DNA from: Leptotrichiaceae bacterium
GTDB lineage: Bacteria; Fusobacteriota; Fusobacteriia; Fusobacteriales; Leptotrichiaceae
Assembly: GCA_018060185.1 (NCBI GenBank)
Contig: JAGOWQ010000004.1
Span: 1 to 64,000 of the forward strand
DNA: 64,000 nucleotides
Direction of reading: 5' to 3'
Positions 1-64,000 of this stretch are shown here, one piece after another; within the stretch, counting starts at the first letter, position 1, and every line of letters begins with the position of its first letter. The position numbers and the translations under genes are program-made. Below the pieces are notes generated by a model. It did not search any database. It saw nothing but the letters and a program-made list of their open reading frames with translations, and had not been told where the DNA came from.

Positions 1-300
1 AATTAAAGGAAGGCTCACATTATCTAATATTGTTTTAAAAGGAAAAAGCAAATCTTTTTGAAGCATATAACTTATCTTACCCAATTTTCCAATTATGTTT
101 TCTCCATCAAGTTCTACTGTTCCTATACATGGATTTATAAGTCCTGCTATTACATTAAATAGCGTTGTTTTTCCTACTCCACTCACTCCTAATATAGAAA
201 CAATTTCTCCCTCGTTTAAGGTAATTGTTACATCTTCTATTATAGATTTTTCTTCAAAATTTACTGTTATATTTTTTACTCTTAACTTTTCTTTTGTCAT
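1..300 (-). CDS. ABC transporter ATP-binding protein, thiamine-precursor type (partial, C-terminus outside window)
   Basis: This is the ATPase of the transporter encoded just upstream in the same direction. Only the first 100 codons are inside the window; the frame stays open to base 1. The start is ATG at 300, preceded by a GGGGGG-type ribosome site. A Walker A motif GVSGVGKT lies near residues 38-45 and a Q-loop glutamine near residue 81 (SYMLQKD). The signature and Walker B lie beyond the edge. It is the fourth gene after the TPP riboswitch, following a lipoprotein, a permease and a small thiamine-binding protein, so it probably powers uptake of thiamine or its pyrimidine precursor (ThiZ/SsuB/TauB-like). 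Family assignment is firm; exact substrate is inferred from context. Confidence 0.88.
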   Translation of the reverse strand, partial: MTKEKLRVKNITVNFEEKSIIEDVTITLNEGEIVSILGVSGVGKTTLFNVIAGLINPCIGTVELDGENIIGKLGKISYMLQKDLLFPFKTILDNVSLPLI

Positions 301-325
301 AAAGTTTCCCCCCTTTACATTTTTA

Positions 326-1345
326 TTATTTTAAATAATCATTACTAAATCCAAATCCACTAGGTATTTCTTTTAATATTAATTTATTTTTATACAACCA
401 AGAATAAAAACCATCCCAACGTTTTTGGTCTATAATCCCCCATTCACTTGAATCATCTTTATATTTATTAGATAACCATTTTTGACTCTCTATTGCTAAT
501 TCTAATTTTAGTTCAGGAGCATTTTTAACTAATATTTTTGCAGATTCTTCAGGGTTTTTTATAGCATACTCATATCCTTTTTTTATAGCTTTTAAAACTT
601 TTTTTGCTTCTTCAGGGTTTTGTTTTAAATACTCATTATTAGCAATTATAACAGGACTGTAGTAGTCTAGTTCTTCTCCATAATCGGCAAAATTTAAAAA
701 GTTTGTTTCTAGTCCTGCAAGTCTTGTAGCAACTCCGTCCCAAGCATAGTAAACCCATACTGCATCTATATCAGACTTCAGAGCTGTAACAACATCTGTT
801 ACCGTATTAGGAATCATTTTTACTTTATTATAGTCTCCGCCATTATCAGTTATTATTTTTTTTAATATTGCCTTTTCTATCTCATCATCCCAAGTAGCGT
901 ATTTAAAATTTTCAAGTTTTTTAGGACTATCTATCCCTTTACTTTTCAATGATATAATTCCTGATGTGTTATGCTGTATAATTCCTGCAACTGCTGTTAC
1001 AGGTATTTTAGTGTCAGATGTAAAGGCTTTTGCTAATGTATCTTGAAAACTTATACCAAATTGAGCCCCTCCTGAACCTATCAACGCTGTTGTACTACCT
1101 TCAGGGGGTTGTACTATTTCTATATTTTCAATTCCTTCTTCTTTAAAATAACCAAGATCTTTTGCTACAAATAATCCCGTATGATTTGTATTTGGAGTCC
1201 AATCTAAAACTATACTTATTTTTTTTGATGAAGCTCCTTTATTTTCTCCAGTTTTTGATTTATTCGCTCCTCCTTCATTATTTCCACAAGATAAAACAAA
1301 GATTAATAATAATCCTAATAATAAAGTCTTTAAATTCTTTAACAT
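326..1345 (-). CDS. NMT1/THI5-like substrate-binding lipoprotein (ThiY-like)
   Basis: Predicted extracytoplasmic binding protein of a thiamine-precursor ABC importer, 339 residues. The N-terminus is a lipoprotein signal: charged start, hydrophobic stretch, then a lipobox VLSC with the acylated cysteine at residue 20. The mature part begins with an NMT1-type segment (VLDWTPNTNHTGLFVAKDLG, about residues 46-65), where ThiY proteins bind the pyrimidine. The start ATG has GGAG a few bases upstream. It lies between its permease and its ATPase downstream of a TPP riboswitch, so uptake of HMP, formylaminopyrimidine or thiamine is likely. Proteins of this fold also bind sulfonates or riboflavin; the riboswitch argues for the thiamine pathway. 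Confidence 0.88.
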   Translation of the reverse strand: MLKNLKTLLLGLLLIFVLSCGNNEGGANKSKTGENKGASSKKISIVLDWTPNTNHTGLFVAKDLGYFKEEGIENIEIVQPPEGSTTALIGSGGAQFGISFQDTLAKAFTSDTKIPVTAVAGIIQHNTSGIISLKSKGIDSPKKLENFKYATWDDEIEKAILKKIITDNGGDYNKVKMIPNTVTDVVTALKSDIDAVWVYYAWDGVATRLAGLETNFLNFADYGEELDYYSPVIIANNEYLKQNPEEAKKVLKAIKKGYEYAIKNPEESAKILVKNAPELKLELAIESQKWLSNKYKDDSSEWGIIDQKRWDGFYSWLYKNKLILKEIPSGFGFSNDYLK

Positions 1346-1376
1346 TTTTTCTCCTTCTTAATTTAATTTTTATTCT

Positions 1377-2135
1377 TTAATTTTCCCAAGACATAACTTT
1401 TTTTTGTATCTTTTTTACTAAATACATCAATATCAAACTTATTGCTGATATAAAAAATATTACAGCAAACATTTTATCAAAAGAATAAGATTTTCTTACC
1501 CTTGTCATATAAACTCCTAATCCATTAAATCCACCAAGCCATTCAGCGACTACTGCTCCAATAACCGAATATGAAACTGATATCCTAAGCCCTGAAAAGA
1601 AATACCCTGTAGAACTTGGCAATTTTACATGAATAAAATTTTGAAACGTAGTGGCTCCCATTGTTTTAAGCAAATTTAATGAATCTTTATCTACAGACTT
1701 GAATCCATCAAGTAATCCTACTGTTATAGGAAAAAAAGAAGTAAATACTATGAGGGTAACTTTCGGAAGAATTCCATAACCAAGCCATAACACTAAAAGA
1801 GGTGCTATTGCCACTGTTGGAACAGTCTGTGTTATTACAAGAATCGGATATATTGATTTATATGCTAATTCGTATGTGTCCATTATAACAGACATTGTAA
1901 ATCCTAATATTATACCTATACCAAGTCCTAAAAAAGCTTCTGACAACGTGAACTTTGTATGATGCATAAGTAAAGGAAAATCATTAATAAAAGCCTTTAC
2001 AACACTTATAGGAGATGGTAGCATAAACTTAGGTATAAATCCTGCCATAGATAAAATCTGCCATAATATTAATATACTGAAAATTATTAAAAAAGGCGAT
2101 ATTTTATCTATTATATTTTGAAATTTTTTCTTCAA
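1377..2135 (-). CDS. ABC transporter permease (ThiX/SsuC-like)
   Basis: Inner-membrane permease of the BPD_transp_1 family, 252 residues with about six hydrophobic segments. The cytoplasmic EAA-type loop that contacts the ATPase is visible near residues 154-172 (LLKTMGATTFQNFIHVKLP). The gene starts with TTG at 2135, inside the end of the thiamine-binding protein gene (32 bp overlap), with AAAGGAG about 12 bases upstream. The overlap suggests translational coupling. It pairs with the downstream lipoprotein and ATPase. An SsuC/TauC-type sulfonate permease looks the same by sequence; the TPP riboswitch is the reason for preferring a thiamine-related substrate. Confidence 0.87.
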   Translation of the reverse strand: MKKKFQNIIDKISPFLIIFSILILWQILSMAGFIPKFMLPSPISVVKAFINDFPLLMHHTKFTLSEAFLGLGIGIILGFTMSVIMDTYELAYKSIYPILVITQTVPTVAIAPLLVLWLGYGILPKVTLIVFTSFFPITVGLLDGFKSVDKDSLNLLKTMGATTFQNFIHVKLPSSTGYFFSGLRISVSYSVIGAVVAEWLGGFNGLGVYMTRVRKSYSFDKMFAVIFFISAISLILMYLVKKIQKKVMSWEN

Positions 2136-2412
2136 TTGTAAGCAATTCTCCTTTCGGTTTATAATTAATTTTTACATAAGACATAACACCATTAGCTCCT
2201 TTTTGAATTGCAATTATTTGGCACTCTTTTAGAATTTCCATTAGTCCCTCATAATTTCCCTCTATTGTCGTTTCAAAAGGTCCTACATGCATTTTTAAGT
2301 TTTTACTTTTGATATATGCAATAACTTCATCAACTATCCTAACTGTTTCTTCATTTCCTACAACATTAGGAAGAACTTGTATCGCAATGCTTGAATCAAT
2401 ATTTTTTTCCAT
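2104..2412 (-). CDS. Thiamine-binding protein, MTH1187/YkoF family (DUF77)
   Basis: Small soluble protein of 102 residues resembling the MTH1187/YkoF fold, which binds thiamine or its pyrimidine (Pfam Thiamine_BP). Recognisable features are the opening strand (IAIQVLPNV), the central VGPFETTIEGN segment and the later SYVKINYKPKG segment. It is the first gene after the TPP riboswitch. Family members are often found with NMT1-type ABC transporters, and a role in handling the imported pyrimidine in the cytoplasm is usually proposed, but this is not proven. ATG start at 2412, with AAAGGAG at 2422-2428. That ribosome site is also one arm of a hairpin described separately. Confidence 0.85.
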   Translation of the reverse strand: MEKNIDSSIAIQVLPNVVGNEETVRIVDEVIAYIKSKNLKMHVGPFETTIEGNYEGLMEILKECQIIAIQKGANGVMSYVKINYKPKGELLTIEEKISKYNR

Positions 2413-2445
2413 AAAAAAAAACTCCTTTCTATTTTGACAAAGGAG
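2413..2445 (-). promoter_or_regulatory. Terminator hairpin whose 3' arm is the ribosome-binding site of the first thi gene
   Basis: On the minus-strand RNA, CUCCUUU (2445-2439) pairs perfectly with AAAGGAG (2428-2422) across a 10-base loop, followed by nine U (2421-2413) and then AUG at 2412. The stem plus U run looks like an intrinsic terminator, and the AAAGGAG arm is the Shine-Dalgarno, nine bases from the start. The hairpin could therefore stop transcription and also hide the ribosome site. It lies about 75 bases after the TPP aptamer and is probably its expression platform. Pairing is seen directly; function is inferred. Confidence 0.7.
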
Positions 2446-2519
2446 ATTTCTATAATTAATAAAATTTTCTTTTTTGTAAACACAATTGTTTTTAATAAAA
2501 TCTTATATTTCATTATATA

Positions 2520-2612
2520 AATACTCCCTACGTCGGCATTATCCGTATCAGGTTAAATGGGTTAAGTTGCTTTTTGCAACTACTCTCAGCTATACTAGCT
2601 CCCCAGTATTTT
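2520..2612 (-). promoter_or_regulatory. TPP riboswitch (THI element)
   Basis: The minus strand carries the conserved thi-box blocks in order: CUGGGGAGC, then GCUGAGAGUA, then AACCUGAUACGGAUAAUGCC and finally GACGUAGGGA. These match the TPP aptamer cores (CUGAGA and the pyrophosphate-sensing ACCUGA...GGAUAAU...CGUAGGGA). It begins about 14 bases after the predicted transcription start and controls the four-gene thiamine transporter operon. When TPP is bound, the downstream hairpin at 2413-2445 is expected to form and switch expression off. Confidence 0.97.
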
Positions 2613-2632
2613 AATTTTCTATACTTAACATC

Positions 2633-2661
2633 ATTATATCTCTATTTAATTTTTATGTCAA
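2633..2661 (-). promoter_or_regulatory. Sigma-70-type promoter of the thi operon
   Basis: TTGACA at 2661-2656, a 17-base spacer and TATAAT at 2638-2633: both hexamers are exact consensus. Transcription would start near 2626, just before the TPP riboswitch. Confidence 0.88.
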
Positions 2662-2714
2662 GTTTTTTAATTTTTTAATATTCTATATATTACTTAATTT
2701 AATTTTTATATCAT

Positions 2715-3299
2715 TTAATAATTTTCAGGAAATAAAATTCTTTCTACTCCTTCGATTATTATGTGCAATATTATCATATGAACTTCTTGAATTCTATCAG
2801 TTGTTTCTCCTTGTACTATAAATTCATAATCACAAACACCTTTTAACTTACCTCCGTCTTTTCCAAGTAATCCTACTGTTTTAAGACCTTTTTCTTTTGC
2901 TAATTTTATTGCTTCGATTACATTTTGAGAATTTCCTGAAGTTGATATACCAAAAAAGAAATCTCCTTCTTGACCGAAAGCTTCTATTCCTTTAGCAAAT
3001 ATAAAATTAAATCCATAATCATTTCCAACACAAGTTATATGTGAAGAGTCACTTATACTTATAGAAGGCAAAGCAATTCTATCCTTCCTAAATCTTCCAG
3101 TAAATTCTTCTGCAAAATGCATAGCATCACAATTACTTCCACCATTTCCTGCAATTAAAGATTTTTTTCCGTTTTTATATGCTTTTGCCAATCCTTCTGC
3201 TATTTTTACAGTTTTTTCTATATTTTCATCATTTTCTACAAAAGCTTTTACTGTTTCATACGATGTTAAATATGAATTTCTTATATTCTCTTTTAACAT
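2715..3299 (-). CDS. gmhA: D-sedoheptulose-7-phosphate isomerase
   Basis: Converts sedoheptulose 7-phosphate to D-glycero-D-manno-heptose 7-phosphate, the first step to ADP-heptose for LPS inner core; cytoplasmic. The 194-residue length is normal for GmhA. The SIS-domain phosphate-binding segment (AGNGGSNCDAMHFAEEFTGR, about residues 50-69) is present, with the glutamate of HFAEE at the position of the catalytic Glu and histidines in EVHMIILH near the C-terminus. ATG start at 3299 with GAGGTGA upstream. It follows a lysR gene by 21 bp and is probably cotranscribed with it. The next pathway enzyme, the heptose-7-P kinase, is 15 kb away at 17959-18945. Confidence 0.92.
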   Translation of the reverse strand: MLKENIRNSYLTSYETVKAFVENDENIEKTVKIAEGLAKAYKNGKKSLIAGNGGSNCDAMHFAEEFTGRFRKDRIALPSISISDSSHITCVGNDYGFNFIFAKGIEAFGQEGDFFFGISTSGNSQNVIEAIKLAKEKGLKTVGLLGKDGGKLKGVCDYEFIVQGETTDRIQEVHMIILHIIIEGVERILFPENY

Positions 3300-3320
3300 A
3301 ACTTCACCTCATTCTAAATT

Positions 3321-4220
3321 TTATTTGCTAATTTTTTTATCTAAAAATAATTCACGATTTATTTTATAATTACTTAAAAATTCAACAAATTTATTTATTC
3401 CTTCTTTATCTTCATTTTCTCTAATTAAAACTATCTGAAACTTATCTTCTGATTTTTCAAAACTATGTATTATTTTTAAAGAACCTTTTACTATTTCCTC
3501 GTATACACTATAGTAAGGTAACACTGCAAATCCTAATCCATTTTTTATAAGATTTTTCATTGTTTCTATACTTCCATTTATTGATATTCTTCTATCTAAA
3601 TTAAATCCTATAATTTTTTCAAATAAATCCAAATATTTATTTGTAAGAACCGTATCTCTTTTTAATAAAGGTATGTCTTTCAGCTCTTCAAAGCTATTTA
3701 TGTTAGGCCCAGCTACTACCACAAAAGGATACTCTTCTGTTTCTATAACTTTTATTTCTTTATCTTCTATAAAAAATTCTTCCATTAATGCTATATCCAC
3801 TGTTCCTTCTTTTAGATGCTTAACTAAAGATTCTCTATTTTTTATATATAAATCAAACTCTATTTCAGGGTTATTTTTTCTAAATTCAATCATTATTCTC
3901 GGTAGCACAGGCTCTCCTATATTATGTGTAGCTCCTATTGAAATTTTACCTTTTTTATATTGAAGTATTTTTTTCATCTCGTTTTCCATTCTTGAGATTT
4001 TTTCAAATACGTCTTGAGACATTTTAAACAATTCTTTTCCTGCAAAAGTCAATTTGAAATTTTTTGAATTTCTTTCTATTAACTGTAATCCCAAAGTATA
4101 TTCCAATTTTTTTATTTGTATTGACACAGCAGATTGACTTATGTATAATTTTTTGGCAGCTTTTGTGAAACTTTTTTCATTACAAGCTTCAAAAAATATT
4201 TTAAGATGATGTATATCCAT
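3321..4220 (-). CDS. LysR-family transcriptional regulator
   Basis: DNA-binding regulator of 299 residues. An N-terminal winged helix-turn-helix is clear (residues 1-60: MDIHHLKIFFEACNEKSFTK, then AAKKLYISQSAVSIQIKKLE). A LysR substrate-binding domain follows from about residue 88 (KISIGATHNIGEPVLPRIMI). Overall it resembles the CysL/CbbR/YeiE branch, but I cannot name the effector. It is immediately upstream of gmhA in the same direction (21 bp gap), so the two probably share a transcript; whether it regulates gmhA or another locus is unknown. ATG start at 4220 with GGAG upstream. The AT-rich gap to the next gene (4221-4381) probably holds its promoter. Confidence 0.9.
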   Translation of the reverse strand: MDIHHLKIFFEACNEKSFTKAAKKLYISQSAVSIQIKKLEYTLGLQLIERNSKNFKLTFAGKELFKMSQDVFEKISRMENEMKKILQYKKGKISIGATHNIGEPVLPRIMIEFRKNNPEIEFDLYIKNRESLVKHLKEGTVDIALMEEFFIEDKEIKVIETEEYPFVVVAGPNINSFEELKDIPLLKRDTVLTNKYLDLFEKIIGFNLDRRISINGSIETMKNLIKNGLGFAVLPYYSVYEEIVKGSLKIIHSFEKSEDKFQIVLIRENEDKEGINKFVEFLSNYKINRELFLDKKISK

Positions 4221-4381
4221 TTATTTCTCCAATCATATATATTATTAATCTATTATATAACAATTTTAATCATTTGTCTAGTATATTTTTAAATCATATT
4301 TTATATATGGAATTTAATTTTAAATAATTTACTTTATATTTTTTCATATATAGAGTACTTTTAAATATAATTTAAAAAATT

Positions 4382-5074
4382 TTATCTGTGTAGCCGCCTC
4401 TTAAACTCTTCTTTATACGATTTATATACGTATCTTAACATGACATTTAAAACAAAAAGTGGTATCGAAGACCAAATAGACCATGTTAATGTTCTACTTA
4501 TTATAAACTCTAAAACTAATAAAAAAATACCTATAAAAAATAAAAGAAAATTCATTACTTTTATTCTATCTTCTTTATGCTTATCCCATACAAATGAAAA
4601 TATTATTCCTAGGAAACAAAAAGCTACAACTATAGGAATTCCTCTTTTTATACTCCAAGAAAAATTCTTATCTCCATAATCTAATATTATTAGAAAAGTT
4701 ATCATTCCTGTCAATAAAAAAATTAAATTTATTCTCAAATTGTGAGAATTTAAAATAATATATAGAAATAAATCGAAAATCATTATTGAAGGTATAGCAT
4801 AATATCCCCATTTTAAACTCCCATATATTATTATATTTTGAAAAAATATTTCTAGTATTGATATTATTGATATGGTAAAAAATGCTATAAATATCGCTTT
4901 TTTTACTTTTTTTATTTTTAAATCATATAAATTTATATTAATCTTTGGATATTCACTTTCATAATATCCAACTTCATCATATTCTAATCTTTCCAATTTA
5001 GGTACAGAAATACGACATAATGGGCATTTTTCAACATCCTTTTCTAATTCTACTCCACATTTTACACAGTACAT
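4382..5074 (-). CDS. Zinc-ribbon polytopic membrane protein (DUF6320-like)
   Basis: A 230-residue protein of unknown function. The N-terminus is a rubredoxin-type zinc ribbon: C3-x2-C6 and C17-x2-C20 (MYCVKCG, EKCPLCR). After a tyrosine- and glutamate-rich linker come about six hydrophobic membrane spans between residues 60 and 215, and a basic tail. This layout resembles DUF6320 proteins. It is the last gene of the uvrB-led operon, directly after a condensation-type acyltransferase (66 bp) and a patatin. The three probably act together on a lipid or other acyl substrate at the membrane, with this protein as the integral-membrane partner. Start ATG at 5074 with AGAGGA eight bases upstream. 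Function not known. Confidence 0.75.
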   Translation of the reverse strand: MYCVKCGVELEKDVEKCPLCRISVPKLERLEYDEVGYYESEYPKININLYDLKIKKVKKAIFIAFFTISIISILEIFFQNIIIYGSLKWGYYAIPSIMIFDLFLYIILNSHNLRINLIFLLTGMITFLIILDYGDKNFSWSIKRGIPIVVAFCFLGIIFSFVWDKHKEDRIKVMNFLLFFIGIFLLVLEFIISRTLTWSIWSSIPLFVLNVMLRYVYKSYKEEFKRRLHR

Positions 5075-5140
5075 GCACTCATTCCTCTCATTATAACTTC
5101 CATCTATTATACACTTAATTACTAATCTACTAAATTAATA

Positions 5141-6427
5141 TCAATAATTTGTAATTATTTTTGAACAAATTCCTCTTTTTCTCAAATATATAAAATAATC
5201 CTTTTCTATTTCGTGGTTTGTAGTTATATTACCGAAAGTTATATATGCTTTCTCTCTATCACTTATTATTCCCATTTTTATTTTACACCTTTTACTAGGT
5301 GGTGGCAAAAACCTAAAACCTTTTATATACTTCTCATATTTTTTTTCTAAATTTAATACTCCTAAATTAGAAAATCCAGTTGTGTACCCTCTTTCTCCAT
5401 AATAATCAAATACAAATGGAAATACTAATCTTTTTATTATATAAGGTACACTTTTTATTACAACATTTCTAATTGGATTCATTGCTTTATATATACTTTT
5501 ATAAAATTCTTTTTTTGTTATTTTTATTTTAAAATAATTATTTAAATATTCAATAATTTCTTCTAATGAGTAATCTCCGAGACTTGGATCTATTGACGGA
5601 GTAATATTTATGAAAAAATTTCTATAAGTTTTTTCTTCGTATATTTTTCTTAAATCTACTGGGACTCCTATAACTATCTGCTGTTTTGAATTATGATATT
5701 TTTCTAATAAAACTTTAAAATAAACTCCCAAAAGATATTTTCCTATAGTTGTATTGTATTTTTTGCTTTCTTTTTTTAAAATATCTATTGATATTTCTCC
5801 TGTTGTTATATAATATTGACCTTTTTCAAGTACATCCATAGGAAAATGAAAAGCTTCTTTTATAGTACTTTCTTTATTTACTTTTTTCATATATTTAGAA
5901 TATAAATCTACATATTCATCTTTTTCAACATCTTCTAAAAATTCCTTCGTATCTTCTTTTACAGAATTAAAAATAGATTTATTCCCAATATTTTCAGAAG
6001 AATTAAAGTACAATTCCTCCAAATACTCCTTTATTAAATCTTTAAAAAATATTGTAGCTCCTACACCGTCTGTTAAAAAGTGTGCTATTTCAACAGATAA
6101 TTTATTTTTATAATAAATTATTCTTAATGGATTTCTTTTTTTTATATCTGTGCAAGGATAAGTATTTTCAACTCCCACAAAAAAGGATGTCTTCTTATGT
6201 TGTAAATAATTCCAAAAAATTCCTTTTTTTAACTCAGAATTATAAAATGGATATTTCTTTTCAAGCTTTTGTATTACTTTTTTTAATATATTTTCATCTA
6301 TTTCAGAACAAATCAAAACGGACAATCTAAAACACGTTGTCCTTCCTTCACTTATAATAGATGAATATGTTTTTGCAAATGCATCCAATTTATACCATTT
6401 TTTCTCTTTTACATCATTTAAACTCAT
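5141..6427 (-). CDS. Condensation-domain-like acyltransferase (alcohol acetyltransferase / PapA-like)
   Basis: A 428-residue protein of the chloramphenicol-acetyltransferase/condensation superfamily. The catalytic HxxxDG motif is present at residues 116-121 (AHFLTDG), with the histidine as expected base. The later GYTTGFSNLG segment (about residue 345) corresponds to the second structural motif of such acyltransferases. No NRPS carrier or adenylation gene is nearby, so a free-standing transferase moving an acyl group onto an alcohol, lipid or peptidolipid is more likely than peptide synthesis. It lies 10 bp downstream of a patatin-like lipase and 66 bp upstream of a DUF6320-like membrane protein. 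Substrate unknown. ATG start at 6427 with AAGG upstream. Confidence 0.72.
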   Translation of the reverse strand: MSLNDVKEKKWYKLDAFAKTYSSIISEGRTTCFRLSVLICSEIDENILKKVIQKLEKKYPFYNSELKKGIFWNYLQHKKTSFFVGVENTYPCTDIKKRNPLRIIYYKNKLSVEIAHFLTDGVGATIFFKDLIKEYLEELYFNSSENIGNKSIFNSVKEDTKEFLEDVEKDEYVDLYSKYMKKVNKESTIKEAFHFPMDVLEKGQYYITTGEISIDILKKESKKYNTTIGKYLLGVYFKVLLEKYHNSKQQIVIGVPVDLRKIYEEKTYRNFFINITPSIDPSLGDYSLEEIIEYLNNYFKIKITKKEFYKSIYKAMNPIRNVVIKSVPYIIKRLVFPFVFDYYGERGYTTGFSNLGVLNLEKKYEKYIKGFRFLPPPSKRCKIKMGIISDREKAYITFGNITTNHEIEKDYFIYLRKRGICSKIITNY

Positions 6428-6437
6428 TTTAATCCTT

Positions 6438-7301
6438 TTATTTTTTTAGATATTCTATTAAATTTTTATATTCTTCTTTAGCTTTTTCATATCCCATTTG
6501 ATATACTATTTCTAATTTTTTTCTATTTTTTTCAATTCTTCCTAAATCTAGAGAACTTTCTGGCTGGATTATAAAAACTTCTCCTTTTTTTTCTAATTCA
6601 TAAATATACTCTAATGTTTCATTGTATCTTTCATATCTTGTATTCATAAGTTCAACAAATTTAGGATATTTTTTATATAATATTAAAGAAATTTTTGATA
6701 ATTTACTTTGTTTCTTTCTATATTTTTTATCTCTTGTTAATATTAATATAATTTTTTTATTCCCATTTTCTATAGCCTTTTTTAAAGGTATTGGGTCTGA
6801 AACTCCTCCATCAAGATATTTTTCTCCGTTTATTTCAACCATTCTTGATAAAAAAGGAAGCGAAGCAGAAGCCCTAATATATATAAGCTCTTTTACGGCG
6901 TCTCTTATATGTGGATATTCTGCTTTTCCTGTTTTTACATTAGTTATTACTGTTTGAAAAATAGTTGGATTTTTGATATATTCTTCGTTGTCAAATGGAT
7001 TAAACTCTTCAACTACTCTTCTGTAAGAATAATCAACATCAAAAAAATCTCCTGTTGTTATTAAATTATAAAAACTTGCATATTCTTTTTTATTTATATG
7101 ATCTGCTATAGCATTAAATCCTCTTTTATATTGTTTTGACATATAGCTAGCACCAAGACATGCCCCCGCAGAAACTGCCACGCAATTATCTACTATTACA
7201 TTATTTTCTAAAAATAAATCAAGCACTCCTGCTGTAAATATCCCCCTCATACCTCCACCTTCAAGTACAAGTCCTGTTTTATCTACTTTATTTTTTTCCA
7301 T
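6438..7301 (-). CDS. Patatin-like phospholipase
   Basis: Predicted serine lipid hydrolase of 287 residues. The patatin oxyanion motif GGGMRG is at residues 15-20, the nucleophile serine at residue 44 (AVSAGA, an A in place of the first G of GxSxG), and the catalytic aspartate at residue 164 in DGG followed by SDPIP. This is the Ser-Asp dyad of the RssA/YjjU branch. There is no signal peptide, so it is probably cytoplasmic or membrane-associated. Spacing to the upstream dCMP deaminase (14 bp) and the downstream acyltransferase (10 bp) indicates one operon. Hydrolase plus acyltransferase side by side suggests acyl-group remodelling; the lipid is not known. Confidence 0.85.
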   Translation of the reverse strand: MEKNKVDKTGLVLEGGGMRGIFTAGVLDLFLENNVIVDNCVAVSAGACLGASYMSKQYKRGFNAIADHINKKEYASFYNLITTGDFFDVDYSYRRVVEEFNPFDNEEYIKNPTIFQTVITNVKTGKAEYPHIRDAVKELIYIRASASLPFLSRMVEINGEKYLDGGVSDPIPLKKAIENGNKKIILILTRDKKYRKKQSKLSKISLILYKKYPKFVELMNTRYERYNETLEYIYELEKKGEVFIIQPESSLDLGRIEKNRKKLEIVYQMGYEKAKEEYKNLIEYLKK

Positions 7302-7315
7302 GTTTCCCCCGCTAT

Positions 7316-7801
7316 TTAATCTCTAAATTGAATTTTTATTTCATCTCTGTGTATTTTTAGATTAACAATTTCAACACCTGCATTTTCAAAAATAATTTTA
7401 GACGCCTTTGTAGAATCAAGATCCTTATGTTTATCAGAATAAAAAATTACTTTTTTTATTCCTGTTTGAACTATAGCTTTGGCACACTCATTACAAGGAA
7501 AATGGGTTACATAAATTGTAGCATTTTTTAAAGTCTTTATACTATTTAAAATAGCATTTAATTCTGCATGAACTACGTAAGGATATTTTGTATTCAAAGC
7601 ATTTCCTTCTTTACCCCAAGGCATATTATCATCTGAACTTCCTATAGGAAATCCATTATATCCTATACCTATTATTTTTTTATCTTCATCAATTATACAA
7701 GCTCCAACTTGAGTTGACGGATCTTTACTCCTCATAGAAGATAAAAATGCCAATCCCATAAAATATTCATCCCAAGCTAAGTATCCTTCTCTTTTAGACA
7801 T
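7316..7801 (-). CDS. dCMP deaminase family protein (ComEB-like)
   Basis: Zinc-dependent deaminase of 161 residues, predicted to convert dCMP to dUMP in the pyrimidine nucleotide pathway. Zinc ligands are visible as HAE at residues 78-80 (VVHAELNAIL) and PCNEC at 102-106. The substrate-recognition segment STQVGACIID is near residue 29. The size matches the ComEB/dCMP deaminase family. It sits between xseA (12 bp) and the patatin gene (14 bp) in the uvrB operon, which begins with DNA repair functions. ATG start at 7801 with AGAGGTG upstream. Confidence 0.9.
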   Translation of the reverse strand: MSKREGYLAWDEYFMGLAFLSSMRSKDPSTQVGACIIDEDKKIIGIGYNGFPIGSSDDNMPWGKEGNALNTKYPYVVHAELNAILNSIKTLKNATIYVTHFPCNECAKAIVQTGIKKVIFYSDKHKDLDSTKASKIIFENAGVEIVNLKIHRDEIKIQFRD

Positions 7802-7813
7802 ATCTTCACCTCT

Positions 7814-9154
7814 TTATTTAACTGTTGTTTTTATTTTAACATCTAAAAATTGAATTTCTAAATCATCTTTTTTGCTAAGTTCAATTCCTCTTTTCACAAT
7901 TTTACCATTTTTTCTTGTGAGAGTATATCCTTGTTTTAATATATCATTTATTGAATATTTTGATATTTTTACACTCCTATATTCTAACTCTTTTTTTAAT
8001 ATTTTCAACTTATTTTTGATTTGATTATTTATATCTTTTTCCTTTAATAAAAGCTTTTCTCTTTGAATTTCAACTAATTGCTTTAAATTTATTTTATCAA
8101 ATCTTTTTTTTCTGAATTCAATATTTTCTCTCCCTTTTTCAACAATCCTTTTTAATTCTCTAGTTAATCTTTGTTCAATATTTATTAAATCCATCTTCTT
8201 ATCATTTAATAAACTAATATAATTTTTTATATAATAATTATTTTTTCTTTGCTCTAACTCTTTTTTTATTATATTTATTTTATTTAAAAGTAATTTATTT
8301 AATGTATTTTCCATTGCAAATAAATCTTTTTTTAAAGAAACTTTTTCAGGAACTAATATCTCTATCGCTTGTGTAGGAGTAGACGCCCTTTTATCTGCAA
8401 CCAAGTCAGATAAAAGATGATCTATTTCATGTCCAACTGCTGATATTATAGGTAGTTCAGATTTAAAAATTGTTTCTATGACAATTTCTTCATTAAATGC
8501 CCATAAGTCCTCTATACTTCCTCCACCTCTTCCTATAATTAGTGCGTCTATACCTAAATCTTCTCTTATATCATTTCTATTAAAAAACTCTATACCTTTG
8601 GATACTTCGATTGCAGCACCCTCTCCTTGAACTTTTGCAGGATAAAGATATATATTTATATTTTTATTTCTTTTATGCGTAGTATTTATTATATCCCTTA
8701 TAGCAGCTCCTGTTTCTGCTGTTACAACACCAATATTCATAGGTAAAACCGGAAACTCTTTTTTATACTCTTTATTGAAATAACCTTTTTCAAAATAATA
8801 TTTTTTTAATTGTTCTAATTTTTCATATAGAGAACCTAGTTTATTTGTTTTTTCTAATGTTTCGGCTATTATTTGATATGAACCGTTTGATTCATAAATT
8901 GTAGCGCTCCCCATTATTTTTACTTGGTCTCCTTCTTTTAAATCATTTGGAACATTTTTAAAAGCATACTTAAATATAGCACATTTTACACTTGCTTTAT
9001 CATCTTTTAGTGTAAAATATAAATGTCCTGATTTGTAGTAAGTTATATTTGATAATTCACCTTGAATAAATATATTTTTAAAAGTCTGTGTTCCTTCTAT
9101 AAATTGTTTTATAGCTCTGTTCACTTCACTTACTGAAAAAATTGTTGCTTGCAT
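7814..9154 (-). CDS. xseA: Exodeoxyribonuclease VII large subunit
   Basis: Large subunit of the single-strand exonuclease ExoVII. The 446-residue protein has the expected order: an N-terminal OB fold (residues 1-100, starting FSVSEVNRAI), the catalytic core with the GRGGGSIEDLWAFNEE motif near residues 208-223 and the SAVGHEIDHLLSDLVADKR segment, then a long lysine- and glutamate-rich coiled coil (about 280-400). The small subunit xseB is not adjacent and none is seen in the window, although it is often next to xseA. ATG start at 9154 with AGAGGTG upstream. Tightly packed between the Spx/ArsC-like gene and the dCMP deaminase gene. Confidence 0.95.
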   Translation of the reverse strand: MQATIFSVSEVNRAIKQFIEGTQTFKNIFIQGELSNITYYKSGHLYFTLKDDKASVKCAIFKYAFKNVPNDLKEGDQVKIMGSATIYESNGSYQIIAETLEKTNKLGSLYEKLEQLKKYYFEKGYFNKEYKKEFPVLPMNIGVVTAETGAAIRDIINTTHKRNKNINIYLYPAKVQGEGAAIEVSKGIEFFNRNDIREDLGIDALIIGRGGGSIEDLWAFNEEIVIETIFKSELPIISAVGHEIDHLLSDLVADKRASTPTQAIEILVPEKVSLKKDLFAMENTLNKLLLNKINIIKKELEQRKNNYYIKNYISLLNDKKMDLINIEQRLTRELKRIVEKGRENIEFRKKRFDKINLKQLVEIQREKLLLKEKDINNQIKNKLKILKKELEYRSVKISKYSINDILKQGYTLTRKNGKIVKRGIELSKKDDLEIQFLDVKIKTTVK

Positions 9155-9166
9155 TTATACACCTCT

Positions 9167-9523
9167 TTATTTCCCAAATTTTTCTTTATACTCTTCTTCT
9201 TTAAAACCTAAAAGAACAATATTCTCTGATATTAAAATAGGTCTTTTAATAAGCATCCCATTTGAAGATAATAATTTTATCTGTTCTTCATTTGACATAT
9301 TTTTTAATTTATCCTTTAAATTCATTTCTTTATAAACATTACCACTTGTATTGAAAAACTTTTTTAATTCTAAATTACTTTTTTTATAAATTTCCATTAA
9401 TTCTTCAATATTAGGCGTTTCTTCAACAATATGCTTTTTTTCATATTTTACTTTATTTTCATCAAGCCATTTTAAAGCCTTTTTACAAGTTCCACATGTA
9501 GGATAGTAGTATATTTTTTTCAT
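9167..9523 (-). CDS. Spx/ArsC-family thioredoxin-fold protein
   Basis: Small ArsC/Spx-fold protein of 118 residues. It carries CxxC at residues 10-13 (YPTCGTCKKALKWL) and the late helical segment typical of the family (IKRPILISENIVLLGF, residues 93-108). Members are either arsenate-reductase-like enzymes or Spx/MgsR-type regulators that bind RNA polymerase; sequence alone does not decide. No ars genes are nearby. The start is ATG at 9523, with AGAGG nine bases upstream; an in-frame TTG three codons earlier lies against the ribosome site and is unlikely. It lies between uvrB and xseA in one operon. Confidence 0.8.
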   Translation of the reverse strand: MKKIYYYPTCGTCKKALKWLDENKVKYEKKHIVEETPNIEELMEIYKKSNLELKKFFNTSGNVYKEMNLKDKLKNMSNEEQIKLLSSNGMLIKRPILISENIVLLGFKEEEYKEKFGK

Positions 9524-9580
9524 TTTAATCAACCTCTTCTTATTTTTAATATTTTCTATTAAGATTTTTTATTTAAAAAC

Positions 9581-11557
9581 TTAAATCTGTATAAAAATCT
9601 TTTTCAATTCATTCATTTTATCCCTTAACTTAATAGCCTCTTCAAAATTGAGTTCTTCAGCAAGTTTTTGTATTTCTTTATTAAGTTTTTTTATTTCTTT
9701 TTCTATTTCACCTTGATTTTTAAATTCTTTTTTTATTTTATCTATATTTTTTTCTTTTTCTATTTCATAGTCTACTAATGATTCTGCTATTTCTCTTTCT
9801 ATTGATTTTGGATTTATGCCATTATCTATATTGTACTTTTCTTGGACTTCACGTCTTCTGTTCACTTCCAATATAGACTCTTCCATTGATCCTGTCATTC
9901 TGTCTGCATAGAGTATGACTTGTCCTTCAACATTTCTAGCTGCTCTACCCATTGTCTGAATCAAAGATCTTCTTGACCGTAGATATCCTTCTTTATCTGC
10001 TTCCAATATTGCAACTAAAGAAACTTCAGGTATATCCAATCCCTCTCTTAACAGATTTATCCCCACTAAAACATCAAATTCACCTATTCTTAGTCCTCTT
10101 ATTATTTCTGTTCTTTCTAAAGTATCAATATCAGAATGCATATATTTCACTTTTATTCCATATTCTAAATAATAGTCAGTAAGCTCTTCTGCCATTTTTT
10201 TGGTAAGTGTTGTTACCAAAACTCTTTGATTTTTTGACACCCTTATTTTTATCTCATCCATTAAGTCATCTATTTGATTTTTAGATTTTCTTATTTCTAT
10301 TTTAGGTTCAACAATCCCTGTTGGTCTTACTAATTGTTCAACTATTTCATCTCCTGATTGAGATAATTCATAATCACTCGGAGTAGCAGATATATAAACA
10401 ACTTGAGGAACTTTTTCAAAAAATTCTTCAAATTTTAGTGGTCTATTATCATAAGCACTAGGAAGCCTAAATCCATTGTCTATTAATGACTGTTTCCTAG
10501 CTCTATCTCCTTTATACATACCATTTATTTGAGGAACAGATATATGAGATTCATCCAAGAATACTACCATATCACTAGGGAAATAGTCCAAAAGCGTATC
10601 AGGAGCCTCCCCTGAATTTTTTCCTGTCAAATATCTCGAATAATTTTCAACTCCTTTACAGTACCCTATTTCAGATATCATTTCTAAATCATATTCTGTT
10701 CTTTGTTTTATCCTCTGGGACTCTAAAAGTTTATTCTGATTTTCAAAAAACTTTATTCTATCTTCAAGTTCTTCTTTTATTTCATTAAATATTTTATCTG
10801 AGTCTTCATTAGATAAATAATGGGTTGCTGGCATTATAGTAAGTCTTTTTATATCTTTTATTTTTTGACCTGTAAGGGTATTTATTTCCGAAATAGATTC
10901 AAGTTCATCACCAAAAAACTCAAATCTATATCCGTTGTCTAAATATGAGGGATGAAGATCAATAATGTCTCCTTTTACTCTAAATTTACCTCTTTCAAAT
11001 CCGATATCATTTCTTTCGTATCTTAATGATATAAGTCTTTTTATAAGTTCATTTCTATCTATACCATTTGTTTCTACATCTATTGGAATTGATTTTTCCT
11101 TATACGCTTCAGGAGATCCCAATCCATATATAGCTGAAACTGACGCTACTATTATTACATCTCTTCTATTTAAAAGAGCTGCTGTTGCTGCATGACGTAA
11201 TTTATCTATTTCATCATTTATTGAAGAATCTTTTTCTATGTAAGTGTCTGTTGACATTACATAAGCTTCGGGTTGATAGTAGTCATAATACGAAACAAAA
11301 TACTCTACAGCATTTTCTGGAAAAAATTGCTTGTATTCACTATATAACTGTGCTGCTAATGTCTTATTAGGAGCCATTATTAAAGCAGGTCTATTTATCT
11401 TTTCTATAACATTTGCAACAGTAAATGTCTTACCTGAGCCTGTAACACCCAGTAATATTTGATCTGTTATACCATTTTCAAGATTCTCAACTATTTTTTC
11501 TATTGCTTGGGGTTGATCTCCAGTAGGTTTGAATTTAGAATGTATTTTAAAATCCAT
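9581..11557 (-). CDS. uvrB: Excinuclease ABC subunit B
   Basis: DNA damage recognition and strand-opening subunit of nucleotide excision repair, 658 residues, the usual length. Visible landmarks: Walker A GVTGSGKT (residues 37-44), the beta-hairpin that probes DNA ([11 protein letters not shown], about residues 91-101), DEAD-type motif FLDESH, helicase motifs V and VI ([22 protein letters not shown]) and a C-terminal UVR domain ([17 protein letters not shown]). First gene of a probable seven-gene operon running to 4382. ATG start at 11557. No LexA-type operator could be recognised upstream. Confidence 0.98.
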
Positions 11558-11653
11558 TTTATTTTCTCTCTTTCGATTTTTATTATATTTTTTAAAATTT
11601 TTATTTTAATTATTTGATGTTATCTTCAATTTATCATATTTTAATTATACTAA

Positions 11654-11685
11654 AAAAGACTGGCTTTTTCCAGTCTTTTATTATT
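11654..11685 (-). terminator. Intrinsic terminator after the GHL10 gene
   Basis: Perfect 10-bp stem: aaaagactgg (11654-11663) and ccagtctttt (11670-11679), loop of six bases, flanked by A and T runs on both sides. It ends the transcript coming from 11757 upward and insulates uvrB. T runs on both strands would allow it to work in either direction. Confidence 0.85.
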
Positions 11686-11756
11686 TTTAGTTTTTTATAA
11701 AAAATTTTATTTTAATTGCTTAATTTAAATATAAATAATTTTTATAAATCATATTT

Positions 11757-13028
11757 TTATTTATTATAAGGTCCGTTTAATAAACTTGCCATTATATTTT
11801 TAGGATTATCTCTCAATGACTTATAGCTGAAAAATATACTTCCTTTTACTTCGGAAAATCTCCTGTTATAGTTAATTTGATTTGTCAATTCATTGGAATT
11901 AGTCCAGTCTTTTACTTTATAAGCAGCTTGCCCTATATACAAGTCTGTTTTTGTTTTTTTTGCATTATTACTCCACCAGTTAACTAAAGTATTGTATTCT
12001 GCTACTTCAAATCCTTGATTCCAATAAATTTGTGGTGCTACATAATCAAGCCAACTATTTTCCATCCATTTTAATATATCAGCATAAAGGTCATCATAGT
12101 TTTGAATACCTGCTCTTGTGTTAGATCCTTTAATTGGATCTGTAGATGCATTTCTCCATACTCCAAAAGGGCTAATACCAAAAGATACGTCTGATTTTTC
12201 ATTTTTTATAGATTTATTTAATTTTTGAACTAACATATTTATATTATTTCTTCGCCAATCTCCTATACTTGAAAAATTTCTTCCGTATTTTTTATATTGT
12301 GTACTATCAGGATATTCCTGCCCTTTCACTTTATAAGGATAAAAATAGTCATCCATATGAACACCATCAATATCATAATTTTTTACAACTTCCATTATGC
12401 TATCTACAACATAATCATTTACTTCTGGTATACCAGGATTTAAATATAATTTACCTCCATACATAACAGTCCATTCAGGCTTTTTTCTTCCTATGTTATT
12501 ACTTGATAATTTTTCTATACCACCATTCATAGTAAGTCTGTAAGGATTGAACCACGCATGAAATTCAATACCTCTTTTATGAGCTTCATCAACCATAAAT
12601 TTTAAAGGATCGTATCCTGGATTAATTCCTTGAGTTCCAGTTAAATATTCAGACCAAGGGGCATATTTTGAAGGATAAAAAGCATCTCCTACTGGTTTTA
12701 CTTGAACAAATACTGCATTCATATTCCATTTTTTAACATTTTCTAATATTTGAATATACTCTCTTTTTTGACTTTCTACACTTAGTCCTTTTTTAGATGG
12801 CCAGTCAATATTTATAACGCTCGCTACCCAAACCCCTCTCAATTCATTTGTACGTTGGTTAAAAGTCCCTGTTCTAGTTGATTCTAATTTTGATTTATCA
12901 TTATTATAGCTATTTATTATATTAAGTATTTCTCTTTCCTCATTTGATGATATTTTACTTTTTGCATTTAATACCAATGCTGATGCTAGTATTGCCATTA
13001 ATAATATTATTTTTTTTACTAATACCAC
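11757..13028 (-). CDS. Secreted family-10-like glycosyl hydrolase (GHL10 / DUF187, DigH/YngK type)
   Basis: Exported protein of 423 residues with an N-terminal signal peptide (hydrophobic residues 5-20, cleavage probably near LNAKS). The GHL10 domain starts at ELRGVWVASVINIDWPS (about residue 62) and includes FVQVKPVGDAFYPS, FHAWFNPYRLT and DGVHMDDYFYPY, the active-site region of the family. Characterised relatives such as E. coli DigH cut glycan strands of denuded peptidoglycan; a cell-wall role is the best guess. The start is GTG at 13028 with AAGGAG six bases upstream. Last gene of a long minus-strand operon, followed by a strong terminator. Confidence 0.87.
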   Translation of the reverse strand: MVLVKKIILLMAILASALVLNAKSKISSNEEREILNIINSYNNDKSKLESTRTGTFNQRTNELRGVWVASVINIDWPSKKGLSVESQKREYIQILENVKKWNMNAVFVQVKPVGDAFYPSKYAPWSEYLTGTQGINPGYDPLKFMVDEAHKRGIEFHAWFNPYRLTMNGGIEKLSSNNIGRKKPEWTVMYGGKLYLNPGIPEVNDYVVDSIMEVVKNYDIDGVHMDDYFYPYKVKGQEYPDSTQYKKYGRNFSSIGDWRRNNINMLVQKLNKSIKNEKSDVSFGISPFGVWRNASTDPIKGSNTRAGIQNYDDLYADILKWMENSWLDYVAPQIYWNQGFEVAEYNTLVNWWSNNAKKTKTDLYIGQAAYKVKDWTNSNELTNQINYNRRFSEVKGSIFFSYKSLRDNPKNIMASLLNGPYNK

Positions 13029-13048
13029 TATATTCTCCTTATATTTTT

Positions 13049-13789
13049 TTATTTATTCCTTAATATTTCAAAATCCATTAAAATAGGTAAATGATCAGAT
13101 AAAGTTGTATTTATAACATTATAATTAATTAATCTTATTTCTTTTGAATGAAGAATAAAATCAAGTTCCTTTTTTGGATTCCAACTTGGAAATGTGGGCT
13201 TATTCAAATAATTTACATTTTCTAATTCACTTGCCTTTAAAAATAACTCAATTTCTTCATTACCCCAAAGAACATTAAAGTCGCCCGCTACAATAAATGG
13301 TTTTTTACATCTTTTCACAAGATCATGTAGTTGTACTATCTGCCTTAATCTAGTTTTCCCACCTAAAGCCAAGTGCACTATAAATATAACTATTTCTCCT
13401 ATATCTGCTTCTATTATAAGCTTTTTCATGCCATTATTTAAATAATGGAATTTTTGATTTTTTATTTCTTTTTTAGATAAAATTGCATTTCCTTGTTTCC
13501 TTAACATAGGAACTTTCATATATCTTGAATGTTCCTCATATTTATATTGAGAAACTGAATGTTGACCTAGTATTTCTCCTAAAAATTTTGCTTGATTTGT
13601 TTCTCTTGTTCTAAAAGAGCCTAAATCTACTTCTACTAAACCTACAATATCTGGGTTATATCCATCTATAAATTCTCCTATTCTATTTATATGATCTAAT
13701 GTTTGCCCAAGATACCCTCTCATATGTTTAAATGTTTTATTTAAATTTTTTCCTGTACCATACCTTATATTATATAAAAGAAATCTCAT
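13049..13789 (-). CDS. Endonuclease/exonuclease/phosphatase (EEP) family hydrolase
   Basis: Metal-dependent phosphohydrolase of 246 residues. The family motifs appear in order: LLYN at residues 4-7, the metal-binding glutamate at residue 53 (VGLVEVD), VHLALGG (about 138), GDFN (about 169-172), LDFIL, and the catalytic C-terminal SDHLPI. Members cleave DNA, RNA, inositol phosphates or sphingomyelin, so the substrate is open. No signal peptide is evident. Its ATG overlaps the stop of the upstream methyltransferase (ATGA), indicating translational coupling, and the GHL10 gene follows after 20 bp. Confidence 0.85.
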   Translation of the reverse strand: MRFLLYNIRYGTGKNLNKTFKHMRGYLGQTLDHINRIGEFIDGYNPDIVGLVEVDLGSFRTRETNQAKFLGEILGQHSVSQYKYEEHSRYMKVPMLRKQGNAILSKKEIKNQKFHYLNNGMKKLIIEADIGEIVIFIVHLALGGKTRLRQIVQLHDLVKRCKKPFIVAGDFNVLWGNEEIELFLKASELENVNYLNKPTFPSWNPKKELDFILHSKEIRLINYNVINTTLSDHLPILMDFEILRNK

Positions 13790-14451
13790 ATTAATTGTTT
13801 CCTAACTATACCTACACCATCTCCAAATGGTAAGAGTATAAAATTATATTTTTCATTTAATTCAACAATAAATTCTTTAAGTCTTTTTACTATTGTTTTG
13901 TATCTTTTCGGTATATTCTCTTCTTTTTCGGCAACTATCCCTCTAAACATAATGTTATCTATAAATATTGTACCATTGTCAGAAAGATGTTTATAACTCA
14001 TTTCAAAAAAATTTTTATATTGTCCTTTAGATGCATCTATAAAAATGAAATCATATTTATTTTCTACATTTAACTTAGGTATTTCTTCTAGTGCATTTCC
14101 TAAAATCAAGTTATTTTTATCAAAAATTTTTGCTTTTTTAAAATTTTCTACTGCTTTTTCATATCTCTTTTCGTCAATCTCAATTGTAGTTAGCATACCT
14201 CCATTTTCATTTGCTATGCTTCCTAAAAAAAAACCTGAAAATCCAGTAGCAGTCCCAATTTCTAGTATATTTTTAGCCTTTATTCTCTTAGCTTCAAAAA
14301 TCATATAATTAAGAACTTCTCTCGTTATAATTGGAACATTATCATCCAAACTTTCTTTTTCAACAATTTTTATAACTTCATTTTCTATTTTAAATAAATT
14401 TTGTACATATTCAGATGAATTTTTAAAATTTTCTATCATAATTTTTACCAT
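13786..14451 (-). CDS. Class I SAM-dependent O-methyltransferase (TrmR / caffeoyl-CoA OMT-like)
   Basis: Methyltransferase of 221 residues. The SAM-binding glycine motif is ILEIGTATGFSGFF (about residues 61-74), followed by TTIEIDE (acidic ribose ligand) and DFIFIDASKGQY (metal-binding region). Bacterial proteins of this type include TrmR, which methylates 5-hydroxyuridine in tRNA anticodons; that role is likely but not shown here. There are two possible starts: ATG at 14451, with AAGGA only two bases away, or ATG at 14439, which is 14 bases from it; I keep the longer. Overlaps the next gene by 4 bp. Confidence 0.83.
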   Translation of the reverse strand: MVKIMIENFKNSSEYVQNLFKIENEVIKIVEKESLDDNVPIITREVLNYMIFEAKRIKAKNILEIGTATGFSGFFLGSIANENGGMLTTIEIDEKRYEKAVENFKKAKIFDKNNLILGNALEEIPKLNVENKYDFIFIDASKGQYKNFFEMSYKHLSDNGTIFIDNIMFRGIVAEKEENIPKRYKTIVKRLKEFIVELNEKYNFILLPFGDGVGIVRKQLI

Positions 14452-14507
14452 ATTCCTTTTATACTAGTCTTTTTATTTTCTTTGTTTTGCTTTATTTTTT
14501 AATTTTT

Positions 14508-15545
14508 CTATAACATTTCTCCCATTTTAAATATAGGAAGCATAACAGAATAAACTATAAAACCTATAAGTATTCCAATTATAATTACTGAAATAGGTTC
14601 CAACATTTTTAATGTTATTTTTATTTTTTCATTTACTCTTTCATAGTAAATTTCATTTAAATTAAAAAATGAAATAGACATATCTCCCGTTTTTTCTCCT
14701 ATATTTAAAAAACTGATATATTCTTTATCAAAAAACTGGAAATTTTTAAAAGCATTTTGAACTTTTTCCCCTTTTTCTATTTTTTTTAATATTTTTTTTA
14801 TTTCTTCATTTAATAATTCGCTTTCTGTATTTTTACATAAATTCAGTGCTTCAGGAAGAGAAATATTTGAATTTAACAAATAATACATACTTTTTGTAAA
14901 ATTTAATATTTTTATTTCTTTGTATAATTTGCCAATAAGTGATATTTTTAAAATAAATTTTTCAAATTTTTTTTTATTTCTCCCTATAAAGTAAAACATT
15001 ACAAAAGAAAGAAAAAATAATAAAAATATTAAAACAACACCGTACTTATCAATAAATTCACTAATATTTATTATATTTTGAGTGATTTTAGGTAATTCTT
15101 GATCTATATCAGAATATATTCCTTTAAACTTTGGAACAATTGTTTTTAAAAGAATAAAAACAACAGTGAAAGCAGTTACTATAACTGATATTGGATATAT
15201 GCTCAAACTTTTTATTTCTTTTTTTATTTTTTGCCTAAATTCATAATTTTCATATAAGTTTTTAAAAATTTTTTCTATTTCTCCTATTTCCTCTCCTATT
15301 CTTATCATCTCTAAAAACTCTTTATCATTTGTTATTTTAGAAAAAGCTTTATTTAATTTCACCCCTTTTTCTATGTCCTTTTTTGTTTTTATTATTTTTT
15401 CTTTAAAATTTTTTCTGTGATTTATAGAAATTATACTTAAAGAATCTACAATACTTATTTTTCCTTTTAGTAAATAGTACATCCCCTTGCTAAAAGAAAG
15501 TAATTCTTTTTCATTTATTTTTTCTAAATTAAAAAAAATAGCCAC
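14508..15545 (-). CDS. Type IV pilus / type II secretion inner-membrane platform protein (PilC/GspF)
   Basis: Polytopic membrane platform protein of 345 residues with two copies of the T2SSF domain: the first ends in a membrane span at about residues 113-135, the second is preceded by spans near 165-190 and followed by one near 315-340. Repeated signatures are EEIGEIEKIFKNL and EKTGDMSISFFNL. It should turn with the assembly ATPase at the base of the machine. It is encoded 3.5 kb away from the pilin operon at 19085-24417, beyond three unrelated genes, in another transcript. Start is GTG at 15545 with AGGGGGG upstream. No ATPase gene is next to it. Confidence 0.87.
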   Translation of the reverse strand: MAIFFNLEKINEKELLSFSKGMYYLLKGKISIVDSLSIISINHRKNFKEKIIKTKKDIEKGVKLNKAFSKITNDKEFLEMIRIGEEIGEIEKIFKNLYENYEFRQKIKKEIKSLSIYPISVIVTAFTVVFILLKTIVPKFKGIYSDIDQELPKITQNIINISEFIDKYGVVLIFLLFFLSFVMFYFIGRNKKKFEKFILKISLIGKLYKEIKILNFTKSMYYLLNSNISLPEALNLCKNTESELLNEEIKKILKKIEKGEKVQNAFKNFQFFDKEYISFLNIGEKTGDMSISFFNLNEIYYERVNEKIKITLKMLEPISVIIIGILIGFIVYSVMLPIFKMGEML

Positions 15546-15597
15546 ATTAATCCCCCCTTATTTGATGTGTTTAGCTACTATTTTTATTATTGATTTG

Positions 15598-16965
15598 TTA
15601 TTGTTCTACTTCATTTTTATCTTCATCATTTCCTTTATTTTCTTTTTCATAATCTCTATTAAAATAACTTGGAACTACAGATAAAATCTTTTTGGCAAAT
15701 ATATTTTTTATAGGAATGTGTCCTTTATATATAAAAGTTTTTTCAAATGAATCTACTCTTGTCAATTCTAACAATGAAAAAAGTCTAAGAACAAATCCTA
15801 TTACAAAAGCAAATCTTATTGTATGAAATTTTTCTCCAAATATATAAATTACTCCATTATTTATATGAGTTCCTATTATACCCCCGAATATCCCAGCGAG
15901 TATTGCTACTAACCCACATACCAATGCGTAAGCTCCTACATAAGCATCTGCAGGTTCTTCAGATATTTCCATCATTAAATTTAATAGACTTAATGTTATC
16001 GCAGTAAAACCTATTGCATCTATTATTGCCACTGTAATTAACATAGAAGTCTTATTACTTTCTGTCATAGAAAAGTATGCTAAAACATAATATGTAGTAA
16101 AAAATATCCCCATTCTTAGCATAGTTTTATTTCCATATTTATCAGATAATTTTCCATAAAGTAAATATAATCCACTAGAAAGTATTGCTGTCAAAACCCC
16201 CATTTGAGATATGAACATTATATCAACATTTAAAATTTTTATTCTGTAGTATTCTGTCATTGGTTTTAAAAACTCCCAAGTAAATAGCCAGACAGAAGCA
16301 AATTTCAAATAAATAACAAAATTTTTATTTGCAAACGCCTTTTTTATACTTACCTTTCCTATTTTCTCACCTAAATCAGGTATGTAATGAAAGTACATTA
16401 TTATAGATTCTATAATAGCAGAAATTGACATAGAAAAAGTTAGTAAAGTCATACTCATTTTTTTATCTTCAATTGTTAGTAAATATCCGTAAAATAATGT
16501 ATACCCAACAACTGAAAGAGAAGAAAATAAATTTCTTAATCCAAAATATTTACCTCTATCTTTTTTAGAAATTATCTCTACCATAACAGACGTCCATACA
16601 TTATTTACAAATGGTGTAAATAACGCATATATTAACATTATAAAAAAGTAGACTTTTTGTTCTTTTTTATCAAAAATCACTGCAAATGGAAGTATACAAA
16701 CTGCTAATCTTGATATTAATATAGATATCATAAGAGTTCTTTTTCTACTACCAAGAATATTATTTATTTTTTTAGTAAAAATTTGCAAAAAGTAACCAGC
16801 TGTAGGTAATACAGAAATTATGGATATTAAAAATGAATTTACATTAAAATATATTGCCAAGCTCATCATAACAAAACTTTGCATACCAACAGAAAAACCA
16901 TTAAAAAACATGGCTTCTATTATAGATAATTTTTTAGTCCTTTTTATTGCTTGCTCTGTGTTCAT
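15598..16965 (-). CDS. Major facilitator superfamily transporter
   Basis: Membrane carrier of 455 residues with about twelve hydrophobic spans and a lysine-, aspartate- and glutamate-rich C-terminal tail. MFS features include the loop after span 2 (KKINNILGSRKRTLM) and the matching loop in the second half (GKLSDKYGNKTMLRMGI, the classic G-x3-D-x2-G pattern). Substrate not recognisable. It lies between a ROK sugar kinase and pilC, 53-64 bp from each; a sugar or glycoside substrate would fit the kinase, but that is context only. The AAAGGAG ribosome site is 14 bases from the ATG at 16965, a long spacing. Confidence 0.8.
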   Translation of the reverse strand: MNTEQAIKRTKKLSIIEAMFFNGFSVGMQSFVMMSLAIYFNVNSFLISIISVLPTAGYFLQIFTKKINNILGSRKRTLMISILISRLAVCILPFAVIFDKKEQKVYFFIMLIYALFTPFVNNVWTSVMVEIISKKDRGKYFGLRNLFSSLSVVGYTLFYGYLLTIEDKKMSMTLLTFSMSISAIIESIIMYFHYIPDLGEKIGKVSIKKAFANKNFVIYLKFASVWLFTWEFLKPMTEYYRIKILNVDIMFISQMGVLTAILSSGLYLLYGKLSDKYGNKTMLRMGIFFTTYYVLAYFSMTESNKTSMLITVAIIDAIGFTAITLSLLNLMMEISEEPADAYVGAYALVCGLVAILAGIFGGIIGTHINNGVIYIFGEKFHTIRFAFVIGFVLRLFSLLELTRVDSFEKTFIYKGHIPIKNIFAKKILSVVPSYFNRDYEKENKGNDEDKNEVEQ

Positions 16966-17028
16966 TGGACTTTTTTCAACTCCTTTTAAAATTGTAAAAG
17001 ACTCACCTATTATTAGATTACTTTTTTA

Positions 17029-17910
17029 TTATTTATTCTCTAAAGCTATTTTACCTAAAGCTATTGAACCTATAAATCCAGCTTCATCTCCAAGTCCTGG
17101 GTAAACTATATAATTATCAATTTTTTCTAAAATTTCTTTTTTGTATACATATCCATTTAAAATTTCTTGAACATTTTTTCTTATTAATGGAAATAATTGT
17201 TGTTGTTTCATCACTCCACCACCCATTATTATTTTTTGAGGTGATAAAATTAAAATATAATTTATTAATCCTTGAGCTAAATAATAAGCTTCCATTTCCC
17301 ATACTTTTTCATCATTAGCCAATTCAAATCCTTTTTTTCCCCATCTTCCTTCTATTGCAGGTCCTGAAGCCATACCTTCTAGACAATCTTTATGGAAAGG
17401 ACATTTACCTTCATATTTATCATCTTCGTGTCTTTTTAAAAAAATATGTCCCATTTCAGGATGAGTTAATCCTTGTAGCATTTTCCCATCAACAACTGCA
17501 CCAGCTCCGATTCCAGTTCCTACAGTTATATACATTACATTTTTAAGACCTTTTCCAGAACCCCACCATGATTCAGCAAGAGCCGCACCATTTACATCTG
17601 TATCAAATTCCATAGGAACATCAAAATGTTTTTTTAATTCTCCTATTAAATTGTAATCACTCCAGTGCGGTTTTGGAGTTTTTGTTATATAACCATATGT
17701 CTCAGAATCTTTCACTGGATCTATAGGACCAAAGCTTCCTACACCCATTACATCAAATTCTTTGTCTTTGAAATATTCTATAACTTGTTTCATTGTTTCA
17801 TCTGGAGTAGTAGTTGGAATATTTATTTTATCAATAATTTTTCCATCTTCAGTCCCTAATCCACAAATAAACTTCGTCCCCCCTGCTTCAACTGCTGCTA
17901 TTATTGCCAT
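17029..17910 (-). CDS. ROK-family sugar kinase, probable fructokinase
   Basis: Predicted ATP-dependent sugar kinase, 293 residues, of the GmuE/ScrK-type ROK fructokinases. Features: N-terminal phosphate-binding segment (AAVEAGGTKF), the catalytic aspartate segment FDTDVNGAALAES (about residues 99-111), the glycine-rich YITVGTGIGAGAV, and the ROK zinc site with the CPFHKDC segment after HPEMGH. Fructose or mannose is the likely acceptor. It is 48 bp downstream of the heptose-7-P kinase gene and upstream of an MFS carrier. ATG start at 17910 with GGAG upstream. Confidence 0.87.
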   Translation of the reverse strand: MAIIAAVEAGGTKFICGLGTEDGKIIDKINIPTTTPDETMKQVIEYFKDKEFDVMGVGSFGPIDPVKDSETYGYITKTPKPHWSDYNLIGELKKHFDVPMEFDTDVNGAALAESWWGSGKGLKNVMYITVGTGIGAGAVVDGKMLQGLTHPEMGHIFLKRHEDDKYEGKCPFHKDCLEGMASGPAIEGRWGKKGFELANDEKVWEMEAYYLAQGLINYILILSPQKIIMGGGVMKQQQLFPLIRKNVQEILNGYVYKKEILEKIDNYIVYPGLGDEAGFIGSIALGKIALENK

Positions 17911-17958
17911 ATTTTCACTCCTTACTTTTTATTTATTATTTTTAATATTTAATTTTAA

Positions 17959-18945
17959 TTATTCCATTTCATCATGAAAAAATTCTATAATTTCTTCTTT
18001 TGTTGCAGTTGCTGTTCCTATTTTTGCTACTACTATCCCTGAAGCCATATTAGCTATTACACCAGCTTCGTATAATGTAGCTCCTGCACAAAGAGATAAA
18101 AGTAATGTTGAAATAAAAGTATCTCCTGCCCCTGTAACATCATAAACTTCTCTTGCTACTGTAGGAACTCTTTTATGCTCAGTATCTAAAAGAGAAAATC
18201 CTTCTTCACTTCTTGTAAGAACTAAGCAGTCCAATTTCAATTCTTCTTTTATTTTAGCCATTGCTTCGGATATTTCTTTTTCAATATTAAATTTTTTCAA
18301 TCCACAATAATCCAAAATTTCTTTTTTATTAGGAGTCATTGAAGTAGCTCCTACATAATTTTTAAAATTTTTAGGTTTCGGATCTACAATTATTTTTTTA
18401 TCATATTTTCTTGCTAATTTTATTATCTCTTCTGAAACATATTTAGTTAATACTCCTTTATCATAGTCGGACAATAAAATAGCATCTATATTATCGATGT
18501 TTTTTTTAATATTTTCTACTATTTTATCTTGAATATCTTTTGATATATTTGTATCTTTTTCCCAGTCAATTCTAAGAAGTTGTTGACCTTGGGATAAAAC
18601 TCTACTTTTTATTATTGTAGGTCTAGTTTCGTCTTTTACTATTCCTGAATAGTCCATTTCTTTTTCTTGTAATTCATTAATAAATTTTTCTCCATTTACA
18701 TCTTTCCCCACAACTCCAAAAATTAGAACTTTTCCTTCTAAACTTCTTAGATTATTTGCCACATTTGAGGCTCCTCCTAATACAACTCTTTCCTCTTCTA
18801 TATTTACTACAGGTACAGGAGCTTCTGGAGATATTCTATTTACTTTTCCTATAAGATACTCATCAAGCATCATATCCCCTACTACAGCTATTCTTACTTT
18901 ATCAAACCCATTTAAAATTTCTTCAAGTCTTTCAATTGATATCAT
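17959..18945 (-). CDS. D-glycero-beta-D-manno-heptose-7-phosphate kinase (RfaE1/HldA)
   Basis: PfkB-family kinase of 328 residues that phosphorylates heptose 7-phosphate at C1 on the way to ADP-heptose for LPS. The start (FDKVRIAVVGDMMLDEYLIG), the PEAPVPVVNIEEE segment, LGGASNVANNL and the C-terminal PfkB signature DVTGAGDTF (about residues 262-270) match RfaE1. It stops after the kinase, so the adenylyltransferase half found in E. coli HldE is missing and must be encoded elsewhere. Together with gmhA in this window it indicates heptose-containing LPS. ATG at 18945; probably first gene of an operon running to the terminator at 11654. Confidence 0.92.
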   Translation of the reverse strand: MISIERLEEILNGFDKVRIAVVGDMMLDEYLIGKVNRISPEAPVPVVNIEEERVVLGGASNVANNLRSLEGKVLIFGVVGKDVNGEKFINELQEKEMDYSGIVKDETRPTIIKSRVLSQGQQLLRIDWEKDTNISKDIQDKIVENIKKNIDNIDAILLSDYDKGVLTKYVSEEIIKLARKYDKKIIVDPKPKNFKNYVGATSMTPNKKEILDYCGLKKFNIEKEISEAMAKIKEELKLDCLVLTRSEEGFSLLDTEHKRVPTVAREVYDVTGAGDTFISTLLLSLCAGATLYEAGVIANMASGIVVAKIGTATATKEEIIEFFHDEME

Positions 18946-18994
18946 TTTCTCCTCTTTTCTTAACTATAGATATTTTACTTCTATAAACATTTAT

Positions 18995-19023
18995 AGTATA
19001 CCACTTATATTTAAATTTTTCTA
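18995..19023 (-). promoter_or_regulatory. Probable promoter of the heptose-kinase operon
   Basis: Extended minus-10 TGGTATACT with TATACT at 19000-18995 and a weak minus-35 TAGAAA at 19023-19018, 17-base spacer. It is the best promoter-like match in the 139-bp gap between the secretin gene and the heptose kinase. Separate transcription of the two is inferred. Confidence 0.5.
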
Positions 19024-19084
19024 TAATTATACTATAAGATTTTTTATTATTTTACTATTTTTTTATTATATATTTCTTAATATT

Positions 19085-20239
19085 TTATTTTTGAATTATT
19101 GCTTCTATTTCTACATAAATGTCTCGTACTTCTTTATTAGCTCTTTTATATTTAAAAAGAGGCCCTATTACAGGAATACTTGAAAGAAATGGAACTTTTC
19201 TTAAAGTATCTTTTTCTACATTCTGTTTTAATCCTCCGATAAATGTAGAACCCCCATCATTTAATGATACTATTGTTTTAGTTTGATTTTTCTGCTTTGC
19301 TCCTGAACTTTCACTATAATTTGAAGTTAATTTAAAATTACTTATTTCTGTATCTATTTTTAAAATTATTTTTTTCTCATTATTTGTTCCTCTTATTTCA
19401 GGTAATATTTTAAAAACTATCCCTGCTTCTGAAAATATAGGTTCTATGTATTCTTCATTATTTTTAGTCGTTTTCTTTTCACCTATAAGTACTTCTTCTG
19501 TAACTTTCATTTCTCCTTCTTCTTTTTCCATAACTAAAAGTACTGGCATTGATTCTATTTTAATATCACCATTTTCTTTTAATAAATTAAAATCAATTCC
19601 TAAAAAATGTCCTCCTTTAGCAAATATACCAGCTATAGAAACTTCTCCATTTAAAAATTTTGTAATTAAATTAGGTCTATTTGGAACTCCTCCTTGATCA
19701 TTTATAGTCCAATCTACTCCTATTCTTTCAAATAAATTTGAACTTGTATCTATTATTGTTCCTTTTATTACAATTTGTTCTTTAGGTTTATCTAAAGATT
19801 TAATAATTCTTTTTAAATTTTCCATTTCCTTTCCATTACCGTTTATTATTATTTTATTATCTATTCCTACTAATTTATATCCGTTAAATCCATCTAGTTT
19901 TTCTGCAATTTCCTTTGCTTCTATATATTCTAAATCTATTTCACTTACTTTGTTTTCAGGTATTTGAACTATATTTTTCGTACTATTTCTATTTATTTCA
20001 ACTAAATTATTTACTTTATTATAATCTTTATCCGAATCTTTTAAATTATTATTAACATTACTTTCATTTTTATTTTGATTATCTTTATTATTTGATTTAT
20101 TATTAGGTTCAGCTTTAAATAAAAAAATTTTATTCCCAGTTTCTACATCTTTTTTATTCACATAATTAGTAATTTTTTCAGAAAAAGTAGTATTTAAAAT
20201 TACTAACATTAAAATAAAAAACAAAAATTTCTTTTTCAT
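19085..20239 (-). CDS. Secretin (PilQ/GspD family), short form
   Basis: Outer-membrane secretin subunit, 384 residues, far shorter than the 600-700 of classical GspD or PilQ. Order: signal peptide (about residues 1-20), an asparagine- and lysine-rich low-complexity linker (about 45-90), one N1-like ring domain (about 95-155, ending NLKRIIKSLDKPKEQIVIKG), then the secretin beta-barrel domain with VPFLSSIPVIGPLFKYKRA near residues 345-363, the family signature. Only one periplasmic ring domain can be seen, so the pore would have a short neck. Last gene of the pilin operon. Confidence 0.87.
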   Translation of the reverse strand: MKKKFLFFILMLVILNTTFSEKITNYVNKKDVETGNKIFLFKAEPNNKSNNKDNQNKNESNVNNNLKDSDKDYNKVNNLVEINRNSTKNIVQIPENKVSEIDLEYIEAKEIAEKLDGFNGYKLVGIDNKIIINGNGKEMENLKRIIKSLDKPKEQIVIKGTIIDTSSNLFERIGVDWTINDQGGVPNRPNLITKFLNGEVSIAGIFAKGGHFLGIDFNLLKENGDIKIESMPVLLVMEKEEGEMKVTEEVLIGEKKTTKNNEEYIEPIFSEAGIVFKILPEIRGTNNEKKIILKIDTEISNFKLTSNYSESSGAKQKNQTKTIVSLNDGGSTFIGGLKQNVEKDTLRKVPFLSSIPVIGPLFKYKRANKEVRDIYVEIEAIIQK

Positions 20240-20282
20240 ACTATATTTCCCCCTTTACTTTTAATTTTTAATTCGTGTTAAT

Positions 20283-20810
20283 TTAAATTTTTTCTATGAA
20301 TCCTAAAGATATTCTAAATTCTTCCCTTGTTAATTTTATATACATTTTAGAAGTATCTACATATTTTTTACTTTTATTTACAAAAAATAGAAATTTCCCT
20401 AAATCATTTAAACTTCCATATAGATTAAAATGTATATATTTTAATCTATACCCATTCCTTTCCCATAGTTTTTCAGATTTAGATACTTCTTTTAATTTTA
20501 GATTACTTTCTCTTGCGAAAATATATATCATTTTCTTAAATTCTGCTTCATTTCTAACAGAAAGGATATTAAATTTTTCTGTTAATATTGTAAGTTGATC
20601 ATATTCATCCCTAATTTTAGACCTTTCCATTTCTCTTTGTTTTTCTATTTCTAATATTTTTTTATTTAGCTCATCTCTATTTTCAATTAAAATTTTCTGA
20701 TTATTTTTTATTTCTTTGTACTTATTATAATTTCTAATCAATCCAAAAATTCCAATAAAGACTATTCCTATGACAATTATTTTTTTTAATTTTGTGTTTT
20801 TAACATCCAA
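20283..20810 (-). CDS. GspM/PilO-like assembly protein
   Basis: Bitopic membrane protein of 175 residues: short cytoplasmic start, one membrane span (about residues 12-28, IVIGIVFIGIFGLI), a charged coiled coil (about 30-75), then a small alpha-beta domain ending near the C-terminus. This architecture and its position between the GspL-like gene and the secretin gene fit PilO/GspM, which forms the inner-membrane platform with PilN/GspL. Sequence similarity is too low to be sure. The start is TTG at 20810 with GGAGG seven bases upstream; the nearby ATG is out of frame. Confidence 0.68.
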   Translation of the reverse strand: MDVKNTKLKKIIVIGIVFIGIFGLIRNYNKYKEIKNNQKILIENRDELNKKILEIEKQREMERSKIRDEYDQLTILTEKFNILSVRNEAEFKKMIYIFARESNLKLKEVSKSEKLWERNGYRLKYIHFNLYGSLNDLGKFLFFVNKSKKYVDTSKMYIKLTREEFRISLGFIEKI

Positions 20811-20842
20811 AAAATAACCTCCTCATAAATTAATTTATTTTC

Positions 20843-21970
20843 TTATTTTTCTAAAATTTTATATTCAAAAACTGAAAATTCATCTTCATCTTTTATATAA
20901 CCTAATTCTGTTTTTTTATACTTTTTTTCTATATTATTTTCAAATTTTTCAAAAAGATTAAAATCAGAAATTTCTCCTTGTATAATCCATTCTTTATTTT
21001 CATACTCTATTTTTGTATAGTCTATACCGTAAATACTATTATCTATTAAAAATTTAATTAAAGAATAGTATTCTTTCCTATTCATAGATTCATTTATATC
21101 TTCAATTATTTCTAACTCTTTAGAATAATCCCGAAGTTTTTCATTTTTTCTTTTCAAATATTCATTTTCCTTTAGTTTTATTTCTTTTCTAATTTCATCA
21201 TTTCTAATTTTTCCTTTTTCCAATGGGATAAAACTATTTATGATGAAATATAATAATATAAGTAAAACCATAAAAAATATATCTTTTACTTTTATACTTT
21301 TTAAATTAAAATTTATTTCTTTTTTTCTCATAAAATCAGGATTATCATAAAGATTTTCTCCTTGAAATACAGTATTTATATCATTTTCTTTTAGCTCTAC
21401 AACATTCATATTTCCAAAATCAAATTCACTTATATTTCGTAAATGATCTATTTTTAATTCTATTTTTTCTTTTTCTATTATTTTTCTATCTTCTATTATA
21501 AACCTTAAACTTTCTTCATCTCCAATTTTAAGTATTTCTATATTTTCATTTTTAAAATAATTATAAATGCAATCAAAATCAATTTTTATTTTTTTAACTT
21601 TCCATTTATGAGCTCTAAAAATATTTTTTATTTCTAATATTTTTTTTCTCTCAAGAAAAATATTTATATATTTATTTTCTATAAAATCAAAATAAAATTT
21701 TTCTTTTTTATAATAGAAGTATTTTTTTAATGTATCAAAGAATCTATTTTTATCATTTTCATTATCAATATTAATATAAAAATATGAAAAATTTAAAATA
21801 ACAGACCATTCAACCATTTTTTCTTCTAATTGATAATCTATTTTTAAATTTTCCAAAACTTCTAAAAGTTCTTCTCCTTCATATAACAATATTTCATCTT
21901 TTATAAAAATATAAATTTTATTTTTGGTTCTTATATATATTTTTATATTTTCAAATTCTATTTTTTTCAT
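20843..21970 (-). CDS. GspL-like (PilM-PilN-like) assembly protein
   Basis: Protein of 375 residues with a long cytoplasmic part (1-225), a single membrane span (about 228-247, DIFFMVLLILLYFIINSF), a coiled coil (about 250-295) and a small periplasmic domain. This is the layout of GspL, equal to PilM plus PilN in one chain. The short segment INTVFQGENLYDNPDF (residues 202-217) just before the span recalls the conserved N-terminal peptide of PilN (NLL-type) that docks into PilM. Extremely lysine-, glutamate- and isoleucine-rich. It precedes the GspM/PilO-like gene by 33 bp. Call rests on architecture and position. Confidence 0.68.
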   Translation of the reverse strand: MKKIEFENIKIYIRTKNKIYIFIKDEILLYEGEELLEVLENLKIDYQLEEKMVEWSVILNFSYFYINIDNENDKNRFFDTLKKYFYYKKEKFYFDFIENKYINIFLERKKILEIKNIFRAHKWKVKKIKIDFDCIYNYFKNENIEILKIGDEESLRFIIEDRKIIEKEKIELKIDHLRNISEFDFGNMNVVELKENDINTVFQGENLYDNPDFMRKKEINFNLKSIKVKDIFFMVLLILLYFIINSFIPLEKGKIRNDEIRKEIKLKENEYLKRKNEKLRDYSKELEIIEDINESMNRKEYYSLIKFLIDNSIYGIDYTKIEYENKEWIIQGEISDFNLFEKFENNIEKKYKKTELGYIKDEDEFSVFEYKILEK

Positions 21971-22005
21971 AACCCCTCTTTATTTTTTGATTTCTATTTT
22001 TATAT

Positions 22006-22554
22006 CTATTCAATAAAACCTGAACTAATAATACTTATAGATACTTTTAAAGCATTCATTCTATTAATATCTATTTTTTCTTTAAAATATATTTTTTCTT
22101 TTAGAACTTCTTTCTCATATACTATTTCCAAATTTTTATACACTCTATTTTTCTGTAATGGTATCTTTAGTATATTTCCATTTTCATTTTTTATTTCCTT
22201 TATATGAAAACCTCCTATACTATTTTCATCATTCCGTAAATATAGTAAAGGTGTCAATTCACTATTACCGTTAATATCCCTTGTTATTGAACTATCAAAA
22301 TAATCTTCTTTTTTATTGATTATTATAACGACTCCATTTTTTAAAATCCCTTTTTTAAGAATTCTTTTTCCATTTTTTTCTTCCATTTTTTCTAAATATT
22401 TTTTAGATATTCTACTTTCAATGCTTTTTTTCACAAAAGCTATATTTGACCTTTCTTTCAAAAAATATATAAAATTAACAGTAAATATTGTTATTATTGA
22501 CAATATTATTAGTACATAAATCAAACTTGCACCTTTACTTTTTTTTATATTCAA
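22006..22554 (-). CDS. Minor pilin / pseudopilin-like protein (GspK or PilX position)
   Basis: Protein of 182 residues with a hydrophobic N-terminal helix (KGASLIYVLIILSIITIFTV, residues 6-25) preceded by a basic leader MNIKKSK. The short leader ending in G before ASLIY resembles a prepilin peptidase site, but the usual glutamate at position 5 after cleavage is replaced by tyrosine, as happens in GspK- and PilX-type tip pilins. Position fourth among the pilin genes agrees. Starts with TTG at 22554 after GGGGATAAAG. Function is inferred from the operon. Confidence 0.65.
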   Translation of the reverse strand: MNIKKSKGASLIYVLIILSIITIFTVNFIYFLKERSNIAFVKKSIESRISKKYLEKMEEKNGKRILKKGILKNGVVIIINKKEDYFDSSITRDINGNSELTPLLYLRNDENSIGGFHIKEIKNENGNILKIPLQKNRVYKNLEIVYEKEVLKEKIYFKEKIDINRMNALKVSISIISSGFIE

Positions 22555-22575
22555 CTTTATCCCCTTTTTTATTTT

Positions 22576-23046
22576 TTATCTCAAATTAACTATTTTGACA
22601 TTTTCTACATCATTAAATTTTAGTTTTATTATAAAAACATCGTCTATTTTTTGAAATTTTATATCACTGTATTCACCTATATTTATATTAGCCCCCATTT
22701 TTCCCAATTTTTCTCCATCTGAAATAAAAAGTTTGTTATTTTTTATTTCAAATTTATAAAATAAATTATCCTTTTTAAACACTACTTCGTTTTCTGAAAT
22801 AAATATATCCTTTTGCTCTCCATTATTTAAAAATATATTTCTATCTCTGTTTTTAACATCTTCTATTATTTTATTTAATGAATTAAAAACTCTCTCATCT
22901 TGAAGCTGTGAATTTGCTTTTACTTTTTCTATTATTAACACTCTTTTTAAAAATATTGAAAGAATGAAAATCAAAATAGAAAACATAAATATCGCAATAG
23001 AGACTTCGATGAGTAAATATCCTTTTTGTTTTACTTTTTTTAACAA
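22576..23046 (-). CDS. Minor pseudopilin (GspJ/PilW-like)
   Basis: A 156-residue pilin-like protein. Leader MLKKVKQKG is followed by YLLIEVSIAIFMFSILIFIL: cleavage after glycine 9 would put glutamate at mature position 5, the class III/IV pilin rule. A hydrophobic helix covers residues 10-32, then a mostly beta C-terminal domain. It is probably a low-abundance tip subunit. Starts with TTG at 23046 with AAGGAG about eight bases upstream; no in-frame ATG exists near. Flanked by two other pilin-like genes. Confidence 0.75.
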   Translation of the reverse strand: MLKKVKQKGYLLIEVSIAIFMFSILIFILSIFLKRVLIIEKVKANSQLQDERVFNSLNKIIEDVKNRDRNIFLNNGEQKDIFISENEVVFKKDNLFYKFEIKNNKLFISDGEKLGKMGANINIGEYSDIKFQKIDDVFIIKLKFNDVENVKIVNLR

Positions 23047-23070
23047 TATTGATCTCCTTATATTTTTTAG

Positions 23071-23508
23071 TTATTCTATTTGTGGAAAATAAAAATCTTT
23101 TATACTATCTACATATATTTCAAAAATATACTCTTTTTCTCCGTCATTATTTATATAATAATTTTCACTTTTTTTTATTTCTATTTTTCTTTTTTTATTT
23201 TCTTTAATATTTTTAAAAAGTCGGTATTTTGTATCAATATGAAATTTATGATAAAATTCATTTATATTACTTATCTCATAATCACCTTCTAACATTTCTA
23301 TTTCTTCGTATGTTTTCGTCTTAATAATCTCTATTGTGTTTTTATTTTCACTTATTGTCTCGTTTTCCTTATCAATCTTAGTATTTAAACTATAAGTCTT
23401 CAAAAGAAGATTTGAAACAGGAACTATTACAGTTACTATAAAAAACATTGAAATAATACTTTCAATTAAACTTTCTCCTTTTTTCATAATTTTACTAACT
23501 TTTTTCAT
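23071..23508 (-). CDS. Minor pseudopilin (GspI/PilV-like)
   Basis: A 145-residue pilin-like protein with a basic leader MKKVSKIMKKG and then ESLIESIISMFFIVTVIVPV. Processing after glycine 11 gives glutamates at mature positions 1 and 5; position 5 is the canonical one. A hydrophobic helix is followed by a charged, lysine-rich C-terminal region. Its ATG overlaps the stop of the prepilin peptidase gene (TAATG), so the two are translationally coupled. Family placement (I/V type) rests on gene order. Confidence 0.72.
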   Translation of the reverse strand: MKKVSKIMKKGESLIESIISMFFIVTVIVPVSNLLLKTYSLNTKIDKENETISENKNTIEIIKTKTYEEIEMLEGDYEISNINEFYHKFHIDTKYRLFKNIKENKKRKIEIKKSENYYINNDGEKEYIFEIYVDSIKDFYFPQIE

Positions 23509-24026
23509 TAAATTCCCCTCAACTTGAATTCCATAATTATATATGTTATTACTAAAAATGGAGCAAAAGGTAGATATTTTATATTTTTATTTCTATTTTT
23601 TACTTTATTATAAATTTTTATGAATACTAATAATAAAAATGAAAAAATACCTGAAATAATATACAAATACATATAAAAATCCAATACATTTTGGATATTT
23701 ACTCTGCTTATTACTTCAGGTATCTTTAATTGTAATCCCCCTCCTAAAACTATCATTAACTTTATATCTCCAAATCCTATAAATTCTTTATTAAAATAGT
23801 CTTCCGTTATATACAGGAATAATAGCGGCAAACTAAAAATACACATTCCCAAATAATATTTTTCAAAATCCATCTTAATAAAACTTTCTATTAAATTCAA
23901 AAAAAATAGCATAATGAGATATTTATCAGAAATTATTTTTCTTTTTATATCTATCATGCAAATTCTATATAAAAAAATATATTTTATAATTTCTATAATT
24001 ATTTCCCCTCTTATTATATCCTTCAT
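23508..24026 (-). CDS. Prepilin peptidase, minimal A24 type (no methylase domain)
   Basis: Polytopic membrane aspartyl protease of 172 residues that would cleave the pilin leaders encoded around it. The two catalytic aspartates are visible: the first in MIDIKRKIISDKYL (about residues 25-38) and the second in GFGDIKLM (about 88-95), the GxGD motif. About six membrane spans. Classical PilD enzymes have an extra N-terminal zinc/methyltransferase region of about 100 residues; that is absent here, so mature pilins may not be N-methylated. Located directly after the major pilin gene, two bases apart. Confidence 0.85.
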   Translation of the reverse strand: MKDIIRGEIIIEIIKYIFLYRICMIDIKRKIISDKYLIMLFFLNLIESFIKMDFEKYYLGMCIFSLPLLFLYITEDYFNKEFIGFGDIKLMIVLGGGLQLKIPEVISRVNIQNVLDFYMYLYIISGIFSFLLLVFIKIYNKVKNRNKNIKYLPFAPFLVITYIIMEFKLRGI

Positions 24027-24027
24027 C

Positions 24028-24417
24028 TTATCTTCTTATTTCTTCCCCTGGAAAAGCTCTACTATTCGAATCAATCTTTGCATAAACTTCTCCATTGTCT
24101 ATTTCTAATTTTCCTGTTATATTTCCTATTTTAAAATTCCCACTTGAGTCAATTCCTATACCTAATTTATTTATATTTCCATGTTCTGTGAAAATATCTT
24201 GTATATTAGACGGTACATCTCCACCATTATCTATACTCCATGAAGTAGAAGAATTATTTAGTTCAGCAACAGCACCTATCACTTTACTTCTGTTTGCTTT
24301 ATTAAGATATTTTCCTACTTGTGGTACTGCAATAGCTGATAGTATAGTAATTATTGCTACAACGAGAATGACTTCTATAAGAGTAAATCCATAATTTTTG
24401 TTTTTTCTTTTTCCCAT
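24028..24417 (-). CDS. Major pilin / pseudopilin (PilA/GspG-like)
   Basis: First gene of the operon and the only one with a textbook prepilin site: leader MGKRKNKNYG then FTLIEVILVVAIITILSAIA, with phenylalanine at mature position 1 and glutamate at 5. The protein is 129 residues, giving a mature pilin of about 119. A short globular region follows the helix (AVPQVGKYLNKANRSKV), with no cysteine pair, unlike type IVa pilins with a disulfide-bonded D-region. Strong promoter (24456-24484) and ribosome site AAGGAGG suggest high expression. Could be the filament of a competence pilus, a T4P or a secretion pseudopilus. Confidence 0.88.
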   Translation of the reverse strand: MGKRKNKNYGFTLIEVILVVAIITILSAIAVPQVGKYLNKANRSKVIGAVAELNNSSTSWSIDNGGDVPSNIQDIFTEHGNINKLGIGIDSSGNFKIGNITGKLEIDNGEVYAKIDSNSRAFPGEEIRR

Positions 24418-24455
24418 AAAAAACCTCCTTTTTATTTTTAATTTTATTTTAATAA

Positions 24456-24484
24456 TTTATACATTAAATTTTAATTTTTGTCAA
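24456..24484 (-). promoter_or_regulatory. Promoter of the pilin operon
   Basis: TTGACA at 24484-24479, a 17-base spacer ending TG, and TATAAA at 24461-24456. The minus-35 is exact consensus. Start would be near 24449, about 30 bases before the major pilin ATG. Confidence 0.8.
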
Positions 24485-24542
24485 ATTAAATTTAAAATAG
24501 CATAATATATAAAGAAGATAAGCAATATTTTTATAAAAAATA

Positions 24543-24598
24543 AAAACTGATTTTAAGAGCCCTTTAAATTAAATTTTGAGCTTAATAAAATCAGTTTT
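24543..24598 (-). terminator. Terminator of the arg operon
   Basis: Perfect 13-bp inverted repeat aaaactgatttta (24543-24555) and taaaatcagtttt (24586-24598), with further weaker pairing inside the 30-base loop and a U run on the minus-strand transcript. It lies 40 bp after argF and upstream of the pilin promoter. Confidence 0.8.
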
Positions 24599-24637
24599 AT
24601 TTAATTATATTATGAAATATATAGTAATTTTAAAAGT

Positions 24638-25639
24638 TTATAACGGATATTCTCTATCTCCTAACGTTGCAACCATCACAGCTTTTATTGTATGCATTCT
24701 ATTTTCAGCTTCATCAAATACAACAGAATTTTCACTTCTAAATATTTCATCAGTAACTTCCATTTCTTTAATTCCATACTCTTTTTCAATTTCTTTAGCT
24801 ACTTTTGTATTTAAATCATGAAAAGCAGGTAAGCAATGCATAAATATATAGTCAGATTTAGCATGCTTTACTAATTCTGAATTCACTTGATAGTATGATA
24901 ATCTTTCTATTCTTTCTTTCCAAACTTCTTTAGTTTCGCCCATTGATACCCACACATCTGTATAAATTACATCGGCGTCTTTTACCCCTTCAATTCTATC
25001 ATCAGTAAAGAATATTCTTCCTTTTGTTTTTTCTGCAATTTTAATTGCAGTTTCTGCGAGTTCTTTTCTAGGGAATAACTCTTTTGGTGCTACTATCCTA
25101 AAATCCATTCCAAATTTAGCAGCACCTATCATCAATGAATTTGCCATATTATTTCTTCCATCTCCAACATATGCTAATTTTATCCCCTTTAATTTACCTT
25201 TTTTTTCTAAAATAGTTAAAAAATCTGCTAAAATTTGAGTAGGATGAAATTCTGTAGTAAGTCCATTCCATACAGGAACTCCTGAATGTTCTGATAATAT
25301 TTCAACTACTTCTTGACCATATCCTCTGTACTCTATTCCATCATAAAATCTTCCTAAAACCTTTGCAGTATCTTCCATGGATTCTTTGTCTCCAATTTGA
25401 GAAGATGAAGGTCCTATATAACTCACATTTGCTCCTTGATCAAAAGCTGCCACTTCAAATGCACATCTAGTTCTTGTAGATGTTTTTTCAAATATGAGTG
25501 CAATATTTTTCCCCTCCAATGTCTTTTTTTCAATTCCATTTTTTTTGTCTTTTTTTAATTTTTTGGATAAATCAATAAGATATTGTATCTCATCTTTTGT
25601 AAAATCTAATAATTTCAAAAATGAACGCCCTTTTATCAT
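24638..25639 (-). CDS. argF: Ornithine carbamoyltransferase
   Basis: Makes citrulline from ornithine and carbamoyl phosphate in arginine biosynthesis. The 333-residue length is normal. The carbamoyl-phosphate loop STRTRCAFE (about residues 54-62), the HPTQ motif (about 133-136) and the ornithine-binding HCLPAFHD (about 273-280) are all present. Last gene of argCJBDF, so it responds to the arginine leader upstream of argC. A catabolic role (arginine deiminase pathway) is unlikely because arcA and arcC are not adjacent. ATG at 25639. Confidence 0.95.
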
Positions 25640-25675
25640 GACTTTTCACCTTTTCCTTTCTATTTTTAATTATAT

Positions 25676-26839
25676 TTAAAATTTTCCAACTACTTCTTCT
25701 AATATTTTTATAGATTTATCTATCTCGGCTTTACAAACATTAAATGGTGGAAAATATCTAACTACATTATTTCCTGCTCCAACTAATAATAATCCTTTTT
25801 CAAGTGCAAATGCAACAAAATCTTTAGACAATACTTTTGAACTATCCAATTTTATTCCTAATAATAATCCTTTTCCTCTAATTTCGACTATAAAATCTAT
25901 TTTACTTCTTAGATTTTCTAATTTTTCTTTGGCATATTTTCCCATTTCAATAACATTATTTTTTATTAAATTATTATCAATCAATTCTTTTAAAACAGCA
26001 TTTCCTACCGCACAAACTAATGGATTACCCCCATATGTAGAACCATGATCTCCAGGGGTAAGCACTTCATTAGCTATTCCTTTTGTTAAACATGCTCCTA
26101 TAGGTACGCCTCCACCAAGTGATTTTGCTATTGTTATAACGTCAGGAATCAAATTAAACTGCTCATAAGCAAATAATGTCCCCATTCTTCCCATTCCACA
26201 TTGTATTTCATCAAAAATTACTAGTATATTGTATTTTTCCTTTAATTCTTTTATTTTTTCTATAAATTCAGATGTAACTTCTTCTAAACCACTTTCACCT
26301 TGTACTGGCTCTAATATTATTGCTGCTGTGTTATCGCTTACTTTTCTTATTAAATCTTCAGAATCATTAAATTTACACTCTGTAATATTTGAAATTAAAG
26401 GTTCAAAAGGTTCTTTATACTTATTTTGCCCTGTAATTGCAAGTGAACCTGTGCTTCTTCCATGAAAAGAATCAGTCATGTAAATAATCTCAGTTTTATT
26501 TTCTGATATGTTTCTACCAAACTTTCTTGCAATTTTTATGGCGAGTTCAACGGCTTCTGTTCCACTATTTGTGAAAAATACTTTTTCCATTTCACTATTT
26601 TCAGTTAATTTTTTTGCAAGATTTAATTGAGGCTCACTATAATATAAATTTGATATGTGTATAAGTTTTTTACTTTGTTCAGTTAATGCTTCTACTATAA
26701 TAGGACTTGAATGACCGAGGCAATTTACAGATATCCCAGAAACAAAATCTAAATATTTGTTTCCTTTATTATCGTATATATATGTCCCTTCCCCTTTTTC
26801 AAAAGTTACATCGTATCGATTATATACATTTAACAACAT
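25676..26839 (-). CDS. argD: Acetylornithine aminotransferase
   Basis: PLP-dependent class III aminotransferase, 387 residues, converting N-acetylglutamate semialdehyde to N-acetylornithine. Landmarks are TNSGTEAVELAIK (about residues 91-103), the SFHGRSTGSLAITG segment, FDEIQCGMGRMG with the PLP-contacting aspartate, and the PLP lysine in ITIAKSLGGGVPIGA. Ornithine or succinylornithine aminotransferases look alike, but the arg operon settles the call. It starts one base before argB ends. Confidence 0.94.
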   Translation of the reverse strand: MLLNVYNRYDVTFEKGEGTYIYDNKGNKYLDFVSGISVNCLGHSSPIIVEALTEQSKKLIHISNLYYSEPQLNLAKKLTENSEMEKVFFTNSGTEAVELAIKIARKFGRNISENKTEIIYMTDSFHGRSTGSLAITGQNKYKEPFEPLISNITECKFNDSEDLIRKVSDNTAAIILEPVQGESGLEEVTSEFIEKIKELKEKYNILVIFDEIQCGMGRMGTLFAYEQFNLIPDVITIAKSLGGGVPIGACLTKGIANEVLTPGDHGSTYGGNPLVCAVGNAVLKELIDNNLIKNNVIEMGKYAKEKLENLRSKIDFIVEIRGKGLLLGIKLDSSKVLSKDFVAFALEKGLLLVGAGNNVVRYFPPFNVCKAEIDKSIKILEEVVGKF

Positions 26840-27721
26840 TTAATCATCTCCTTTTTTTATTAATGTTCCTGCTCCTTCGACAGTAAACAATTCTAATAAT
26901 AATGAATGTTCTAATTTACCATTTAATATAATTACATTATCAACACCATTTTTTATAGCATCAAGGCAAGTATTTACTTTAGGAAGCATGCCACCACTTA
27001 TTATATTTTTTCTAATTAAACTTTCTACTTCTTCTTTTGTTGCTTCATCAATTAAAGTTTCTTTATTAAATGGATCTAGCATTATACCATCAACATCAGT
27101 TAAAAATATAAGTCTGTCTGCTTTAAGTTTTCCTGCTATAGCTCCTGCCACATAATCTGCATTAATATTGTATGTATTCCCTGATTTATCAACCCCTATG
27201 GACGATATTACAGGTATAACATCATTAGATTCTAGAAGTCTTATTACACTATCATTTACCTTTTTTATTTCCCCTACAAATCCTATATCTACTTTTTTTC
27301 CTTCTATTTCAATATATTTTTTTTCAACAAGTATCATGTTATCATCTTTACCACTAAGTCCTACTGCTTTACCACCATATTTATTAATATCTGAGACTAT
27401 CCCTTTATTTACCTTTCCAGATAGAACCATTTCAACTATTTCCATAGTTTCTTCATCTGTAACTCTATTTCCCCCTACAAATTTACTTTCCTTACCTACT
27501 CTATTTAACATATCATTTATTTCAGGTCCTCCTCCATGTATAATTACTGGATTTATACCTACATATTTCATAAGTACCACATCTTGAATAAACTGGTCTC
27601 TTGCTATTTCATTTACCATGGCACTTCCTCCATACTTTATAACTATAGTTTTACCATGATATTTTTTTATAAAAGGTAGTGCTTTTACTAATATTTTTGC
27701 CTTATCCAAATTTGAAATCAT
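26840..27721 (-). CDS. argB: Acetylglutamate kinase
   Basis: Phosphorylates N-acetylglutamate, usually the feedback-regulated step. The 293-residue protein has the amino acid kinase fold: KYGGSAMVNE (about residues 24-33), VIIHGGGPEIN (about 59-69), GLSGKDDN, and FLTDVDGIM. The N-terminal extension before the first motif (LDKAKILVKALPFIKKY) resembles the arginine-sensitive hexameric form, so feedback inhibition by arginine is plausible. Directly abuts argD. Confidence 0.94.
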   Translation of the reverse strand: MISNLDKAKILVKALPFIKKYHGKTIVIKYGGSAMVNEIARDQFIQDVVLMKYVGINPVIIHGGGPEINDMLNRVGKESKFVGGNRVTDEETMEIVEMVLSGKVNKGIVSDINKYGGKAVGLSGKDDNMILVEKKYIEIEGKKVDIGFVGEIKKVNDSVIRLLESNDVIPVISSIGVDKSGNTYNINADYVAGAIAGKLKADRLIFLTDVDGIMLDPFNKETLIDEATKEEVESLIRKNIISGGMLPKVNTCLDAIKNGVDNVIILNGKLEHSLLLELFTVEGAGTLIKKGDD

Positions 27722-27754
27722 ATTTATCCTTTCTATTTAGTTTAATAAAAAATT

Positions 27755-28975
27755 TTATGTATGATACTCTGCATTAATTCTAACGTAGTCGTAACTAAGA
27801 TCACAGCCCCAAGCAGTTGCATTAAATTCTCCATCATTTAATTCTATTATTATTTCTACTTTCTCATTTTTCAACGTATTTGCTGCTTTTATTTCATCAA
27901 ACTCTATTGCCATCCCATTTTTTGCTACTTGAACTTTTATATCTCCTCCTTTTAAATAAATCGAAACTTTATCTATCATAATCTCAGCTTCTGAATAACC
28001 AACGGCACATAATATTCTTCCCCAGTTAGGATCCCCTCCAAATACAGCCGCTTTGAATAAACTTGAAGTAACAACTGATTTAGATACTTTTTTTGCATCT
28101 TTCAGAGTTTTAGCCCCTATGACTGACACTTCTATAAGTTTTGTAGCTCCTTCACCATCTTTTGCTATTAACTTTGCTAACTCTTCATTTACTTTATACA
28201 AAGCTTTCCTAAATTCATTATATCCTTTAGAATTTTCATTTACTATTTTTTCATTTTCTGAAAGACCATTTGCCAACACACAAGCCATATCATTTGTACT
28301 TGTATCTCCATCAACAGAAATCATATTAAATGTATTATCTGCCACCTCTAAAAACATTTTCTGTAGCAGTGATTTTTCAATATTAACATCTGTAATTGTA
28401 AAAGAAAGCATTGTTGCCATATTCGGATGTATCATTCCTGATCCTTTTGCCATTCCTGCTATTGTTACTTTTCTACCATCTATTTCAAATTCATAGCAAA
28501 TCTGTTTTACGAAAGTATCTGTTGTCATAATTGCAGTGGCTGCATCTAGTCCTCCAGTTTCATCTAAGGATTGCATTGCTTTATCTATTCCATTTTCAAT
28601 TTTATCCATGTTTAATTGAACTCCTATTATACCAGTTGATTGTACTAATACTTCTTCGGTTTTTAATTCAAATTTTTTCGCTACTATTTCTGCCATCTTT
28701 TTTGCATTTATAAGTCCCTTTTCACCAGTACACGAGTTAGCATTCCCACTATTTACAACTATTGCTTGGGTATTTTCATTTTTTATATGCTCCATATCTA
28801 TTAATATAGGTGCAGCCTTTGCTAAATTTTTAGTAAAAACTCCTGCACAAACTGCTTTTCCTTCACTATATATTAAAGCTAAATCTTTTTTCCCACTATT
28901 TTTAAGTCCTGCTGATATCCCTGTTGCTTTTATTCCTTTTACATTTGTTATAGTACCATTTTCTATCTTTTTCAT
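27755..28975 (-). CDS. argJ: Glutamate N-acetyltransferase (ArgJ)
   Basis: Moves the acetyl group from acetylornithine to glutamate, making the pathway cyclic. The 406-residue precursor contains the self-cleavage site in GSGMIHPNMATMLSFTIT: the threonine of ATM becomes the N-terminal nucleophile of the beta chain. Other signatures are GNANSCTGE near residue 80 and FGGDPNWGRI near 313. Whether it also uses acetyl-CoA (bifunctional) cannot be read here; no argA or argE gene is in the window. Second gene of the operon, 70 bp from argC. Confidence 0.95.
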   Translation of the reverse strand: MKKIENGTITNVKGIKATGISAGLKNSGKKDLALIYSEGKAVCAGVFTKNLAKAAPILIDMEHIKNENTQAIVVNSGNANSCTGEKGLINAKKMAEIVAKKFELKTEEVLVQSTGIIGVQLNMDKIENGIDKAMQSLDETGGLDAATAIMTTDTFVKQICYEFEIDGRKVTIAGMAKGSGMIHPNMATMLSFTITDVNIEKSLLQKMFLEVADNTFNMISVDGDTSTNDMACVLANGLSENEKIVNENSKGYNEFRKALYKVNEELAKLIAKDGEGATKLIEVSVIGAKTLKDAKKVSKSVVTSSLFKAAVFGGDPNWGRILCAVGYSEAEIMIDKVSIYLKGGDIKVQVAKNGMAIEFDEIKAANTLKNEKVEIIIELNDGEFNATAWGCDLSYDYVRINAEYHT

Positions 28976-29045
28976 TTCTATTCTCCTATGCTATTTTTTT
29001 ATTTCAATTCTTTTTTAATATAAAATATTTATATTTCTAATAAAG

Positions 29046-30095
29046 CTATAAATACATTGATAAAAATTCTAATCCTTCAAATTCATCTAACCCAAACATA
29101 ATATTCATGCTTTGAACAGCCTGACCTCCTGCTCCTTTTATTAAATTATCTATTGCTGATACTACCACTATATTTCCATATTCTCTATCATATCTTATTC
29201 CTATCTCACAAATATTACTATTTTTTATATTTTTTATTTCTGGTAAATCTTCAGTTATTCTAACGAAATGTTCATTTTTATAAAATTCTTTATACAATTT
29301 ATAAATCTTTTCTTCACTAATTTCCTCTTTTAACTCTTCTTTTACATCTAAATAAATTGTGGATAATATCCCTCTATTTATTGGAAGTAAATGTGGGGTA
29401 AACACTAAATTTATATTACTATTACATAGTTTATCCATTTCTTGTTTAATTTCTGGGGTATGTCTATGTTGCAAAACATTGTATGCCTTAAAATTTTCAT
29501 TTACCTCAGTAAAAATCAAATCAACTTTGGCATTTCTTCCAGCACCTGATACACCTGACTTAGAATCCACAACTATTTTTTTTGTATTAACAAGATTATG
29601 TTTTAAAAGAGGAGCAACTCCTAAAATTGCTGAAGTAGGATAACAACCTGGAGATGAAATAATTTTAGATTTTCTTATTTCTTCTTTATAAATTTCAGGT
29701 AATCCATAAATAGCAGATTTATTTATATTAGGGAATTCATGCTTAACTTTATACCATTTTTCATATATTGTTGAATCATCCAGTCTAAAATCTGCTCCTA
29801 AATCAATTACTTTTACATTATTTTCAACAGCTTCTTTAGTCAGTTTCTCAGACATTCCATGAGGTAACGCCAAAAACAAAACATCAATTTCAGACAATTT
29901 TTCTTTAACTTCATCTATTGAAATTAACTTTTTTTCAAAATATTTTTTATAGTTTTTATATATATCTCCTATATCATTTCCTGAAAACGAATGAGATGAA
30001 ATAAATTCTACTTTTACCTTTTTATGATTTTTTAAAATCCATAATAACTGTTGACCAGCATATCCTGTGGCTCCTATAATTCCTACTTTTATCAT
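29046..30095 (-). CDS. argC: N-acetyl-gamma-glutamyl-phosphate reductase
   Basis: NADPH-dependent reductase, 349 residues. The N-terminal Rossmann motif IGATGYAGQQLL (about residues 6-17) and the catalytic cysteine in SSPGCYPTSAILG (about 147-159) are clear, followed by DSKSGVSGAGR. The dehydrogenase histidine region is HRHTPEI. First structural gene of the arginine operon. Its ATG at 30095 follows AGGAGG four bases away and lies 25 bases after the attenuator terminator. Confidence 0.96.
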   Translation of the reverse strand: MIKVGIIGATGYAGQQLLWILKNHKKVKVEFISSHSFSGNDIGDIYKNYKKYFEKKLISIDEVKEKLSEIDVLFLALPHGMSEKLTKEAVENNVKVIDLGADFRLDDSTIYEKWYKVKHEFPNINKSAIYGLPEIYKEEIRKSKIISSPGCYPTSAILGVAPLLKHNLVNTKKIVVDSKSGVSGAGRNAKVDLIFTEVNENFKAYNVLQHRHTPEIKQEMDKLCNSNINLVFTPHLLPINRGILSTIYLDVKEELKEEISEEKIYKLYKEFYKNEHFVRITEDLPEIKNIKNSNICEIGIRYDREYGNIVVVSAIDNLIKGAGGQAVQSMNIMFGLDEFEGLEFLSMYL

Positions 30096-30119
30096 GTTTC
30101 CTCCTATGTTTTATTAAAT

Positions 30120-30258
30120 AAAAAAACCTATGTATTTCATAGGCTCTTTCTTGATTTTTATTTCTATATTTAAAGAAAAGAGCCAACAACCCTTTAAGGT
30201 CATTGACTCTATTTTTAATATATATGTTGAAATATTATAAAAACGACAATGATAAAGG
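30120..30258 (-). promoter_or_regulatory. Transcription attenuator of the arg operon
   Basis: Five RNA segments with exclusive pairings can be read. A = CCUUUAUCAUUG (30258-30247, inside the leader ORF). B = 30205-30191, CAAUGA-CCU-UAAAGG, with GAGU just before. C = UUGGCUCUUUUCUU (30186-30173). D = AAGAAAGAGCC (30152-30142). E = CAUAGG (30132-30127), then seven U. A pairs with B (12 bp, 3-base bulge). GAGUCAA (30209-30203) pairs with UUGGCUC of C. C pairs with D (11 bp, one bulge). D's CCUAUG pairs with E as an intrinsic terminator. Ribosome position on the leader would choose between the C:D antiterminator and the D:E terminator. Pairings are seen; the mechanism is inferred. Confidence 0.85.
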
Positions 30259-30312
30259 ATCATTAATAATAATGTTTATTATTCTTTCCCTTATCCTTCT
30301 GTTCATTTTCAT
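30235..30312 (-). CDS. Arginine leader peptide (25 aa)
   Basis: Short ORF just after the promoter with a strong ribosome site, GGAGG seven bases before ATG at 30312. The peptide starts MKMNRRIRER and ends DPLSLSFL before TAA at 30237-30235. Arginine codons are at positions 5, 6, 8 and 10 (AGA, AGG, AGG, AGA): four Arg in six codons, far above chance. It precedes the arg operon and an attenuator. A ribosome held at these codons leaves RNA segment A exposed, while one at the stop codon covers it, as required for starvation sensing. Too short for similarity evidence; codon content, ribosome site and RNA folds support it. Confidence 0.85.
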   Translation of the reverse strand: MKMNRRIRERIINIIINDPLSLSFL

Positions 30313-30345
30313 AATATTTCCTCCTTCTTTTATTTGATATATATT

Positions 30346-30374
30346 ATTTTACCAAATTTTTTATATAATTTCAA
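30346..30374 (-). promoter_or_regulatory. Promoter of the arg operon
   Basis: TTGAAA at 30374-30369, 17-base spacer, TAAAAT at 30351-30346. Start near 30339 leaves only about 27 bases before the leader-peptide ATG. No obvious ARG box overlaps it, though AT richness makes such boxes hard to judge. Confidence 0.78.
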
Positions 30375-30538
30375 TATATTTAGTATATTAATTTTAAATA
30401 GTATCATTAATTTTATTTATTTTTGTAGTGATTGACTAAAAAATATAATATTATATAATTACATAAACAAGATTTATAATATTGAAAGGTTGATTCCCAT
30501 GAAAAAAAATTTTACTATTATTTTTATTTTCATTTTTA

Positions 30539-32338
30539 TTACCAAGAGCCTCCGCCTCCGCCTCCGTATCCTCCACCAGACGAACTCTTTCCTGATGAAA
30601 ATCCACCTCCGCTAGATGAATTTGTAGTCCTTCCGTTTCCAACTGAATATCTGGAGCTTGATTGCATTGCTTGCCTTTTGCTTTCTTTTTTACCTATATT
30701 GTATAACCTGTTTAAATCATTATATATTAAGTTGCTAAAATACATCTTATTAATATCATTTTCTAGTATAATGTTAACGTTGTCTTCACTATTGTGTTTA
30801 TTCAATCGTATTTGATTTTCCATTATTTCAATACATTGATTTTTTATATCTAATGCAACTGCAAAAGGTAATATTTCTCTGAAAAAAGAAACTAAATCTT
30901 TTAAATCAGTGAATGCTATTATTTTATTTTTTTCTGCCGTATTAATATACATTTTTAATCCCCCTATATAGCTTAGTATATCGACTCCTAGAGCTGTAAA
31001 TCTACCTATATTTTTTTTGTAAATTCTGTACACTATTGACAATACAAATATTACAAATATAAATTCCAATATATGAAATCCTAAATTACTTGATACATCT
31101 AGTAACAAAATAAAAACTGAAAAAACTACAAACATCAAAATCAACCATCTTAATATCCCTAACAACCTAGAATTTGACTCATAAAATTCTTTATTATAAT
31201 TCCATTTTAAATACGAAACTAATTTATTGGCGACATTATAAAATGAAGTATTATCTATATCATCTTCTAAATTGTTCACTAGTAATAAGTTATATAAATA
31301 CACTTCATCTGGTAATAATTTACTCGTATCCTTATTATCATCTTTAACCAACCTATATTTATATTTTCTTTCTTCACTATCTAATATCTCAATAAATTTT
31401 TTAGATATTAACGACAACATACCTATATTTATTAATTTTTCAGGTTTTCTTTCTTTGTTAACATAAGCAACCATCATAGCAGAATACTTTTTATGCGGTT
31501 TAAACTCTGGGACAATAGTACTATTTAATAAATCCTTTCCAAACCTTTTCCAGGTAATGATGGAATAAATAATAGATATCAATATAATAACAAATCCTAC
31601 TATCAGGTTTTTATAAATTAAATAATAATTGTACATTTTATCTAAAAATGTTGGATTTATTTTATCTGTTTTTAAATTTAATAAAAGAGTCATACCTTCA
31701 TATGCGTTAAATTTCTCTTTAGACGTTATTACTAATCCACTTTTATCTGTATTACCAATATTATAATTTGATCCTACACTACCATACTTCCCTGTACTAA
31801 TTTCTAATTTTTGTATTTCTTTTTTATCTACAACCATTCCTTTTTCATATGTTACTGAAACTTTATAACTATCTATAGGAAATTGCCAAAATTGACCTAT
31901 TGCATTCCAATATATTTGATAAATATCATTTTGATTTTTTAGAGCATTATGAACTCTATACTTAATAATATATCTATTATTATTAGGTATATATGATTTT
32001 TCATTTCCTATTTTATATCGAATCCCGTCTTCAAAAGTATATGCTGTAAATCTTTCTTTATCACCATTTCGATATATTTTTATTTTTGTTATTAATATCT
32101 TATTTTTACCTAAAAAACTTTCTAAATCTGTCGTAGGTATATCTCTATAAATACCATGCTTATCATTTCTGGAAGTATGGTAATCAATAACTTCCGTTAC
32201 ATCAATTGTACCATTTTTATTTAACTGTATATTCACATCATAATTATTAATTTTCTCGTCTAAAATAAGTAAACTTTCATTGGAAAATAAAGAAAATGAT
32301 AATATTGTAAACAACATAAGAAATAATATTTTTTTCAT
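30539..32338 (-). CDS. DUF2207 family membrane protein with Gly/Ser-rich tail
   Basis: Membrane protein of 599 residues, function unknown. Signal peptide at residues 1-19, then an extracytoplasmic DUF2207 domain (about 25-225: VTEVIDYHTSRNDKHGIYRD, IYQIYWNAIGQFWQFPIDSY), a membrane span (about 242-262), a cytoplasmic winged-helix-like region, two more spans (about 392-435), and a C-terminal tail of glycine and serine (about 575-597) ending in tryptophan. Paired with lemA, 29 bp upstream, an association common in bacteria. A role in envelope stress or surface homeostasis is only a guess. No convincing terminator follows it. Confidence 0.85.
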   Translation of the reverse strand: MKKILFLMLFTILSFSLFSNESLLILDEKINNYDVNIQLNKNGTIDVTEVIDYHTSRNDKHGIYRDIPTTDLESFLGKNKILITKIKIYRNGDKERFTAYTFEDGIRYKIGNEKSYIPNNNRYIIKYRVHNALKNQNDIYQIYWNAIGQFWQFPIDSYKVSVTYEKGMVVDKKEIQKLEISTGKYGSVGSNYNIGNTDKSGLVITSKEKFNAYEGMTLLLNLKTDKINPTFLDKMYNYYLIYKNLIVGFVIILISIIYSIITWKRFGKDLLNSTIVPEFKPHKKYSAMMVAYVNKERKPEKLINIGMLSLISKKFIEILDSEERKYKYRLVKDDNKDTSKLLPDEVYLYNLLLVNNLEDDIDNTSFYNVANKLVSYLKWNYNKEFYESNSRLLGILRWLILMFVVFSVFILLLDVSSNLGFHILEFIFVIFVLSIVYRIYKKNIGRFTALGVDILSYIGGLKMYINTAEKNKIIAFTDLKDLVSFFREILPFAVALDIKNQCIEIMENQIRLNKHNSEDNVNIILENDINKMYFSNLIYNDLNRLYNIGKKESKRQAMQSSSRYSVGNGRTTNSSSGGGFSSGKSSSGGGYGGGGGGSW

Positions 32339-32367
32339 ATTTTACCCCATTTCCCTAGATTCATTTT

Positions 32368-32928
32368 TTAAAACCTAACTATCGGTGTTTCATTTGCCTC
32401 ATCACTAGCATCAAAGAAATCGGCTTTTTTAAATCCAAAAAAAGATCCGAATACATTATTAGGAAATGTCTCAACATAAGTATTCAAATTCCTAACCGTT
32501 CCATTGTAATATTTTCTAGAATGTTGTATATCACTTTCAATTTCTGATAATTGTGATTGTAATGTTAGAAAACTTTGATTTGCTTTTAAATCTGGATAAC
32601 TTTCTTGTAACATCATTATTGACCTTAGTGTTTTTGATAATTCATTTTCTATTTTCTTGACTTTTTCAATATTTTGAATATCTTTTGTGTCTATGCTCAT
32701 TACCTCAGATCTCATTTTTATAACATTTTCTAGTGTTTCTCTTTCGTGTGTTGCATATCCTTTTACAGTATTCACCAAATTTGGTATCAAATCCCATCTT
32801 TTTTGCAAATAAGTTTCTATACCACTCCAACCTTCTTGATTTAAATTTTTCAATCTAACGTATTTATTGTATACCCCTATTGATAAAATTATCAAACATA
32901 CTATTCCTAAAACTAAAAAAATCATCAT
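32368..32928 (-). CDS. lemA: LemA family protein
   Basis: Membrane-anchored protein of 186 residues: an N-terminal span (MMIFLVLGIVCLIILSIGVY) and an all-helical domain. LemA signatures are seen: WSGIETYLQKRWDLIPNLVN (about residues 39-58), VKGYATHERETLENVI, and the C-terminal FPNNVFGSFFGFKKADFFDA. Function is not established in general; it is often encoded with DUF2207 or TPM-domain proteins, as here. ATG at 32928 with AGGAG upstream; the leader from the predicted promoter is about 150 bases. Confidence 0.9.
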   Translation of the reverse strand: MMIFLVLGIVCLIILSIGVYNKYVRLKNLNQEGWSGIETYLQKRWDLIPNLVNTVKGYATHERETLENVIKMRSEVMSIDTKDIQNIEKVKKIENELSKTLRSIMMLQESYPDLKANQSFLTLQSQLSEIESDIQHSRKYYNGTVRNLNTYVETFPNNVFGSFFGFKKADFFDASDEANETPIVRF

Positions 32929-33085
32929 AATTAACTTCTCCTAAATATTTTTTATTTTTATAATCTAGTATTTAAATATAAATCATTCATCCATAATAAT
33001 TTTCAGATAATATATAACATTTTTACCCTTTCTATTATTATATTATATAAACTTATTTATATTTAATCTATTTCATGCTTTTATC

Positions 33086-33114
33086 ATTATATCATTTTAA
33101 GTTTTCATATTCAA
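33086..33114 (-). promoter_or_regulatory. Promoter of lemA-DUF2207
   Basis: TTGAAT at 33114-33109, 17-base spacer ending TGA, and exact TATAAT at 33091-33086. It lies in the 331-bp divergent gap 32929-33259. Apart from this and the plus-strand promoter, I see nothing else in that gap. Confidence 0.72.
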
Positions 33115-33194
33115 TAATTCATTAACTGAATTTTGAATATAAAATTAAGATATCAATATACATTTAAAAAATTAATTGCTAATATAAAATAATG

Positions 33195-33223
33195 TTTACT
33201 AAAATCATAAAGTATGTTAAAAT
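33195..33223 (+). promoter_or_regulatory. Promoter of the TPR protein gene
   Basis: TTTACT at 33195-33200, 17-base spacer ending in TATGT, and TAAAAT at 33218-33223. Start near 33230; ATG at 33260 follows AGGAG. Confidence 0.65.
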
Positions 33224-33259
33224 AAGAGTATAAAAATGCCAAATTAGGAGTGAAACAAG

Positions 33260-33868
33260 ATGTTGGAAACATTAGTTTTTAGAGAGATACGATATAGTAG
33301 CAATAATGAGCAGGAACTTATTGAAAATAAAAATAGATTAAATAAAAATCCCAACGATACTGTTGCTTTACAAAACCTTGCTTCTATATATCATGCTTTA
33401 AAAGAAAATGAAAAAGCAATAGAAATATATGAAAAATTAGTTAAATTGAAACCTAATAACCATGAATTCAAAGCTTTTTTAGGATATTTATACTATGAAA
33501 ATGAGCAATTAGACAAAGCAGAAGAAAATTTAAATGAAGCTCTTGAAATTGATACTATGGAACCTTTTGTCTTATTTTTATTAGGAAATGTCTATGCAAG
33601 AAAAGGGAAAATATCAGAAGCCGTTGATTGCTATGATTTAGCTTTATTTTTAGATTTTGACATGTACGTTGCACATATAGATTTCGCAAGGAAATATGAA
33701 CATATGGGTAGACATAAAAGAGCCTTAAGAGAATATAAAGCAGCATATGAAATAGACTCTAGAGACGAAGGACTTATAGAAAAAATCAAATACATAGAAA
33801 ATAAATGTTCAACAACATATAAATGCGACGGAGAAGTAGATGCTGGAAAACATTTAATTACAAATTAG
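33260..33868 (+). CDS. Tetratricopeptide-repeat protein
   Basis: A 202-residue protein made mainly of TPR helices. Repeats are recognisable at about residues 33-66 (VALQNLASIYHALKENEKAI), 67-100 (FKAFLGYLYYENEQLDKAEE), 101-134 (FVLFLLGNVYARKGKISEAV) and 135-168, each with the A-x6-Y/G-x6-A spacing. No signal peptide or catalytic motif. TPR proteins are scaffolds for protein contacts; the partner is unknown. It opens the plus-strand block and ends at a terminator before ttcA. The C-terminus contains two cysteines in a short tail (NKCSTTYKCDGE). Confidence 0.85.
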   Translation: MLETLVFREIRYSSNNEQELIENKNRLNKNPNDTVALQNLASIYHALKENEKAIEIYEKLVKLKPNNHEFKAFLGYLYYENEQLDKAEENLNEALEIDTMEPFVLFLLGNVYARKGKISEAVDCYDLALFLDFDMYVAHIDFARKYEHMGRHKRALREYKAAYEIDSRDEGLIEKIKYIENKCSTTYKCDGEVDAGKHLITN

Positions 33869-33885
33869 TAAAAATAAATATAAAT

Positions 33886-33911
33886 CGAGTCTACTTGACT
33901 CGTTTTTGTTT
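33886..33911 (+). terminator. Intrinsic terminator after the TPR gene
   Basis: Stem cgagtc (33886-33891) and gactcg (33897-33902), loop of five bases, followed by a T-rich run. It lies 17 bp after the stop codon. Confidence 0.82.
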
Positions 33912-33947
33912 ATAAAAAATAAAACAAAATTATAAAATGGAGGAAAA

Positions 33948-34781
33948 ATGGTACAATTAACATGTGATGCTATTATACCTGATGGTCCAATGAAAGATGT
34001 GGAAGAAATAGAAAATAGCATTAGAACAATATATAGAAAATCTATATGGAAAAAATTCATAAAAGCTATAAATGACTATAATTTAATAGAGAATGGAGAT
34101 AAAATAGCTATAGGAATATCTGGTGGAAAAGACAGCCTACTTCTTGCTAAATTATTTCATGAGTTAAAAAAAGATAAAAGTAGAAAATTTGAATATAAAG
34201 CTGTAAGTTTAAATCCAGGATTTAGGCAGTCAGATTTAAATAATTTTAAAAAAAATTTAGAAAAATTGAATATTGATTGTGAGATAATTAATACGAATAT
34301 ATGGGAAATAGCAAATAAGAAAGCTCAAGATTATCCTTGTTTTTTATGTGCAAAAATGAGAAGAGGAATACTTTATAAAAAAGTTGAAGACTTTGGTTTC
34401 AATAAACTTACATTAGGTCACCATTTTGATGATGTTATTGAAACAACAATGATAAATATGTTTTATGCAGGTACAATAAAGACAATGACTCCAAAAGTTC
34501 CGTCAACTTCAGGTAATCTATCATTAATAAGACCTTTAATTTACGTAAAGGAAGAGGATATAATAAATTATACTAAAAAAAATGGAATTTTAGCAATGAA
34601 CTGTGGTTGTACAATTGAAGCTGGCAAAACTTCAAGCAAAAGAAAAGAAGTAAAAAATTTATTAAAAGAGCTTGAAGAAAAAAATCCAGGAATAAAACAG
34701 AGTATATTTAATTCCATGAAAAATATAAATTTAGATTATATTTTTGGATATACAAGAGGGAATAAAGCAGAAATCGAATGA
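33948..34781 (+). CDS. ttcA: TtcA-family tRNA sulfur-transfer protein (tRNA 2-thiocytidine synthetase-like)
   Basis: PP-loop ATPase of 277 residues expected to thiolate tRNA (s2C32 in TtcA). The PP-loop SGGKDSLLLAK is at about residues 62-72. The iron-sulfur/catalytic CxxC is in PCFLCAKMRRGILYKK (about 127-142), followed by GHHFDDVIETTMINMFYAG. A further CGC lies near residue 223 (AMNCGCTIEAG). All match TtcA/TtuA-type enzymes with a [4Fe-4S] cluster. ATG at 33948 with GGAGG five bases upstream. It lies between the TPR gene and feoAB; an Fe-S enzyme beside an iron importer is suggestive only. Confidence 0.88.
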   Translation: MVQLTCDAIIPDGPMKDVEEIENSIRTIYRKSIWKKFIKAINDYNLIENGDKIAIGISGGKDSLLLAKLFHELKKDKSRKFEYKAVSLNPGFRQSDLNNFKKNLEKLNIDCEIINTNIWEIANKKAQDYPCFLCAKMRRGILYKKVEDFGFNKLTLGHHFDDVIETTMINMFYAGTIKTMTPKVPSTSGNLSLIRPLIYVKEEDIINYTKKNGILAMNCGCTIEAGKTSSKRKEVKNLLKELEEKNPGIKQSIFNSMKNINLDYIFGYTRGNKAEIE

Positions 34782-34861
34782 ATATAACCTTATTTATATT
34801 AAAAAAATATCTTTTTTAAAAATTTAATTATAAATAAATATAATTATAATATAAAAAAACC

Positions 34862-34889
34862 TTGCAATATCTTGAATTTGTGGTAAAAT
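34862..34889 (+). promoter_or_regulatory. Promoter of feoAB
   Basis: TTGCAA at 34862-34867, 16-base spacer, TAAAAT at 34884-34889. A leader of about 90 bases follows before feoA. No Fur operator could be recognised with confidence. Confidence 0.6.
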
Positions 34890-34984
34890 TAATTTGAAAG
34901 ACAAAATTAAAACTGTTTCTGCAAACTAAAAGTATGTAATACTAAAAATTTAAATGTAATATTATATTAAGGAGATGAATAGTT

Positions 34985-35206
34985 ATGACTTTAATACAAG
35001 GTAAAAAAGGAGAAAAATTACTTGTAAAAGATATTAAAGAAAGAGAATTAGACTCAAGATTACTAAGTTTAGGATTATGCAGAGGTGATGAATTTACTAT
35101 TGAAAATATAGCTAATGGAAATGTTTTGATAAAAACCGTCGAAACTAAAATAGTTTTAAGTGAAAATTTAGCAGAAAAAATAGATGTTGAGGTGCTAAAA
35201 AAATGA
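34985..35206 (+). CDS. feoA: Ferrous iron transport protein A
   Basis: Small SH3-like cytoplasmic protein of 73 residues that assists FeoB. The typical pattern is present: an opening strand with G-x-K-x2-L, the DSRLLSLGLCRGDEFTIEN core (about residues 24-42) and closing strands ending VVLS-like (TKIVLSENLAEKIDVEVL). Its stop overlaps the feoB start by 4 bp. ATG at 34985 with AAGGAGATGA upstream. Confidence 0.92.
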   Translation: MTLIQGKKGEKLLVKDIKERELDSRLLSLGLCRGDEFTIENIANGNVLIKTVETKIVLSENLAEKIDVEVLKK

Positions 35207-37401
35207 TAAACATAGCATTTGTAGGAAATCCCAATGTTGGTAAAACAGCACTTATAAATAACATATCCAATGCTAGTTTAAAAATCGGAAACTGGCCTGG
35301 GGTTACTATTGAAAAAAAAGAAGTATTTTTTAAAATAAATAATGATGAAGTAAAGTTAATAGATTTACCTGGTATTTATAATTTATCTGTAAGTACTCCT
35401 GAAGAAAGAGTAGCAAGAAATTTTCTTTTGGAAGAAAAAATAGATGTAATAATAAATGTAGTTGATTCTACATCTTTAGAAAGAAATTTATATTTAACAT
35501 CTTTATTAAAAGAGATGGGAAAGCCCATAATAATGGCACTAAATTTTTCAGATGAATTTCAAAAATTAGGATATAGTCTTGATTTGGAAAAATTTCAAAA
35601 ACAAATAGGGATTCAAGGGGTCTTTACTAGTGGTCGTACAGGAGCTGGAATATCTGATTTGATAAGAAGATCCGTAGAATTATCTAAAATAAATGAAAAA
35701 CAAAGACACATTCCATATAGATTAACTTTTAATAATGATATAGAAGAAGATATAGAAAATGTAAAGAAAAAAATAGCTGAAAATGAAAAATACAAAGAGA
35801 TTTTAAAAAAATATCCTTCTGATTGGTTAGCAATAAAAATATTAGAAAATGACACTAATTTATTGGCATTAATAAAAAATAAATTTAATTTAGATTTAAG
35901 AGAAAACACAGATGAGGATAGAAAAAAACTTGAAAAAAGATACGATCTGGAAATTTCTGATTTATTAGCTAGAGCAAGATATGGTGCAGTTAGAGGAATC
36001 GTTTCTGGAAATTTAAAAAGAGGACATAAAAATAAATTTGAACTTACAGATAAAATTGATAAAATTTTACTTAATAAATTTGGTGGTGGAATTGCGTTTT
36101 TACTAATAATTTATTCTATGTTTGTCATGATATTCGATGGGAGTTCCCCTTTTATAGACTGGGTAGATGGATTTTTTAGTAATTTCATTATAAAATATGT
36201 AGGGAAATTAATAGAAGGTGTCCCTGATTGGCTATACAGTTTTATAATAGACGGTGTTATATCAGGTGTAGGTTCTGTTCTTACATTCGTCCCACTTATG
36301 TTTTTTATATATTTCTTTATGGCTATATTGGAAGAATGTGGCTATATGGCAAGAGTTGCCTTTATATTGAATAAAATAATGACAAAAGTAGGACTTTCAG
36401 GTAAGGCTTTTATACCTATGTTAGTTGGGTTTGGTTGTACAGTTCCTGCCATTTACGCCACAAGAACTTTAGAAAATGAAAAAACTAGAAGACTAACTGG
36501 TGTAATATCTACATTTATGTCATGTGGAGCAAGATTACCAGTATTTTCTCTCCTTGCAGTTGCATTTTTTAGTAAAAATGCAGCATTGGTAGTTGTTTCA
36601 ATTTATGTAATGGGTATTTTAACTGCTATTTTAGCTGCTTTTATATTAAAAAGATTCGATTATTTTAAAGGAGATAATACAGAATTATTAATCGAATTAC
36701 CACCATACAGATTACCAAGCTTTAAAGTAGTTTGGAATAGTATGAAAATTAAAACTTTATCTTATGTAAAAAAAGCCACTACTGTAATATTAGCTATATT
36801 ACTAGTTATATGGGTTTTAAGTTACTTCCCTAATAATAATGATGTAGAGACTTCATATTTAGGTCAAATGTCAAAAGTTGTTCAACCTATATTCAAACCG
36901 ACTGGATTTGGAGATAGATGGGAGCCTGTTGCTTCTATTGTTCCGAGTATAATAGCCAAAGAAACAGTTGTCGGATTTTTAGGTCAAGTATTATTAACTT
37001 CTCAGGAAAATGATGAAGAGCTAGAATATAATTTTAGTGAAGACGTGAAAGGACAAATAATTGGGTTAAAAGACGCTTTTATAAGCTCTATAAAATCTTT
37101 AGGAAATATAAGTAAATTTCAAATAGATACTTTAACATTATCTGATGAAGAAACTCTAGAAGAAGATGCTGGAGGAAATATTATCCCTGCCATAAGAAGT
37201 CTATGGAACGATAGATTAGGCCCAATAAGAGCGTATTCATTTATGATATACGTACTTTTAGTAGTCCCTTGTGCTGTATCATTAGGAGCTTTAAAACAAG
37301 AATTTGGATGGAAATTAATGACTTTTCAAGTAATATCTTTATTAATATTACCTTACATAGCATCTGTATTATTTTTCAACATAGCTAAATTATTAGTTTA
37401 G
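35203..37401 (+). CDS. feoB: Ferrous iron transport protein B
   Basis: GTP-dependent Fe(II) importer of the inner membrane, 732 residues. The N-terminal G domain has GNPNVGKTALIN (G1, about residues 7-18), DLPGIYNLS (G3, about 58-66) and LNFSDEF (G4 with N-x2-D). A charged linker follows, then two gate domains with about eleven spans, including EECGYMARVAFILN (about 387-400) and GFGCTVPAIYATRTLE, the conserved core. Overlaps feoA by 4 bp. A small Cys-rich membrane protein follows. Confidence 0.96.
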   Translation: MINIAFVGNPNVGKTALINNISNASLKIGNWPGVTIEKKEVFFKINNDEVKLIDLPGIYNLSVSTPEERVARNFLLEEKIDVIINVVDSTSLERNLYLTSLLKEMGKPIIMALNFSDEFQKLGYSLDLEKFQKQIGIQGVFTSGRTGAGISDLIRRSVELSKINEKQRHIPYRLTFNNDIEEDIENVKKKIAENEKYKEILKKYPSDWLAIKILENDTNLLALIKNKFNLDLRENTDEDRKKLEKRYDLEISDLLARARYGAVRGIVSGNLKRGHKNKFELTDKIDKILLNKFGGGIAFLLIIYSMFVMIFDGSSPFIDWVDGFFSNFIIKYVGKLIEGVPDWLYSFIIDGVISGVGSVLTFVPLMFFIYFFMAILEECGYMARVAFILNKIMTKVGLSGKAFIPMLVGFGCTVPAIYATRTLENEKTRRLTGVISTFMSCGARLPVFSLLAVAFFSKNAALVVVSIYVMGILTAILAAFILKRFDYFKGDNTELLIELPPYRLPSFKVVWNSMKIKTLSYVKKATTVILAILLVIWVLSYFPNNNDVETSYLGQMSKVVQPIFKPTGFGDRWEPVASIVPSIIAKETVVGFLGQVLLTSQENDEELEYNFSEDVKGQIIGLKDAFISSIKSLGNISKFQIDTLTLSDEETLEEDAGGNIIPAIRSLWNDRLGPIRAYSFMIYVLLVVPCAVSLGALKQEFGWKLMTFQVISLLILPYIASVLFFNIAKLLV

Positions 37402-37446
37402 ATAAAATAAAAAATTAATTATAATTTTAGATGGAGATGATTTGAA

Positions 37447-37623
37447 ATGAAAACGATAATTGTAGGATTAGTAGCTTCATTAATAATTTTTTTAGTGTTT
37501 AAAAAAATTTATAAAGACTATAAAAAAAATAAAAATTTTTGTGGAACAGACTGCTGTAGTTGTAATTCAATATATAACTGCGATATTTCTAAAATAAATG
37601 AAAATAATAAGAAGTTAAAATAA
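37447..37623 (+). CDS. FeoB-associated Cys-rich membrane protein (58 aa)
   Basis: Short gene 45 bp after feoB. The 58-residue product has an N-terminal span (MKTIIVGLVASLIIFLVF), a lysine-rich stretch and a cysteine cluster, FCGTDCCSCNS and YNCD, with five cysteines in all. This matches the small FeoB-associated Cys-rich proteins that follow feoB in many anaerobes. It may handle Fe(II) or sense redox state at FeoB; no function is proven. ATG at 37447, GGAG ten bases upstream, stop TAA at 37621-37623. Confidence 0.85.
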   Translation: MKTIIVGLVASLIIFLVFKKIYKDYKKNKNFCGTDCCSCNSIYNCDISKINENNKKLK

Positions 37624-37657
37624 ACAATAGAAATATTAATTTATTCATGTATAAAAT

Positions 37658-37697
37658 AAAAAAGATTATTAGTAATATTTAATTAATAATCTTTTTT
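37658..37697. terminator. Bidirectional terminator between feo and rib operons
   Basis: Inverted repeat aaaaaagattatta (37658-37671) and taataatctttttt (37684-37697), 12-base loop, A run on one side and T run on the other. It serves the convergent feo (plus) and rib (minus) transcripts. Confidence 0.83.
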
Positions 37698-37703
37698 TAT
37701 TTT

Positions 37704-38918
37704 TTAAAACTTCTGCTCTAACATATGGCCCATTTTCTCTTTTTTTGTTTTTAAATAATTTTTATCTACATCATTATGTTCTATCTCTATGGGCTCTCTG
37801 TCTAAAACTTTTACTCCATATGTTTTTAATCCTTCTATTTTAGAAGGATTATTTGTTTTTAAAGAAATAGATTTTATCCCTAAATCTTTTATAATTTGAG
37901 ATGCCACAGCATAATCTCTCAAATCATTTTCAAAACCTAGTTTATGATTAGCTTCCACAGTATCATATCCTTTATCTTGAAGTCTATAAGCCTTTAATTT
38001 ATTCAATATTCCTATTCCTCTTCCTTCTTGCCTTAAATAAATTACAACTCCTTCACCTTTTTCTTCTATTTCATTTAATGCTCTATGGAGTTGATCCTGA
38101 CAATCACATCTTTTAGACCCAAATACATCTCCTGTAAGACATTCTGAATGAAGTCTTACACTTATATTTTCTTTTCCTTTTACAATACCTTTTACAATAG
38201 CTATGTATTCTTTATTTTCAATTTTATCACTATACCCTCTAAAAATGAATTCTCCAAACTTTGTTTGAATACTAGCTCCTGCCTCATTTTTCACCAATTT
38301 TTCATTTGTTTTTCTATATAAAATTAGATCATCTATTGTTATTATTTTCAAATTATGTTTTTTACAAAACTCAAAAAGTTCGTCTCTTCTAGACATTGTT
38401 CCATCTTGATTTAATATTTCCATTATAACTCCTACAGGAGAAAATCCTGCAAGTCTTGCTAAATCAACAGCAGCTTCAGTATGCCCTTTTCTTTCTATTA
38501 CTCCACCATTTTTTGCTATTAATGGAAATATATGACCTGGCTTTTTAAAATCTTTACTCTTTTTTCTCGTATCTGATAAATCTAAAATTGTTTTTAATCT
38601 ATCTCCAGTTGAAATACCTGTTGTTGTACCTTCTAAAGAATCCACAGAAATAGTAAAAGCCGTTCCATGGCTATCTGTATTATTATCTGTCATAAGGTCA
38701 ATATCTAATTCAGCTGCTCTTTCTTCAGTAAGAGGAACACACATAAGACCTCTTGCTTCATTAATCATAAAATTTATCCATTCGTAACTTGCTTTTTCAG
38801 CTGGAAGGACCAAATCTCCTTCATTTTCTCTATCTTCATCATCAACGACAACTATTGGAATCCCATTTTTTAAATCTTCCAGTGCCTCTTCAACAAGATT
38901 GAATTTTTTTATTCCCAT
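37704..38918 (-). CDS. ribBA: Bifunctional DHBP synthase / GTP cyclohydrolase II
   Basis: Provides both entry products of riboflavin synthesis. N-terminal RibB half: DDEDRENEGDLV (about residues 25-36) and RRDELFEFCKKH-type motifs around 200. C-terminal RibA half: zinc ligands in LHSECLTGDVFGSKRCDC (about 254-271) and the GTP-site RQEGRGIGILNK. Length 404 is normal for the fusion. The start is ATG at 38918, with AGGAG eight bases upstream; a GTG three codons earlier overlaps that ribosome site. Last gene of the rib operon. Confidence 0.95.
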   Translation of the reverse strand: MGIKKFNLVEEALEDLKNGIPIVVVDDEDRENEGDLVLPAEKASYEWINFMINEARGLMCVPLTEERAAELDIDLMTDNNTDSHGTAFTISVDSLEGTTTGISTGDRLKTILDLSDTRKKSKDFKKPGHIFPLIAKNGGVIERKGHTEAAVDLARLAGFSPVGVIMEILNQDGTMSRRDELFEFCKKHNLKIITIDDLILYRKTNEKLVKNEAGASIQTKFGEFIFRGYSDKIENKEYIAIVKGIVKGKENISVRLHSECLTGDVFGSKRCDCQDQLHRALNEIEEKGEGVVIYLRQEGRGIGILNKLKAYRLQDKGYDTVEANHKLGFENDLRDYAVASQIIKDLGIKSISLKTNNPSKIEGLKTYGVKVLDREPIEIEHNDVDKNYLKTKKEKMGHMLEQKF

Positions 38919-38942
38919 ATTTATCACTCCTGATTATTCAGC

Positions 38943-39611
38943 TTAAAATCCGTTTTTATATAAAAATTCTCTTGTAATTTCGGATTTATTTTCTTCTTTT
39001 TCTATATTATTAAATTTTATTATTTTTTCTATATATTTACCAAAAAGATCAGTTTCTATATTTACAAAATCACCTATTTTTTTTCTACCTAATACTATAT
39101 TTTCTAAAGTATGAGGGATTAAAGACACCGTAAATACACCTAATTCATCTTTTACATTAATTACTGTAAGGCTAGCTCCATCTATAGTAACTCTTCCTTT
39201 TTCTACTACATATTTTATATTATTTTTATGTTTTTCTTCCAATTGAAATTCATATAATTTTGCTATTCCTTTAGGAGTGATAGATAAAATTTTTGCTTCA
39301 CAATCTATATCTCCCATTACAAGATGTCCACCTAAAAATGTTGTAAGAGTAAGAGATTTTTCTAAATTTACTTTATTCCCTGAAGTCGCTCTTTTTAATC
39401 CACTTCTTTCTATAGTTTCGTACATAACATCAGCTGTAAAAGTATTTTTATTAAATTCAGTAACAGTTAAACAAATCCCATTTACTGCTATACTGTCACC
39501 TATTTTTACATTTTTAATAACACTATTTCCTTTTATTGTTATTCTCAAACTCGTATCTTTCCTTGATATATTTGCTATTTCACCCATTTCTTCTACTAAT
39601 CCTGTGAACAT
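38943..39611 (-). CDS. ribE: Riboflavin synthase, alpha subunit
   Basis: Dismutates two lumazines to riboflavin. The 222-residue protein has the expected two lumazine-binding barrels: the first starting MFTGLVEEMGEI with SIAVNGICLTV (about residues 40-50), the second with GRVTIDGASLTV (about 138-149). The C-terminal 15 residues after the second barrel (ENKSEITREFLYKNGF) are slightly longer than usual. Third gene behind the FMN riboswitch, 16 bp from ribD. Confidence 0.95.
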   Translation of the reverse strand: MFTGLVEEMGEIANISRKDTSLRITIKGNSVIKNVKIGDSIAVNGICLTVTEFNKNTFTADVMYETIERSGLKRATSGNKVNLEKSLTLTTFLGGHLVMGDIDCEAKILSITPKGIAKLYEFQLEEKHKNNIKYVVEKGRVTIDGASLTVINVKDELGVFTVSLIPHTLENIVLGRKKIGDFVNIETDLFGKYIEKIIKFNNIEKEENKSEITREFLYKNGF

Positions 39612-39627
39612 TGTATACTCCTATTTT

Positions 39628-40737
39628 CTAATTATATTTTTTCATATAAAATTCCATCCCTATATTTTCACCATAAATGTTATTTTTAACATTTTTAAGT
39701 GTAATTACTTCATCCATTTCTTCTGGTTCAAACCCAGAAATAAATGCCTTGGCATTATTATCTCCAAATATTTTGTTTGCAATAAATATTTCTCCACCAT
39801 CTATTGCCTTTTCTTCAAAAGCCAGTGATATAAGTTTTTCTCCACCTTCAAGAAGTACAGAATCTATTCCTAATTTACCTATTTTTTCTAGTATCTCTCT
39901 CATAATAAATTTCTTTCTTTTTAAATAAATGAATTTTATATTATAATTTTTCTTTAAATTTTTTTGTTTTATACTATTTTTGAATACTTCTGAAGTTATA
40001 ATAATCGTTTTTTCATCACTATTATTACTGATTACATTAAATTTATCCGTTATTTTCAAATTGGGATCTATCACTATTCTATAAGGATTTTTCCCATATT
40101 TCATATTTGATATTAAACTTGGATTATCCATAATAACTGTATTTATTCCAACCATTATTCCCATAAATTTATTTCTATAGTACTGTACCTTTTCTCGAGC
40201 TTCACTATTTGTTATCCATTTTGAAATTCCATTAGACAATGCTATTTTACCATCTAAAGTTATTCCGCATTTTAAAAATAAATAAGGAGTTTTTGTTTTT
40301 ATATATTTAAAAAATACCTGATTTAACTCATCGCACTCATCTTTTAAAACATCTTCTATTACTTCTATTCCTGCTTTTTTAAGCATAGATACACCTTTTC
40401 CTGAAACTTCAGGATTTGGATCTCTTGATCCTATAATGCATTTTTTTATTCCCATATCTATTATCTTTTGAGCACAAGGTGGCGTTTTTCCATGATGTGA
40501 ACACGGCTCTAATGTAACATAAATAGTAGCTCCTTTAGCATTTATACCTGCTTCATCTAGAGAATACACTTCTGAATGAGCACCTCCAAAAAATTTATGA
40601 TACCCTTTTCCAATTACTTTATTATCTTTTACAACAATAGATCCAACTAAAGGATTTGGATTTACACTTCCAATGCCTTTTTTTGCAAGTTCCAAAGCCA
40701 TTTTCATATATTTTATATCATTTTCATTTATTTTCAT
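39628..40737 (-). CDS. ribD: Riboflavin biosynthesis deaminase/reductase
   Basis: Bifunctional enzyme, 369 residues, deaminating then reducing the pyrimidine intermediate. The deaminase half shows zinc ligands in GGAHSEVYSLDEAG (about residues 48-61) and LEPCSHHGKTPPCAQKIID (about 77-95). The reductase half starts near residue 145 (FLKCGITLDGKIAL) and includes LLEGGEKLI. Second gene after the FMN riboswitch, 8 bp from ribH. Confidence 0.95.
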   Translation of the reverse strand: MKINENDIKYMKMALELAKKGIGSVNPNPLVGSIVVKDNKVIGKGYHKFFGGAHSEVYSLDEAGINAKGATIYVTLEPCSHHGKTPPCAQKIIDMGIKKCIIGSRDPNPEVSGKGVSMLKKAGIEVIEDVLKDECDELNQVFFKYIKTKTPYLFLKCGITLDGKIALSNGISKWITNSEAREKVQYYRNKFMGIMVGINTVIMDNPSLISNMKYGKNPYRIVIDPNLKITDKFNVISNNSDEKTIIITSEVFKNSIKQKNLKKNYNIKFIYLKRKKFIMREILEKIGKLGIDSVLLEGGEKLISLAFEEKAIDGGEIFIANKIFGDNNAKAFISGFEPEEMDEVITLKNVKNNIYGENIGMEFYMKKYN

Positions 40738-40744
40738 TTTAACA

Positions 40745-41209
40745 TTAACCTATAGTTCTAATAAGATTTATCATTTCAATAGCACTAAATGCAGCTTCTG
40801 AGCCTTTATTTCCAGCTTTTGTTCCAGCTCTTTCTATGGCTTCTTCTATATTATTTGTAGTTAATACACCAAATATTACAGGTATATCACTTTGTAAAGA
40901 TAATTGTGCTACTCCTTTTGATACCTCTGAACATACATAGTCAAAATGAGGAGTAGATCCTTTTATTACCGCTCCTAAAGTTATTATAGCATTATATTTT
41001 CCTGTATCTATCATTTTTTTCGTTATTAATGGTATCTCAAATGCACCAGGAACCCAAGCAATACTAATGTCGTCTTCGTTTACTTCATTTCTATTCAGAA
41101 CATCTAAAGCTCCTCCTACTAATTTTGAAGTAATAAATTCATTGAACCTTCCTGCTACTATTCCTATTTTTATTCCTTTTCCGTCAAATTTCCCTTCAAA
41201 TGTTTTCAT
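40745..41209 (-). CDS. ribH: 6,7-dimethyl-8-ribityllumazine synthase
   Basis: Condenses the ribityl pyrimidine with DHBP to lumazine; usually forms a 60-subunit shell. The 154-residue protein shows [11 protein letters not shown] (about residues 18-28), WVPGAFEIP (about 52-60), [15 protein letters not shown] (about 77-91) and PVIFGVLTT. First gene after the FMN riboswitch, with GGAGGAAAAA before its ATG at 41209. Confidence 0.96.
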
Positions 41210-41235
41210 TTTTTCCTCCTAAATTAATATTTAAA

Positions 41236-41260
41236 TAAAAAAACTGGATTAAGAACCCAG
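41236..41260 (-). terminator. Riboswitch-controlled terminator before ribH
   Basis: On the minus strand CUGGGUU pairs with AAUCCAG (7 bp, one G-U) across a 3-base loop, followed by seven U (41243-41236). It lies about 90 bases after the FMN aptamer. A 9-bp stem between aattagaaa (41287-41295) and tttctaatt (41333-41341) in the linker is another part of the platform. Confidence 0.8.
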
Positions 41261-41347
41261 GGACAATTAAAAATATTGTAGATAACAATTAGAAAATATA
41301 ACTTATCAAAAAACGATACTTAGATCTAATACTTTCTAATTATTAAC

Positions 41348-41485
41348 ATATTCTACTTCTTTCATCTAGACTATACACTATCGGTACTGGAATCTAACCA
41401 GTTCATACTACTCAAATAAATTAATTATTCTTTTGTTCGTGGACTTTACCACCGGTCGGGAATTTCACCCTGCCCTGAAGTTTAT
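41348..41485 (-). promoter_or_regulatory. FMN riboswitch (RFN element)
   Basis: All conserved RFN blocks are readable on the minus strand: CUUCAGGGCAGGGUGAAAUU, CCCGACCGGUGGUAAAGUCC, the AACUGGU...AUUCCAGUACCGA arm, and GUCUAGAUGAAAGAAG at the 3' end. It senses FMN and regulates ribHDE-ribBA through the terminator that follows. Confidence 0.97.
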
Positions 41486-41500
41486 TTTTTATCTGATTAT

Positions 41501-41529
41501 ATGTTACTATTTTTTATATGATTTGTCAA
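41501..41529 (-). promoter_or_regulatory. Promoter of the rib operon
   Basis: Exact TTGACA at 41529-41524, 17-base spacer, TAACAT at 41506-41501; start near 41494, right at the riboswitch 5' end. Confidence 0.75.
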
Positions 41530-41595
41530 CTTTTATTTTTTATTAAATTTTTAAATACTCGTAACTATATTTAAATTTTAAATTATCTCTTGATA

Positions 41596-41652
41596 TAAAA
41601 AAACTGACCCCATAAAGCATTCCTTTTTTAGGTTTAACTTTCTGGTAGTCAT
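41596..41652 (-). terminator. Terminator of the metQNI operon
   Basis: Long imperfect hairpin on the minus strand: UGAC pairs with GUCA, CCAGAAAG with CUUUAUGG (one mismatch), and CCU with AGG at the tip, followed by a run of seven U. It lies 22 bp after metI. Confidence 0.72.
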
Positions 41653-41673
41653 TTGTTTTTTATATTTTATATT

Positions 41674-42333
41674 CTATCTTTTATCTATTTTTCTTGCTAT
41701 ATAGTCTCCAGGTATTTGGATTAAAAATACTATTATTGTTAACATTATTGTAGCAGTCCACATAATCAACCTATCATAAGACTGGTATGCTTGCTGAGCT
41801 ATTCCTCCAAGACCTCCCGCAGCTATGGCAATTCCAGCTACTGCTGTATTTGATAGTAGAGTTACTGATGTAATTGTCAATCCAGATATTATTGCTGGTT
41901 TTGCTTCAGGAAATAAAAATTTTGTAATAATTTGCCACGTATTTGCTCCCATAGCTTTAGCAGCTTCTATAACTCCAGTGTTTACTTCTCTTAAAGCCAT
42001 ATACATTATTCTCGCAAAAAATGGAGACATAGTAAAAACTAATGTAGGTATAGCCGCATTTATCCCTATAATTCTACCTGTTAATAATTTTGTAATAGGG
42101 ACCATTATTACTATCAATATTACATAAGGAATAGATCTAAGAATATTTATCATACTTGAAATACCTCTATTTAATCTAAGATTTTCATGTAATCCACCTT
42201 CTTCAGTAAGATATAAAATCAAACCTAAAGCCAATCCTACAATAAATATTATTATCCCTGAAAATATCATCATATAAAAAGTATCTAATGCTGCCTCTAA
42301 CATTTTATCCCAAGGTATTTGTGATAAATCCAT
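41674..42333 (-). CDS. metI: Methionine ABC transporter permease
   Basis: Inner-membrane permease of 219 residues with five spans, the MetI size. The EAA loop EAAKAMGANTWQIITKFLFPEA (from about residue 141) ends near the ATPase contact. It includes the family segment GINAAIPTLVFTMSPFFARIM. Its ATG follows the metN stop directly. Substrates are D- and L-methionine and related compounds, by family. Confidence 0.93.
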   Translation of the reverse strand: MDLSQIPWDKMLEAALDTFYMMIFSGIIIFIVGLALGLILYLTEEGGLHENLRLNRGISSMINILRSIPYVILIVIMVPITKLLTGRIIGINAAIPTLVFTMSPFFARIMYMALREVNTGVIEAAKAMGANTWQIITKFLFPEAKPAIISGLTITSVTLLSNTAVAGIAIAAGGLGGIAQQAYQSYDRLIMWTATIMLTIIVFLIQIPGDYIARKIDKR

Positions 42334-43356
42334 TTATATCACCTCCGTCGTTACATTGTAATTAGCATTCAAATATTTTTTTACATTTTCTTGTAATTCA
42401 TCTTCACCAATAATTTGGAGATTTATTTTAACATAATTTCCCTCTTTAGTAATTACTATCGATACATGAAGAACCTGAATCACTGCATCAGGAAATTGTC
42501 TAGCAAGTGTACTCACAATAGGAGCGTTTATATCTTCTGCTATAAATCTAAATGAATAAACAACACTATTTGGATATTTCTCTTTAAAAACTCTAACAAC
42601 CTCTTCAGATTGCTCATTATCATCAATTTGGTTCAAAAACCTTTTTGTTACATTTGATTTTGGATTATGGAACACTTTTATAACAGAGCCTGACTCAACC
42701 ACTCCTCCTGCCTCCATAACTGCAACCTTATGACATATCTTTTCTATAACATGCATTTCATGTGTTATTAACACTATAGTTAATCCTAATTTTTCATTTA
42801 TTTCAACTAATAAATCTAGTATTTGGTCTGTAGTTTCAGGGTCAAGCGCACTCGTTGCCTCGTCTGCTAAAATCATCTTAGGATCGTTAGCTAATGCTCT
42901 TGCTATACCCACTCTTTGTTTTTGACCACCACTAAGTTCACTTGGATAAAAATCTTCTTTACCTTCTAGTCCTACCAATTTTACTAATTCAGTTGCTTTC
43001 TCTATCATCTTATCTTTTTTTTCTCCAGATAATTCCATTGGAAGCATTATATTTTCTAAAACTGTTCTAGACCAAAGTAAATTGAAATGTTGGAAAATCA
43101 TTCCTATTTTTTTTCTCTCTTCTCTTAAATCTTTAGCCGATAAATCAGTCAAAGATTTTCCATCAAATATAACTTTACCAGAAGTAGGGACTTCTAATAA
43201 ATTAAATAATCTAACTAAAGTACTTTTACCCGCTCCACTATATCCAATAATTCCATAAATCTCACCTTTTTTTATTTCTAAAGTTGTTTCTTTTACAGCT
43301 TGTACAACATTATTTTTTTGGATATATTCTTTGGTAACGTTTTCTAATTTTATCAT
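42334..43356 (-). CDS. metN: Methionine ABC transporter ATPase with NIL regulatory domain
   Basis: ATPase of 340 residues. Walker A GYSGAGKST (about residues 38-46), signature LSGGQKQR (about 140-147) and Walker B MILADEATSALD. Residues 260-340 form the NIL/ferredoxin-like domain that binds methionine and inhibits transport when internal methionine is high (DAVIQVLHVSIVITKEGNYV). Pairs with MetI (same stop/start junction) and MetQ (25 bp upstream). Confidence 0.95.
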   Translation of the reverse strand: MIKLENVTKEYIQKNNVVQAVKETTLEIKKGEIYGIIGYSGAGKSTLVRLFNLLEVPTSGKVIFDGKSLTDLSAKDLREERKKIGMIFQHFNLLWSRTVLENIMLPMELSGEKKDKMIEKATELVKLVGLEGKEDFYPSELSGGQKQRVGIARALANDPKMILADEATSALDPETTDQILDLLVEINEKLGLTIVLITHEMHVIEKICHKVAVMEAGGVVESGSVIKVFHNPKSNVTKRFLNQIDDNEQSEEVVRVFKEKYPNSVVYSFRFIAEDINAPIVSTLARQFPDAVIQVLHVSIVITKEGNYVKINLQIIGEDELQENVKKYLNANYNVTTEVI

Positions 43357-43380
43357 ATATCACCCTCCTAACCTAGCAAA

Positions 43381-44193
43381 TTAATTAGCTGGTATAACTT
43401 TATCATTATATTTTTCTTTTATAAAATCTGAAGTTTCTTTTGATTTCAGCAATTCAACCAATGCTTTTATACCTTCTTTTGTTTCATCTCCTGATTTTAC
43501 TACTAATAAGTTTACAAATCTTTCAGATTTTTCAACATTTTCAACTAATATAGAATCTTTTAAAGGATTTAATTTTGCCTGTAATGCATAATTTGCATTT
43601 ATAAATATTGCATCCCCTTCTCCAGATGTATATAATTGTGGCAATAATGAAGGTTGTACTTGTTTAAATTTTAAGTTTTTTGGATTTTCTAGTATATTTT
43701 TATCAAACTCTTGAAGAGAAGTAACCTCAACTTTTACTCCATCTTTAAATTTCAATACCCCTGCATCTGATAATAATTTCAATGATCTTCCTTGATTTGC
43801 AGCTGTATTTGGCACTATAATTTCAGCATTTTGAGGTAAATCTTTTACATCTTTTATTTTTGTAGAATACATTCCAAATGGCTCCAAATGAACACCAACA
43901 GCTTCTACAAAATTTGCTTTTTGATCTTCATTATATCTAGCTAAAGTTCCTCTATGTTGTAGATAATTTGCATCTACAGATCCTTCTTTTAATGCATTAT
44001 TCCCTATAACTACATCACTTACTACCATTATTTCTAAATCAAATCCTTTTTCCTTTAATTTTGGTTTTAAAAATTCCAATATTTCGGCATGAGGTGTTGC
44101 TGTTGCCGCTATCGTTATTTTATTTTCTTTCTTTGAACAAGATAAAATCACTGTCATTAACAATACTAATACAATTAAACTTATTTTTTTCAT
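43381..44193 (-). CDS. metQ: Methionine-binding lipoprotein
   Basis: NlpA/MetQ family binding protein of 270 residues. Starting at ATG 44193 (GGAGG eight bases upstream) gives a proper lipoprotein signal with lipobox VILSC and lipid cysteine at residue 19; an earlier in-frame ATG at 44235 has no ribosome site and would bury the signal. Family features: TPHAEILEFLKPKLKEKG, NYLQHRGTLARYNED and VEAVGVHLEPFGMYS. First gene of metQNI. I looked for an S-box (SAM riboswitch) upstream and did not find one. Confidence 0.94.
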   Translation of the reverse strand: MKKISLIVLVLLMTVILSCSKKENKITIAATATPHAEILEFLKPKLKEKGFDLEIMVVSDVVIGNNALKEGSVDANYLQHRGTLARYNEDQKANFVEAVGVHLEPFGMYSTKIKDVKDLPQNAEIIVPNTAANQGRSLKLLSDAGVLKFKDGVKVEVTSLQEFDKNILENPKNLKFKQVQPSLLPQLYTSGEGDAIFINANYALQAKLNPLKDSILVENVEKSERFVNLLVVKSGDETKEGIKALVELLKSKETSDFIKEKYNDKVIPAN

Positions 44194-44363
44194 TTTTATA
44201 CCTCCAACTTTTAAATTTTTATTATAAAGTATCATATCACATTTCTAATGATTAATATAATATATATTTTTTATGAAATCGATAATTTTTTTAAATGTTT
44301 ATTTTTAATATAATATTATTTTAAAAGATTGTAAGTATTTCTATATTTTTACTTGTAGATTAG

Positions 44364-46058
44364 CTATATAACCCAAAAATTATCATTACACACTATCCTT
44401 CTATATGTCTCAAATTTTTTCCATTTATTTTGGATATAAGATTTTTCATTTTTTTCTGATTTATTAAATTCATCAATGTAGTTTAAAAAGTCTTTTTCTC
44501 TTTTTATTAAAATTTCAAATCCGTACTCATCTAACATAGGTGGACCCATATACTTATACTCTTCTAAAGTTATTATATCAAAAATTTTACGATTTCTTAC
44601 TAGAACTGCAGCATTACTTTCAACAGAAATTATATCAAAATAATCAGGAAATTTAAAGCTTTCTCCTTCAACTTTAATATTATCTCCAACATGATATGTT
44701 TTTACATCTCCTTCTAACCTTGATAATCTGGCATTTTCTATTTTAAAGAAAAACTCCTCAAAAATATATCCTCCTATCTTAATTTCATCTTTTTCAAAAT
44801 AAGGTTTTTCATCTTCTATATGAACATACTCCACAACTCCAGAAGCAGAAGTCATATGAGTTAAACGATCAATTAAAATTAATTCTCCTAAAGTTTTATT
44901 TTTTTCAAATTTATCAACTATTACTTTATCTATAAACTCTAATTCACATAAAGCTATTTCATTTTTTTCAATAGAAGTTACATCTACTTTTTCTCCTGTA
45001 TTTACATCTATTTTATATTGAATTTTTTTCAATATTCCAGGGATTTTTTTTGTTCCTATTTTTACCAAATATTCTTTCCCTAAAATTAATTTATTATCGT
45101 CCATCCATAGTAATGTAGCCGTAATTTTTTTAGAAACAGGTAAATTTTCATTACTAGTTAATACACATCCACGACTTACATCCACTTCTCTATCTAATTG
45201 TATCGTTACAGATTGACCAGCATAAGCAGTAGAAACATTATTATTTCCATTTAAAATCATCTTTACTATGGCTGTTTCATTACTAGGTAATATCCTTATA
45301 CTTTGACCTATTTTTATATTCCCACTCTCTATTTGCCCTTGAAATCCTCTAAAATCATGATTTGGACGACATACTCTTTGAATTGGTATATAAAAATCAG
45401 AGTTTTCATTCTTTTCTGAAACATCTACACTTTCCAAATGATCAATAATAGTATCTCCTGTATACCAAGGCATATTTTCTGATCTAATAGTAACATTATC
45501 ACCTTCTGTAGCACTTATAGGAATGATTTTAATGTACTTTAGACTCAACTCATTAGATAATTCTTCTATACTCTTCACAATTTCATTGAATTTTTCTTCG
45601 CTATAATCTACTAAATCCATTTTATTTACTGCAAATATAAAATGTTTTATTCCAATCAATGAACAGATTCTAGCATGTCTTCTTGTTTGAACTAAAACTC
45701 CTTGAGATGCATCTATTAAAAGTATAGATAATTGTGCAAAAGAACTTCCTACAGCCATATTTCTAGTATATTCTTCATGACCTGGAGTGTCTGCAACTAT
45801 AAAACTTCTTTTATCTGTAGTGAAATATCTATACGCCACATCTATTGTTATCCCTTGTTCTCTTTCGGCTATTAATCCGTCTAATAATAGAGAATAATCA
45901 ATATTTCCTCCACGAGAACCTACTTTACTATCAAGTAAAAGTGCCTCTTCTTGATCTGCATATAATAATTTTGAGTTGTAAAGTATATTTCCTATTAATG
46001 TTGATTTTCCATCATCTACACTCCCACAAGTTATAAATTTCAATAATCCATTATTCAT
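44364..46058 (-). CDS. cysN: Sulfate adenylyltransferase large (GTPase) subunit with extra C-terminal region
   Basis: EF-Tu-like GTPase subunit that drives APS formation with CysD. G motifs: GSVDDGKST (residues 12-20), DTPGHEEYTRNM (about 90-101) and NKMDLVDYSEE (about 144-154). Beta-barrel domains follow to about residue 440. At 564 residues it is about 90 longer than E. coli CysN, and the tail (about 450-564, including KYMGPPMLDEYGFEI) lacks an APS-kinase P-loop, so it is not a CysNC fusion. Nature of the tail unknown. Shares one base with the cysD stop. Confidence 0.93.
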   Translation of the reverse strand: MNNGLLKFITCGSVDDGKSTLIGNILYNSKLLYADQEEALLLDSKVGSRGGNIDYSLLLDGLIAEREQGITIDVAYRYFTTDKRSFIVADTPGHEEYTRNMAVGSSFAQLSILLIDASQGVLVQTRRHARICSLIGIKHFIFAVNKMDLVDYSEEKFNEIVKSIEELSNELSLKYIKIIPISATEGDNVTIRSENMPWYTGDTIIDHLESVDVSEKNENSDFYIPIQRVCRPNHDFRGFQGQIESGNIKIGQSIRILPSNETAIVKMILNGNNNVSTAYAGQSVTIQLDREVDVSRGCVLTSNENLPVSKKITATLLWMDDNKLILGKEYLVKIGTKKIPGILKKIQYKIDVNTGEKVDVTSIEKNEIALCELEFIDKVIVDKFEKNKTLGELILIDRLTHMTSASGVVEYVHIEDEKPYFEKDEIKIGGYIFEEFFFKIENARLSRLEGDVKTYHVGDNIKVEGESFKFPDYFDIISVESNAAVLVRNRKIFDIITLEEYKYMGPPMLDEYGFEILIKREKDFLNYIDEFNKSEKNEKSYIQNKWKKFETYRRIVCNDNFWVI

Positions 46059-46966
46059 TAAAAATACCCCTCTCTTTTTCTTTTTTCCATACTTCCAGCT
46101 CCTCCGTCACTATCTATAACTCGGCTTGTTCTTTCTGATTCCACTGAACTCAATGTTTCATTTATAATTTCTTCCAATTCTACTGCTTCTGATTCAACTG
46201 CTCCTGATAAAGGATAACATCCTAATGTTCTAAATCTTACCATCTTCATTTCAGGTTTTTCACCAGGAAAAAGTTTCATTCTTTCGTCATCAACCATTAT
46301 TAAATTTCCATCTCTTTCAACAACAGGCCTTTTTGCTGCTGAGTACAACGAAACAATAGGTATATTTTCCCTTTTTATATATTCCCATATATCTTTTTCA
46401 GTCCAGTTAGAAATAGGAAATACTCTTATACTTTCTCCTTTATTTATTTCTGTATTATATAACTTCCACATTTCAGGTCTTTGATTTTTTGGATCCCAAA
46501 CTTGTGAAGAATTTCTAAATGAAAAAATTCTTTCTTTAGCACGACTTTTCTCCTCGTCCCTTCTCCCACCACCAAAAGCAGCTGTAAATCCATATTTACT
46601 CAAAGCTTGTTTTAATGCTTGTGTTTTCATAACATCTGTATACGTTGATCCATGATCAAAAGGATTTATATTTTTTTCAATCCCCTCTGGATTTATGTAC
46701 TCTAACATTTCTATTCCTAATTCTTTCACTCTTTTATCACGAAACTCTATCATTTCTCTGAATTTCCATGTTGTATTTACATGCAAAAAAGGAAAAGTTG
46801 GTTTCTCAGGATAAAAAGCTTTCATAGCTAAATGCAACATAACGGAGCTATCTTTTCCAATAGAATAAAGCATAACTGGATTTTCACATTCTGCTGCGAC
46901 CTCTCTAATAATATATATTGCTTCTGCTTCTAATTCATCTAAATGGGATAATTTTCCACTACTCAT
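46058..46966 (-). CDS. cysD: Sulfate adenylyltransferase small subunit
   Basis: Catalytic subunit of ATP sulfurylase, 302 residues, making APS from ATP and sulfate. The PP-loop [20 protein letters not shown] (about residues 35-54) is followed by [36 protein letters not shown] and a C-terminal [16 protein letters not shown] typical of CysD. Starts 31 bp after the ferredoxin-type aprB gene and is coupled to cysN. Confidence 0.95.
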
Positions 46967-46996
46967 TTTATTTCCTCCTTTTTTATAATAATATTT

Positions 46997-47308
46997 TTAA
47001 TATTTATTTGAATCTTTTCTGTTAATATTAATAACTTCCTTACTACCGTCTCTTTTTGTTACCACCCATTGAAGAATATCTCCTTTTTCCTTTACAGTCA
47101 TTTTACTTCCATTTCCTCCTATATCTGCTCCAAGGAAAAATTCTATAGCTTCCACAGGACACTCTTTAACACAAGAAACACATCCCCAACAATTTTTAGG
47201 ATATTTAATTACCGCCTTTTTGTTTTCCATTTTTATTAAAGTTCCTGGACATACTTGTGTACATTTTGTGCACCCTATACATTTTAAAGGATCAATTTTT
47301 ATGCTCAT
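46997..47308 (-). CDS. aprB: APS reductase beta subunit, 2[4Fe-4S] ferredoxin (AprB-like)
   Basis: Electron-carrying partner of the flavoprotein encoded just upstream. The 103 residues contain two complete cluster motifs: CIGCTKCTQVCPG (about 11-23) and CWGCVSCVKECPV (about 40-52). The following GADIGGNGSKMTVKEKGDIL and ILQWVVTKRDGS segments match AprB-type subunits, not plain ferredoxins, although the C-terminal extension is shorter than in sulfate reducers. Its start lies 17 bp inside the aprA end, with AAAGGAGG upstream. Confidence 0.85.
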   Translation of the reverse strand: MSIKIDPLKCIGCTKCTQVCPGTLIKMENKKAVIKYPKNCWGCVSCVKECPVEAIEFFLGADIGGNGSKMTVKEKGDILQWVVTKRDGSKEVININRKDSNKY

Positions 47309-48989
47309 ATATATCCTCCTTTATAATTTCTCTTAAAAATAATTTTAGATTTCCATTTTCCATTTTTGAATTTACATATTTAAAATATTTCTCATCTTTT
47401 TCTGGATAATCTAAATTTTCATTAAATGAATGCCATCTCGTCTCTTTTCTGTAAAGTAAGTGCGCAATTAATACTTTACAAACAGTAAGCCTTTCTTTTA
47501 ACTCATACAAAAACATTAATTCATGCATATTATTAACATTCAATTCTTCTGATAGTTCTATTAATTGAGCTATTTTTTCTTTAGCCAATTTTAATTGCCT
47601 TTCATTAAATTGATAATTTGTAGAAATTCCTCCAGCGTATTCGTCCATTACTTTTTGCATACCTTCTTCGATTTCCTCCACTGTAAATGATGAACTTTCA
47701 TTGTTTATATATTTTTCATATTTATAAATTATTTCCTTAGATTTTTTTTCTATATCTAATGTATTTTTATCAATATATTCATTATTTTTAATTTTTTCAA
47801 TAATGTCAAATGCAGCTATCTCACCTTCTGCTAAAGCTCCCGTAACATATTTTTGAGGACAACCACCTGCTACATCTCCCGCTGCATAAACTCCTTTAAT
47901 AGTTGTTTCTCTGTTTGTATTTATCCAAAATCCACTTGCTGTATGCCCTCCTACAATATACGGTTCTGTCCCTTCTATTTCAACATCTTGCTCATTTGGA
48001 TTTTTTCCACTCTCTATCCATTTCAATGTCTGACTTGGTGCCATATTTAAATATGCTTTCAAAAGACTTCCACTTTCTTCTTCTGAAATTCCACTAGTTT
48101 TTAAATAACAAGGCCCATTTCCTAGTTGATTTTCTCTAACAGTCCCATAAACACGTTCACTAGTTGTGATTCCGTATTTATCTTCATAAATAAAACCTTT
48201 AGAGTTAATCTGTTTTGCACCAACTCCTTGTGCTATTGTTCCTGTTGGCGCTATAGTATCCTTACATCTAAGAGCTATAAACCTCATTTCAAATGTTGTC
48301 ATCTCTGCTCCAGAATTTATCCCCATAGCATAACCACCTCCTGTATTAAATGGAGGATACCACATTTTATGCCTTGAAAAACCTGGATTATTGGGCTTAT
48401 ATAATCCTGAAGCCCCTCCTGTGGATATTATAACTTTTTTTGCATTTATTACATAAGCACCTTTTTCTTCTATAGAAAATCCCACAGCACCATAAACTTT
48501 ATTATCAATAGTAATCAAATCTGTAATATTCAAATTATTTATAACTTCAATATTTTTACTATTATTTACTGCGTTAGCTAGTATAGGTTTAAAATTTTCT
48601 CCATTAATTTTAATATTTCTATCTCCCCTTGAAATATATTTTCCATTTTCATCTTTCAATATTACAAGCCCTAATTTTTCTATATCTTCTGTTATATTGT
48701 TAAATCTTTCAGACGCTGTAAATAACAAATCTTGTCTTACTATTCCATTAGCATCTTTCGTTGCATAGTCTACGTAGTCTTTTGGAACTCTTTTATCTAC
48801 TATATATGCATTTATTGCATTAATTCCTGCAGCAAGGCATCCACTTCTTTTTATGTTAGCTTTTTCAGCTATAATAACAGATAAATTAGAATGACGACTA
48901 ATAGTAAGTGCAGCATAACATCCTGCTGTCCCTCCTCCTATGATTAATACATCTGTACTAAGTTCTTTAATTTTTAAATTTTTTACCAT
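47292..48989 (-). CDS. aprA: APS reductase alpha subunit, FAD-dependent (AprA-like)
   Basis: Flavoprotein of the fumarate-reductase/AprA family, 565 residues, placed between the sulfate transporter and ATP sulfurylase genes, so it most likely reduces APS to sulfite and AMP. FAD-binding motif VLIIGGGTAGCYAALTIS (near the N-terminus), RHKMWYPPFNTGGGYAMG around residue 210, and GVYAAGDVAGGCPQKYVTGA around 365. Start ATG at 48989, with GGAAGG upstream; an earlier in-frame ATG at 49022 lacks a ribosome site. No cysH or cysC is present. L-aspartate oxidase or fumarate reductase are the alternatives, disfavoured by context. Confidence 0.87.
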   Translation of the reverse strand: MVKNLKIKELSTDVLIIGGGTAGCYAALTISRHSNLSVIIAEKANIKRSGCLAAGINAINAYIVDKRVPKDYVDYATKDANGIVRQDLLFTASERFNNITEDIEKLGLVILKDENGKYISRGDRNIKINGENFKPILANAVNNSKNIEVINNLNITDLITIDNKVYGAVGFSIEEKGAYVINAKKVIISTGGASGLYKPNNPGFSRHKMWYPPFNTGGGYAMGINSGAEMTTFEMRFIALRCKDTIAPTGTIAQGVGAKQINSKGFIYEDKYGITTSERVYGTVRENQLGNGPCYLKTSGISEEESGSLLKAYLNMAPSQTLKWIESGKNPNEQDVEIEGTEPYIVGGHTASGFWINTNRETTIKGVYAAGDVAGGCPQKYVTGALAEGEIAAFDIIEKIKNNEYIDKNTLDIEKKSKEIIYKYEKYINNESSSFTVEEIEEGMQKVMDEYAGGISTNYQFNERQLKLAKEKIAQLIELSEELNVNNMHELMFLYELKERLTVCKVLIAHLLYRKETRWHSFNENLDYPEKDEKYFKYVNSKMENGNLKLFLREIIKEDIYEHKN

Positions 48990-49025
48990 TTTATATTTAC
49001 CTTCCTTTGATTTTTTTAACATACA

Positions 49026-50087
49026 CTATAGCACAAAATCTATTGATTTAACATTATCATTTTCTACTATTATTATTTTATTATTATTTTCATAGGTGTA
49101 GGCACTATATATGAAAACATTTACTTTTTCACCTTTTTCTATTGAAAAATCCTCTAACCTCCTTAGTCCTTTTATTACTTCTCCATGAATCTTAACTCTT
49201 ATTTCTACCTCTTTCCCTCTAAATAATATATCTTCTACAATTCCTTCTTCTATTGATACCGAATACTTAAAATATTCTCCATTTTTTAAAATCCTAACAT
49301 TTTCAGGTCTGACTACTGCTTTTAATCCATTTCTTAAATGATGAAATCCTCTAAATTTGTTTATATTTTCTACTTTTATTGGTTGTCCCATAAATTCTGC
49401 TGTAAAAGGAGTTTCAGGATTCCCATAAATTTCTCTTGGTGTTCCTATCTGTTCTACTTTTCCATTATTTGTAACTATTATTTCATCTGCAACTTCTATT
49501 GCTTCTTCTTGGTCATGAGTTACAAATATACTTGTTATTCCAACTTTATCTATTGTTTTTCTTAACCAATTTCTGAGTTCTTGCCTCACTTTAGCGTCTA
49601 TTGCTGCAAAAGGTTCATCTAAAAGTAACAATTCAGGATTTGGTGCTAAAGCTCTTGCAAAAGCTACTCTTTGTTTTTGACCTCCTGAAAGCTCTGAAGG
49701 ATATCTTTTTCCTAGTTCTTCTAAATTAACCAATTCTAATAATTCTTTCACCCTCTTTTTTATATCATTTTTTTTCCATTTGGCTATTTTTAGTCCAAAA
49801 GCAATATTATCATAAACTGTCATATACCTAAAAAGAGCATAATTTTGAAATACAAACCCTATTCCTCTTTTACTCGCTGGGATATCATTAACAATTTTTT
49901 TATCTATTAGTATATGTCCATCATCTGGATTTTCTAGCCCTGCTATCATCCTTAAAATTGTTGATTTTCCACTTCCACTAGGACCTAATAAAGCCACTAA
50001 TTTACCTTTTTTTATCCCAAAGTTAATATTATCCGAAGCTTTATAACTATTGTATGATTTATTTATATTTTTTAATTCTACGTACAT
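49026..50087 (-). CDS. cysA: Sulfate ABC transporter ATPase
   Basis: ATPase of 353 residues. Walker A GPSGSGKST (about 34-42), signature LSGGQKQRVAFARAL (about 132-146), Walker B LLLLDEPFAAID, and the switch histidine in VTHDQEEAIEVAD. A C-terminal TOBE-type domain starts around residue 255 (AVVRPENVRIL). Energises CysT/CysW. Position after cysW and before aprA in the sulfate operon supports sulfate rather than sugar or molybdate. Confidence 0.93.
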   Translation of the reverse strand: MYVELKNINKSYNSYKASDNINFGIKKGKLVALLGPSGSGKSTILRMIAGLENPDDGHILIDKKIVNDIPASKRGIGFVFQNYALFRYMTVYDNIAFGLKIAKWKKNDIKKRVKELLELVNLEELGKRYPSELSGGQKQRVAFARALAPNPELLLLDEPFAAIDAKVRQELRNWLRKTIDKVGITSIFVTHDQEEAIEVADEIIVTNNGKVEQIGTPREIYGNPETPFTAEFMGQPIKVENINKFRGFHHLRNGLKAVVRPENVRILKNGEYFKYSVSIEEGIVEDILFRGKEVEIRVKIHGEVIKGLRRLEDFSIEKGEKVNVFIYSAYTYENNNKIIIVENDNVKSIDFVL

Positions 50088-50109
50088 TATTTTCTCTCCT
50101 TTACAAATA

Positions 50110-50958
50110 TTATATTTTTGTTTTAGTTTTATACTCTATTATATTTCTTATTATTAATATTATTATAGATATAATAACTAAAAGGGAAGATACTGAAAAG
50201 GCAGAAACTATACCTTCATTTGTCCCAGATAAATAAAGTGCATCTATTTCAAGAGGTAATGTAAAAGTCTGTCCCCTAGTTTTTGATAATACATTTACTG
50301 CTCCAAATTCTCCCAATGCTCTTGCTGTACATAAAATAATACCGTATAACAAAGACCATTTTATTTTAGGGAACGTTATTTTTCTAAATATTGTAAATCC
50401 TTTTGCACCCATAATAGCTGCTGCTTCCTCTTCTTCTCTCCCCTGGACATTCAAAACTGGTATTATTTCCCTTGATATAAATGGAAACGTTACAAAAATT
50501 GTTGCTAGTATTACTCCTGGTATAGCAAAAGCTATTTTTATATCTATTACAAAAAATTTATTTATTTCTTCAATTATTTTACTTGCCCATCCCATACGAC
50601 CAAAAGTCATAATAAAAGCTAATCCCGCTATAACAGGCGATATAGAAAAAGGGATATCAATTAATGCAGCCAAAATCTGTTTTCCTTTAAAAGAAAATTT
50701 TGTTATAAGCCAAGCTGCGGTTATTCCAAAAATTGAATTCACAATTATAGCAAAAAATGTTGCAATTAATGTTACTTTTAGCGCTGAAGACACATAAAAC
50801 GTAGACAAACTTTTTATATAAAAGCTCCAACCATTTTTTAAAGAGTTATTAATGACAGCAGCTAAAGGCAAAATTAACATTATAAATACAAATAAAAAAC
50901 TAATTCCTATTAAAATATATTCACATGTTTTTGATTTTTTGTTTAAATTTTTATACAT
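50110..50958 (-). CDS. cysW: Sulfate ABC transporter permease CysW
   Basis: Second permease half, 282 residues, about six spans. The EAA loop is EEEEAAAIMGAKGFTIFRKI (about residues 175-194), followed by RALGEFGAVNVLSKTRGQT, a CysW signature. Forms the channel with CysT. 45 bp downstream of cysT. Confidence 0.93.
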   Translation of the reverse strand: MYKNLNKKSKTCEYILIGISFLFVFIMLILPLAAVINNSLKNGWSFYIKSLSTFYVSSALKVTLIATFFAIIVNSIFGITAAWLITKFSFKGKQILAALIDIPFSISPVIAGLAFIMTFGRMGWASKIIEEINKFFVIDIKIAFAIPGVILATIFVTFPFISREIIPVLNVQGREEEEAAAIMGAKGFTIFRKITFPKIKWSLLYGIILCTARALGEFGAVNVLSKTRGQTFTLPLEIDALYLSGTNEGIVSAFSVSSLLVIISIIILIIRNIIEYKTKTKI

Positions 50959-51003
50959 TTTCTCTCCTCTATATAATCTTATTTAAAATGATATTTAATT
51001 AAT

Positions 51004-51885
51004 TTATGTATTATTTGTTCTAAAAGATTGCTTTACTTGAATTATATTTACAACCAGTAGTACTAAAAAAGCAAATATAAGCATTACTAATGCAATAGCT
51101 GTGGCAGAAGCATAGTCCACATAGTTAAGTTTCTGCATTATTACATAAGATATGACTTGAGTCTTATTCTTCAAACTATTTCCAGAAATATAAATTACAC
51201 TCCCGTATTCTCCTATTCCTCTAGCAAAGGCAAGACTAAAACCAGTTAAAAGAGCTGGTCTAATTTCAGGAAAAATAATTTGAAAAAACGTTCTTATAGG
51301 TCCAGAACCAAAAACATAAGCTGCTTCTTCGTACTGTTTGTCTAATTTTTCAAGTACTGGTTGAATTGATCTTACCACAAAAGGTATTCCCACAAATACA
51401 AGAGCTACGATAATCCCTAGTTGTGAATAGGCAACCTTTATTCCTATTTTTTCTAAAGATTTTCCTAACATTCCTGTGTTTGAATATAACTTTGAAAGTG
51501 TTATCCCCGCTACTGCTGTAGGTAATGTGAAAGGAAGTTCTAGAATTCCGTCTAATAATCTTTTTCCAAAAAATTCATATTTTACCAGCACCCATGCCAG
51601 TATAATTCCAAAAACACAGTTTATTAAAGCCGCTATAAATGAAGTTGTTATACTTGTTATTAATCCTTGAAGAACTGCCCTAGTAGTAATTAATTTAAAA
51701 AAATCTGTAAATGTAAATTTAAAAGAATATACTAGTATCGAAAGAAGAGGAATTAAAACTAAAATTGATAGCATAGTTATTACTATTCCTAAAGATAATC
51801 CAAATCCTGGGATTATTTTTGGAGTTCCTACCTGTTTACTTAATATTTTAAGTTTATATTTTTTTAAATTTATATTTTTTATCAT
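51004..51885 (-). CDS. cysT: Sulfate ABC transporter permease CysT (CysU)
   Basis: First permease half, 293 residues with six spans after a basic cytoplasmic start. EAA loop EEAAYVFGSGPIRTFFQIIF (about residues 188-207), then FARGIGEYGSVIYISGN. Segment ELPFTLPTAVAGITLSKLY is typical of CysT. Follows sbp by 45 bp. Confidence 0.93.
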   Translation of the reverse strand: MIKNINLKKYKLKILSKQVGTPKIIPGFGLSLGIVITMLSILVLIPLLSILVYSFKFTFTDFFKLITTRAVLQGLITSITTSFIAALINCVFGIILAWVLVKYEFFGKRLLDGILELPFTLPTAVAGITLSKLYSNTGMLGKSLEKIGIKVAYSQLGIIVALVFVGIPFVVRSIQPVLEKLDKQYEEAAYVFGSGPIRTFFQIIFPEIRPALLTGFSLAFARGIGEYGSVIYISGNSLKNKTQVISYVIMQKLNYVDYASATAIALVMLIFAFLVLLVVNIIQVKQSFRTNNT

Positions 51886-51930
51886 TAAAATTCCTCCACT
51901 ATTTATTATTTAATTATTTTTTTCTTATTT

Positions 51931-52968
51931 TTAATTGCCATATATTTCATCGAAAATTCCGTTATCATAAAAAAAATTTTCATAAACTACTTTCCACCCG
52001 CCAAACTTTTCTATAGTTGTGAGTTCCATTGATAAATCAAATTTATAGGAATATTTATTTAATATTTCTTTATTATATGGTCTGTACCCACTTTCTGCAA
52101 TTATATTCTGACCTTCATCAGAATAAAGATATTTTAAATATTCATTACTAATTTCAAAAGTTCCATGTTTTTTAGATATTTGATCAACAACTGCAACGCT
52201 AGGTTGGGCAAGTATACTAACACTAGGATAAATAATCTCATATTCATCTTTATATTCATTTACTATAGCAATAGCCTCATTTTCCCAAGATATTAAGATA
52301 TCTCCTTGACTATTTTCTACAAAAGTTGTTGTTGCTCCTCTTGCTCCTGAATCCATAACAAGTACATTGTCATACAAATTTTTCATAAACTCTTTTATTT
52401 TTTTCTCATCATCTCCAAATTTTTTCTCACCATAAAACCATCCTGCTAAAAAATTCCACATCGCTCCACCACTACTTTTAGGATCAGGCGTTATAATATC
52501 CACATCTTTTTTCAATAAATCATCCCAATCTTTTATATTTTTCTTATTTCCTTTTCGTACTAAAAATACTATTGTAGAAGTATACGGAGAAGAATCTCCT
52601 GGAAATCTATTTTTCCAATTTTTTTCTATTAAATTAATATTTTCAAGAAGAGACACATCACTTTCCAAAGCTAAAGTTACAATATCTGCATCCATTCCTT
52701 CTATTACTGATCGTGCTTGTGTTCCTGAACCTCCATGAGACTGACTCACTTCGATATCTATACCAAATTTTTTTTTATAATATTTTTTAAAAACTTCATT
52801 ATATTTTTCATAAAGTTCCCTTGTAGGATCGTAAGAGACATTTACTATTTCTGTTTTTATATTTTTATTTTCCTTAAATAATTTTTGCCTTATAAGACCT
52901 GTACATATTATAGCTATGAAAAATATGATAACTATTAATATTATTTTAAAATTTTTACTTTTTAGCAT
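51931..52968 (-). CDS. sbp: Sulfate/thiosulfate-binding protein
   Basis: Extracytoplasmic sulfate-binding protein of 345 residues, first structural gene of the sulfate operon. The N-terminus has a hydrophobic stretch (KIILIVIIFFIAIICTG) with a cysteine at residue 22 that may or may not be a lipidation site, so it could be a lipoprotein or membrane-anchored. Sulfate-binding signatures: SQSHGGSGTQARSVIEG (about residues 76-92), VTLALESDV, MDSGARGATTTFVENSQGD and PYTSTIVFLVRKG. ATG at 52968 with AAAGGAGG upstream, 40 bp after the attenuator. Confidence 0.93.
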   Translation of the reverse strand: MLKSKNFKIILIVIIFFIAIICTGLIRQKLFKENKNIKTEIVNVSYDPTRELYEKYNEVFKKYYKKKFGIDIEVSQSHGGSGTQARSVIEGMDADIVTLALESDVSLLENINLIEKNWKNRFPGDSSPYTSTIVFLVRKGNKKNIKDWDDLLKKDVDIITPDPKSSGGAMWNFLAGWFYGEKKFGDDEKKIKEFMKNLYDNVLVMDSGARGATTTFVENSQGDILISWENEAIAIVNEYKDEYEIIYPSVSILAQPSVAVVDQISKKHGTFEISNEYLKYLYSDEGQNIIAESGYRPYNKEILNKYSYKFDLSMELTTIEKFGGWKVVYENFFYDNGIFDEIYGN

Positions 52969-53009
52969 TTTACCTCCTTTTAAATATTTAATTTTAAAAA
53001 TAATTTTGA

Positions 53010-53153
53010 ATAAAAATAAAGGAGCCTTAAGACATTTCGTCCTAAAAACTCCTTTGAAGCAAACTATATATCATTTAGAGTTTTCAGAAACGCCATACAA
53101 TACAAACAAGTTTGCTATTATCAAATTAATTCCATTTAATAAAAAGCAAACTT
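53010..53153 (-). promoter_or_regulatory. Transcription attenuator of the sulfate-assimilation operon
   Basis: Four RNA segments on the minus strand. 1 = AAGUUUGCU (53153-53145), starting at the leader stop codon. 2 = UUUGA (53125-53121) plus AGCAAACUU (53116-53108). 3 = AGUUUGCU plus UCAAA (53065-53053). 4 = the 3' terminator arm CUCCUUU (53024-53018). 1 pairs with 2 (9 bp, perfect). 2 pairs with 3 (8+5 bp, 4-base bulge). The terminator pairs AAAGGAG (53055-53049) with CUCCUUU, plus UUAGGAC with GUCUUAA inside, then a U-rich run. 2:3 uses the AAA of the terminator arm, so the two exclude each other. Folds are seen; the mechanism is inferred. Confidence 0.83.
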
Positions 53154-53196
53154 ATAGCATCATATAGCACATTGTTCCTCTAAATATATTTTTCAT
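53152..53196 (-). CDS. Sulfate-operon leader peptide (14 aa: MKNIFRGTMCYMML)
   Basis: Short ORF between promoter and attenuator. ATG at 53196 with AGGAG seven bases upstream; stop TAA at 53154-53152. The peptide carries Met9-Cys10-Tyr11-Met12-Met13, dense in sulfur amino acids, ahead of a sulfur-assimilation operon. The stop codon overlaps RNA segment 1. A ribosome held at Met12 or Met13 would cover segment 1 and favour the antiterminator; one held at Cys10 would stop just short of it. No similarity evidence is possible at this length. Confidence 0.8.
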   Translation of the reverse strand: MKNIFRGTMCYMML

Positions 53197-53228
53197 CTTT
53201 TTTCTCCTAATCTTATTCTCTTTAAAAC

Positions 53229-53257
53229 ATTATAATAAATTTTAATATTTATTTCAA
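53229..53257 (-). promoter_or_regulatory. Promoter of the sulfate-assimilation operon
   Basis: TTGAAA at 53257-53252, 17-base spacer, exact TATAAT at 53234-53229. Start near 53222, about 26 bases before the leader-peptide ATG. Confidence 0.8.
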
Positions 53258-53309
53258 ATATAATATTATAAAGAGTTTATTCATAATATATATAATTAAG
53301 TTTTAATAC

Positions 53310-54854
53310 TTATTTTAATACACTATCAGCCCAATTAAATAGTTCATCTAAATCATAATCTCCTCCGTGACCTTGTCCCCAAGGTACAGCAAAATCTACT
53401 GTTTTCCCTGAATTTTGAAGTTTTAAAGCCAATATAGCAGGAATAGCTAATGAAGTGTCCCTATCTTTTGCCCCGTGTCTAATTCTCCAATATTTACTTT
53501 CTGTTGTTCCTTTTTTACCTATATAATCATGTGGATTCATCATCTTTATTATTTTAGTATCTGCCATTTCACCATTAACTTTTGTATTCTCATAAGCATA
53601 CTTAGTAAAATGTTTATTATCTGTCGTACTATCTCCAAAAAGATTATTTTCCCCTGTAGATAAATCAACATTGTCAAAAGCTCCTGGAACTTTCATTCTC
53701 CCTACATATTTTATATATTCATCATAATTTAAATCTATTACTTTACCGTCTTTTATAGTTAAAAAACTAAACTCCGACAAATCTATTCCTTTAGATAAAG
53801 CTATATTTGCAGAATCTAAATAATATTTTTTTATTAATTCTTTAAAATTTCCATTCCCATTTTTATCCAAAGTTAAACTTTTTCCATTTTTATCTTTTAA
53901 TTTTAAATTATTTAAATAAGTTGGAAAAAGTACTTTTAATTCCTCTGATCTTTTAATCTCATCTGGAGTCATTGTTGATTCTATTGTCTTCCTTTGAACA
54001 TTGTAATCCAACATAGAAATCTCCATTCTCTGATAGTCATTTATACCGTTAAACATCCATTCGTAAGCAATATTAGCGTTATCTAAATTAGTTATAGGGC
54101 AGTAAGCTGATACTGCATATATATCATCTGTTCCTTGTGCTGCTCCCAATTCTTTTAAATAATGCTCATAATCTTTATTATTACCAGTTGCCCCAAGTAA
54201 AACTGATAATGCACCTCCAGCACTTGTACCATTAGATATTATTCTGTCAGCCCTTCCTGGCATATTTTTATCGTTGTATTTTAAATATTTTACTGCTGCT
54301 TTCAAATCAACTATTGCTGCTGGAGCTTTCCCTGTATATTTTTCATCTTTTTTAAGTGTCCTTCCTCTAGCTCCTGGTGCTGCTACTATATATCCTCTAG
54401 TTAAAGCTATTGTTAAAGAATTAGCTTTTCCATCTCTACCAACTCCTGGTTTACTAGCCATACCTGGCATATATCCCCCAACAGAATTAGGAAAAAATAT
54501 AGGAGCTGTACTTGCATTATATTTTCCAATTGTTCCGTTATTAAAATATTCTTCTGGGATATAGATATTTATAGTTTGATATTGTATATCTATAGGATTT
54601 TTAACATAAACTATATTTTCATACCCTCTGTATTTTATGGTTTTACCATCTACTAATGCTTCTTTTAAAGAATACTTTGTTATATCAAAATTTAAATCAT
54701 ATCCGTCAGATATTTTATTTAAAATATCTGTCTCTTTTATAGTTTCTTTATTATTTCTATCCATCATAGGTGGTCTTGTATTATTTTCTGCTGATGCTAT
54801 TATTGAAATAGACAAAGCAAATAGTAATATTTTTACTTTATTATTAATTCTCAT
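53310..54854 (-). CDS. Secreted tannase-like alpha/beta-hydrolase (subtype B tannase / carboxylesterase)
   Basis: Exported esterase of 514 residues. Signal peptide at residues 1-22 (ending IIASA). The nucleophile elbow is GTSAGG with serine 211, the motif of bacterial tannases (TanB type), and the oxyanion region is PNSVGGYMPG. The C-terminus has YWRIRHGAKDRDTSLAIPAI, carrying the probable acid, and VPWGQGHGGDYDLDELFNW with the catalytic histidine, both as in TanB-type enzymes. It should hydrolyse gallate or related esters outside the cytoplasm; the acceptor is uncertain. Stands alone between the sulfate operon and the ribosomal operon. Confidence 0.75.
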   Translation of the reverse strand: MRINNKVKILLFALSISIIASAENNTRPPMMDRNNKETIKETDILNKISDGYDLNFDITKYSLKEALVDGKTIKYRGYENIVYVKNPIDIQYQTINIYIPEEYFNNGTIGKYNASTAPIFFPNSVGGYMPGMASKPGVGRDGKANSLTIALTRGYIVAAPGARGRTLKKDEKYTGKAPAAIVDLKAAVKYLKYNDKNMPGRADRIISNGTSAGGALSVLLGATGNNKDYEHYLKELGAAQGTDDIYAVSAYCPITNLDNANIAYEWMFNGINDYQRMEISMLDYNVQRKTIESTMTPDEIKRSEELKVLFPTYLNNLKLKDKNGKSLTLDKNGNGNFKELIKKYYLDSANIALSKGIDLSEFSFLTIKDGKVIDLNYDEYIKYVGRMKVPGAFDNVDLSTGENNLFGDSTTDNKHFTKYAYENTKVNGEMADTKIIKMMNPHDYIGKKGTTESKYWRIRHGAKDRDTSLAIPAILALKLQNSGKTVDFAVPWGQGHGGDYDLDELFNWADSVLK

Positions 54855-54965
54855 GTTAGAATCCTTTCTTTTATATATAATTTATACTAATATTTTACAT
54901 TCTAAAATGTTACTTTCTCTTTTTATTTATATTATTTTTATCTTTGTATTTAAATTTTATTTAAT

Positions 54966-55010
54966 TATAAAAAGCATAGCTGTAAATGAGTATTAACTAT
55001 GCTTATATTT
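54966..55010 (-). terminator. Terminator of the infA-rplQ operon
   Basis: Stem aagcatag (54972-54979) and ctatgctt (54997-55004), 17-base loop, with a U run on the minus-strand transcript. It lies about 30 bp after rplQ. Confidence 0.78.
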
Positions 55011-55037
55011 ATTATATTTTTAAAAATTTTTATTTAA

Positions 55038-55427
55038 TTATACTAATTCGATTATTGCTAATTCAGCAGAATCTCCCTTTCTTACATCGGTTTTTATAAT
55101 TCTTGTATAACCACCGTTTCTTTCAGTATATTTAGGGGCAATTTCATTGAATATTTTAGCCACTGCTTCTTCATTTCTTAAAAAAGCAAATGCTTGCCTT
55201 CTAAAATGAATTGCTTTAGCTCTTTGGTCAACGTCATCTAAATTAAAAGTATTATATTTTTTACCTAAAGTTATTGCTTTTTCAACAAATTTTCTTAATT
55301 CTTTTGCTCTAGTAACTGTTGTTTCAATTCTTTCAGCTTTTACTAAAGAAATAGTCATATTTTTAAGCATAGCCAATCTATGATCACTTCTTCTACCTAA
55401 TTTTCTATATGATTTATTATGATTCAT
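55038..55427 (-). CDS. rplQ: 50S ribosomal protein L17
   Basis: 129-residue large-subunit protein. Starts [20 protein letters not shown], the standard L17 opening, with [19 protein letters not shown] and the closing [20 protein letters not shown]. Last gene of the operon, after rpoA, the usual bacterial order. Confidence 0.98.
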
Positions 55428-55459
55428 TTGTTAGCTTCCCTCCTTGATTATAAATTTAT

Positions 55460-56431
55460 TTATTGGTTATTGGCTTCTTCACTCAAATCATAGCCAAGTT
55501 CTTTCATTTTATCAATGATTTCATTTAAGGATTTTCTTCCTAAATTTTTTATTTTTAATAATTCAATATATGTCATTGAAGTTAAATCTGATATTGTATT
55601 TACGCCTGCCTTTTTCAAACAGTTGTATGATCTAACAGTAAAATCTAATTCTTCGATTTTCATATCTTCAATATTGCTTTCAACTTCAGATATCATTGCT
55701 GAAATTTCATCTTCACTACTTCTATATTTGCTCATACTATTTCCAATATTAGTAAAAGGATTAATATGTATCGTTAATAAATCCACAGCATAAGATAGTG
55801 CATCTTGAATTTCAATACTTCCATCTGTTACAATTTCTAATATTAATTTATCATAATTTGTTACTCTACCAACCATAGTGTCTTCTACTGCATAGTTAAC
55901 TCTTTTTATAGGTGTGTATATAGCGTCAACAGCTAGATATCCTATTGGCCATCCTTCGGTATCTATTTCATCTGAAACTACAAATCCTTCACCAGAATCA
56001 ACTAAAAACTCCATATTTATCTCTTTATCTGTTGTTATAGTTGCTATTACTTGTTCAGGATTTATAACTTTTACACCTGGCTCAACTCTTATGTCTGCTG
56101 CTGTTACTAAAGCTGGTCCTTTTACTGATAATGTCATTTTTTTTTCTCCTGGTTCATCTGTCTCAACAACTATTTCTTTTATATTTAAAATAATGTCTGT
56201 TACAGCTTCTTTAACACCAGAAATAGTAGAAAATTCATTAAGAACTCCATCTATTCTAACACCTTTTATAGCTGATCCTGGAATTGATGATAACAATATT
56301 CTTCTTAACGCATTTCCAATAGTATTTCCATATCCTCTGTATAGAGGCTCTAATATATATTTAGCATTATATTGGCTTTCTTTTTCCTCTGTTAATTTTA
56401 TATTTTTAGCTATTTTTTCAATATTTAACAA
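55460..56431 (-). CDS. rpoA: RNA polymerase alpha subunit
   Basis: 323 residues. The N-terminal assembly domain (YILEPLYRGYGNTIGNALRR, about residues 26-45; LLSSIPGSAIKGVRIDGVLNEF) is followed by a flexible linker near 235-250 and the C-terminal domain with the helix-hairpin-helix ELDFTVRSYNCLKKAGVNTI and KIKNLGRKSLNEI. Standard length and place between rpsD and rplQ. The HHH domain could contact upstream AT-rich promoter elements. Confidence 0.98.
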   Translation of the reverse strand: MLNIEKIAKNIKLTEEKESQYNAKYILEPLYRGYGNTIGNALRRILLSSIPGSAIKGVRIDGVLNEFSTISGVKEAVTDIILNIKEIVVETDEPGEKKMTLSVKGPALVTAADIRVEPGVKVINPEQVIATITTDKEINMEFLVDSGEGFVVSDEIDTEGWPIGYLAVDAIYTPIKRVNYAVEDTMVGRVTNYDKLILEIVTDGSIEIQDALSYAVDLLTIHINPFTNIGNSMSKYRSSEDEISAMISEVESNIEDMKIEELDFTVRSYNCLKKAGVNTISDLTSMTYIELLKIKNLGRKSLNEIIDKMKELGYDLSEEANNQ

Positions 56432-56461
56432 GCTAAATCATCTCCTTGGATTAAAATATTA

Positions 56462-57049
56462 TTATCTAGAATAGAACTCGATAATCATTGCCTCATTGAT
56501 TTCAAAGTCAATTGCATCTCTTCCGGGATTTTCCAATACTTTAGCTGTTAATGTACCTTCTTCTAATGATAACCATCCTGGAACAGTTTTTTGCCCCACT
56601 GATTCTTTAATTATAGATAGTTCTTTTGAATTTTCTTTTATTGAAAGCACATCTCCTTGTTTTACTCTGTATGATGCAATATTAACTCTTTTTCCATTTA
56701 TTAAAATATGACCATGACTAACAATTTGTCTAGCTTGTCTTCTTGTTGTTCCAAATCCTAATCTATAAATAACATTGTCTAGTCTTCTTTCTAAATATTG
56801 AAGTAATAATTCCCCTGTTACTCCATCTTTTCTTGTTGCTTCTTCATATAATTTATAAAATTGTTTTTCTTGTACTCCATAAACAAATCTAGCTTTTTGC
56901 TTTTCTCTTAACTGTGTTCCATATTCAGTTAATTTTCTATTTGCATTTGGTCTTATATTTCTATTTGATTTTTTATTCACTCCTAGAATGCTTGGCTCTA
57001 ATCCAAGATTTCTACATTTTTTTAAAACCGGCTGTCTATTTCTTGCCAT
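56462..57049 (-). CDS. rpsD: 30S ribosomal protein S4
   Basis: 195 residues, primary 16S binder. MARNRQPVLKKCRNLGLEPS opening, LLQYLERRLDNVIYRLGFGT and the S4 RNA-binding domain (ARQIVSHGHILINGKRVNI, about residues 103-121). The N-terminal zinc-ribbon cysteines of some S4 proteins are not present (single C12), so this is the zinc-free form. S4 often represses its own operon; a candidate leader is noted upstream of rpsM. Confidence 0.98.
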   Translation of the reverse strand: MARNRQPVLKKCRNLGLEPSILGVNKKSNRNIRPNANRKLTEYGTQLREKQKARFVYGVQEKQFYKLYEEATRKDGVTGELLLQYLERRLDNVIYRLGFGTTRRQARQIVSHGHILINGKRVNIASYRVKQGDVLSIKENSKELSIIKESVGQKTVPGWLSLEEGTLTAKVLENPGRDAIDFEINEAMIIEFYSR

Positions 57050-57077
57050 TTATCTATATCCTCCTTATTTAATAAAT

Positions 57078-57467
57078 TTACGGTCTTCTCTTTTTAGGTG
57101 GTCTTGCACCATTATGAGGAACAGGTGTTATATCAACTATTCTAGTTACTTCTAATCCAGTTGCTTGTATTGATCTTATACAAGCTTCTCTTCCTGATCC
57201 TGGTCCTTTTATTTTGATTTCTATTTGTTTCATTCCATTTTCTATAGCAACTTGTGCTGCCTGTTCAGCTGCTATTTGAGCCGCGAAAGGAGTTCCTTTT
57301 TTAGTTCCTTTAAAGCCTGAAGTTCCTCCTGATTTCCAAATTACTACTTTTCCTTCTGCATCTGTTATAGTTACAACAGTATTATTAAAAGTAGAATGTA
57401 TGTATGCCATTCCAATAGGAATATTTTTTAATTTTTTCTTTTTTGAAACTGCTGATTTTTTAGCCAC
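57078..57467 (-). CDS. rpsK: 30S ribosomal protein S11
   Basis: 129 residues with the basic start [16 protein letters not shown] and conserved [33 protein letters not shown] and the C-terminal [18 protein letters not shown], all diagnostic of S11. Gene order rpsM-rpsK-rpsD as usual. Confidence 0.98.
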
Positions 57468-57493
57468 TTATGGTTTCCTCCTTAACTTAAAAT

Positions 57494-57859
57494 TTATTTT
57501 TTCTTAGCTATTGCCATTTTTACAGGACCTTTTCTAGTTCTTGCGTTTGTTTTAGTCTTTTGTCCTCTTACAGGCAATCCATTTCTATGTCTTAACCCTC
57601 TATAACTTTTAATATCAAGTAGCCTTTTGATATTAAGTCTGATTTCTTTTCTCAATTCTCCCTCAATTTTGTACTCTTCTACTGCTGTTCTTATTTTACC
57701 TACTTGTTCTTCTGTCAAGTCTTTTACTTTAGTGTCTTTATCAACACCTACTTTTTCTAAAATCTCGTTTGAAGTACTTTTCCCGACTCCAAAGATATAA
57801 GTTAAAGAAATTTCAACTCTTTTATTTCTTGGAATATCTACTCCCGCTATTCTAGCCAA
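57494..57859 (-). CDS. rpsM: 30S ribosomal protein S13
   Basis: 121 residues. [20 protein letters not shown] at the start and [20 protein letters not shown] near the end are S13 signatures. The start is TTG at 57859, with GAGGAGG seven bases upstream. Frames extending further upstream (to 57943) lack homology and would run through the ribosome site. First gene after a 193-bp leader that separates it from rpmJ. Confidence 0.95.
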
Positions 57860-58052
57860 ATCTTTTCCTCCTCTGTTTTTGATATTTTTAATCTTCTTCA
57901 ATATGCCCTCACATAAGTAAACAAGGATAAGCTCTACAGCCAAACATATCTTTACAATTTCTATAACATATCATATTTCCTATTATTATATAATATAATT
58001 AATATAATATAATTAAATAAAAATTTTTCAGATTGCTCTTTTGTTTTGATTA
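57860..58052 (-). promoter_or_regulatory. Leader region between rpmJ and rpsM, possible internal promoter or r-protein leader
   Basis: A 193-bp gap in an otherwise tightly packed ribosomal operon. The distal half is a run of TATAAT-like repeats; the half nearer rpsM is less AT-rich (around 57900-57955, with segments GUUUGGCUGUAGAGC and CUUAUGUGAGGGCAUAU), suggesting a structured RNA. In other bacteria S4 binds an RNA here (alpha operon leader). I cannot fold it convincingly by eye, so this is only a candidate. Confidence 0.35.
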
Positions 58053-58166
58053 TTATCCTTGTATTTGCTTATGTTTAGGGTTTTCACATATAATTCTTAC
58101 TTTTCCGTGACGTTTAATTATTTTACACTTATCACAGATAGGTTTTACTGAAGCTTTTACTTTCAC
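58053..58166 (-). CDS. rpmJ: 50S ribosomal protein L36
   Basis: 37-residue zinc protein with [20 protein letters not shown] and NPKHKQ: three cysteines and a histidine (C-x2-C...C-x4-H), the zinc-binding L36 form. Start is GTG at 58166 with GGAGG seven bases upstream; longer frames upstream lack homology. Follows infA by 25 bp. Confidence 0.96.
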
Positions 58167-58191
58167 TAAAAACCCTCCTTCCAAAATAATG

Positions 58192-58410
58192 TTATTTTTT
58201 TCTATACACAATTCTCCCTCTCGATAAATCATACGGTGATACTTCAACCGTAACTTTATCTCCTGGCAATATCTTGATATAGTTCATTCTCATTTTACCT
58301 GAGATATGTCCTAATACTTCATGTCCGTTTTCTAATCTTACTTGGAACATTGCATTTGGCAAGGCTTCTATTATTTCACCTTCCAATTCTAGAACATCTT
58401 GTTTTGCCAT
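58192..58410 (-). CDS. infA: Translation initiation factor IF-1
   Basis: 72-residue OB-fold protein: [40 protein letters not shown] and [11 protein letters not shown] are diagnostic. Start ATG at 58410 with GAGGTGA upstream; an in-frame extension to 58434 is ignored because it contains the ribosome site and part of the promoter. First gene of the infA-rplQ operon. Confidence 0.97.
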
Positions 58411-58433
58411 AAAAATCACCTCGGATCCTTTCA

Positions 58434-58462
58434 ATTATAACAAAAATTTTGAAAAATGTCCA
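58434..58462 (-). promoter_or_regulatory. Proximal promoter of infA operon
   Basis: TGGACA at 58462-58457, 17-base spacer ending TTGT, exact TATAAT at 58439-58434. Start near 58427, very close to infA (short leader). Confidence 0.75.
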
Positions 58463-58566
58463 GTTTTTTTAATACTTTCGCATTTTCAAAAATAACAAAT
58501 AGATTTACAATAAAAATATCAGCATTTCTACTGACAATGTAATCTACTTTTTAGTTAAGCCCATAC

Positions 58567-58595
58567 ATTATATAATATTTTTTTTATTTTGTCTA
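58567..58595 (-). promoter_or_regulatory. Distal promoter upstream of infA
   Basis: TAGACA at 58595-58590, 17-base spacer, exact TATAAT at 58572-58567. It lies 133 bp upstream of the proximal promoter. A small terminator-like hairpin (GUCAG/CUGAU, then AUUUUUAUUG) lies between the two, so RNA from this promoter could be partly terminated. Confidence 0.55.
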
Positions 58596-58683
58596 GTTTT
58601 TTTATAGTTTAAATTTTTAACTATATAAAAAATATTGTTTAATTTATATCACTAAGATTAAAATATATAAAATTTTATTAACT

Positions 58684-58734
58684 AAAAAACCTTTGAATAA
58701 GAATTTTTTACATTCAAATATTCAAAAGTTTTTT
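58684..58734 (-). terminator. Terminator after map
   Basis: 16-bp stem with one mismatch: aaaaaacctttgaata (58684-58699) and tattcaaaagtttttt (58719-58734), followed by U on the minus transcript. It ends adk-map 17 bp after the map stop and separates it from infA. Confidence 0.83.
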
Positions 58735-58750
58735 AATTTTTATATTTTTA

Positions 58751-59524
58751 CTAATCTTTAACACTTAAGATTACAGGTTTACCATCAATAATTGCTAGAC
58801 TATGTTCATATTGTGCTGATCTTGAACCGTCTTTAGTTACTGCTGTCCACATATCTTTTAATATCTTAACATGATACTCTCCCACATTTACCATTGGTTC
58901 TATAGTAATAACCATTCCATTTTCTATTTTAGCTCCTGTTCCTTCTTTACCATAGTTAGGTATCATGGGATCTTCATGCATATGTTTTCCTACTCCATGT
59001 CCTGCAAAATCTCTAACTAGAGAAAAACCAAAACTTTCAACATATTTTTGAATTGCATAACCTATATCTCCTACCCTATTTCCTACTCTTGCTATTTCTA
59101 TACCTATTTCCCTTGCTTTTTCAGTAACTTCCATTAATTTTTTAGATGTTTCATCAATTTCTCCTACAGCATATGTAATGGCAGCATCTCCGTAGTAACC
59201 ATCTAATATAGTAACCGTATCTACTGTTAAAATATCGCCTTCTTTCAATATTTTGTCCTTTTTAGGAATACCGTGAACGACTTCTTCATTTACAGAAATA
59301 CAAGTTGCTGCTGGATAAGGAGGATAAGGGCTACCTATATCATAATTTTTAGTCCCAGGTATAGCTCCTTGACTTTTTATATAATCTTCTGATATTTGAT
59401 CCAACTCATATGTGCTTATACCAGCTTTAATATATTTAGGTAAAACATCTTCAAAAAGTTTTGCTATTATTTCATTTGCTTTTTTTATCTTTTTTATTTC
59501 ATCTAATGTTTTATAAATTATCAT
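58751..59524 (-). CDS. map: Methionine aminopeptidase, type I
   Basis: Removes initiator methionine. 257 residues with the five metal ligands in expected contexts: DTVTILDGYYGDAA (two aspartates, about residues 101-114), GHGVGKHMHEDP (histidine, about 175-186), TIEPMVNVG (glutamate) and YEHSLAII (glutamate). No N-terminal zinc extension. Lies 41 bp after adk and ends at a terminator, so it is separated from infA, unlike the common adk-map-infA run. Confidence 0.97.
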   Translation of the reverse strand: MIIYKTLDEIKKIKKANEIIAKLFEDVLPKYIKAGISTYELDQISEDYIKSQGAIPGTKNYDIGSPYPPYPAATCISVNEEVVHGIPKKDKILKEGDILTVDTVTILDGYYGDAAITYAVGEIDETSKKLMEVTEKAREIGIEIARVGNRVGDIGYAIQKYVESFGFSLVRDFAGHGVGKHMHEDPMIPNYGKEGTGAKIENGMVITIEPMVNVGEYHVKILKDMWTAVTKDGSRSAQYEHSLAIIDGKPVILSVKD

Positions 59525-59565
59525 CTTAGTACTTCTTTCTATTTAGATTATTTAAGTTTCTATTT

Positions 59566-60198
59566 TTAATTTTCTAGTATTTCAATTATATCTTCAGTTA
59601 TTTTTTCTAGTCCTTTTTTTATACAATCAATTTCAAAAACTTTCCCCTGTTTTTTGTAATAACCAAGAACTGGTTCTGTCTGTTCTTTATAAATTGCAAG
59701 TCTATTCTTTACAGTTTCTTCATTGTCATCTGCTCTTTGTTCTAAATCTTCTTCTTTTTCGTCTACAGGAGGATTATATTTTATATGATATATTTTCCCT
59801 GTAGTTTTAGACACTCTTCTCCCTGTTATTCTTTCTATAATTTCTTCATCACTAACATTCAAAGCTATTACTTTGTCTATTTGTTTTCCTATTTTTTTTA
59901 ATATTTCATCTAAACTTTTAGCTTGTACAAGAGTTCTTGGAAATCCATCTAAAATAAATCCTTTTTCACAGTCATTATCTTGTAATCTTTCTTCTACTAA
60001 TCCATTTACTATTTCATCAGAAACTAATTTTCCTTGATCCATCAATTTTTTTGCTTCTAAACCAAGCTGAGTTTGATTTGATATAGCTGTTCTTAGTATA
60101 TCACCCGTAGATATTTGAGGTATTTCATATTTTTTAATTAATTCTTTTGCTTGAGTTCCTTTTCCAGCTCCTGGAGCACCAAATAATATTATATTCAT
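59566..60198 (-). CDS. adk: Adenylate kinase
   Basis: Interconverts AMP, ADP and ATP. 210 residues: P-loop GAPGAGKGTQ (residues 7-16), AMP-binding STGDILRTAI, FILDGFPRTLVQAK (about 81-94) and the LID start GRRVSKTTGKIYHIKYNPP. The LID has no four-cysteine zinc site. Normally adk follows secY; here secY is absent and adk starts its own transcript. There is no ribosome site next to ATG 60198: the nearest, AAAGGAG at 60248-60254, lies beyond a hairpin. Confidence 0.97.
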   Translation of the reverse strand: MNIILFGAPGAGKGTQAKELIKKYEIPQISTGDILRTAISNQTQLGLEAKKLMDQGKLVSDEIVNGLVEERLQDNDCEKGFILDGFPRTLVQAKSLDEILKKIGKQIDKVIALNVSDEEIIERITGRRVSKTTGKIYHIKYNPPVDEKEEDLEQRADDNEETVKNRLAIYKEQTEPVLGYYKKQGKVFEIDCIKKGLEKITEDIIEILEN

Positions 60199-60254
60199 GT
60201 TATTTTATTGTATGATTTTAAAAGTTTTTTACTTTATAAATCATACTCTCCTTT
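60199..60254 (-). promoter_or_regulatory. Hairpin between Shine-Dalgarno and start codon of adk
   Basis: On the minus-strand RNA, AAAGGAG (60254-60248) is followed by a 16-base arm (60246-60231) pairing with a second arm (60225-60210) at 14 of 16 positions, loop AAAAA, then 11 unpaired bases and AUG. If the hairpin forms, the ribosome site comes within about 12 bases of the start. A tiny ORF (MIYKVKNF, 60244-60218) starts inside the hairpin and could instead load ribosomes by coupling. Confidence 0.6.
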
Positions 60255-60293
60255 CTATAATTTATTTTTATTAATTTATCATATTTCACAATT

Positions 60294-60322
60294 ATTTTAT
60301 CACACTTTAAAGAAAAATTGAA
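60294..60322 (-). promoter_or_regulatory. Probable promoter of adk-map
   Basis: Extended minus-10 TGTGATAAAAT with TAAAAT at 60299-60294, 17-base spacer and weak TTCAAT at 60322-60317. Best match in the divergent 230-bp gap to the malY-like gene. Confidence 0.45.
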
Positions 60323-60350
60323 TTGTAATAGATATTATTTTTTACATTTC

Positions 60351-60379
60351 TTGTTTTTTTTTTCTCAAAATGATATTAT
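60351..60379 (+). promoter_or_regulatory. Probable promoter of the malY/patB-like gene
   Basis: TTGTTT at 60351-60356, 17-base spacer ending TGA, TATTAT at 60374-60379. Start near 60386, about 40 bases before ATG 60428, which follows GGGAG. Confidence 0.5.
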
Positions 60380-60427
60380 TTTATTGTTAAAATTAAAAAA
60401 TATATTTTGAAATAAGGGAGAGTTTTT

Positions 60428-61612
60428 ATGAAATACAATTTTGATGAAATTATAGATAGAAAAAATAACCATTCAGTTAAATACAACGAACTTAGTCGTT
60501 TTGGCACAGATGATGTTATTCCTTTATGGATTGCCGATATGGATTTTAAAACTGCAGAACCTGTAATTAAAGCTTTAAGAGAAAAAGTTGAACACGGTAT
60601 ATTTGGATACGTTTATAGACCTGATGAATACTTTCAATCATTTATAAATTGGCAAAAAAAGAGATTTGGATGGGATGTAAAAAAAGAGCTTATAAGTTTT
60701 AGTATTGGAGTTGTTCCTTCCCTTGGAACACTAATTAAACAATATTCTGAAAAAGGAGATAAAATTCTAATACAACCTCCTGTTTACTCAGAATTTTATG
60801 ATATTACTTTAGATAATGAAAGAATTGTTTTAGAAAATAAGTTTAAAGAAGAAAATGGGAACTTTATTTTAGATTTAAATGATTTTGAAGAGAAATTAAA
60901 ACAAAATCCTAAATTATTCATATTATGTAATCCTCACAACCCTTTAGGTCATGTTTGGAGCATTGAAGAATTAAAATCAATGGGTAATTTATGTATAAAA
61001 TATAATGTCCCTATTGTTTCAGACGAAATTCATGCTGATTTAACTTTATGGGGAGAAAAGCATATTCCTATGGCTAGTGTTTCTGAAAAAATAAGGCAAA
61101 ATACCATAACATGCACTTCTACAGGAAAAGCTTTTAATCTAGCAGGTATGCAATCTGCTACCATTGTGTTTAATAATTTAGAAGAAAAAGGAAAATTTGA
61201 TAAATTTTGGAAAGATCTTGAAGTACATAGAAATAATCCATTTAATTTAGTTGCAACTATGGCAGCTTATTCTGATGAAGGTGAAGAATATTTAAATCAA
61301 CTTATTAAATATATTGAAGGAAATATAATTTATTTAAATGACTTCTTTAAAGAAAATATTAAAGAATTAAAACCTAATAAACCTAAAGCAACTTATTTAA
61401 TTTGGATTGATTGTCGAGATTTTTCAAAAAAACATGGCTTTAATCAAAAACAGCTAGAAGAATTTTTTATAAAAAACGCTAAATTAGGATTAAATTCTTG
61501 TCGTGTATTTAATCACGGTTCCAGTGGTTTTATGCGTCTAAATGTTGCTTGCCCAAGATCAATTCTTGAAAAGGCATTAAATCAGCTAAAAGATGCTGTT
61601 AATAATTTATAA
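60428..61612 (+). CDS. PatB/MalY-type C-S lyase (cystathionine beta-lyase-like aminotransferase)
   Basis: PLP enzyme of fold type I, 394 residues, of the MalY/PatB branch. Landmarks: opening FDEIIDRKNNHSVKYNELSR, PLWIADMDFKTAEPV (about residues 32-46), LCNPHNPLGHVWS (about 161-173), SDEIHADLTLWG, and the PLP lysine in TSTGKAFNLAG (about 234-244). These enzymes split cystathionine or cysteine conjugates to homocysteine or thiols, pyruvate and ammonia, linking cysteine to methionine. It fits the sulfur genes nearby but is transcribed alone; the only plus-strand gene in this half. Confidence 0.88.
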   Translation: MKYNFDEIIDRKNNHSVKYNELSRFGTDDVIPLWIADMDFKTAEPVIKALREKVEHGIFGYVYRPDEYFQSFINWQKKRFGWDVKKELISFSIGVVPSLGTLIKQYSEKGDKILIQPPVYSEFYDITLDNERIVLENKFKEENGNFILDLNDFEEKLKQNPKLFILCNPHNPLGHVWSIEELKSMGNLCIKYNVPIVSDEIHADLTLWGEKHIPMASVSEKIRQNTITCTSTGKAFNLAGMQSATIVFNNLEEKGKFDKFWKDLEVHRNNPFNLVATMAAYSDEGEEYLNQLIKYIEGNIIYLNDFFKENIKELKPNKPKATYLIWIDCRDFSKKHGFNQKQLEEFFIKNAKLGLNSCRVFNHGSSGFMRLNVACPRSILEKALNQLKDAVNNL

Positions 61613-61689
61613 TATTAAAAAATCATATAAACAAACAAAACTTATTTTACATATGAATTATAAATTTTTAATGATAAATATATTTATAT

Positions 61690-61736
61690 AAAAAAGATCT
61701 ACGTGAGATATATTTTATTACTCTAAGATCTTTTTT
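61690..61736. terminator. Bidirectional terminator between malY-like gene and lacZ
   Basis: Perfect 11-bp stem: aaaaaagatct (61690-61700) and agatctttttt (61726-61736), 25-base loop. Serves the two convergent genes. Confidence 0.8.
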
Positions 61737-61823
61737 ATTTTATTAAATTATATATTTTAAATAACTAAAATTTTATACAAACATTAAAATAAATTTTTTA
61801 ATTATTTATATTCATTTTAAATT

Positions 61824-64000
<2,177 letters not shown>

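Follow-up and report, generated by a model that had tools for sequence, protein, structure and literature searches.

An arginine-codon leader as a candidate transcription attenuator of argCJBDF in Fusobacteriales

How is arginine biosynthesis controlled in a bacterium in whose genome no ArgR was found? The usual example of control by ArgR is arginine biosynthesis, and leader-peptide attenuation is textbook knowledge for the trp, his, leu, ilv, thr and phe operons. The window (the whole stretch of 64 kb of DNA that was analysed) contains an argCJBDF operon preceded by a short ORF with four arginine codons. ArgR (PF01316) was absent from the genome of the window (G000, 87% complete), and in a search covering 100 relatives no protein above the cut-off was encoded in about 95 Fusobacteriales genomes; the same profile did match 9 of the 14 control genomes and one class-level relative. 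The arg operon of this genome does not qualify as a member of an ArgR regulon. Judged from its sequence, the leader is very probably a trp/his-type, ribosome-mediated transcription attenuator with arginine control codons, controlling argCJBDF.

The argC leader and its operon

All leader and operon coordinates lie on the minus strand, and base n of the leader ORF corresponds to window position 30313-n. The following features were recognized.

30346..30374, minus strand: sigma-70-type promoter, 10/12 consensus match
30374-30369, minus strand: -35 box TTGAAA, 17-nt spacer to the -10 box
30351-30346, minus strand: TAAAAT of the extended -10 box TG.TAAAAT, in which TG precedes the -10
30313..30326, minus strand: leader Shine-Dalgarno sequence (SD) AAGGAGG at 30326-30320 with a 7-nt spacer, from the sequence
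30235..30312, minus strand: leader ORF of 25 codons, MKMNRRIRERIINIIINDPLSLSFL, ATG at 30312-30310, stop codon at 30237-30235
29046..30095, minus strand: argC, the first structural gene (TIGR01850, 431 bits)
24638..28975, minus strand: rest of the putatively controlled operon, argJ-argB-argD-argF (NCBIfam above cut-off)
27755-28975, minus strand: argJ (NCBIfam above cut-off)
26840-27721, minus strand: argB (NCBIfam above cut-off)
25676-26839, minus strand: argD (NCBIfam above cut-off)
24638-25639, minus strand: argF (NCBIfam above cut-off)

The promoter, the strong SD and the 25-codon ORF with Arg at positions 5, 6, 8 and 10, described in an earlier note on this DNA, were all confirmed in the sequence; the Arg codons are AGA, AGG, AGG and AGA. 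Among the 14 small ORFs (12–49 aa) of the 64-kb window that start with ATG and are preceded by an SD, the leader ORF was the only one with at least three Arg in the first 12 codons (it has four). TTGAAA/TTGATT-17-TATA-like boxes were seen by eye at the equivalent place in relatives, where a strong SD also precedes the leader ORF. The NCBIfam assignments gave the gene order argC-argJ-argB-argD-argF, and the SD of argC (AGGAGG) is located just 5' of the gene. The genome groups with Leptotrichia-type bacteria, its ArgC being 82% identical to those of the nearest relatives; Leptotrichia sp. oral taxon 879 (locus L001) was among the ArgC matches. On the 3' side of argF, a run of small genes resembling those of prepilin-type proteins, with the N-terminal sequence GFTLIEVILVVAIITIL, occupies positions 22006-24417 of the minus strand.

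A search of Rfam at the leader returned no family at the gathering threshold, and the sub-threshold matches were weak and unrelated. No T-box was matched at either level, and the leader does not belong to the T-boxes by this measure. Elsewhere on the minus strand of the window, Rfam identified three ordinary elements: an FMN riboswitch (41350-41486), a TPP riboswitch (2508-2615) and an S4-Fusobacteriales ribosomal protein leader (57894-57957).

Six RNA segments and their alternative pairings

The leader transcript was divided into six segments with two terminators, T1 and T2.

30287..30312, minus strand: segment 1, the AUG region and the Arg-codon stretch, pairs with segment 2
30295-30287, minus strand: inner arm of segment 1, GAUAAGGGA (Arg codons), pairs with UCCUUUAUC at 30259-30251
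30312-30303, minus strand: outer arm of segment 1, with the AUG within the outer 1:2 stem
30237..30259, minus strand: segment 2, UCCUUUAUCAUUG...UUUUUAU, the end of the ORF, pairs with segment 1 or 3
30198..30210, minus strand: segment 3, 5' arm of T1, from folding and terminator search
30172..30191, minus strand: segment 4, 3' arm and U-rich tail of T1, in a helix that covaries
30138..30152, minus strand: segment 5, AAGAAAGAGCCUAUG, partner of segment 4 or else 5' arm of T2
30120..30132, minus strand: segment 6, 3' arm and U7 tail of T2, from the 5:6 cognate test

T1, the 3:4 hairpin at 30210-30179, has 14 pairs, 5 of them G-C, and the tail UUUCUUU; shuffling of the region gave 0.0 +/- 0.1 T1-like terminator sites. 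T2 is the 5:6 pairing CCUAUG..CAUAGG-U7, ending at 30120. In folding, the 2:3 pairing joins UCAUUG at 30252-30247 with CAAUGA, and the 4:5 pairing joins GGCUCUUUUCUU with AAGAAAGAGCC.

The earlier note had distinguished five segments, A–E, which correspond to segments 2–6, and all of its pairings, A:B, B:C, C:D and D:E, were recovered as 2:3, 3:4, 4:5 and 5:6. The count is raised to six by the Arg-codon stretch, and D:E, although a U-tailed terminator as proposed, is not the only one, since B:C is also an intrinsic terminator with a U-rich tail of its own. Given this B:C terminator and a sixth segment, in which the Arg codons pair with A, the earlier interpretation was mostly right but incomplete. 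It is through segment 1 that the Arg codons are connected to the switch.

The 1:2 and 3:4 stems were scored in an alignment of 18 leaders. Paired bases were found in 96.4% of cells, and compensatory double changes, which the earlier note had suggested looking for, in 10 of 30 pairs; 42 cells carried double changes vs 14.9 after shuffling. The covariation score was 0.329, compared with 0.208 for shuffled alignments (0/500), a control inflatable by sequence relatedness, and 0.03–0.10 for slid alignments, a control free of this flaw but favouring the alignment-derived structure. The 1:2 stem was among the best conserved.

To analyse the specificity of pairing in eight clades, duplex energies were compared between segments from one and the same leader and segments exchanged between clades. 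Cognate 1:2, 3:4 and 5:6 pairings were stronger in 8/8 clades, as was 2:3 (A:B) if the T1 loop bases were included. Without the loop, 2:3 was stronger in 7/8; the failing clade was L053, and the value for L064/L066 lay close to chance; pairing in these clades uses T1 loop bases. In the window alone, 2:3 was no stronger than in shuffled sequences (p about 0.15), and its support is comparative. The 4:5 relay (C:D) was clearly beyond chance in the window and in Leptotrichia-type clades A and B, and only there; elsewhere it was at chance. For the non-adjacent combinations 1:3, 2:4, 2:5 and 3:5, the swap test gave a cognate advantage at chance level.

The effect of ribosome position, as predicted by folding, was studied in 21 leaders, with a stalled ribosome modelled by masking leader bases 1–41. 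When the transcript extended to segment 3, the stalled state had 8–17 expected 2:3 pairs in 21/21 leaders, while a ribosome at the stop codon left at most one in 19/21; the values with no ribosome were low to intermediate. These folds agree with the geometry proposed earlier, a stall freeing A and the stop codon position masking it; the exceptions are L049 and L062, the latter with a long leader ORF at odds with this arrangement. In the L049 leader, a natural variant, codon 14 is a nonsense codon, which conflicts with the stop-codon geometry. For the window, with the transcript extended to segment 5, the minimum of the stalled state combined 2:3 with 4:5, and T1 formed in the free and stop-codon states. 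Once segment 4 was complete, T1 was favoured over 2:3 at equilibrium in most leaders, even stalled ones, and the terminators were also favoured once segment 6 was complete. Therefore, antitermination would have to be kinetic, set by the order of synthesis, and we infer that 2:3 would win in this way. Reliance on the order of RNA synthesis is usual for this class of attenuators.

Leaders across Fusobacteriales

ArgC searches of 149 genomes yielded about 33 argC genomes in Fusobacteriales. An SD-preceded Arg-rich leader ORF was located directly before argC in 27 of them, representing two families: every one of the 17 Leptotrichiaceae, and 10 genomes from another family. Arg codons were retained in 27/27 of these leaders, a conservation that the earlier note had named as a check. 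In G033, G034, G084 and G087, argC was present and no leader was recognized, and in G063 and G069 an SD-preceded Arg-rich leader ORF lay before an argHGC operon. The argC loci of other phyla (L003–L040) had no comparable Arg leader, with one weak candidate, L004. In a 40-genome sample, a covariance model of the leader gave one match per genome and matched argC genomes only, with one marginal exception, an extra match in G039 (E 0.0085) that was taken as chance.

The leader peptides are unrelated between genera (MMFRISRTRRQIKNQYKSF, MMLLRNFRIMTKHNKTIILNVRLTS, MLRRNYRQKINKI and MRRYRRIRSKYNIQY), with starts as divergent as MKMNRRIRERI.., MMFRISRTRRQ.., MLRRNYRQK.. and MRRYRRIRS... Despite this, the order of hairpins and the placement of the stop codon were largely kept. 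In every genus the leaders had Arg codons as well as a T1-type terminator with a U-tract; T2 and a 1:2 hairpin, whose outer stem often included the AUG, were present in most. Arg occurred in 37/37 leaders examined and accounted for 25% of the 14 residues that follow Met vs 2.6% in ArgC. No residue motif common to the clades was found among the leader peptides beyond Arg.

The choice of codons was also biased. AGG accounted for 80 of 126 leader Arg codons (63%) vs 56 of 229 in argC ORFs (24%; Fisher 6e-13), and for 27/40 when one leader per clade was taken (3e-7); CGN codons were absent from the leader Arg codons. Since the preference for AGG is retained in leaders with a different pairing partner, these sequences suggest that codon choice itself may be selected.

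Genera g23 and g27 include four genomes with two full Arg leaders arranged in series ahead of argC (G061, G075, G083 and G090; loci L106, L107, L108 and L137); in one example, MLIRKSRMGRIKLINTIILKWLD with T1 and T2 is followed by MLRRNYRQKINKI and a third terminator. A separate leader ORF, MRNNFRIMFLHNFIQ, of the MRNNFRIM.. type precedes argG in genus g10 (L081, L084, L087 and L094); its hairpin and terminator follow the argC-leader layout, with only one or two Arg codons. The argG upstream regions of the genome of the window and of most Leptotrichia-type genomes had no leader. In L110 and L111, a short ORF (MRSRYN..) with a terminator precedes the argHGC operon, and a transporter-binding-protein-like gene lies 5' of this ORF.

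Proposed mechanism and alternative explanations

The leader has the properties of a trp/his-type attenuator. A translatable short ORF lies between promoter and operon and recurs in relatives, and it carries control codons for the operon's own product, Arg before argCJBDF. The 1:2, 2:3 and 3:4 pairings are mutually exclusive and accompanied by an intrinsic terminator, 2:3 being weak in the window, and in predicted folds a stall frees segment 2 and a ribosome at the stop masks it. Conservation of Arg, compensatory changes and cognate-specific pairing support the reading of the locus as an Arg-codon leader attenuator, already put forward in the earlier note; from these sequence features we infer that ribosome stalling, termination and a response to arginine would take place at the leader.

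When charged Arg-tRNA is scarce, the ribosome would stall at Arg codons 5–10 and cover segment 1. Segment 2, now free, could pair with segment 3 while segment 4 has yet to be synthesized, preventing T1, and in the lineage of the window the released segment 4 would pair with segment 5, preventing T2. With both terminators averted, RNA polymerase could continue into argC. When arginine is sufficient, the ribosome would reach the stop codon in or next to segment 2 and mask this segment, so that T1 and then T2 could form. If the leader is not translated, 1:2 would form, likewise permitting T1.

A different sensor would be the nascent peptide, as in SpeFL: an Arg-rich peptide would bind arginine or ornithine in the ribosomal tunnel and arrest translation, rather than the codons reporting tRNA charging. 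Such a role would fit the good conservation of the RRIR[DE] motif within Leptotrichiaceae, and consecutive Arg codons matter for control in the Salmonella orf34/speF leader (PMC6386406). We consider it improbable: the clades share no residue motif beyond Arg, the RRIR stretch is accounted for at the RNA level by the pairing of GAUAAGGG with segment 2, and the logic of a biosynthetic operon, induction at low arginine, is directly given by codon stalling. The leader might instead act mainly on translation or mRNA stability, with a stalled ribosome altering structure near argC or decay, and Arg-codon uORFs of S. aureus rbfL (PMC13009471) and Salmonella speF (PMC6386406) provide precedents. This explanation appears slightly less probable still, as the SD of argC is located 3' of T2 and is unpaired in the predicted fold of the window, two U-tailed terminators intervene, and the pairing changes converge on both. 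Control by Rho or by translation only was considered as well and ranked low. The least probable explanation is that a structured 5' UTR carries constitutive tandem terminators, or contains a metabolite riboswitch or T-box, and that the ORF is incidental. T1 and T2 already form strong hairpins on their own, and arginine T-boxes are known elsewhere (a statement in PMC1262725), but Rfam, with T-boxes included, gave no match at the gathering threshold, no aptamer-like core was conserved between clades, and 27 argC leaders that are unrelated in sequence share the Arg-rich ORF, its SD and the position of the stop codon.

The proposed attenuator resembles the enterobacterial trp, his, leu, ilv, thr and phe attenuators in its short translated ORF, whose control codons specify the product, and in its exclusive 1:2/2:3/3:4 hairpins, intrinsic terminator and stop codon beside segment 2. 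It differs in the arginine signal, the phylum, the absence of ArgR from the genome, the two serial terminators joined by 4:5 in the lineage of the window, the AUG inside the outer 1:2 stem, and the AGG-biased control codons.

Other known systems share parts of this arrangement. Salmonella orf34 is likewise an upstream ORF in which Arg codons directly follow one another, and its RNA folds differently when ribosomes pause at low arginine (PMC6386406); this leader controls ornithine decarboxylase via Rho, RNase G and translation, unlike the intrinsic terminators and arginine biosynthesis genes of Fusobacteriales. S. aureus rbfL is also an arginine-sensing leader with AGA/AGG codons (PMC13009471), but it blocks the rbf ribosome site at low arginine and is neither terminator-based nor biosynthetic. 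Among the uORF attenuator candidates reported for other genes in PMC8632094, the uORFC-8-2 cysS motif was likewise discovered comparatively outside the classical operons, but concerns cysteine in Rhodobacterales. ArgR/AhrC repression and arginine T-boxes, the latter used for arginine genes by some species (PMC1262725), exert end-product control on the same pathway through a protein repressor and a tRNA-binding RNA, respectively, whereas no ArgR was found above the cut-off in the Fusobacteriales searched and the leader has no T-box match. In line with the earlier supposition that such a leader is little described, we found no Rfam family and no paper on a leader-peptide attenuator for arginine biosynthesis in the literature searched, mostly without subscription journals; in the attenuator survey PMC2965389, as far as its text was covered by a search, neither Fusobacteria nor arg appeared.

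As a whole order, Fusobacteriales probably lack ArgR and control arginine biosynthesis by AGG-biased Arg-codon attenuators, with relayed tandem terminators in one lineage and two serial attenuators in another. Attenuators connected in series are an unusual circuit, and their transfer function is directly measurable. The choice between AGG and AGA offers a natural test of whether the way in which tRNA isoacceptors lose their charge determines the choice of control codons. If the proposed control is true, a missing case would be filled, that of an order without ArgR using Arg-codon attenuators, and leader ORF and hairpins could be rebuilt from unrelated sequences with the logic unchanged.
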